Source: a virus. Taken from it: a DNA stretch of 23,926 bases. A model generated the notes under the pieces. That model made no database searches. It saw nothing but the letters and a program-made list of their open reading frames with translations, and was not told the origin of the DNA. The DNA is taken from the IMG/VR virus record IMGVR_UViG_3300001683_001958, positions 1 to 23,926 of that record; one strand, written 5' to 3'. This document shows positions 1 to 23,926 of the stretch, one piece after another (position 1 is the first letter of the stretch; each line of letters starts with the position of its first letter). Position numbers and translations under genes: made by a program.

Positions 1-2
1 GA

Positions 3-434
3 AAAATAGAATCTCTATATTGGATAAAAGAGACTGATGAGTATGGCCTTGGGGCAGGTTACCCGCAACGAGATCAGGCTCTTGCAGTGATCGATGCATT
101 TGGATTAGATCCTACATCGCTTAAAATTTGGGAACTTATACTCCCATGGGGTGAAGTATACGAGCCGTGGCTAGGTCGCGACGTTGATCACACATGGGGG
201 ATTAGTGGCTGGATAGCTAATCCAGATGAGCCGGGGTTCACTGTGAGTGACATAGAGAGCATTGTTAATGTATTTAATTCACAAAATGAAATTCAGTTAG
301 CTTCAAATAAAGCATACTCAGATATGTATGCGATGCAAATTAATGTTGATACTGATATTAGTCTTAGTCAAGAGATGACTGAAGATATATCTGATGAAAT
401 AGAAAAAGCAGCAAACATTGTAATGACTCCTTAG
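3..434 (+). CDS. 5'-truncated hypothetical protein
   Basis: The reading frame is open from the left edge of the window to the TAG at 432-434, so this is the C-terminal 143 residues of a gene that begins upstream. A GTG at 87 is in frame, but the upstream codons read as normal protein (tryptophan, tyrosine and charged residues), so I do not take it as the start. The visible part is soluble and acidic with many tryptophans (for example WELILPWGEVYEPWLGRD) and ends in an acidic, probably helical tail. I recognise no family. It stands 18 nt before the next gene and so probably belongs to the same unit. Whether it carries the leader seen in its neighbours cannot be judged because its N-terminus is missing. 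Confidence 0.7.
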   Translation, partial: KIESLYWIKETDEYGLGAGYPQRDQALAVIDAFGLDPTSLKIWELILPWGEVYEPWLGRDVDHTWGISGWIANPDEPGFTVSDIESIVNVFNSQNEIQLASNKAYSDMYAMQINVDTDISLSQEMTEDISDEIEKAANIVMTP

Positions 435-452
435 ATTAACTTTGGAAGGAAC

Positions 453-806
453 ATGAGGATCACTAGGCGACAATTAAAAAATCTCATCATAGAAGAGATT
501 GAAAATACGCTTGAGGGTAAAAAAGCGTCTAAGTCAAAAGGTAAACCATATAAAGGTAGCCGTCGCGGAAAGACAGAGAGTCAAGCACAGCAGATGGCTG
601 CTGGGATAGCACTTAGTGCAAGAGAGAAGTATGGTAAAGCTGGAGCTATTAAAAGACTTAGGGGTGCATCAAAGTCAATGGCAGCAATGTCTATGAAGGA
701 CCTTAGAAAACTCGCAACGATTAGGCGGGGGTCAGAGGTGCCAGACAGCACGAAGAAGGGTAAAGAGAGAGCAGCTCTCCCTGGACATGTTAAAGAGAAA
801 AAGTAA
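453..806 (+). CDS. Tagged basic protein with DUF3008-like C-terminal region
   Basis: 117 residues, very basic. Residues 1-16 are the shared leader (MRITRRQLKNLIIEEI). A Lys/Gly/Ser-rich linker follows. Residues 43-97 resemble the small DUF3008 family, with its SQAQQMAAG...ALSAR start, GASKSM core and a short LRKLA helix; this is recognised from memory of the family, whose function is unknown. A GGAAGGA ribosome binding site lies just upstream of the ATG. Known DUF3008 proteins are short, free-standing and bacterial or phage-borne, so this looks like such a domain fused behind the tag. A basic, DNA-binding-like cargo packaged in the head would fit, but that is inference. Confidence 0.8.
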   Translation: MRITRRQLKNLIIEEIENTLEGKKASKSKGKPYKGSRRGKTESQAQQMAAGIALSAREKYGKAGAIKRLRGASKSMAAMSMKDLRKLATIRRGSEVPDSTKKGKERAALPGHVKEKK

Positions 807-808
807 TT

Positions 809-837
809 TTGTAAATTACCATGCTTTGTAGTATAAT
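809..837 (+). promoter_or_regulatory. Sigma70-like promoter for the gene at 891
   Basis: A TTGTAA hexamer at 809-814 and a perfect TATAAT at 832-837 are separated by exactly 17 nt, the ideal sigma70 spacing. The -35 matches the consensus at 4 of 6 positions. The predicted transcript would begin near 843-845, at a small hairpin (ATTGG at 844-848 with CCAAT at 857-861) that could cap the 5' end. Confidence 0.6.
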
Positions 838-890
838 TTTTTCATTGGTCAAGTAGCCAATATAATGCTAAAAATATAGGAGAATATAGC

Positions 891-1124
891 ATGTCATACA
901 CAAAGTCAAAGTCTACGAAGCGCTTTAGCTTCGGAATCAAGCGTAACCCCACAGCCAAGCAAACTGGTAGTAACATTGTAACCATCTCAACGAATCCAAC
1001 TGATGGTCATTACAGTGCTGCAACAACCGGTCTCACAATGACTGTTCGAGAAGCAACAGCTCTTCAGGGTTTTCTTAACAGTGAGCTAGGCGGATATATC
1101 GCCTCTGACACTGACGTTATCTGA
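891..1124 (+). CDS. Small hypothetical protein, independently transcribed
   Basis: 77 residues, no leader tag, no signal peptide and no membrane segment. The N-terminal third is basic (SYTKSKSTKRFSFGIKRN), followed by a Thr/Ser-rich probable beta segment and a helix containing MTVREATALQGFLNSEL. It has a strong TAGGAGA ribosome binding site 7 nt before the ATG, its own sigma70-like promoter and its own intrinsic terminator, so it is a monocistronic unit inside the tagged-gene cluster. Codon use seems less AGA-dominated than its neighbours, with CGC, CGT and GGC codons. These are the marks of a highly expressed small protein, perhaps a structural or DNA-associated one. The family is not recognised. 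Confidence 0.75.
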   Translation: MSYTKSKSTKRFSFGIKRNPTAKQTGSNIVTISTNPTDGHYSAATTGLTMTVREATALQGFLNSELGGYIASDTDVI

Positions 1125-1144
1125 TTTTTTAGACTTTAACATCT

Positions 1145-1179
1145 AAGAGCCTGGGGTTTTTAAATCTCGGGCTCTTTTT
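1145..1179 (+). terminator. Intrinsic terminator after the 891 gene
   Basis: The arm AAGAGCCTGGG (1145-1155) pairs with CTCGGGCTCTT (1166-1176) over 11 bp including two G-T pairs. The loop is AT-rich and the hairpin runs into a T tract. It lies 20 nt after the stop codon. Confidence 0.85.
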
Positions 1180-1192
1180 GTGTGTGTGCCAT

Positions 1193-1200
1193 ATAGTTAT
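1193..1200 (+). promoter_or_regulatory. Recurrent ATAGTTAT element (candidate promoter)
   Basis: This octamer lies between the terminator at 1145-1179 and the ATG at 1224 (23 nt from its end to the start codon). The same octamer occurs in five other intergenic gaps of the window. Its position just after a terminator suits a promoter -10-like element for the operon from 1224 to about 4740. No obvious -35 hexamer is shared among the copies. Confidence 0.4.
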
Positions 1201-1223
1201 AGTTGTTTAATAAGGAATACTAA

Positions 1224-1559
1224 ATGAGAGTTACACGTAGACAACTTAGAAGAATTATTAATGAAGAGGTCAAACGTAAATCAGAGATGGCTGAGTTTGG
1301 AAAAAGTCGTAGCGGGAAAAAGGTTCGTGAAGCAGGCAATCGAATAATGTCTGCAGCCTCCGTCATATACGAAGTTCATAACGACCAGACCGGTAATATG
1401 AAAGAGACACTTCGCAAAATATCAGAGTTTGCTAATAAGTTTGGAGAGTCACTTACGAGCCTTGGATCACTTCAAGAGGGATCATCGATCACAGAGGGGA
1501 TGCCCACTGTGCAAGAGTTAAAAGCTGTACTAAAAGAAATTCAAAAACTAGAGAGATAA
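1224..1559 (+). CDS. Tagged small helical protein
   Basis: 111 residues. Residues 1-16 are a near-canonical leader (MRVTRRQLRRIINEEV), with I12-N13-E14 matching an [IL]-x-E processing site. The remainder is charged and mostly helical, with no cysteine and no membrane segment; it ends in a Leu/Lys/Glu helix (VQELKAVLKEIQKLER). AAGGA precedes the ATG. It is the first gene after a terminator and an ATAGTTAT element, and the next gene starts one base after its stop codon, so the two are probably co-translated. I recognise no domain. Confidence 0.8.
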   Translation: MRVTRRQLRRIINEEVKRKSEMAEFGKSRSGKKVREAGNRIMSAASVIYEVHNDQTGNMKETLRKISEFANKFGESLTSLGSLQEGSSITEGMPTVQELKAVLKEIQKLER

Positions 1560-1560
1560 A

Positions 1561-2772
1561 ATGCAAATTACGCAAAATAGACTTCAAAGAATTATAGCTG
1601 AAGAGATTAATCATATTCGAAGAGACACCTATATTGCACAGCAAACTAAATCTGTTAACAAAATATATAATCTTCTTAGAGAGAACAGGCGTAATCCTCG
1701 ATATAATATAGCTAGAGATCTTTTAAGTGATGCAGTTCAAAATCTTGAAATGTCTAGACATCTTAGATCTAGCTTAGTTGAAGAGCTAGCTGTTGATTTC
1801 CCAGGAACTGAAGAAGTAATAAATATTCCCGGTCTTAACTCTTCTGATGATGATGATGAAAAAACCATCATGTATCACATATGGACACTTATCCAATCTG
1901 GTTTTCCACCAGCTGCGGCGTATAGAGTGATTAAGAATGTTTTAGCTGGTAATTTTGTTGAAGCATTTAAAAACCTCCCTATTGTGAATGCTTTTCTCAA
2001 CCCTGAGGCACTATGGGAATTACTTGATAGGGGTCTTGATATATTGCCGGCATCTTTAAAAGAAGACATTATATCAAACGGTGCTGTAAAATATCTAATG
2101 AGGCTCTTATTCACTGTAAAAGAATTAACAACATCTAGAGATATTGATGAATTTTATAATAACTTAAAAGCACTAATTGCCTCTAGTGTAGAGGTTAGTG
2201 TGGCGTTTGTTGCAATTCTTTCCGCTCTTGTAGCCCCTTGCACAGCAGCTGTCGGAAGCGCTGCAGCCTTTACTGGGCCGATAGCTGCACTTGCTACAGC
2301 CCTTGGAAGTCTGGCAGTTGCTACATCTGTAGCCTGTCCGCCATGCAGTGCTGCTGCTATGTTTATAGTTATTAGTATGGGATCGATTTGTATGACAATT
2401 ATTGCATCGGCTTCAACACTAGCAGCTCTTAAGCTTATTGCTAGTCACACAGGAGGGGCAGATCAAGTCACAAGAATAGATAAAGAAATGGATAAAGCTC
2501 TCAAAGATGTTCAAAAGAGATCACTAACGCTAGTAGACGACATGGAGAAAAATACCAGAGATCAGATTGAACGCGCAGAGCTAGATCAACCTAAAGCTGA
2601 TGATTTGTCAACAGGCCCTGTATCATCAAAAGATGACGGTGCTGCCTTTGAAGTGCTGCCCGGATTTGGACAAACTGATAGTGATCAAGATCTTGCTGCA
2701 GTTGCAGAGTCAGTAAATGAGTCCTTTAACTATGACAGAGTTGGTGTACTTGCTGGCATTTTAAAAGGATGA
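1561..2772 (+). CDS. Tagged multi-pass hydrophobic protein
   Basis: 403 residues. The leader is MQITQNRLQRIIAEE (I12-A13-E14). Residues 20-200 are helical and soluble, with an acidic run DDDDE near 96-100. Residues about 203-296 are strongly hydrophobic and rich in Ala, Gly and Ser, enough for about three membrane helices (near 208-231, 236-260 and 263-292), and include cysteine pairs around 227 and 259-262. A charged coiled-coil-like segment (about 300-345) follows, then an acidic tail with a PGFG element at 367-370 that is also found near the C-terminus of the gene at 6666. A packaged protein able to insert into the host membrane at DNA entry would fit, but this is inference; no family is recognised. 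Its stop overlaps the next start in ATGA. Confidence 0.85.
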   Translation: MQITQNRLQRIIAEEINHIRRDTYIAQQTKSVNKIYNLLRENRRNPRYNIARDLLSDAVQNLEMSRHLRSSLVEELAVDFPGTEEVINIPGLNSSDDDDEKTIMYHIWTLIQSGFPPAAAYRVIKNVLAGNFVEAFKNLPIVNAFLNPEALWELLDRGLDILPASLKEDIISNGAVKYLMRLLFTVKELTTSRDIDEFYNNLKALIASSVEVSVAFVAILSALVAPCTAAVGSAAAFTGPIAALATALGSLAVATSVACPPCSAAAMFIVISMGSICMTIIASASTLAALKLIASHTGGADQVTRIDKEMDKALKDVQKRSLTLVDDMEKNTRDQIERAELDQPKADDLSTGPVSSKDDGAAFEVLPGFGQTDSDQDLAAVAESVNESFNYDRVGVLAGILKG

Positions 2773-3641
2773 AGATAGCTAGGCGAGAACTAAGAGATAT
2801 TCTTATTACAGAGATATCTCGCTTGCTAAATGAAGTTGAGAGTAGATCATTTAGTATGAATGACAGGGTGACTGTTATTAACTATGATGTCCCTGCAACT
2901 GTTGTTGGGAAGCTACCTGGTCATCGTGGGTATATAATAATGTCACACGATGATAGAGAGCCTGGTGCACATTTAAAAAAACCTACCCAAGAAGATCTCG
3001 ACTCTCTTACAGAGAAGCAACTAACTGATGAAGTATTAAGCAGACTTGTTGAAAAAGAGAGGTTACACATAGTTCAGGCTCCCCTTTTATCTCTCGAACA
3101 AAGGACAACGCAGGCTGGTCACTTTGTTGACGACGCTGGAGGTGATATAGTTCATCTAGCTTTAGAAATACTCGGTCTAGTGCCTGGCGCTGGAGAGGGT
3201 TTCGATATAGCAAATGCAGTGCTATACCTTAGAGAAACCCCTACTAAAATTCTTGACGCTGTAATCTCTTTAATAGGAATTTTCCCAGGTGTTGGAGATT
3301 CATTAAAAGCTCTACCGATAAAAGGAGCATTAGCATTAGATATTATTGAAACAGTTGCACCTAAGGTGCTAGATCTAGTTGAGGAACTAGCAAAGACTCA
3401 GCCTCTATTTAAGAAAAACCAATCGGCTATTAATAATGAGATAAATAGAATAGTTAGCGGAGATACTCCTTTAACAAAAGAGATCGCAGCTCAAGCAAGG
3501 GTTGTGGGAAAAGAAGCTAGAGAGTTAGTTCAATCACTATCAGAGAATAGAAGAGTATCTAATCGTAGAGATAGTATCGTGTTAGATAGAAAACAGCTTC
3601 AAAGAATAATAAAAGAAGAGATTTTAAGATCTATTTATTGA
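2769..3641 (+). CDS. Protein tagged at both ends, with glycine-hinged hydrophobic hairpin
   Basis: 290 residues. The N-terminal leader is MKIARRELRDILITE. Residues about 28-75 look like a small SH3/KOW-type beta domain (NDRVTVINYDVPATVVGKL). Residues 125-182 hold a hydrophobic pair with repeated glycine hinges, LVPGAGEGFDIANAVLYL and then FPGVGDSLK, resembling the membrane-seeking segment that precedes toxin domains in some polymorphic toxins (pre-toxin TG type); this resemblance is by eye only. The last 20 residues contain a second full copy of the tag (LDRKQLQRIIKEEI, from residue 272). An in-frame GTG at 3579 could in principle start that copy as a 20-residue peptide. The start overlaps the previous stop by 4 nt. 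Confidence 0.85.
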   Translation: MKIARRELRDILITEISRLLNEVESRSFSMNDRVTVINYDVPATVVGKLPGHRGYIIMSHDDREPGAHLKKPTQEDLDSLTEKQLTDEVLSRLVEKERLHIVQAPLLSLEQRTTQAGHFVDDAGGDIVHLALEILGLVPGAGEGFDIANAVLYLRETPTKILDAVISLIGIFPGVGDSLKALPIKGALALDIIETVAPKVLDLVEELAKTQPLFKKNQSAINNEINRIVSGDTPLTKEIAAQARVVGKEARELVQSLSENRRVSNRRDSIVLDRKQLQRIIKEEILRSIY

Positions 3642-3723
3642 CTCCGTTCACAGAACGTTTTAAATTATAAATTCAATTTGGGCTTTTACTCAAGGAAGAA
3701 TTCGAAGATAAAGGGGGAAAAAG

Positions 3724-3990
3724 ATGTCACTTGGTTCTGATTCTATTTGGAAAATATTTACAACGGTGCTAGGCGTAATAATCGTACCGCTGGGCGGGTG
3801 GGTCTGGACAATGAACGTTGAGGTCTCTCAGCTAAGAAATGATTTGGGAGATCTTGAGCGTCAAGTGGCTAGTCTAGAGGATCAGGTTGATGAGCAAGAG
3901 GAAGCCACTAGAACACTTATTAGAGTAGAGAGTGATCTCAACCACCTTAGAGATATTCTCGGAAGAATTGAGGCAATGGTGACAAAATGA
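3724..3990 (+). CDS. Membrane-anchored coiled-coil protein (holin or i-spanin-like)
   Basis: 88 residues without the tag. Residues about 9-29 form one membrane helix (IWKIFTTVLGVIIVPLGGWV), and residues 32-85 are a heptad-rich coiled coil (LRNDLGDLERQVASLEDQV). One N-terminal membrane helix followed by a coiled coil is the layout of inner-membrane spanins and of several small phage membrane proteins. A strong purine-rich site (AGGGGG) precedes the ATG. The stop overlaps the start of a signal-peptide gene in ATGA, so the two are co-translated, but that partner lacks a lipobox and is not a classical outer-membrane spanin. A role in lysis or virion assembly is possible but unproven. Confidence 0.8.
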   Translation: MSLGSDSIWKIFTTVLGVIIVPLGGWVWTMNVEVSQLRNDLGDLERQVASLEDQVDEQEEATRTLIRVESDLNHLRDILGRIEAMVTK

Positions 3991-4229
3991 AAAAATTTCT
4001 AGTATATTTTGCACTCACTTTATCTCTTTTAATGTTTGCTGAATCAGCCATAGCACAAGATATGTCAGACATTGAGAGAGACGCAAAAGCTCTAGAGCTT
4101 TATATTCAGGATAAAGAAGATCATGAGAAACACTGCCCTTACGTAGTCTGGAAACAGCCTAAAATAGATGTATACAAGGACAAACTAGAGTCTCAACTTC
4201 CAGAGAATTGTAAAAGTGAAGATAACTAG
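3987..4229 (+). CDS. Small secreted (periplasmic) protein
   Basis: 80 residues. Residues 1-23 form a type I signal peptide: MKK, a hydrophobic core LVYFALTLSLLMFA, then the AIA|QD cleavage motif. The mature part, about 57 residues, is charged and has two cysteines (residues 50 and 75) that could form a disulfide in the periplasm. The start overlaps the end of the membrane/coiled-coil gene by 4 nt, and its own 3' end overlaps the next gene by 14 nt. A two-component envelope-acting pair with the preceding gene is plausible. No family is recognised. Confidence 0.8.
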   Translation: MKKFLVYFALTLSLLMFAESAIAQDMSDIERDAKALELYIQDKEDHEKHCPYVVWKQPKIDVYKDKLESQLPENCKSEDN

Positions 4230-4740
4230 AAGAGAATTAAGATCTCTAATATTAGAGACGCTATTGCTAGAGTCAGTCTCTGCAGTTGATGTTGAAGCCT
4301 CTGTAACTAGAGCAATAGAGATTCTTGAGATAGATGATTCTAATTTTAAAAACTTTATGCTAGAGATAGTAAGAACAGAGTCTGGATTTAACCCGTCGGG
4401 TGAAGAGGGATTCACATCACATAGAGATAATCCGTTTCAACTTACAAGACCTGCAATTGAGCAGACGAAAATATCTAGAAGGCTCGGCGACTATAGAGAG
4501 AGAATCTTTAGCAATGCAAATATGAAAAATACATGGATTGATCAGACAATAGAAGAGATACAATCAAATACAACTCTTGGTGCATTAGCTGCAGTTTTAT
4601 ATATTCTTGATTTTTTAAGAGGCACTTCTGTTCCGAGTGATCTACAGTCAAGAGCGGCGCTATGGAAGAAAAAGTATAACACAGAGTCTGGTGCAGGAGA
4701 AGTATCTCATTACATTAGTAAAAATCAAGGAAGATTTTAG
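4216..4740 (+). CDS. Tagged lytic transglycosylase-like protein
   Basis: 174 residues from a GTG start that overlaps the previous gene by 14 nt. GTG is chosen because translation from it gives the leader MKITRRELRSLILE. The body resembles an SLT/lysozyme-like fold: TESGFNP at 54-60 gives the catalytic-type Glu55-Ser56 pair, NPFQLT at 72-77 corresponds to the G-x-x-Q element, and WKKKYNTESGAG at 150-161 resembles the conserved end of phage muramidases. The likely role is cutting peptidoglycan glycan strands. With the tag, it could be delivered from the capsid to open the wall during DNA entry, as internal transglycosylases of podoviruses do (inference). The fold is assigned from motifs only. 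Confidence 0.7.
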   Translation: MKITRRELRSLILETLLLESVSAVDVEASVTRAIEILEIDDSNFKNFMLEIVRTESGFNPSGEEGFTSHRDNPFQLTRPAIEQTKISRRLGDYRERIFSNANMKNTWIDQTIEEIQSNTTLGALAAVLYILDFLRGTSVPSDLQSRAALWKKKYNTESGAGEVSHYISKNQGRF

Positions 4741-4782
4741 ACTATTTTGTAAAATTTCCGAATGAAAGCAGCTCCCCAAGCT

Positions 4783-4788
4783 TATAAT
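4783..4788 (+). promoter_or_regulatory. TATAAT-like promoter before the 25-residue ORF
   Basis: A perfect TATAAT hexamer stands 37 nt before the small ORF at 4826, in a 337-nt gap without long genes. No good -35 lies 16-18 nt upstream, so support is moderate. The transcript would end at the terminator at 5003-5033. Confidence 0.35.
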
Positions 4789-4825
4789 ACATGTAGACTT
4801 TAAGCTTTAAGCAAAGAAGCTAAAA

Positions 4826-4903
4826 ATGAGATTTGCAATACTACTATTAGGAGCCCCTGGACTCCTCGCATCTGGATGTGCTAGTGCACACACACTCTAC
4901 TAG
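4826..4903 (+). CDS. 25-residue lipopeptide-like ORF
   Basis: The ORF reads as a miniature lipoprotein: Met-Arg, a hydrophobic stretch AILLLGAPGLLASG, Cys18, then a 7-residue polar end (ASAHTLY). The LASGC sequence approximates a lipobox, with Ala rather than Leu at -3. The mature product would be a lipid-anchored octapeptide. Tiny lipoproteins of this type serve as colicin lysis proteins or o-spanins, but the mature part here is shorter than in known o-spanins. After the TAG the frame stays open for 17 more codons, so it could also be a broken longer gene. A weak AAAGAAG site precedes the ATG. Coding status is uncertain. Confidence 0.4.
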   Translation: MRFAILLLGAPGLLASGCASAHTLY

Positions 4904-4937
4904 GCCACTGGAAACGCTAGGGCTGTAATAGATATAT

Positions 4938-4984
4938 ACCAGATACCGCTGGTTTGATTTCAGAAGTTAATATAGGTATCTGGT
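4938..4984. repeat. Perfect 10-bp inverted repeat
   Basis: The arms ACCAGATACC (4938-4947) and GGTATCTGGT (4975-4984) are exact reverse complements with a 27-nt loop. They lie 18 nt before the terminator hairpin and outside any long ORF. This could be an RNA hairpin or a protein-binding dyad. Confidence 0.6.
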
Positions 4985-5002
4985 TAACGTTATTATAAAG
5001 TT

Positions 5003-5033
5003 CGCTCTGGTGGTCAGCCAGGGCGTCTTTTTT
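5003..5033 (+). terminator. Intrinsic terminator
   Basis: CGCTCTGG (5003-5010) pairs with CCAGGGCG (5018-5025) over 8 bp with one G-T pair and a 7-nt loop, followed by TCTTTTTT. It closes whatever is transcribed from the 4783 region and insulates the lipoprotein gene at 5078. Confidence 0.8.
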
Positions 5034-5077
5034 AATATCTCTTGTCACGAAATAGATCTGAACCATAGATATATACA

Positions 5078-5413
5078 ATGCGTAAATTTTTTTATATTTC
5101 ACTTTTTTTACTATCTGGTTGCTTTGCTCATAAGTCTGTAACTATATCTCCGATTGAGAATGTATCTTTAACAGGATCTCCATGCATGGATGGAGTAATG
5201 GCAAACATGATATCAATGGGGTGTAAAAATTTTAACGTAAATGTTATTGTTGTAGAGGAAAATATTATTAATATTAGTTGCGTTGAATCTATAGAGGGTG
5301 AATTTTGGACATCTTCTACATTTTATAGTGTGCCCGCAGACATCGGGCTAGATTATCCTGAGCTAGTGGTAGTATGCTTTGATACATTTGTTAATGTCTA
5401 TACAAATAATTAA
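5078..5413 (+). CDS. Predicted lipoprotein
   Basis: 111 residues. The N-terminus MRKFFYISLFLLSGC is a lipoprotein signal peptide with a clear LLSGC lipobox, so Cys15 is the predicted lipidated residue. The mature 97 residues are mostly beta-prone and contain five further cysteines. It carries no leader tag. The gene sits alone between a terminator and a convergent minus-strand gene; the two stop codons overlap in TTAA at 5410-5413. An envelope role, for example superinfection exclusion or a moron-type lipoprotein, is possible but nothing specific is visible. Confidence 0.75.
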   Translation: MRKFFYISLFLLSGCFAHKSVTISPIENVSLTGSPCMDGVMANMISMGCKNFNVNVIVVEENIINISCVESIEGEFWTSSTFYSVPADIGLDYPELVVVCFDTFVNVYTNN

Positions 5414-5799
5414 TCTCTTACTGCGACTAAGTTTTCTTTAAAAACATGGCATGTGTTATTTCCTATCATGATTTCGTATAGATCATAGCTGAACCAGTGA
5501 GTATCTTTTCCTATCTTAAAAGGTCTTCCAAGATATTTTATAACCATTGCTATGTCACCGTGATTAACCTTATAACTTTTTCCATAAAAGTCATTGCATG
5601 ATGGATATGAGTTTAAATCTACTCTCTCGAATATCTCTATCTCGCCTTTGCCACTCTCATTACCCACTGTTGCCCAACCGTCTGATGTCCAGTTGAATCC
5701 GGTTGTCGTTATCTTTACTATCTCTCCGGGCTCAAAAGTTTTCATTTTTTTAGATGTCCCATTATTAAATATATCAGATAATTTAACTAAATTTAACAT
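5410..5799 (-). CDS. Hypothetical small beta-rich protein
   Basis: 129 residues on the minus strand, converging on the lipoprotein gene with overlapping stop codons. The composition suggests an SH3-like beta barrel: FEPGEIVKITTTGFNW, then a Gly-rich region, VNHGDIAMVIKYLGRPF, and YDLYEIMIGN near the end. The start is uncertain. ATG at 5799 gives 129 residues, and a second ATG at 5745 (MKTFEPGEIV) would give 111; neither has a convincing ribosome binding site. No family is recognised. Together with the genes at 5078, 5837 and 6241 it forms a small island of mixed orientation inside the otherwise plus-strand cluster, suggesting separately acquired accessory genes. Confidence 0.7.
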   Translation of the reverse strand: MLNLVKLSDIFNNGTSKKMKTFEPGEIVKITTTGFNWTSDGWATVGNESGKGEIEIFERVDLNSYPSCNDFYGKSYKVNHGDIAMVIKYLGRPFKIGKDTHWFSYDLYEIMIGNNTCHVFKENLVAVRD

Positions 5800-5801
5800 C
5801 T

Positions 5802-5809
5802 ATAGTTAT
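5802..5809 (+). promoter_or_regulatory. Recurrent ATAGTTAT element (candidate promoter)
   Basis: This copy lies in the 37-nt gap between the divergent starts at 5799 (minus) and 5837 (plus), 27 nt before the plus-strand ATG. It is followed by A, as are five of the six intergenic copies. Confidence 0.4.
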
Positions 5810-5836
5810 AGCTATGCGTAGCAGGGAGAACACTAC

Positions 5837-6286
5837 ATGAAATACATCTCAGTATATTTTAGTCCCAATAGAGGTGGAGCAGATGTTTTAATTGGATTTA
5901 TTAATAGATGTAATGTGTCAATCGATGCCGCTGTATACTGCATAACACATGATGCTATATGTGACGCTCTAATTGCTGCACACAAGAGAGGTGTAGCTGT
6001 TAGAGTCATAACTGATAAGACTCAGTCACATGGAAAATACTCTGATGACGAGAAGCTAAGAGAGGCAAAGATTCCACTAGTTTTAGGGGGAATAGCGTGG
6101 AGATCATCGATGCATAATAAGTTTGTAATCGGTGACTCAAGTGCTGTTGGCACAGGGTCTTTTAACTGGACAAAGAGTGCAGACAAGCGTAATAATGAAA
6201 ACTTTGTCATTATAAGATTAAGCTATGTTGTGAGAGAGTTTCAGAAGGAGTTCGATATATTGTGGTCAAAGCTTTGTAACTCATAA
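5837..6286 (+). CDS. PLD-family single-HKD nuclease (Nuc-like)
   Basis: 149 residues, the size of Nuc-type phospholipase-D-superfamily endonucleases that act as homodimers. The HKD motif is HNKFVIGD, with His93, Lys95 and Asp100, followed by the family's GSFNWT (107-112) and NENF (120-123). The N-terminal half has the usual helix-strand pattern (VSIDAAVYCIT, ALIAAHKRGVAVRVITDK). It has no signal peptide and no leader tag, so it should act in the host cytoplasm, probably on nucleic acid (DNA breakdown, recycling or anti-competitor activity); substrate choice cannot be read from sequence. AGGGAG precedes the ATG. Its last 46 nt overlap the convergent minus-strand gene. Confidence 0.9.
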   Translation: MKYISVYFSPNRGGADVLIGFINRCNVSIDAAVYCITHDAICDALIAAHKRGVAVRVITDKTQSHGKYSDDEKLREAKIPLVLGGIAWRSSMHNKFVIGDSSAVGTGSFNWTKSADKRNNENFVIIRLSYVVREFQKEFDILWSKLCNS

Positions 6287-6576
6287 GGCTCTCTCCAGTC
6301 AGGTTCAACTGGGCACTCACAAACTGTATCTGATATCACACCTTCCCATAGTTCAAGCTCATAGCAGTCACCATCAGGAAAGACTTCTATATCATAAAGC
6401 CAAACAGTATTATATCCATCATAAACATTAAAACACTCGTCATTTCCTTCAAAGCTATATTTCCACCAGTTATTTTCAAATATGTCTATATGATTACAGT
6501 AAAAATCTTGTACGTCTTTTATTTTACATGTCAAGCATATAATCGAAACTAGCACAATCTTAAAAATATCAATCAT
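6241..6576 (-). CDS. Secreted cysteine-containing hypothetical protein
   Basis: 111 residues on the minus strand. The first 20 residues (MIDIFKIVLVSIICLTCKIK) are hydrophobic and look like a signal peptide or membrane anchor; the cysteines there do not fit a proper lipobox. The mature part is acidic and aromatic-rich with five cysteines (around residues 27, 48, 71, 86 and 88), consistent with an oxidised periplasmic or surface protein. There is no clear ribosome binding site. It overlaps the 3' end of the PLD-type gene by 46 nt, which lowers confidence slightly, but the export signal and sensible composition favour a real gene. No family is recognised. Confidence 0.6.
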   Translation of the reverse strand: MIDIFKIVLVSIICLTCKIKDVQDFYCNHIDIFENNWWKYSFEGNDECFNVYDGYNTVWLYDIEVFPDGDCYELELWEGVISDTVCECPVEPDWREPYELQSFDHNISNSF

Positions 6577-6623
6577 GATAATAGATATTGAAAAATATGA
6601 CTTGATTTTATTCCTGGGCCATG

Positions 6624-6631
6624 ATAGTTAT
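6624..6631 (+). promoter_or_regulatory. Recurrent ATAGTTAT element (candidate promoter)
   Basis: It lies 34 nt before the ATG at 6666, in the gap upstream of the second plus-strand block of tagged genes. Confidence 0.4.
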
Positions 6632-6665
6632 AAACTGATATAGTAATTTACAGGAGTTTGACATA

Positions 6666-7316
6666 ATGTCAATATCAGAAGATAAATTTAAAGAAATTCT
6701 TAGTGAAGAAGTCTCTCTGGCAGTTTATAAAAATCCAGAAATTGAACAATATCTAGTAGAGGGATTTTTTAAAGATATGTTTGTCAAAGGGGGCACTGCA
6801 GCAGGTATGGCTCTATTGCAATCAATGATGTCCACTAAGTCTGGAAGAGCAAATCTTGCAGATATTTTAGTTGCAATTCCAGAGTTTATTAAAACACATA
6901 TATGTGACGCTGGAAATCTTATTAGGGATCAATTTAAAATGGAGGGAGGTTTTTCTAGAGTTGTGGCCACTACACTATCTCTACTATGTAGAGGAGTAAC
7001 AAATGTAAGCTTGTCACCTTTGTATGCCGCTTCACTTATTTTAAGAAAAATATCTGACGAAACTGCTGCAAAAGTTGTTCAAGAGGCAGGAAAAGCTAGG
7101 CCTCCAAACAAGAAAGACCCTGCAGCTACGCAGAATGATGCTCCAGGAGATGATGGATTACCAAGAAGTAATACTCCTGCTCCGAATACTGGATCACCAG
7201 ATATAGATTCCGATTCAGCATGGGAAGATATCCCGGGGTTTGGAAAAGTTGCAGAGAGAAATAACACACTAAAATATCTTAGGGTAATAAGAGAAAATGA
7301 GCTCATCAATAGATAA
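6666..7316 (+). CDS. Tagged hydrophobic-core protein with PGFG tail
   Basis: 216 residues. The leader is a divergent copy (MSISEDKFKEILSEEV) that keeps L-S-E at positions 12-14. Residues 34-60 and about 98-128 are hydrophobic or amphipathic and Gly/Ala-rich and might associate with membranes. A disordered Pro/Asn/Asp linker (145-182) follows, then WEDIPGFGK, whose PGFG (190-193) matches the C-terminal element of the 1561 product. CAGGAG precedes the ATG. The last 20 nt overlap the next reading frame. It looks like a smaller architectural relative of the 1561 protein: tag, hydrophobic centre, disordered acidic linker, PGFG. The function is unknown. Confidence 0.8.
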   Translation: MSISEDKFKEILSEEVSLAVYKNPEIEQYLVEGFFKDMFVKGGTAAGMALLQSMMSTKSGRANLADILVAIPEFIKTHICDAGNLIRDQFKMEGGFSRVVATTLSLLCRGVTNVSLSPLYAASLILRKISDETAAKVVQEAGKARPPNKKDPAATQNDAPGDDGLPRSNTPAPNTGSPDIDSDSAWEDIPGFGKVAERNNTLKYLRVIRENELINR

Positions 7317-7932
7317 AGATAAAGTAGAAGATGAAGATGAAGAGCTTGACGAGATAAGCTTATCATCTAAGGATCCTGAAGATTTTACACCACAAGCTCC
7401 GGGAAGTGACTTTGTCGGACCAGATGCATATGGTGACGAGCCAAGTAGTTATCTTGGGTGGACATCAGAGTCTAATAAAAGGAAAAAAGTTATGAAAATT
7501 TCAAGAAAACAACTAAGAGCCATATTAAATGAAGAAGCAAAAAAATATTTGTTTGAAGATTGCGGCTGCGGTGGTGGGCACCCTGCGATCGATCATGTAG
7601 ATGATATGCCGTATGAATCAGTCAGTATGGAAGATTCAAGTGAAGATATATTGTCTGGAGCTTTAAGCAAAGAAGAAGCTCTAAGTCTTGTCTCAATTAT
7701 AGCAGCAAGAACATCTTGCCCTGTAACACAGCAAGCACTAACGGGTGTTGTCAATGATCTCTCAGGAGAGGGTGTTGAGGATTATGATATAACATCTGAT
7801 GAAGCATTTGGAACTGGGTACTCAACGGGCGAGACTGAGAGAGATGCATTTAGCTACACTGGAGATCTACCAGATGATCCTGAAGATGCACTAGGTCTAG
7901 GATATCAAGCAGGATTAATGGGATTGGCATAA
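7297..7932 (+). CDS. Acidic protein with internal tag; alternative start at 7492
   Basis: The open frame gives 211 residues from ATG 7297, overlapping the preceding gene by 20 nt. The first 65 residues are acidic and disordered (KVEDEDEELDEISLSS). At residue 66 (ATG 7492) a perfect leader begins, MKISRKQLRAILNEEAKKYL, preceded by an AAAAGGAAAAAAG ribosome binding site that is better than the one at 7297. A 146-residue product from 7492 would therefore match the tagged family; the longer product would carry the tag internally. Both may be made. After the tag come DCGCGGGH, a possible metal-binding cluster, and an acidic C-terminus with two related stretches, DEAFGTGYSTGE and EDALGLGYQAGL. No known domain is recognised. 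Confidence 0.75.
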   Translation: MSSSIDKDKVEDEDEELDEISLSSKDPEDFTPQAPGSDFVGPDAYGDEPSSYLGWTSESNKRKKVMKISRKQLRAILNEEAKKYLFEDCGCGGGHPAIDHVDDMPYESVSMEDSSEDILSGALSKEEALSLVSIIAARTSCPVTQQALTGVVNDLSGEGVEDYDITSDEAFGTGYSTGETERDAFSYTGDLPDDPEDALGLGYQAGLMGLA

Positions 7933-7935
7933 ATA
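7928..7935 (+). promoter_or_regulatory. CATAAATA, possible T4-type late promoter
   Basis: It matches T4 late consensus TATAAATA at 7 of 8 positions. It overlaps the stop codon of the 7297 gene and lies 31 nt before the ATG at 7967, a sensible leader length. AT-rich DNA makes chance matches common. Confidence 0.3.
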
Positions 7936-7966
7936 ATCTCAATTATTTTGAACACATGAGGTAGAA

Positions 7967-9049
7967 ATGATATCTCTTAATAGAGAAGATATTAGGAGAA
8001 TGATTGTATCAGAAATGATCAGTGTTAGATCACTTAAGAAGCTTCCTGATGAGTTTTATGGTGCACTTGAGAATACTATTTACAATTCTCATTTTTGGAC
8101 TTATGAGAATGGTGAAGATGATATAGAGTTAAACAAGATAGGCGGCGAATATTGGGAACAAACAGATGCTGCTGTCACATTGGGAGATACTATTCAAGGA
8201 TTCTTTGACGTTGCTGGATTCCCTATAACAATAGTAGTTAGAACTCCAGATCCCATAGTAAATACAGAATGGATTGTAAATCCTGGTCACAAGGATTACC
8301 CAGACAGAATAGTTCTTGGAGGGGAGCAGTCACTATCAAATAGAGGAAGATTTGTTATGTATCTAAATCTAGTAATATTTGGACCTGACTTTATTATTAA
8401 TGATATAGATCCCGTAGTTGTTTCTAAAGATATAGGCAGGATTATTAGGCATGAACTTACTCATGCACTACACTACGAGAAAAGAAGATCTAGTCAGGGT
8501 ATTTCAAGACTTACTGCAAAGCAAAGATTTGAGGATGAGGGTGAGATTGTAGACTCTAAAGATAGAGAGAAATATTTATCATCTAAAATAGAGATTGATG
8601 CATATGCTCACCAGTTTGCAGAAGAGTTACTTTCAAATTATGGAAAGGAAGAAGCTATTCAATTTCTTAGAGGCCCTATTGAAAAATTTAAAAATGTAGA
8701 TGTATCTGATGAACTGATTGAATATCTTTTCTATTTCTCTGACCCGCTTCTTATTAAAAGATTAAAGTCAAAAATATATGCAAATATCATCGATCTAACT
8801 GATAGAGAGATCTATGAGGCAAAGAAAAAGAAGAAGAGAAAAAACTATAGTGGGTCACAACCAGAAGATGCTTATATGAAAGGGACAAAGAAAAATTTGC
8901 ATCTTGATAAGCCGAGTAGTCACGGTGGATGGCCTAGCGGACCGAGTAAAAGCTTTACTAGCAATAAACCTGTTATGAAACAAATAAGTAGCTGGCTAGA
9001 AGATATGGCAATGCTTGAAGAGCTAGAAGAAGAATTTGAAGATATTTGA
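7967..9049 (+). CDS. Tagged zinc metallopeptidase (HExxH)
   Basis: 360 residues. The leader is divergent (LNREDIRRMIVSEM, with V-S-E in place of I-x-E). Residues 25-150 precede the catalytic helix IIRHELTHALHYEKR, giving zinc ligands His162 and His166 with catalytic Glu163. A downstream EIDAYAHQFAEEL (from 209) probably supplies the third ligand, Glu209. This is the zincin arrangement with a glutamate third ligand. A lysine-rich hinge (KKKKKRKN, about 286-293) leads to a separate C-terminal segment ending in an acidic helix (LEELEEEFEDI). GAGGT precedes the ATG. If the tag directs packaging, this would be a protease carried in the head, possibly for host-protein or wall-associated cleavage on entry. 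The substrate is unknown. Confidence 0.85.
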   Translation: MISLNREDIRRMIVSEMISVRSLKKLPDEFYGALENTIYNSHFWTYENGEDDIELNKIGGEYWEQTDAAVTLGDTIQGFFDVAGFPITIVVRTPDPIVNTEWIVNPGHKDYPDRIVLGGEQSLSNRGRFVMYLNLVIFGPDFIINDIDPVVVSKDIGRIIRHELTHALHYEKRRSSQGISRLTAKQRFEDEGEIVDSKDREKYLSSKIEIDAYAHQFAEELLSNYGKEEAIQFLRGPIEKFKNVDVSDELIEYLFYFSDPLLIKRLKSKIYANIIDLTDREIYEAKKKKKRKNYSGSQPEDAYMKGTKKNLHLDKPSSHGGWPSGPSKSFTSNKPVMKQISSWLEDMAMLEELEEEFEDI

Positions 9050-9071
9050 ATTACTTTTTTAAACTTTGAAG

Positions 9072-9079
9072 ATAGTTAT
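9072..9079 (+). promoter_or_regulatory. Recurrent ATAGTTAT element (candidate promoter)
   Basis: It sits in the 61-nt gap after the metallopeptidase gene, 31 nt before ATG 9111, and heads the run of small tagged genes up to 12239. Confidence 0.4.
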
Positions 9080-9110
9080 ATCTGAACTGTTATGTTATGG
9101 ATGAACTAGT

Positions 9111-9395
9111 ATGAAAATGACTTCAAGCCAGCTTAGATCTATTATTTCTGAAGAGATTGGAAGGGTGCTATCTGAACATGGGGCCGATCTTCAAGGTTAT
9201 AGCGAGCTTGCTATTAAAGTAGCAACAGAAGCAATGGCCAGTGTTGAATATCCGCAAGGCGGGATGATTGAGAATGAAATTCACCAGATACTATCAGCTA
9301 TGCCAGGAATTAGTGATGATAATATTTGGTCTATTGCTAATGAAGCGCTATCTGTAGCTGGAATTATGTTGGGTATTGGTCCTGATGTACTTTAG
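9111..9395 (+). CDS. Tagged small acidic protein
   Basis: 94 residues. The leader is MKMTSSQLRSIISEEIGRVL with I12-S13-E14. The rest is predicted helical and mildly acidic, ending in a hydrophobic, glycine-containing segment (ALSVAGIMLGIGPDVL). There are no cysteines, no signal peptide and no recognisable domain. It is the first gene of a closely spaced run: the next ATG follows 9 nt after the stop codon. Confidence 0.75.
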   Translation: MKMTSSQLRSIISEEIGRVLSEHGADLQGYSELAIKVATEAMASVEYPQGGMIENEIHQILSAMPGISDDNIWSIANEALSVAGIMLGIGPDVL

Positions 9396-9436
9396 GATAT
9401 TAAAATGAAAATTAAAAAGTCAAAACTTGCAAGAAT
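9394..9436 (+). repeat. Ribosome-binding-site plus tag cassette, copy 1
   Basis: This 43-bp stretch, covering the AGGA site, the ATG and the first 10-11 codons of the 9405 gene, recurs at 9939-9981 with only three mismatches. The last 17 bp (TCAAAACTTGCAAGAAT) are identical. The similarity stops inside the leader, so the duplicated unit is the translation start with the tag, not the gene body. Confidence 0.75.
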
Positions 9437-9926
9437 CATTAAGGAAGAGATGCAAAGAGTTGTATCTGAGCAACAACGATATCCAAGAGAGCCTACTTCT
9501 CATAGAAGCGAGATGTCACTATCTGACACAAAAAGAGGAGCTCCTAGAGCTGCTAGGCGTGCAGAGAGACAGTTCGGGAAGAGACTTGCTGATTATGAGC
9601 TATCAATGGCTCAGATGGGTGAAGAGGTGTCTCTTGATGACTATCTTAAACAGAATCTTCTCTGGGTTTGGGATTATCCAGAATCTGAGTATTCTTGGCC
9701 TGAATCTTCATTTGATGAAAAGAAGCAAATCATGTATGATCTTGGAGATCAAGCATATGCGGTTGAAAATAATAAACTACATAATCTTGGGCTTGATCAA
9801 GAGATCATGCTTTTAAGTAGAGCTGGAGATCTAATGAGACTTTCACGAGACTTTAAACAAGGATATGAAGATGCTGAACATGATGAGAGCTGGGATAGAA
9901 TGCTTCAAAGAGACTTGGATTATTAA
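9405..9926 (+). CDS. Tagged protein of unknown function
   Basis: 173 residues. The leader MKIKKSKLARIIKEEMQRVV is almost identical to that of the gene at 9950. Residues 25-60 are basic and Arg/Pro-rich (RGAPRAARRAERQFGKR). The remainder is acidic with several tryptophans (LLWVWDYPESEYSW) and ends DRMLQRDLDY. There is no membrane segment and no recognised family. AGGATATTAAA precedes the ATG, giving AGGA with 7-nt spacing. The basic first part followed by an acidic body could suit nucleic-acid contact inside a capsid, but this is speculation. Confidence 0.8.
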   Translation: MKIKKSKLARIIKEEMQRVVSEQQRYPREPTSHRSEMSLSDTKRGAPRAARRAERQFGKRLADYELSMAQMGEEVSLDDYLKQNLLWVWDYPESEYSWPESSFDEKKQIMYDLGDQAYAVENNKLHNLGLDQEIMLLSRAGDLMRLSRDFKQGYEDAEHDESWDRMLQRDLDY

Positions 9927-9938
9927 AGATTATTAAAA

Positions 9939-9981
9939 AGGATATTAGAATGAAAATTACAAAATCAAAACTTGCAAGAAT
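9939..9981 (+). repeat. Ribosome-binding-site plus tag cassette, copy 2
   Basis: This is the second copy of the 43-bp unit at 9394-9436, with three mismatches, again ending inside the leader codons, here of the 9950 gene. Confidence 0.75.
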
Positions 9982-10225
9982 TATAAAAGAGGAAACACAA
10001 AAGCTTCTTCTTGAATATGAGCAGTATATCTATAGAGATGCTAATGGTGATCTTTGGATATCTGATGATGATGGTAATAGAGATCGTGCTGACCACCTTG
10101 AAGGCCAGTATGGCCATCTTGAGCCTGGCGGAGAGGGAGTGACAATACTTGGCACTGGTGGCGGCTACGGCGGTGGAGGTTACGGCGATAGATCTCGACG
10201 ATCATATAGACGTAGAAGGTGGTAA
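9950..10225 (+). CDS. Tagged Gly/Arg-rich small protein
   Basis: 91 residues. The leader is MKITKSKLARIIKEETQKLL. Residues 22-60 are acidic and polar (YRDANGDLWISDDDGNRD looks calcium-loop-like). Residues 60-91 are very rich in glycine and tyrosine (GGGYGGGGYG) and end in the basic tail RSRRSYRRRRW. A Gly/Tyr/Arg tail like this is typical of low-complexity nucleic-acid-binding segments. The gene ends 5 nt before the next start and its last codons provide that gene's ribosome binding site. The function is not recognised; nucleic-acid association is inferred from composition only. Confidence 0.75.
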   Translation: MKITKSKLARIIKEETQKLLLEYEQYIYRDANGDLWISDDDGNRDRADHLEGQYGHLEPGGEGVTILGTGGGYGGGGYGDRSRRSYRRRRW

Positions 10226-10230
10226 TCTAA

Positions 10231-10716
10231 ATGAAACTTACGAGAGTCGATATTAGAAGAATGATTCTAGAGGCCATGGTTAACGATCTCGAGAGTGAAG
10301 AGACAGAGGGCGAAGTTGTTGACCTTTTTAAACATCCAAAGTTTAAGGGTGATCTTGATACTTTTCAACGAGTGAGAACACAAGATACCTCTAAAAGTCG
10401 CGATGATGAAGAGGAGATGGATCGTGAATTTAAAAAATATATTCAATCACTGCCAGATGACTATGAAGATCCGGAAGATGAAGAAGAGTATATGGCAGAG
10501 CAAAAAGGCGGAGGAGCATACTCTGGATATTTTGGAATGGAGATGCCATACGGTGACGAGATAGATGAGGGAGATGAAGAAGATCAATCTCAGCACATGC
10601 TTGATCTTCAGCTACAACTTCAAAAGGATGTAGAGGGTGAGAAAACAGGCGGTACCATCGCAAGACAAAGTGTTAGACAGGATCAGCAAGCTATAGCGAA
10701 TCTAGCAGATAAATAG
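10231..10716 (+). CDS. Tagged highly acidic protein
   Basis: 161 residues. The leader is MKLTRVDIRRMILEAM, with I12-L13-E14-A15: the same I-x-E-A form as the T4 internal-protein leader. The rest is strongly acidic, with DDYEDPEDEEEY and DEGDEEDQ runs, and ends in a Gln-rich helix. Such acidic low-complexity proteins can act as DNA mimics or as scaffold/core-like components. No family is recognised. The start lies 5 nt after the preceding stop codon, with GAAGGTGG as its ribosome binding site. Confidence 0.75.
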   Translation: MKLTRVDIRRMILEAMVNDLESEETEGEVVDLFKHPKFKGDLDTFQRVRTQDTSKSRDDEEEMDREFKKYIQSLPDDYEDPEDEEEYMAEQKGGGAYSGYFGMEMPYGDEIDEGDEEDQSQHMLDLQLQLQKDVEGEKTGGTIARQSVRQDQQAIANLADK

Positions 10717-10724
10717 GATTTATA

Positions 10725-10970
10725 ATGGACTGTGGAACAAAATCTTCTATTGCTAAGCTTAGAGCACTAAGAGACGAGCTATGCAAGAGACAAACAAAGT
10801 GGCAAGATGCATTTGCTATAAAGGATTCCATAGTGTCTGAACTTAATGACATAAAAGAGATGGCTACAGATCCAGAAGTTACAAAAGATTGTGTCATATC
10901 TAGAATTGACACTTTGCTTGATTTAATTGATCCGGACAAAGAAATAAAAGAGGGGAATGATAATGCCTGA
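10725..10970 (+). CDS. Small helical protein
   Basis: 81 residues without a leader tag. Charged and helical, probably a short coiled coil (IAKLRALRDELCKRQTKW, then IKDSIVSELNDIKEMA), with three cysteines (residues 3, 20 and about 56). AGGA precedes the ATG. Its stop overlaps the start of the holin-like gene by 8 nt, indicating translational coupling and possibly a shared job. No family is recognised. Confidence 0.7.
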   Translation: MDCGTKSSIAKLRALRDELCKRQTKWQDAFAIKDSIVSELNDIKEMATDPEVTKDCVISRIDTLLDLIDPDKEIKEGNDNA

Positions 10971-11286
10971 TGATAATAACTGGAGTGAATATTCCCGTCT
11001 CGTTCTTAAGGAGCTTGAGACCCTTGCCAGTAGCATCCAGTCTTTAAACACAGAGATTCAAGAGCTTAAGCAAGAAATTGCACGAATGCGAGAAAGAGAA
11101 GACCGCGTTGATGATCTTAAGATATGGAAAGAGAAGATTGATGAGGTTGCCTCTCCTTCTCAGCTTCAAACAGCTGTTAAAGATATTGAGGACCTTAAAC
11201 TTTTTAAAACAAAAGCTGTAACTATATTTGCTGTAGTTCAATTTGGGATGGCAGCTGTAGTTTGGGCACTTAATGTTCTCGGATAA
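10963..11286 (+). CDS. Coiled-coil protein with C-terminal membrane helix (XhlA-like)
   Basis: 107 residues. ATG 10963 is chosen over ATG 10957 because the AGAGGGGA site gives normal spacing only to the later one. Residues about 10-50 form a coiled coil (LETLASSIQSLNTEIQELKQ), and residues about 83-105 a membrane helix (AVTIFAVVQFGMAAVVWAL). A coiled coil followed by one C-terminal membrane helix is the layout of XhlA-type haemolysin/holin-associated proteins in phage lysis cassettes. The orientation is opposite to that of the 3724 product, which has its helix at the N-terminus. A lysis role is plausible but not proven; it has no leader tag. Confidence 0.75.
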   Translation: MPDDNNWSEYSRLVLKELETLASSIQSLNTEIQELKQEIARMREREDRVDDLKIWKEKIDEVASPSQLQTAVKDIEDLKLFKTKAVTIFAVVQFGMAAVVWALNVLG

Positions 11287-11315
11287 TAATTAATGATTAG
11301 TGGAGATAATTTAAT

Positions 11316-11987
11316 ATGAGAGCTAGAAAGATTTCACCAAATATAATTAGAAGAATTATAGCTGAAGAGAGAGCTCTTCTTGCTGAATACTCTAGATACA
11401 ATACTATGCTTGTTAGAGAAGCAAGTAGAATGAGATCTGAGGGATTTGACAGGCATGAGATAAATGAAGGTCTCATGGATATTATCAAGTCGCTTGGTGG
11501 CGGATTTATTGAGACATTTAAATATCAAATAGCAATGAAGATCATACAGGTCATAGGCCTTAAAGCTAATGGTCTTCTTGCAAGATTGATAGCTAATATC
11601 ATTGAAAATGCTGATATTATGGAGTTTAAGAAGTATTTCGGAGCAGACGCATGCCAGTATCTTCCAGGATTAATAGTTGATGCTCTTGCAGAGACTAGTG
11701 TTGAACCATACCTTGACGGATTTATAGATACTGTCTTAGGAATACAGAATAATAGACTAGCTGACTCAGCAAGAGAAGCTTTAACAAATAGTATTATGTC
11801 AACTGAATTTCTTATGGGTCTTAAGGAACAGCTAACTGATTATATATGCGAGATAGATATTAGTGATATAGTTGATGAGTTTAAAAATGTTGTCTCTGGT
11901 GCTGGAGATGATGTAGCTGATGTTGTTAGAGATGCTACAGCAGTTGCGGGAGATGTGGTGGGTGCAGTAGATGCAGCTACCTCATAG
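11316..11987 (+). CDS. Tagged hydrophobic helical protein
   Basis: 223 residues. The leader is shifted by two residues (MRARKISPNIIRRIIAEE) but keeps I-A-E-E. Residues 50-150 are amphipathic to hydrophobic helices (GLMDIIKSLGGGFIETF, IAMKIIQVIGLKANGLLARLI). The C-terminus is an Asp/Val/Ala repeat-like segment (DVADVVRDATAVAGDVVGAV) of the kind seen in amphipathic membrane- or surface-binding helices. GGAG precedes the ATG. It resembles the 1561, 2769 and 6666 products in plan (tag, then hydrophobic core) but shares no clear sequence with them. The function is unknown. Confidence 0.8.
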   Translation: MRARKISPNIIRRIIAEERALLAEYSRYNTMLVREASRMRSEGFDRHEINEGLMDIIKSLGGGFIETFKYQIAMKIIQVIGLKANGLLARLIANIIENADIMEFKKYFGADACQYLPGLIVDALAETSVEPYLDGFIDTVLGIQNNRLADSAREALTNSIMSTEFLMGLKEQLTDYICEIDISDIVDEFKNVVSGAGDDVADVVRDATAVAGDVVGAVDAATS

Positions 11988-11996
11988 AGAAATGAT

Positions 11997-12239
11997 ATGA
12001 ATAAAGATATTTCATCTCTTAGAAAGATCATAGACATTCTCGTAGAGGAGATGGGATCTTTAAACCCCAGAGCATTTCATGGATACGGTGCAGTTCAACC
12101 ATACTATGTTAAATCTACACGTGAGATGCTTGGAGATGTTGAACATCCAACAAGCAAAAAGAAGAAACTTGAAGTGCCAGTAAAGATAAGCAGAGCATTT
12201 TTAGACACAGACGAAGAAGAAGATGATAATATCTCATAG
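11997..12239 (+). CDS. Tagged small protein
   Basis: 80 residues. The leader is a variant (MNKDISSLRKIIDILVEEMG) with L-V-E-E. The body contains an aromatic segment (FHGYGAVQPYYVK), a lysine run (SKKKKLEVPVK) and a very acidic end (DTDEEEDDN). The start follows the previous stop codon by 9 nt with AGAGA upstream. It is the last gene before the next ATAGTTAT element. No family is recognised. Confidence 0.7.
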   Translation: MNKDISSLRKIIDILVEEMGSLNPRAFHGYGAVQPYYVKSTREMLGDVEHPTSKKKKLEVPVKISRAFLDTDEEEDDNIS

Positions 12240-12265
12240 TCAGGTGAAATTATCAGCCTTGTATC

Positions 12266-12273
12266 ATAGTTAT
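12266..12273 (+). promoter_or_regulatory. Recurrent ATAGTTAT element (candidate promoter)
   Basis: It lies in the gap after 12239, 39 nt before the GTG start at 12313, and would drive the two large tagged enzymes up to the terminator at 15869. Confidence 0.4.
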
Positions 12274-12312
12274 ATATGAAAATTACCAATCACAACGTAT
12301 TTGGAGAGTGAA

Positions 12313-14325
12313 GTGAAAATTTCAGAATCTCAAGTTAGAAAAATTATTAGACAGGAGATGTCTAGAAAGAGAAAGGGAAATCTTTTTGAGGCATATCCTC
12401 AGGATCCCACTCCGACACAAATGGATGATCTTAGAGCAGAGCTTGCACCCTGGGGCGCAGTTTTAGGGGATGGAGAGCCCGACTCTAAGACTCTTGAAGC
12501 TTGGAAAAAGTTTATCTATGAGAGATATGAACCTCTCACTAGAGGCACTGGCGGCGTTTCTGTTGTTCAATCTCCAGATGTTCCTCATCCTATGAAACTA
12601 TACAATGATTGGGACAATGCTTGCACATTAGTTGGATATCCTCCTGGTGTTCAAGGCATGATGCAATTTATTAATGATGGAGGTATGCCAAAAACTGGAA
12701 GCCCAGCAGCAACTGGACTTTCATCCAATATAACAAGCCTACTGGAGCAGTCAATTTCAGCAGCAACGGCTGTTGTTACTCCATCAATGACTGCTCTTGA
12801 GAATCTTGATCCTGGAGATGGAGCCATTGTCCACGCTAGATCTGCAGCAGATGTTGTCTGGGCTTGGAAAAATATTAAAAAGGTTATAGACGAAGATTCA
12901 ACACAGCTCATGCACACCAGAGTTCTAATTGCAAGATATGCGATGGAGCACGGAGATTTTGTTAGCCCAGATGCGAAATGGGCTGAAGAGAATCCTGGAA
13001 AAGCTGCTTTGGCAATGGCTGCACTTGGCTTCGCGATCCCTGTTCCTGGTACTTCTACTTTATTTGCAGCGGGATCACTTTTGGGCAGCTGGTGGCTTTC
13101 ACTTTTAAATAGCCAGACAACTACATCAATAGCAACTATTATGTCACTAATGTCAGATCCGGATCTTGCAACTGATTTGCAGCACATGTCTAAAGTAGTA
13201 AAGAAAGGTAAGGCAGGTCACACAATAGCTGGACAGGTTGGCTCAGGATTAGATCAACTCTTTGGAGTCGGAGAGCTCGGACCAGGAAATCCTTTTGGGC
13301 AGGCTCTCAGCACATTATCCCTTGTGTTTCAAAAAGCATCAACAATGGCAAACTATAGACAGGCTAATGCAAAAGGAACAATGGATAACTTCTTGACAAC
13401 AATTGAGTCTACACATCCAAAAGCAGTGGAATCATTTAGAACAGGAAAGATTGTCTCGGGTGCTCTTGATGAGAGAAAGATGATAAGAAGAGAGATTGAT
13501 CTTGTAATAAGAGATCTAATTGGTGAGTCAAAGACTGATCGATCTAGAAGAGTTATTAGAAGGGATATAAGATCAATATTTTCTGAGGGTACACTTGGCC
13601 TTGACCCCTCTGCGGTTGATCAGATGGCTAGAACATATAGAGATGAAGAAGTCGAAGTGAATGATACTCAGCCTACTCCGCCGAATGTGCCGCCGCCAGC
13701 TCCGCCAAAACCAGGTGGTGGCGGTGGCGGTTGTGTTCAAAGACTTCAAAAGATTGTTATTCCTAGTGAGGTAGACGGTGCATGGGGTCCAAATACAAAC
13801 AAAGCATTCTTTGCCTTTATTAAGAAAAAGCTAGAAGAGATGGGAGAATCTATCGATGGCATACACCAGGCGTCATGGTCTGGATCTGGAGCAGCAAAGG
13901 CTAGTACACTATTTGATCCAACATTTGGCCCTGGGCCCTGCGGTGCAGCGGAGTTTGTTGAGCATCTTGCTGGAAGCTCTACCGCTGCGTCAACTGAGCC
14001 TGATGAAGATGTTCCCACTGGAAGAGATATTACAACCGTTAAGAGGGGTGGCAAAAAGCATAAGTGGAATCCTGCTGAGTCAATACAGTTTAAGGATATT
14101 CCAAATTTCACAGATGGAAGACTTATTAGAGATAAGATAGTAAGAATGACTCTAATATTTGATAGAGATATAGAGACTGTGACTGCTGCTGATATACCCA
14201 CTGCAAGAATTAATATAAACGGCTTGCGAATGTCACATCAAGATAATATTGCTGTAATTAAGTCATGGCTAAGCGGCAAGGGAGATGCCTGGCTTGACGA
14301 AAGATTTAATCTTGAAACAGACTAG
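12313..14325 (+). CDS. Large tagged protein with hydrophobic segment and peptidoglycan-binding-like domain
   Basis: 670 residues from GTG 12313. This start is chosen because it gives the leader MKISESQVRKIIRQEM and has GGAGAG at 12303-12308; a TTG at 12301 would add four residues and no ribosome binding site. Residues about 228-266 are hydrophobic (AALGFAIPVPGTSTLFAAGSL) and may insert into a membrane. Two internal tag-like helices occur at about 388-406 (MIRREIDLVIRDLIGES) and 412-426 (RRVIRRDIRSIFSEG). A Pro- and Gly-rich hinge (about 455-473) follows. Residues 474-506 resemble a PG_binding_1 repeat (LQKIV...VDGAWGPNTNKAFFAFI). The C-terminal 130 residues are unassigned. A structural or wall-binding head cargo is plausible; there is no catalytic motif. 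Confidence 0.8.
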   Translation: MKISESQVRKIIRQEMSRKRKGNLFEAYPQDPTPTQMDDLRAELAPWGAVLGDGEPDSKTLEAWKKFIYERYEPLTRGTGGVSVVQSPDVPHPMKLYNDWDNACTLVGYPPGVQGMMQFINDGGMPKTGSPAATGLSSNITSLLEQSISAATAVVTPSMTALENLDPGDGAIVHARSAADVVWAWKNIKKVIDEDSTQLMHTRVLIARYAMEHGDFVSPDAKWAEENPGKAALAMAALGFAIPVPGTSTLFAAGSLLGSWWLSLLNSQTTTSIATIMSLMSDPDLATDLQHMSKVVKKGKAGHTIAGQVGSGLDQLFGVGELGPGNPFGQALSTLSLVFQKASTMANYRQANAKGTMDNFLTTIESTHPKAVESFRTGKIVSGALDERKMIRREIDLVIRDLIGESKTDRSRRVIRRDIRSIFSEGTLGLDPSAVDQMARTYRDEEVEVNDTQPTPPNVPPPAPPKPGGGGGGCVQRLQKIVIPSEVDGAWGPNTNKAFFAFIKKKLEEMGESIDGIHQASWSGSGAAKASTLFDPTFGPGPCGAAEFVEHLAGSSTAASTEPDEDVPTGRDITTVKRGGKKHKWNPAESIQFKDIPNFTDGRLIRDKIVRMTLIFDRDIETVTAADIPTARININGLRMSHQDNIAVIKSWLSGKGDAWLDERFNLETD

Positions 14326-14343
14326 CATATAAAGAGATGAAAA

Positions 14344-15870
14344 ATGATTATATCAGAGGAAGAGATAAGAAATCTTATAAGAGAATCTTTAGATAAAAAG
14401 AGAGTAAATGAAATACTGTCTCTAGTCATATCTGATATAATAGAAGAGAATAATTCTAAAGGTGTAGCTCTTACAGAAGATGAAATAAATCATCTTGTTG
14501 TTGAGAAGCTTAAAGCTGCTAGGTCAATTGGAAGTGCTATCCAATCTTTAACAAGAACGTCACAAGGAGATTCAGATTCTCCAGATGCTGGCTCGATTGG
14601 AAGAACAAGCGGGAGTAACAAATTAACTTCTTTAAATCCTAATGCTGCGGATACGTTTAGAGCATTTATCAATGATGCTACAAGAAATAAATACTCTATA
14701 AGAATAACAAGCGCACAAAGAATGCCAAGCCATCAGTGGAATTTAAGATTTGGAAATAGAAGGGGAATTACACCTGCACAACCATGTCGATCAGATCACC
14801 AGTATGGATATGCAATTGATATTAATTTTTCATATGAAAAGGATGGAGATAAAGTAAGAGTTAACTCTAAAAGCTCTGATGAATTGTGGAAACCAATAGT
14901 TGACATTGCAAGATCCCATGGAATAAAATGGCAAGGTGCATCAGATAGAGTTCACTTTTTTGTACAGGGCGTGGGATCATTACAAAAAGCAAAATGTGAT
15001 CAATTTTTTGCTGACGAGCTTGGAACAGGGACGCCATCTGGGAGATCTGGAGCTGCAATTAGAAAAAGATGGGGATCTGCATCTATGAAAAGAGTAGAAG
15101 ATGAAAATCCAGCTAAGATCAAAGGTATACTTAAACTAGCAGAATCTGATCTTAGAAATATTATAAAAGAAAAGCTTAAAGCAGCAAAGTCTATTGGAGC
15201 CGGTTCTGGATCAGTGAAAGCAACAACATCATATGATACTTCAGGTGATAATAAGGGATGCGATGGAGAAGGTCCTATTACATCTTCAAAATATCCAAAA
15301 AGTGCAATAACAGCTATTGAAAAACGCATGGATGATAAAGGAATTACTAGTAGATGCACAAGGATAGCTATTTTATCTGTTTTAGCAAAAGAGTCAGCAC
15401 TTAAACCGCAGACTGAGTGGTGCTATACTGATAAATCAAACAGTGAAATAAGAAATATATGGTCTAAATTTAAATCATGGAGTGATACAGATCTTAATGA
15501 ATTAAAAGCTAACTGTGAACTATTTTTTAACACTGCATATGCTGGTATGATTGGAAATGGCGGTGTTGAAAGTGGGGACGGGTATAGGTTTAGAGGAAGA
15601 GGACTAGTTCAACTTACAGGCAGGGGAAACTATGAACAATATGGGTATACAAGTAATCCAGATGCTTTAAATAGTTTGCCTGCTGCTGCAGATGTTGCTG
15701 TAGAATTTATCACAAGAGGTTTATCTGATTTAAACTTTAATAATCTAGAAGACGCAATAAAGGCAGTTGCAAATGTAGTTGCGGGCAGTGGCAATACTGA
15801 GATTAGTGAACATTCTCCGCTAGGAAGAGCAATAAGAATGGCTACAGCTACTTCAAAACATTTTGCTTAA
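14344..15870 (+). CDS. Multi-tagged M15 peptidase + GH19 lysozyme/chitinase-like fusion
   Basis: 508 residues with two wall-degrading domains. Residues about 90-210 are an M15-type D,D/L,D-peptidase: SDHQYGYAIDI supplies His152 and Asp159, and RVHFF supplies His204 as zinc ligands. Residues about 312-508 are a GH19 glycosidase: AKES with catalytic-type Glu350, and the family signature YRFRGRGLVQLTGRGNYEQYG at 414-434. Leader copies occur at the N-terminus (EEEIRNLIRESL), at 44-62 (EDEINHLVVEKLKAARSIG) and in the linker at 266-284 (ESDLRNIIKEKLKAAKSIG), so a tag precedes each domain. The enzyme should cut both the peptide stems and the glycan of peptidoglycan. It could be a packaged entry enzyme, or an endolysin given that a terminator follows directly. 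Confidence 0.9.
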   Translation: MIISEEEIRNLIRESLDKKRVNEILSLVISDIIEENNSKGVALTEDEINHLVVEKLKAARSIGSAIQSLTRTSQGDSDSPDAGSIGRTSGSNKLTSLNPNAADTFRAFINDATRNKYSIRITSAQRMPSHQWNLRFGNRRGITPAQPCRSDHQYGYAIDINFSYEKDGDKVRVNSKSSDELWKPIVDIARSHGIKWQGASDRVHFFVQGVGSLQKAKCDQFFADELGTGTPSGRSGAAIRKRWGSASMKRVEDENPAKIKGILKLAESDLRNIIKEKLKAAKSIGAGSGSVKATTSYDTSGDNKGCDGEGPITSSKYPKSAITAIEKRMDDKGITSRCTRIAILSVLAKESALKPQTEWCYTDKSNSEIRNIWSKFKSWSDTDLNELKANCELFFNTAYAGMIGNGGVESGDGYRFRGRGLVQLTGRGNYEQYGYTSNPDALNSLPAAADVAVEFITRGLSDLNFNNLEDAIKAVANVVAGSGNTEISEHSPLGRAIRMATATSKHFA

Positions 15871-16273
15871 TATACGACTCGTATATTCTTTTTCTTTTTG
15901 GATGGCTTTTTGCATATAGCTTTATAAGCTCACCAGCCCTAGCATTTGCCTCATCCTCTATAGATCCGCCTGCATCTTGAATCTCACCAGATAATATTCC
16001 ACACTCATCTTGCATCATGTGTGTCAGCTCGTGAGCTATTGACCTCAATATGTCAACAAGCGCTCTATCTCTTCCATAAACCTTGACTATGTTTTTTCCT
16101 ATGTGGTAAGCAGCTGTAGTATCTATGTGATGACTATTTCTATCGCTTACAACGTATATTTCAAAATCGCCCACTATTGGAAGGCTATCAGCGCAAAAAT
16201 TAATAAAATCGCCAGCTAGTAAAGAGTTCTCTGGAGTAATATTAACACCGCTGTCTAAATATAATTTTCTCAT
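15848..16273 (-). CDS. Small zinc metallopeptidase (HExxH)
   Basis: 141 residues on the minus strand. The catalytic helix IAHELTHMMQDE gives His81, Glu82 and His85. The conserved downstream stretch GGSIEDEANARAGELIKLY (from 103) supplies the likely third ligand, Glu106 or Glu108. It has no signal peptide and no leader tag, unlike the larger HExxH protein at 7967, with which it shares little beyond the motif. I recall similar small metallopeptidases in other marine phages, but that is memory, not a search. The 3' end overlaps the convergent GH19 gene by 23 nt. The substrate is unknown. Confidence 0.85.
   Translation of the reverse strand: MRKLYLDSGVNITPENSLLAGDFINFCADSLPIVGDFEIYVVSDRNSHHIDTTAAYHIGKNIVKVYGRDRALVDILRSIAHELTHMMQDECGILSGEIQDAGGSIEDEANARAGELIKLYAKSHPKRKRIYESYIKQNVLK
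15869..15899 (+). terminator. Intrinsic terminator overlapping the stop codon
   Basis: The palindrome AATATACGACTCGTATATT (15869-15887) forms an 8-bp stem starting on the last bases of the GH19 stop codon, followed by TCTTTTTCTTTTT. It ends the plus-strand operon and lies inside the 3' coding end of the convergent metallopeptidase gene. Confidence 0.75.
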
Positions 16274-16430
16274 GTGATATCCATACGTGTAATTAGTTTT
16301 TCACTTGTATATAATTATTAAATAGAAGGCTTTAAAAGGTTTTCAATTTAGATAAATAATTAATGGTTAGATTTTTACTGAGGTGAAAGAGGCTATGGTT
16401 CTTAAGTAACCACAACGAATAGGAAAAAAT
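16274..16430. promoter_or_regulatory. Divergent intergenic region with late-promoter-like GATAAATA
   Basis: This 157-nt AT-rich gap separates the minus-strand metallopeptidase from the plus-strand gene at 16431. GATAAATA at 16351-16358 matches the T4 late consensus at 7 of 8 positions on the plus strand. A short dyad GGTT...AACC lies at 16396-16410. There is no terminator here, as expected between divergent genes. Confidence 0.3.
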
Positions 16431-16706
16431 ATGAGTTCGATTTCTAGAAAAACTAAAGCAAAAGTTAAAATGATAGACATGGGTATTGTTCCTGCATTTA
16501 CAGGAAAGGAGCTTGTTGAGATGTTAGAATCTCTTCCTAGTAATGAAAAAAGAATAGCAAAGAGAAAATTTAGAAAGGCATGGAGAAAGATTGCTAAAAA
16601 TGACACAAATATGAGAGAGATTCTTATGTCTATAGGTGATCCTGATATTAATACACTAAAATCTAGATCATGCATAGTAGTATCTAATATTATAAAACAA
16701 TGCTAG
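16431..16706 (+). CDS. Small basic hypothetical protein
   Basis: 91 residues, strongly basic (RKTKAKVK; KRIAKRKFRKAWRKIAKN), with a short acidic helix in the middle (GKELVEMLESLPSNE) and two cysteines at the end. It has no tag and no signal peptide. A good AGGA ribosome binding site precedes the ATG with 6-nt spacing. The composition suggests nucleic-acid or ribosome contact, but no family is recognised. It ends 10 nt before the convergent protease gene; a weak dyad at 16712-16731 (GTAGAT...ATCTAC) between them might act as a bidirectional terminator. Confidence 0.7.
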   Translation: MSSISRKTKAKVKMIDMGIVPAFTGKELVEMLESLPSNEKRIAKRKFRKAWRKIAKNDTNMREILMSIGDPDINTLKSRSCIVVSNIIKQC

Positions 16707-16716
16707 TGATAGTAGA

Positions 16717-17535
16717 TCATATTATATCTACACCTATCTCTTTTGATGCGTTATTAAGAAATATAAGTATTTGTTTGGATCCGACACCAATTGACATAGA
16801 TCTAAAGTAAACTGGTGTCATCTGTATTATACCTATAGCGCTTCCATGCATGTCAAATACTACGCTGCCAGAGCTTCCTGAAGTTGCAGGTATCGTATAA
16901 AAGCATATGCTTTCAATATTTTCGCATCCTGAGAAAAATCCTTCAAAGTGAAGAAGTATACCTGATTCAGATATTCCTAGAGGAGATGCTATTGTGTATA
17001 TTTTCTCGCCAATCTCTGGCATGTCTGAAAATCTTATTGTGCCCACATTTCTTTTAATTTTTGATTTTAATAAACACAGATCAGATAGTTTGTCATAAAA
17101 TACTATATCTGCTTCATAGTTTTCAGATTTATGATCTGAAATAGTAATGATATTTTCAAATATGCTATCTTCTACAACAGGATATCTTTGTACAGGATTG
17201 CTATTGCAAAAATGGTTAGCGGTTAAAATATATGAATAATCTTCTATTTTTCTAATTATAAGACCAGATGCTGTCGATTCAAGAATAGGAAATTTTCCAG
17301 GTATGCATTGATTTTCTTCTGATGATGTATCTTCTTCTATTGAAATTGAAGTGTCAAACTCTTCCTCTTCACATGTAACATTAAGGTACTTTGTTAGACT
17401 TATTGTTACAAAATTTTCTTTATGGATATCTTGTTTTTCTAATAAATCACTGCTTTTTATTGCTATTAAAAAACAAATAGCTGATAATAATATTATCCCA
17501 AATTTTGAAAATAATTTTATTGTATTTGTTGACAT
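16717..17535 (-). CDS. Membrane-anchored trypsin-like serine protease
   Basis: 272 residues from ATG 17535, chosen because AGGA lies 7 nt upstream; a TTG three bases earlier would add one residue. Residues about 8-27 form a signal anchor (LFSKFGIILLSAICFLIAI), placing the enzyme in the periplasm. The catalytic triad of a trypsin-2/S1 fold is visible (residue numbers for the 272-residue form): His108 in LTANHF, Asp152 in SDLCLLK, and Ser222 in TSGSSGSVVFD. An acidic insert (EEEEFDTSISIEEDTSSEE) precedes the catalytic core. Four or more cysteines fit an oxidising compartment. A phage-encoded periplasmic protease could process envelope proteins, exclude other phages or aid lysis; the target is unknown. 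Confidence 0.85.
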   Translation of the reverse strand: MSTNTIKLFSKFGIILLSAICFLIAIKSSDLLEKQDIHKENFVTISLTKYLNVTCEEEEFDTSISIEEDTSSEENQCIPGKFPILESTASGLIIRKIEDYSYILTANHFCNSNPVQRYPVVEDSIFENIITISDHKSENYEADIVFYDKLSDLCLLKSKIKRNVGTIRFSDMPEIGEKIYTIASPLGISESGILLHFEGFFSGCENIESICFYTIPATSGSSGSVVFDMHGSAIGIIQMTPVYFRSMSIGVGSKQILIFLNNASKEIGVDII

Positions 17536-17553
17536 CAATAGTTCCTATAGAAT

Positions 17554-17577
17554 TTAGTAGATAGATTAGTAGATAGA
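17554..17577. repeat. Tandem 12-bp direct repeat
   Basis: TTAGTAGATAGA is repeated twice head to tail without a gap, 19 nt upstream of the serine protease start. The position suits a binding site in the promoter region of the divergent protease gene. Confidence 0.6.
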
Positions 17578-17669
17578 GAAGAATTATATTATATTATAGA
17601 TCATTACACTGAGCTGACAGTTTGTTTAAAATTAAATTTTAGTTGGCATGGCTGAAACAATTACATATA

Positions 17670-17726
17670 TCTAAGATAAAATACACTGATATAGTTATTA
17701 ATATCATCTATCTTAGACTTAGATAG
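17670..17726. promoter_or_regulatory. Operator-like dyads around the ATAGTTAT element
   Basis: TCTAAGATA (17670-17678) and TATCTTAGA (17709-17717) form an inverted repeat flanking the ATAGTTAT copy at 17691-17698. Overlapping its right arm is a 19-bp palindrome with one mismatch, CTATCTTAGACTTAGATAG (17708-17726), 13 nt before the GTG at 17740. The arrangement looks like a regulated promoter for the yeaH-spoVR-prkA operon. Confidence 0.45.
17691..17698 (+). promoter_or_regulatory. Recurrent ATAGTTAT element (candidate promoter)
   Basis: This is the sixth intergenic copy, 41 nt before GTG 17740. It is the only one followed by T rather than A, and the only one enclosed by inverted repeats. Confidence 0.4.
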
Positions 17727-17739
17727 AAAAAGAGGTTAA

Positions 17740-18897
17740 GTGTCTATTTTTAGAAATCATAAAACATCTGCAGATAGATCAGCTTCAGATAGAAGTAGAC
17801 ACAAAGAGAAGATAAAAAGAGCTATAAAAGACGGTGTTTACAACATTGTATCCAGCGAATCGATTATAGGAAAAGATGGAAAGAAAAAGATAAAAATTCC
17901 TGTCAGAGGGATAAAAGAATATAGATTCATCTATGGTAAAAATGAAAAAAAGGTAGGCTCCGCCCCAGGAAAAAATATAAGTAAGGGTCAAATAATTGGA
18001 GATGGAAAAAAGAAACGAAAGGCCAAGTCAGATAAAGGTGCCGGAAATCAAAGAGGTGAAGAGTTTTATGAGGTTGAAATAACTTTACAAGAGCTTTCAG
18101 ATTATCTTTTTGATAATTTAAAACTTCCTGATCTTGAAAAAAAGAAATTTAAAAAACTTATATCTGACGGATTTAAAAGAAAAGGATTTAGAAAAAAGGG
18201 GATTCGGCCTAGACTTAGTAAAAAAGAGACATTAAAAAATAAGCTTAAAAGAAAAAAGGCAGCATCTAGAGATAATCCTGATTTTGATGATGAAAATTTT
18301 TCATTTCATGAGTCTGATTTAAAATACAAACACATAGACTATAAATCAAGAGAAAATTCTAATGCTATAATATTCTTTATGATGGATGTATCAGGATCTA
18401 TGAGCAAAGCTAAGAGATTTAAAGCTAGATCGTTTTTCTTTTTACTGTATCACTTTCTTCGAAGCAAGTATGAGAACGTAGAGATAGTATTTATATCTCA
18501 TACAATAGAAGCAAAAGAAGTATCAGAAGATAATTTCTTTAAAGAAAGTACTACAGGCGGAACTATAATATCATCAGCTCTGGAAAAATGTCTTGACATA
18601 GTAGATAAAAGATATCATACTGATTCTTGGAATATATACGCATTTCATTGCTCAGATGGTGATAATTGGCCAACAGATAACGATAAAGCTGTTAAATTAT
18701 CATTAAAATTATCTCAGATATGTCAGCTATATTGTTATATTCAAATAGCTGCTGCTGCAAATGAGACATTTTGGTCAACTGGCGGAATGGCCGGTGTTTA
18801 TGAAAAAATTAAAAGCTCAAAGTTTAAAATTATCTCTATTGAAAAGTCTGAAGATGTCTGGAGAGAGTTTAAGAGAATATTTAGGCAAGGGGAATAA
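17740..18897 (+). CDS. yeaH: YeaH/DUF444-family VWA protein
   Basis: 385 residues from a GTG start with AGAGG upstream; bacterial YeaH is about 427, so this is slightly short. The N-terminal half is basic, with the family's early RSASDRSRHKEKIK and a Gly/Lys-rich region (about 85-105). The C-terminal half is a von Willebrand A domain with a complete MIDAS: DVSGS at 216-220, the Thr of TTGGT (271-275) and SDGDN at 305-309. In bacteria YeaH is encoded with the PrkA kinase (YeaG) and SpoVR and is linked to starvation and stationary-phase responses. An AAA+ protein paired with a VWA partner recalls the MoxR/VWA systems. Here it opens an operon with spoVR and prkA. Confidence 0.92.
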   Translation: MSIFRNHKTSADRSASDRSRHKEKIKRAIKDGVYNIVSSESIIGKDGKKKIKIPVRGIKEYRFIYGKNEKKVGSAPGKNISKGQIIGDGKKKRKAKSDKGAGNQRGEEFYEVEITLQELSDYLFDNLKLPDLEKKKFKKLISDGFKRKGFRKKGIRPRLSKKETLKNKLKRKKAASRDNPDFDDENFSFHESDLKYKHIDYKSRENSNAIIFFMMDVSGSMSKAKRFKARSFFFLLYHFLRSKYENVEIVFISHTIEAKEVSEDNFFKESTTGGTIISSALEKCLDIVDKRYHTDSWNIYAFHCSDGDNWPTDNDKAVKLSLKLSQICQLYCYIQIAAAANETFWSTGGMAGVYEKIKSSKFKIISIEKSEDVWREFKRIFRQGE

Positions 18898-18900
18898 ACT

Positions 18901-20202
18901 ATGTCTGATTGGTCAATAAGTGATCTAAAGTCTTGGGATGAAAAGATCTGTAAAATAGCTGAATCTTACAATCTTGATTGGTTTCCAATATCTTATGAGA
19001 TATGTGACTATTATGAGATGATTGGTCATATGTCATACCATGGAATGCCTTCTCACTATAGCCATTGGTCATATGGCAAGTCATTTGAAAGAACTCACCA
19101 GATGTATAATTTGGGAATGGAGGGTCTGCCATATGAATTGATTATCAATTCAAACCCATCAATAGCATATCTTATGAGAGAAAATCCATTTTATCTTCAG
19201 ATACTAATAATGGCACATTGTGTTGGTCACAGTGATTTTTTCAAAAATAATAGAATTTTTGAAAAAACTAAACCAGATAGAATTGTGACTAAAATGAGAA
19301 ATTCAAAAAAGAGAATTCAGAAATATTCTGAAAATCCTAATATTGGGCGAAGTACTGTTGAATCTTTTCTTGATAATTTACATACCATAAGATTCCAGAC
19401 TGAAAGAAATAGAATGAAAAGATTATCAAGAAAAGATCTTGATGAGAAATATGTAAACTTAATAAACTCTGATAAAAAAAATAATTTTATTGATATTGAA
19501 AAAACTTTGCTTGAACCAGACTATGATCTTCTATCTTTTTTAATTGATTACGGAGATCACTTTAAAGACTGGCAATTAGACCTAATCAATATAGTTCGTG
19601 ACGAATCTTGGTATTTTATACCCCAGATTCAAACAAAAATACTTAATGAGGGCTGGGCTTGTTTCTGGCACTATAAGATAATAAACGAGCTAGACCTTCC
19701 TCAAAAATATCATATCCCGTTTCTTAAAAGTCATAATCAAGTAGTAAGACCTCATGTGAGCTCTATAAACCCATATCATGTAGGATTTTATCTTTTTAAT
19801 AAAATAGAAAAGGAAAAGGGATTAGATGAGTGTTTTTTTATAAGAGAGGTTCAAGATGATGCATCAGCTATCAATTGTCATCTTGATATAGAGGATTTTA
19901 GAAAATTAAATCTATTCACATACTCAGTAAAAAAGAATAAGATAAGCATTGATGATATATCTGATGAAGAGGGGTGGAAATCTGTGAGATCTAGCCTGTT
20001 AAAAACTATAGGAGTTAATTCAATTCCTAGAGTATATGTTTCTGATATATCTAGTAACGGTAATTTAATACTTAGTCATGATCATGATGGAAGAGATCTT
20101 GAGCTTGAATTTGCTGAAGAAGTTGTAACAAGTATTAGAAAACTATGGAATAAAGAAGTTAAGTTTTTTACTATAATTGAAGATGAATCGTTTGAGATCT
20201 AA
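18901..20202 (+). CDS. spoVR: SpoVR-family protein
   Basis: 433 residues; bacterial SpoVR/YcgB is about 500, so the C-terminus is somewhat short. Diagnostic blocks are present in order: GMPSHYSHWSYGKSFE (48-63), MYNLGMEGLPYE (68-79), IINSNPSIAYLM (81-92), MAHCVGHSDFFKNN (104-117), NEGWACFWHYKI (about 247-258) and NPYHVGFYLF. The histidine- and tyrosine-rich blocks are the conserved core of the family, whose biochemical role is not established; it was named for spore cortex formation in Bacillus and belongs to the PrkA/YeaH stress operon in many Gram-negative bacteria. It starts 3 nt after yeaH with an AAGGGG ribosome binding site, so the two are co-translated. Confidence 0.93.
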   Translation: MSDWSISDLKSWDEKICKIAESYNLDWFPISYEICDYYEMIGHMSYHGMPSHYSHWSYGKSFERTHQMYNLGMEGLPYELIINSNPSIAYLMRENPFYLQILIMAHCVGHSDFFKNNRIFEKTKPDRIVTKMRNSKKRIQKYSENPNIGRSTVESFLDNLHTIRFQTERNRMKRLSRKDLDEKYVNLINSDKKNNFIDIEKTLLEPDYDLLSFLIDYGDHFKDWQLDLINIVRDESWYFIPQIQTKILNEGWACFWHYKIINELDLPQKYHIPFLKSHNQVVRPHVSSINPYHVGFYLFNKIEKEKGLDECFFIREVQDDASAINCHLDIEDFRKLNLFTYSVKKNKISIDDISDEEGWKSVRSSLLKTIGVNSIPRVYVSDISSNGNLILSHDHDGRDLELEFAEEVVTSIRKLWNKEVKFFTIIEDESFEI

Positions 20203-20224
20203 TTATTAACATGCAGGTACCAGA

Positions 20225-22153
20225 ATGTCAAAAGAAAAGTTTTTATCTCTAATAAAAAATCAGAGAAAGCAAAAGAAAACAAAAAGATTTTCAGGAACAT
20301 TTATTGATTATCTAGAGTTAATAAGTGAAAATCCTGATATTGTAAAATCTTCACATAAGCGTCTTTATGATGCTTTGACTTCTCACGGAGTTGAAATTAT
20401 TGAAGATTCAGATTCACGAAAAAATAAGATATTTGACGGCGATAATGTCAAAATATACACTTATTTTAAAAGTAATTTTTTCGGAATGGAGAGGGTCATT
20501 TCAAAAATAATGAGATTTCTTAGATCAGCATCTTTGAAGGGAGAGGAGAGTAGACAAGTCTTGCTCTTAATGGGTCCAGTAGGGGCAGGAAAATCTGATC
20601 TTACTGAAAATATCAAGAGATCTCTAGAGGGGGAAACATTTTTTCATCTAGGTGGTGATCCTCAAAGAGGTGAACCTCTACATCTCATTCCAAGAAATCT
20701 TAGAGATAAATTTACAGAAGAGTTAGGTATCCATATAGATGGTGATATAAGTCCTATTGCAAGATTTAAGCTGCTAGAGGAGTATGATGGAAAATATGAA
20801 AACTTTCCTGTAGTAGAAACATCATTCTCTCAGAGAGCTAGAAGAGGAATTGCTTCTGTTCCGCCTATGGATGCTAATAGTCAAGATGTTGGAGTTTTAA
20901 TAGGCTCTGAGGATATTTCTAAACTTGATAAATATCCCGAAGATGACCCTCGTGTGTTATCTTTAAATGGTGCTTTTAATGTAGGTAATAGAGGTATAGT
21001 TGAACTTATTGAGGTTTTCAAAAATGAAATAGAATTTCTACATACAGTTATAACAGCAACACAGGAAAAAAGAATTCCCTCTCCTGGAAAAAATGATCTT
21101 ATTCATTTTGATGGAGTTATTATTGCTCATTGTAATGAGTCTGAGTGGAATAGATTTAGATCTGAGCATACTAATGAAGCAATTCTTGACAGAATTGTTA
21201 AAGTTGAAGTTCCATATGTTCTCGAGCTTAATCAGGAGATGAAAATATATGAAAAGATATTGTCAAAATCAGACTTTGATGATCACATAGCACCTCATAC
21301 GTTAAAAATAGCATCAATGTTCTCTGTTATGTCAAGGCTTAAGCACACACAAAAATGTGATATTTTAACAAAGATGAAGATTTATAATGGTGAAGATGTT
21401 ATAGAGAAAGGAAGGGTGAAAAAGATTGATATAAAAGATCTTAGAGATGAAGCTTATAGAGAGGGAATGACAGGAATATCTACGAGATTTATTATGAAAG
21501 CAATAGATTCAGCACTTTCAGACTCTGAAAAATCTATGATTACGCCTAACGCTGTAATAGAATCTCTTATAAAGCAGGTAAAAGAACAAGTAATAAATGA
21601 AGAAGATAGAGACATATATCTCGAAATACTTCAGAAAGTTATAAGAGAAGAATATTTAAAAATTCTTGAAAATGAAATAGCAAAAGCTTTTATAACAGCA
21701 TATGAAGAGCAAGCCCAATCACTTTTTGACACATATTTGGATAATTCTGAGTGTTACACAAATAGAACCACAGTAAAAGATAGAATAACAAGAGAAGAGA
21801 GACACCCTGATGTTGATTTCATGAAGTCAATTGAGGAGTGCATTGGAATAGTAGGATCGTCAACAGATGGGTTTAGATCTGATATTACAGCATATATGTT
21901 TGCAAAAATGAGAAGAGGAGAGAAGATAGACTATAAGAGCTATGGTCCTCTTAAAGAAGCCATCGAGTCATACCTTATAAGCTCAGTTAAGGATATAGCT
22001 AGAATTGTTACAAGAAGCAAATCTAGAGATGATGACCAAAAGAAAAAATATAATGAGATGATTGGCACGCTAATAGATGAGTATGGATACAATGAAGATT
22101 CTGCTGAGGAGGTTTTAACCTATGCTTCAAATAATCTTTGGAGAGACTCATAG
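20225..22153 (+). CDS. prkA: PrkA (YeaG) family AAA+ serine protein kinase
   Basis: 642 residues, the same length as bacterial YeaG/PrkA (about 640). The N-terminal AAA+ domain has Walker A GPVGAGKS at 117-124, then the PrkA-specific SLNGAFNVGNRGIVELIEVFK (Walker B region) and ITATQEKRIP, followed by IIAHCNESEWNRF. The C-terminal kinase-like region keeps ILTKMKIYNGEDV and EGMTGISTRFIMKAI. All the family's landmark blocks seem intact, so an active ATPase/kinase is likely. PrkA works with YeaH in bacterial stress responses; a phage copy may reset host physiology or phosphorylate host targets (inference). It lies third in the operon, whereas in bacteria prkA usually comes first. Confidence 0.95.
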   Translation: MSKEKFLSLIKNQRKQKKTKRFSGTFIDYLELISENPDIVKSSHKRLYDALTSHGVEIIEDSDSRKNKIFDGDNVKIYTYFKSNFFGMERVISKIMRFLRSASLKGEESRQVLLLMGPVGAGKSDLTENIKRSLEGETFFHLGGDPQRGEPLHLIPRNLRDKFTEELGIHIDGDISPIARFKLLEEYDGKYENFPVVETSFSQRARRGIASVPPMDANSQDVGVLIGSEDISKLDKYPEDDPRVLSLNGAFNVGNRGIVELIEVFKNEIEFLHTVITATQEKRIPSPGKNDLIHFDGVIIAHCNESEWNRFRSEHTNEAILDRIVKVEVPYVLELNQEMKIYEKILSKSDFDDHIAPHTLKIASMFSVMSRLKHTQKCDILTKMKIYNGEDVIEKGRVKKIDIKDLRDEAYREGMTGISTRFIMKAIDSALSDSEKSMITPNAVIESLIKQVKEQVINEEDRDIYLEILQKVIREEYLKILENEIAKAFITAYEEQAQSLFDTYLDNSECYTNRTTVKDRITREERHPDVDFMKSIEECIGIVGSSTDGFRSDITAYMFAKMRRGEKIDYKSYGPLKEAIESYLISSVKDIARIVTRSKSRDDDQKKKYNEMIGTLIDEYGYNEDSAEEVLTYASNNLWRDS

Positions 22154-22158
22154 AGTAG

Positions 22159-23469
22159 ATGTATACTAACTTTTTAAATCATGATGATTTTAAAAAAATA
22201 TTAAAATTATCAATAGAAAATATTGATAATTTTTTTGATAATAGTATTGAAAGTATTTTACTTAAAGATAAGTGTTTAACGTCAAGTCTAGTTCAAAGAT
22301 ACGCATATTTTAAAAATGATAATATTCATAACAAAATAATAAAACCGCTTTTACTAGATGCAGCCATGAGATCTGAGAATATTTCTGGTGGAGCAGGTGA
22401 TATTTGTCTAAAGATTTCTTCAAAAATACTATTAGATAAATCACATATAGATTTTAAAACACCAGATATTGAAAAAATAATATTGAAAAATTCAAAAAGA
22501 GCAGATAGGGCTGACTTTTATAATCTTGTAGAAAAAAATTCAACATGCAGTGATCATACTGATATATTTTTATTTCTTTTTAGAAAGATGAATATTAGCT
22601 CTCCTATATTTGTTGAGAGATCTAGATTATCAAAAACAAGAATAGTACTTGATAGTGGTTTCAAGTTTAACATAGCTGTTGATAAAAAATACATTACTAA
22701 TAAGACAAGAAAAATGTCAAATGTCAAATGTTTTGTTATAGACGGCTTTATAGAGTCAGTAAGTGAGATTCATCATCTTCTTGAAGAAGCTTCACGAACA
22801 AAAGAAAATTACGTAATATTTTTTAGACATATGAATGAAGATGTCCAGTCTACAATAGAGTATAATATTCAAAGAGGTACAATAAATCTAATACCGGTAA
22901 GCGTAGGATTTGATGAGAATACTTTGAATATTTTAAATGACATATCTATATGTACAAATTCAGAGCTAATATCTTCTCACAAGGGAGATATAATATCTCA
23001 ATCAATTAGAAAGGATCCTGTTATTGTTGATTCTATTGAATTTTTAAAAGATTCTATTTCAATAATAAATAAAACACCATCAGATATGTTAAAAAGTCAC
23101 TTAAGATATCTTAGAGACAAGAGAGAGTGTTCAGGCAATCCTAGTATATTTAATATTATTGAAAATAGAATAAAATCATTATCTTCTGGAAAGATAGTAG
23201 TTTCTATAGGCGCTGATTTAATTTCTAAAGAACCTAGAACTATTGAGATATTTGACAAAATTCTTAGAGAGATGAGATCTATGATAAAGTCTGGAGTAGT
23301 TTATCTAAATGATTTAGAAGATAATATTAAAATTAAAGATATAATCTTAAATAGCAGCTATCCGTATTCTCCCCTCTCTATAATTGTAGCATTAAGAAAT
23401 TCACAATCAGTATTCAATAGCTTGCAATCTATTAGCGGTGTTATTTACGAAGATGATCCACATGCTTAA
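22159..23469 (+). CDS. Divergent GroEL-like protein (probable pseudo-chaperonin)
   Basis: 436 residues; GroEL has about 548. I recognise GroEL order in three blocks. In the N-terminal equatorial part, residues 68-81 (AAMRSENISGGAGD) align with the segment ending in GDGTTT. The apical domain is about 150-280: IDGFIESVSEIHHLLEEA, then VIFFRHMNEDVQSTIEYNIQRG, then ILNDISICTNSELIS, matching GroEL's lid and polypeptide-binding region. In the C-terminal part, ENRIKSLSSGKIVVSIGAD (335-353) and IFDKILREMRSMIKSGVV match GroEL's helix before the GGG loop. Missing are TLGPKGRNV, DGTTT, the Asp equivalent to D398 (Lys here), the GGG loop and the final helix. ATP turnover is therefore doubtful. It directly follows prkA (5-nt gap). 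Assignment is by eye. Confidence 0.7.
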   Translation: MYTNFLNHDDFKKILKLSIENIDNFFDNSIESILLKDKCLTSSLVQRYAYFKNDNIHNKIIKPLLLDAAMRSENISGGAGDICLKISSKILLDKSHIDFKTPDIEKIILKNSKRADRADFYNLVEKNSTCSDHTDIFLFLFRKMNISSPIFVERSRLSKTRIVLDSGFKFNIAVDKKYITNKTRKMSNVKCFVIDGFIESVSEIHHLLEEASRTKENYVIFFRHMNEDVQSTIEYNIQRGTINLIPVSVGFDENTLNILNDISICTNSELISSHKGDIISQSIRKDPVIVDSIEFLKDSISIINKTPSDMLKSHLRYLRDKRECSGNPSIFNIIENRIKSLSSGKIVVSIGADLISKEPRTIEIFDKILREMRSMIKSGVVYLNDLEDNIKIKDIILNSSYPYSPLSIIVALRNSQSVFNSLQSISGVIYEDDPHA

Positions 23470-23496
23470 GATATAAAGTTAAAGGAGGATACTTTA

Positions 23497-23730
23497 ATGA
23501 GTAAATTGTCCAGAGTTAGAACAAGCGTAGCAGAGTTGATAACATTTTCAAAAGAAAAATGTACATCAAATATAGCAGAATCATTTTCAAGAGGCGATAT
23601 AAAAGTAAGTGACGATGATTTAAGAAAAATTATTAGCCTTGTTGATATGTCTATTTCTCAAGCTTTTTCTCTTGGATTTTCTAACGTAGAGTCAGCGTTA
23701 AGAGATTTTGAAAATTCAATTAAAAAGTGA
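23497..23730 (+). CDS. Small hypothetical protein after the pseudo-chaperonin
   Basis: 77 residues, soluble and helical, with no signal peptide and no tag. The segment VSDDDLRKIISLVDMSISQAFSLG (from residue 37) is the most family-like part. The ribosome binding site is the best in the window, AAAGGAGGA 7 nt before the ATG, so it may be translated in excess over the genes before it. It is not a GroES (no beta-barrel pattern and no mobile-loop signature). It ends the operon with prkA. The function is unknown. Confidence 0.75.
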   Translation: MSKLSRVRTSVAELITFSKEKCTSNIAESFSRGDIKVSDDDLRKIISLVDMSISQAFSLGFSNVESALRDFENSIKK

Positions 23731-23741
23731 GATAGTCACCG

Positions 23742-23926
23742 TTGTCCGGATTTAAACATTTAGTTCAGTGTCACTGTATTCTTCCCCAGTATAGAAAACT
23801 AGACAATCCTATATTTCATAAGTTTGTTGTCTTTTCTAGTGTCGATGAAGATGAAGATGTTATTCCTAAAATAGTAAAGTGCAATAATTGTGAAGTTGCT
23901 CATAAAATCATTGATTTTTGCAAATC
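23742..23926 (+). CDS. 3'-truncated four-cysteine (zinc-ribbon-like) protein
   Basis: A frame open to the right edge reads as a protein from TTG 23742 (Ser-Gly-Phe-Lys-His follow); a stop at 23733 excludes a longer start, and no ATG fits. The visible 61 residues contain QCHC near the start and KCNNC about 40 residues later, a four-cysteine pair arrangement that could bind zinc, and HKFVVFSS with an acidic DEDEDV turn between them. I recall proteins of this pattern as common small conserved genes of marine T4-like phages, which supports the phage origin of the window. The C-terminus lies outside the window. Confidence 0.65.
   Translation, partial: MSGFKHLVQCHCILPQYRKLDNPIFHKFVVFSSVDEDEDVIPKIVKCNNCEVAHKIIDFCK

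Follow-up and report, generated by a model that had tools for sequence, protein, structure and literature searches.

In bacteriophage T4, the prohead protease gp21 cleaves after L/I-x-E, and processing of the 10-residue capsid-targeting sequence of IPIII is set by residues 8 and 10 (PMC9026906). In T4 Alt, gp21 cuts both ends, a C-terminal propeptide included (PMC9026906). The T4 ipII and ipIII products each open with a 10-residue peptide that ends in I-A-E. In the giant phages phiKZ and SPN3US, many head proteins carry propeptides that are cut after x-x-E, some of them at several sites, and the products described are a mature protein and a discarded propeptide rather than two enzymes (PMC10052503). 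Polyvalent proteins (Iyer et al. 2017) are multidomain proteins that are packaged and injected and are predicted to be processed, which is ascribed to built-in zincin-like peptidase domains; some include lysozyme or DD-peptidase domains (PMC5512222). The open literature searched yielded no description of a prohead protease that releases two enzymes from a single targeted precursor.

The stretch analyzed here (the window) comprises 23,926 nucleotides of a virus fragment of 30,293 bases, the source of which seems to be a large, T4-like phage. Its open reading frame at 14344-15870 (plus strand, ATG start) encodes a 508-residue protein, P0001, in which an M15 peptidase domain is followed by a GH19 lysozyme/endolysin domain. 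Many genes of the window start with a similar sequence (the tag, of the type MK(I/L)(T/S)RxxLRxIIxEE), and P0001 carries it at its N terminus and again, as a sequence-only reading had proposed, both before the M15 domain and in the linker before GH19. Judged from sequence, P0001 is probably a head-targeted precursor of two wall hydrolases of a T4-type phage, cut after E14, E54, and E276. It resembles T4 IPI to IPIII and Alt in its short N-terminal [LI]-x-E peptide and in the diverse cargo found behind a common peptide, and relatives encode a gp21-type protease and a gp23-type capsid protein. It differs from them in a longer helix (∼14 residues) of another sequence, in a cargo of wall hydrolases, and in the further tag copy within the linker that joins two enzymes. 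Head maturation in phiKZ and SPN3US resembles the proposed processing in that propeptides have E at the cut and several sites are possible, although the SPN3US motif is A-x-E (PMC10052503) and that of P0001 is [LI]-x-E. Unlike the polyvalent proteins, P0001 has sites of the prohead protease type between its modules; a built-in zincin-like processing peptidase was not found in it, and its M15 domain is of the wall-peptidase type.

The M15 domain matches Pfam Peptidase_M15_4 (5.1e-7; 30.6 bits against a cut-off of 25) and resembles Ply500 (2vo9) in both sequence and fold, with a metal site formed by S-x-H152...D159 and D201-x-x-H204 (SDHQYGYAID and DRVH, matching SxHxxGxAxD and DxxH). The GH19 domain matches PHROG_181 (1.1e-18) and, by sequence and fold, the PDB entries 9ms6, 8p8e, and 9eoi; its catalytic stretch AKESALKPQTE contains E350 and E358. 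Judged by eye, the active-site motifs of both domains are intact, and these two were the only domains detected by Pfam and PHROG. An AlphaFold model built with 16 sequences (the model made without an alignment was of no use, with a pLDDT of 35) shows both domains with confidence, the M15 domain being ordered except for loop 133-144, and the tags as separate helices. The linkers at residues 65-89 and 283-303 are disordered (pLDDT <50), and tag 3 is a low-confidence helix that runs into the second of these.

The sequence-only reading had placed the three tag copies at residues 3-15, 44-62, and 266-284. All three are present, with boundaries now refined so that the last residue of each is E (Table 1). 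A 20-column tag profile, built from 14 other tags of the window with P0001 excluded, gave 20.3 bits for residues 1-20 and 19.3 bits for residues 263-282, values reached by none of 351,198 shuffled positions. Tag 2 (residues 41-60) cannot stand alone because its profile score is only 4.2 bits (P of ∼1.3e-4 per position and ∼0.06 over the whole of P0001); further backing comes from its repeat with tag 3 and from a relative, L104, which has a similar second copy. The repeat, LTEDEINHLVVEKLKAARSIG and LAESDLRNIIKEKLKAAKSIG, scored 77 compared with at most 55 in 40 shuffles of P0001, and none of 200 segment shuffles was as good. The two copies of the shared EKLKAA(R/K)SIG, which had also been noted from the letters, are identical at 25 of 30 nucleotides and differ by four synonymous codon differences and one R/K change, and the residues after the two sites (55-63 and 277-285) are nearly identical. 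An internal translation start for the GH19 half was considered and rejected: the tag 3 codons are CTT/CTA, and no Shine-Dalgarno sequence plus start lies nearby.

Table 1. Positions in the window of the P0001 features and of the genes bordering its slot (↓, predicted or possible cut)
Feature	Position	Strand	Remarks
Upstream tagged protein, 670 aa, VKISESQVRKIIRQE	12313..14325	+	GTG start; tag profile 38.7 bits; other slot border
Tag 1, residues 1-14, MIISEEEIRNLIRE	14344..14385	+	Predicted cut after E14 (I-R-E↓S)
Tag 2, residues 41-54, VALTEDEINHLVVE	14464..14505	+	Possible cut after E54 (V-V-E↓K)
Post-site KLKAARSIG, residues 55-63	14506..14532	+	Predicted N terminus of freed M15 enzyme
M15 peptidase domain, residues 91-226	14614..15021	+	Peptidase_M15_4
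Tag 3, residues 263-276, LKLAESDLRNIIKE	15130..15171	+	In linker; predicted cut after E276 (I-K-E↓K)
Post-site KLKAAKSIG, residues 277-285	15172..15198	+	Predicted N terminus of freed GH19 enzyme
GH19 lysozyme/endolysin domain, residues 312-508	15277..15867	+	PHROG_181
HExxH (AHELTH) protein, convergent	15848..16273	-	56-69% identity in 11 relatives; slot anchor

Relatives were collected by a scan with the PrkA protein of the window, which gave 79 related loci on contigs of up to 289 kb. The tag is common to unrelated proteins of the same region. Across the window and 47 loci, 117 tags were counted and 111 of them coincide with a start codon, which makes an internal copy unusual. The shared tag weighs against what we regard as the least probable account of P0001, a conventional endolysin that lyses the cell when infection ends, with an N-terminal similarity that has nothing to do with heads. 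Endolysins commonly contain M15 and GH19 domains, but the same tag stands on unrelated proteins of the region and ends in a prohead protease motif.

In P0001, this motif closes the N-terminal peptide, which ends LIRE14↓S, i.e., L/I-x-E. Among 150 similarly tagged N-termini picked on tag columns 1-11 only, with the motif counted for P3 in columns 12-22, [LI]xE directly follows columns 1-11 in 90%, compared with 9-12% further downstream; these N-termini include related sequences and are therefore not independent. Columns 12 (P3) and 14 (P1) are conserved, and column 13 (P2) is freer. Within P0001 itself, [LI]xE occurs nine times compared with 4.2 expected by chance, and two of these lie in the GH19 domain, so counting the motif alone is too weak as evidence for sites. 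The putative protease that would read the motif belongs to the gp21 type (PF03420) and was found in the records of 12 relatives, on larger contigs; a capsid protein of the gp23 family was above cut-off in 12 relatives, and L-[RK]-E aligns with LTE65 of T4 gp23 in each of the eight capsid proteins examined. Neither a gp21-type protease gene nor a gp23-type capsid gene was seen in the 30,293-base fragment. The [LI]-x-E end of the tag, together with this protease family and the L-[RK]-E of the capsid proteins, is the ground for likening the tag to the T4 capsid-targeting sequence; most likely it would work in the same way, with one part that targets and an end that is cut. The earlier proposal that the tags are protease sites stands insofar as they end in the gp21 motif, but the tag also appears to be a targeting helix and the tag 2 site, V-V-E, departs from [LI]-x-E; a targeting helix plus a cut site is the better reading than a protease site alone.

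It could be argued instead that the tags are helices for binding or assembly (to a scaffold, to DNA, or to each other) that are left uncut, two or three copies raising avidity for the core. The tag is indeed a strongly patterned amphipathic helix, and one example is C-terminal (window 2769-3641). We consider this highly improbable, since the pattern ends in hydrophobic-x-E with a free P2, as in the gp21 motif, and since in the slot enzymes described below the E of the motif slides between residues 12 and 26 while the helix stays put. The C-terminal propeptide of T4 Alt is cut by gp21 (PMC9026906), so a C-terminal tag fits cutting as well.

In relatives, P0001 corresponds to a slot that has a large tagged gene on one side and the convergent HExxH gene on the other and is occupied by N-terminally tagged wall hydrolases of many folds. 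They include GH19 as well as M15 (L041, L037, and L038), M23 (L003, L024, L073, and L074), DUF2272 (L052, L054, and L057), DUF2272 with glucosaminidase (L066), SLT (L137), and, by weak matches, muramidase-like enzymes with phosphatase (L031 and L071). Across the slot enzymes, 22 of 26 have [LI]xE within residues 10-32, compared with 14.6% of control windows, and all 26 have the motif once V is allowed at P3. L104 and L106 also have a large tagged gene at the position of window 12313-14325. In the window, its product contains an internal tag-like stretch at residues ∼412-427 (RRVIRRDIRSIFSE, 6.2 bits), and by eye the segment after it resembles a peptidoglycan-binding one.

No close relatives of the whole of P0001 were found by pattern search, and a P0001 query against the whole contigs of the 79 relatives matched only in L009 and L041. 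A scan with the M15 domain matched a single contig, that of L104, and a scan with GH19 matched mostly other phages without the window-type tag. Single-domain homologues with one N-terminal tag, which the sequence-only reading had asked for, exist at the same locus as M15 enzymes in L041 and L037. Separate tagged hydrolase genes, two in each slot, occur in L106 and L137. In L106, an M15-like gene (called by eye, no family being over cut-off) adjoins and precedes a DUF2272 gene, and their tags, MNEEILRQMIREVLITEKLK and MNEYLLRNLIREVLLTEKLK, are nearly identical and end in ITE↓KLK and LTE↓KLK; L107 is a near-copy with the same gene pair. In L137, the separate tagged genes encode SLT and M23, and E↓KIQGRS is common to both.

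Fused forms are also found. L104 has a single open reading frame with M15, DUF2272, and a third domain (hydrolase-like by reading), a tag between M15 and DUF2272, and the sites IFE↓LLST, ITE↓LLTT, and LAE↓TLST ahead of the three domains. P0001 aligns with it at 39% identity over 285 columns (P0001 residues 1-274), and the similarity reaches into tag 3 and ends where GH19 replaces DUF2272. In L009, KLSESLIRSAIRDAFLTE ahead of GH19 is the counterpart of tag 3, the N terminus being lost at the contig end. Besides P0001, only L104 and L009 repeat the helix ahead of a domain other than the first in this slot. The helix inside L104 has drifted, and its site lies further on. In L071, ALIKE↓QS... at the N terminus is matched by GLTE↓QS... 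before the third domain, where the site and the following sequence recur without the helix. In favor of the sequence-only reading, the internal copy is retained in L104 and matched by a counterpart in L009; the fusion of L031 clearly lacks it, with no [LI]xE in its linker, and that of L066 doubtfully so, its linker sharing only EKLN, no better than shuffles. The linker site I-K-E276↓K lies in what the model shows as a flexible linker, and its tag has counterparts in L104 and L009, among the few homologues compared.

M15-GH19 fusions of other phages (L185, L186, L193, L199, and L207) pair the two enzyme types in the order seen in P0001 and likewise have an N-terminal [LI]xE peptide, but no [LI]xE in the linker; therefore, fusion alone needs no cut site. 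The GH19 fusions of L185, L186, L190, and L199 end in a sequence of the type [LIV]xE...RIKD(I/L)(I/M)(K/R)K(I/V)(L/I), which may be a further peptide for packaging or cleavage.

These forms bear on the possibility that P0001 is the fossil of a gene fusion, in which a stop was lost between two tagged genes, the internal tag is a leftover helical linker, and one bifunctional enzyme enters the head by tag 1. The separate tagged genes of L106 and L137, the lack of a linker site in the other M15-GH19 fusions, which presumably stay joined, and the two-tag open reading frames found elsewhere all agree with it. We nevertheless think it unlikely: L104, with an M15 part that shares just 47% identity with that of P0001, still has both the internal tag and the site; L104 and L071 retain a site and the sequence following it ahead of domains that have lost the helix; and most of the differences between the two copies of EKLKAA(R/K)SIG are synonymous. 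Module pairs from a single phage can be more alike than any pair drawn from different phages: 5 of 11 within-phage scores were above all 109 between-phage scores (P = 0.013), an exploratory comparison because the segments were chosen by eye. A broader reading, which we consider about as likely as not, is that the T4-type prohead protease would serve as a polyprotein processor, with fused enzymes entering on one tag and being cut apart in the head, a site for each module, and a shared post-site sequence specific to the phage. On this reading, the phage lineage could exchange, separate, and join its packaged wall enzymes at the borders set by the tags.

Single open reading frames with two tags, the second internal, were also seen in L059 (539-1993), L020 (1495-2874), L047 (30-707), and L039 (5390-6463), in the last of which the stretch after the tag is repeated too (SETQ..GLPH); they suggest tag-bordered fusion in other protein families. 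In the window, the protein at 2769-3641 (plus strand) is strongly tagged at each end (41.4 and 37.9 bits), which recalls T4 Alt, and is resembled by L044 765-1115 and L064 699-1055. Two further plus-strand genes are tagged: 4216-4740 (GTG start, weak PHROG_3108 match), which looks lysozyme-like and might be one more wall enzyme for packaging, and 7967-9049, which is metallopeptidase-like (HELTHALHYE) without a Pfam or PHROG match. At 17740-23469 (plus strand), the phage carries DUF444 (YeaH), SpoVR, and PrkA as a trio, after which comes a weakly GroEL-like gene; the gene order is kept in many relatives.

In the mechanism that we infer, from capsid entry through cleavage and ejection to the role of the protein, the amphipathic helix of the N-terminal tag would bring P0001 into the prohead core in the manner of the T4 capsid-targeting sequence, and the end of the tag would be the recognition motif of a gp21-type prohead protease. 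Cleavage following E14, E54, and the linker residue E276 would free an M15 peptidase (approximately residues 55-276) and a GH19 lysozyme (277-508), each with KLKAA(R/K)SIG at its N terminus. The freed enzymes would exit the head together with the DNA and breach the next host's wall. If this is true, the head of a tailed phage would contain a set of enzymes that degrade the wall and are supplied in the form of cleavable precursors, and the T4 capsid-targeting system would be widened from single proteins to enzyme polyproteins. Further, the helix tag plus [LI]xE would provide a sequence rule by which packaged proteins could be listed in uncultured jumbo phages, and P0001 and its relatives would be natural examples of loading several enzymes into one head.

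Follow-up and report, generated by a model that had tools for sequence, protein, structure and literature searches.

A viral DNA stretch of 23,926 nucleotides (the window) contains, just downstream of prkA, an open reading frame (ORF) whose product resembles the chaperonin GroEL. This raises the question of whether the protein could work as a chaperonin and, if not, what it might do for the phage. The features of the ORF that bear on the question are as follows.

22159..23469, + strand: predicted ATPase-dead chaperonin paralogue, 436 aa, ATG start (homology and fold)
22390..22407, + strand: GAGDIC, residues 78-83, replacing GDGTTT of the ATP site (alignment)
22657..23187, + strand: apical domain, residues 167-343 (fold alignment to isolated apical domains, per-domain conservation)
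22738..22782, + strand: IDGFIESVSEIHHLL, residues 194-208, family signature, located in the strand that precedes helix H of the GroEL client groove and in helix H itself (alignments)
22864..22866, + strand: N236, the equivalent of GroEL N265
23257..23259, + strand: K367, at the position of catalytic D398 (alignment)

Homology and predicted fold

The short protein matched the PHROG 5725 chaperonin profile over residues 151-381 (E 7.9e-15) and chaperonins in the PDB (E 1.9e-9), and the profile of its family reached E 5e-35 against the PDB. Smith-Waterman alignment with E. coli GroEL gave a score of 115, compared with a maximum of 62 among 500 shuffles; the sequence likeness of this ORF to GroEL is far above chance. 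The best matches of both the protein and the family were all group I chaperonins, and a group II ancestry was not indicated. A Pfam search with the protein returned no match, and the Pfam family Cpn60_TCP1 (PF00118) matched 0 of 61 short-family members. With 436 aa against the 548 of E. coli GroEL, the protein falls short by 112 residues, in line with the original prediction of about 110.

The AlphaFold2 model of the window protein, built from the family alignment (pLDDT 90.3, pTM 0.81), comprised apical, intermediate and equatorial domains. Its best structural match was the Thermus Cpn60 (Z 26.8, rmsd 3.4, 431 residues aligned). Another member, encoded on a 309-kb contig that lacks prkA, was modelled with pLDDT 90.8 and matched with Z 26.5 and rmsd 3.3 over 405 residues, so that the full three-domain fold is predicted in two distant members of the family. 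Both models were closest to the GroES-bound conformation; this preference may come from the predictor itself and was given no weight as evidence. The N- and C-terminal strands are retained in both models; only the model of the member from the 309-kb contig has the stem-loop hairpin, which is absent from the window model, where residues 31-40 are of low confidence. On these models, the terminal strands and the single hairpin leave ring formation possible. The earlier description of the protein as GroEL-like therefore agrees with the PHROG and PDB matches, the shuffle-tested alignment and the predicted fold; structure prediction had been named as the analysis that could overturn it, and the reading survives.

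Relatives of the short protein

A search of viral contigs with the single short protein found no relative, owing to the low identity within the family, and PrkA then served as the bait. This recovered 79 viral loci, 68 of which carry a short protein downstream. Scans with family alignments extended the set to 92 sequences that are complete and distinct, and 28 more brought it to 120, all on uncultured viral contigs and 369-509 aa in length. In the apical-domain tree the short proteins formed one clade (SH-aLRT 100) on a stem of 1.79; because of this long stem, the tree does not settle the sister group. Pairwise dN/dS values of 0.07-0.21 indicate purifying selection.

Among isolate phages, only full-length chaperonins were found where lengths were checked, and no short form. 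Scanning of cellular genomes with alignment A3 gave no short relative, and with alignment A5 a single match (L282), in a Flavobacteriales metagenome-assembled genome, on a contig of 4,951 bases. This contig carries the same neighbour genes as the phage set and is probably phage DNA; its filing under Flavobacteriales might be a hint to the host. In the open-access literature searched, no report of an ATPase-dead group I paralogue was found. The short family, which is carried by contigs of huge tailed phages, is old, conserved and missed by standard annotation.

Loss of the ATP site and of the inter-ring segment

Alignment to GroEL showed that the window protein also lacks G32/P33 of the TLGPKG loop and G414-G416 of the GGG loop. 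GDGT is present in 0 of the 120 distinct complete short relatives, compared with 81 of 81 full-length phage GroELs, which all keep the Asp residues at D87 and D398 as well. Among the first 92 short proteins, Asp was found at D87 in none and aligned at D398 in one; among the later 28, it was found at D398 in none and at D87 in one (L321), within a gapped and uncertain stretch. Every ATPase motif listed as lost in the original prediction is indeed lost in the alignments. The proposed check across homologues showed the losses to be common to all relatives, and the motif set to be missing from no full-length phage chaperonin. Judged from these sequences, the short proteins are a family of chaperonin-fold proteins without the canonical ATPase site; nucleotide binding by another route may be compatible with this loss.

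The main deleted block of the short proteins corresponds to E. coli residues 419-489, the site of inter-ring contacts, and the contact residues 434, 461 and 464 are missing in 92/92 sequences. The 509-aa member L321 (3482-5011) retains more of the C-terminal equatorial region, including 44 residues within the stretch that others have deleted, and might be an intermediate form.

Conservation of the apical domain and its groove

Conservation in the short family peaks in the apical domain (0.29, the other domains 0.15-0.18), whereas the full-length phage GroELs have their lowest value there (0.40, the others 0.44-0.71). Selection on the short proteins is therefore directed mainly at this domain. 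The groove residues themselves have changed. The position of E. coli L234 is Leu in 0/92 short proteins (His in 65, Asp in 13, Asn in 10) and is also polar in the later 28; V263 is seldom retained and L237 mostly is. The hydrophobic client/GroES groove is thus not found in the short family. The Asn equivalent to N265 is invariant (92/92 and 28/28), and members from loci without prkA show almost no variation in the signature IDGxIESVSEIHHLL, whose His positions vary elsewhere. The alignment of Y199-F204 differs among runs, and no claim is built on that stretch. Client binding through the apical domain had been anticipated; as the groove residues are replaced and a new conserved signature stands in their place, general client binding is unsupported. 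Since the ATP-site, inter-ring and groove features were looked for and not found, classifying the short protein as a functional chaperonin is not warranted.

Gene neighbourhood

The short ORF begins 5 bases past the prkA stop codon, and its neighbours in the window are listed below.

17740..18897, + strand: YeaH/DUF444, with a weak VWA match (Pfam E 4e-106)
18901..20202, + strand: SpoVR (Pfam E 1e-113)
20225..22153, + strand: PrkA, AAA+ domain and C-terminal domain, upstream neighbour (Pfam AAA_PrkA E 1e-135)
23497..23730, + strand: 77-aa protein, with relatives 3' of the short gene in 64/94 loci

Across 94 distinct loci, for which all neighbour counts are lower bounds as flank lengths differ, 76 have prkA near the short gene and 77 have phoH there, and relatives of the 155-aa and the 94-aa downstream genes were each found in 92. 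The 18 loci without prkA nearby are on other huge-phage contigs, with a helicase in 18/18 and a ClpP-like gene in 17/18. Partnership with ClpP was rejected as a general rule, a ClpP-like gene being near only 4 of the 76 prkA loci. The link to prkA that had been suggested from gene position thus stands for 76 of the 94 loci and fails for the other 18, and the small downstream genes are the steadier neighbours; it is strong in one phage set and not general.

A conserved protein of 155-162 aa with CxC and CxxC (L229:8156-8641 and relatives; from 23742 in the record of the window), encoded close to the short gene in 92/94 loci, had no Pfam or PHROG match and likely has a zinc-binding fold. Downstream of prkA in loci L068 and L080 is a gene resembling a tail sheath.

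A second, intact GroEL on the same contigs

A separate full-length GroEL is encoded in addition to the short gene on 13/13 contigs of at least 235 kb (G001, G002, G003, G024, G029, G034, G042, G070, G071, G072, G073, G084 and G085), and on 14/15 of at least 200 kb (G087 has it and G086 does not); the contigs are not certified complete, and the window's own record is just 30 kb. Four of the 13 were recruited via the full-length gene and nine via prkA or the short gene. Terminase was found in 11/11 tested among them. The two chaperonin genes are far apart on the contigs. No Cpn10/GroES was detected in 20 contigs with a model that would miss a gp31-type lid. For comparison, chaperonins were reported in 7 of 2,429 reference viral genomes (PMC5332604).

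Comparison with known chaperonins

The short protein has homology and the three-domain fold in common with the group I chaperonins (GroEL/Cpn60, PF00118), and differs from them in lacking the ATP motifs, the inter-ring segment and about 110 residues, and in its altered groove. With the phage chaperonins (EL gp146, the full-length phage GroELs and PHROG 5725) it shares the phage origin and the significant PHROG 5725 match. The EL chaperonin is an active ATPase in which high conservation with GroEL is confined to the nucleotide pocket (PMC7185714); the conservation in the short family is the reverse of this pattern. A further likeness is to BBS6, BBS10 and BBS12, which have a chaperonin fold with a diverged ATP motif, are considered not to fold proteins, and have a role in assembling one complex (PMC5534436). 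Fold and diverged motif are common to both groups, as the one-complex assembly role may be; the BBS proteins are eukaryotic, of group II, and carry insertions, not deletions. The likeness is an analogy, and the loss of the ATP motif is not shared by descent.

The ATPase-diverged chaperonins found in the literature searched are the eukaryotic BBS proteins, and the short family is a group I version. With more than 100 natural sequences and an active paralogue, it would allow the function of the apical domain to be parted from ATP-driven folding. The family marks a step of the huge-phage life cycle that is conserved.

Possible functions of the short protein

The short protein could well be a non-catalytic, partner-specific binding or assembly factor and not a folding machine, a reading that we favour with moderate confidence. 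It is based on the retained fold, the lost ATP motifs, the single clade under purifying selection, the apical-biased conservation, the deletion of 419-489 and the exchange of groove residues for the signature. The apical domain, the sole well conserved domain, would carry a re-tooled groove (the signature plus the invariant Asn at N265) for recognising one specific phage or host protein. The protein would turn over no ATP and would probably be a monomer, or a single ring at most, acting in a manner likened to the BBS proteins in BBSome assembly. Candidate partners include the small proteins encoded downstream, PrkA/YeaH/SpoVR where present, and a product of the phage's own chaperonin. The constant co-occurrence with an intact GroEL counts against this reading, and may instead point to a shared ring. 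For the huge phages, we tentatively suggest a two-chaperonin system, in which an active GroEL is accompanied by a constant ATPase-dead paralogue whose re-tooled groove directs the assembly of one phage complex.

The shared ring is the likeliest of the alternatives. By entering the rings of the intact phage GroEL, a dead subunit might alter client choice or the cavity without adding ATP turnover, and both the co-encoded GroEL on all 13 of the largest contigs and the retained terminal strands, with the hairpin of one model, are consistent with this. However, equatorial identity among the short members is about 0.15, compared with 0.44-0.53 in the intact partner, which is evidence against an exacting ring interface common to both. 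With the inter-ring segment lost and the two genes distant as well, such a subunit seems rather unlikely. An adaptor of the PrkA/YeaH/SpoVR module, presenting substrates to the PrkA AAA+ ring, would fit the order yeaH-spoVR-prkA-short, retained in 4/4 contigs recruited via the intact GroEL, and the proximity of prkA in most loci. One PrkA homologue has been described as belonging to clade III of the AAA+ proteins and as oligomerising with ATP (PMC13001217). Nevertheless, this role is improbable given the 18 loci without nearby prkA, the three huge contigs that bear the short gene and have no prkA match at all, and two contigs (G060 and G062, with loci L068 and L080) where prkA and an intact GroEL are present and the short gene is missing.

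The original prediction had also proposed co-assembly with host GroEL. Dependence of phages on host GroEL is known, and a chaperonin fold with an apical domain would suit a factor that joins or blocks the host protein and re-targets it. Host GroEL is not the most parsimonious choice of partner, however, since the relatives on large contigs have an intact GroEL of their own, and nothing points to the host protein; we consider such a factor very unlikely. A decaying pseudogene of phage GroEL might be suspected from the lost catalytic motifs and the low identity among members, but is refuted by the intact frames of 120 relatives, the low dN/dS, the invariant residues and the conserved neighbourhood. 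Compared with generic client holding or hijacking of host GroEL, a role in specific binding or assembly, either by itself or together with the phage chaperonin, is more likely.

Other ORFs of the window

At least seven ORFs (starts 453, 1224, 1561, 6666, 7967, 9111 and 10231) bear an N-terminal tag of approximately M(K/R)ITRRQLRxIIxEE, which occurs only rarely among the related loci examined and is possibly a capsid-targeting or processing signal. The tag motif also repeats internally in an endolysin-like ORF with peptidase and chitinase-like parts (14344-15870, + strand). The ORFs at 7967-9049 (+), 15848-16273 (-) and 16717-17538 (-) comprise two that resemble HExxH metalloproteases and one that resembles trypsin, and the ORF at 5837-6286 (+) resembles a phospholipase D-type nuclease, with HNKF and similar motifs.
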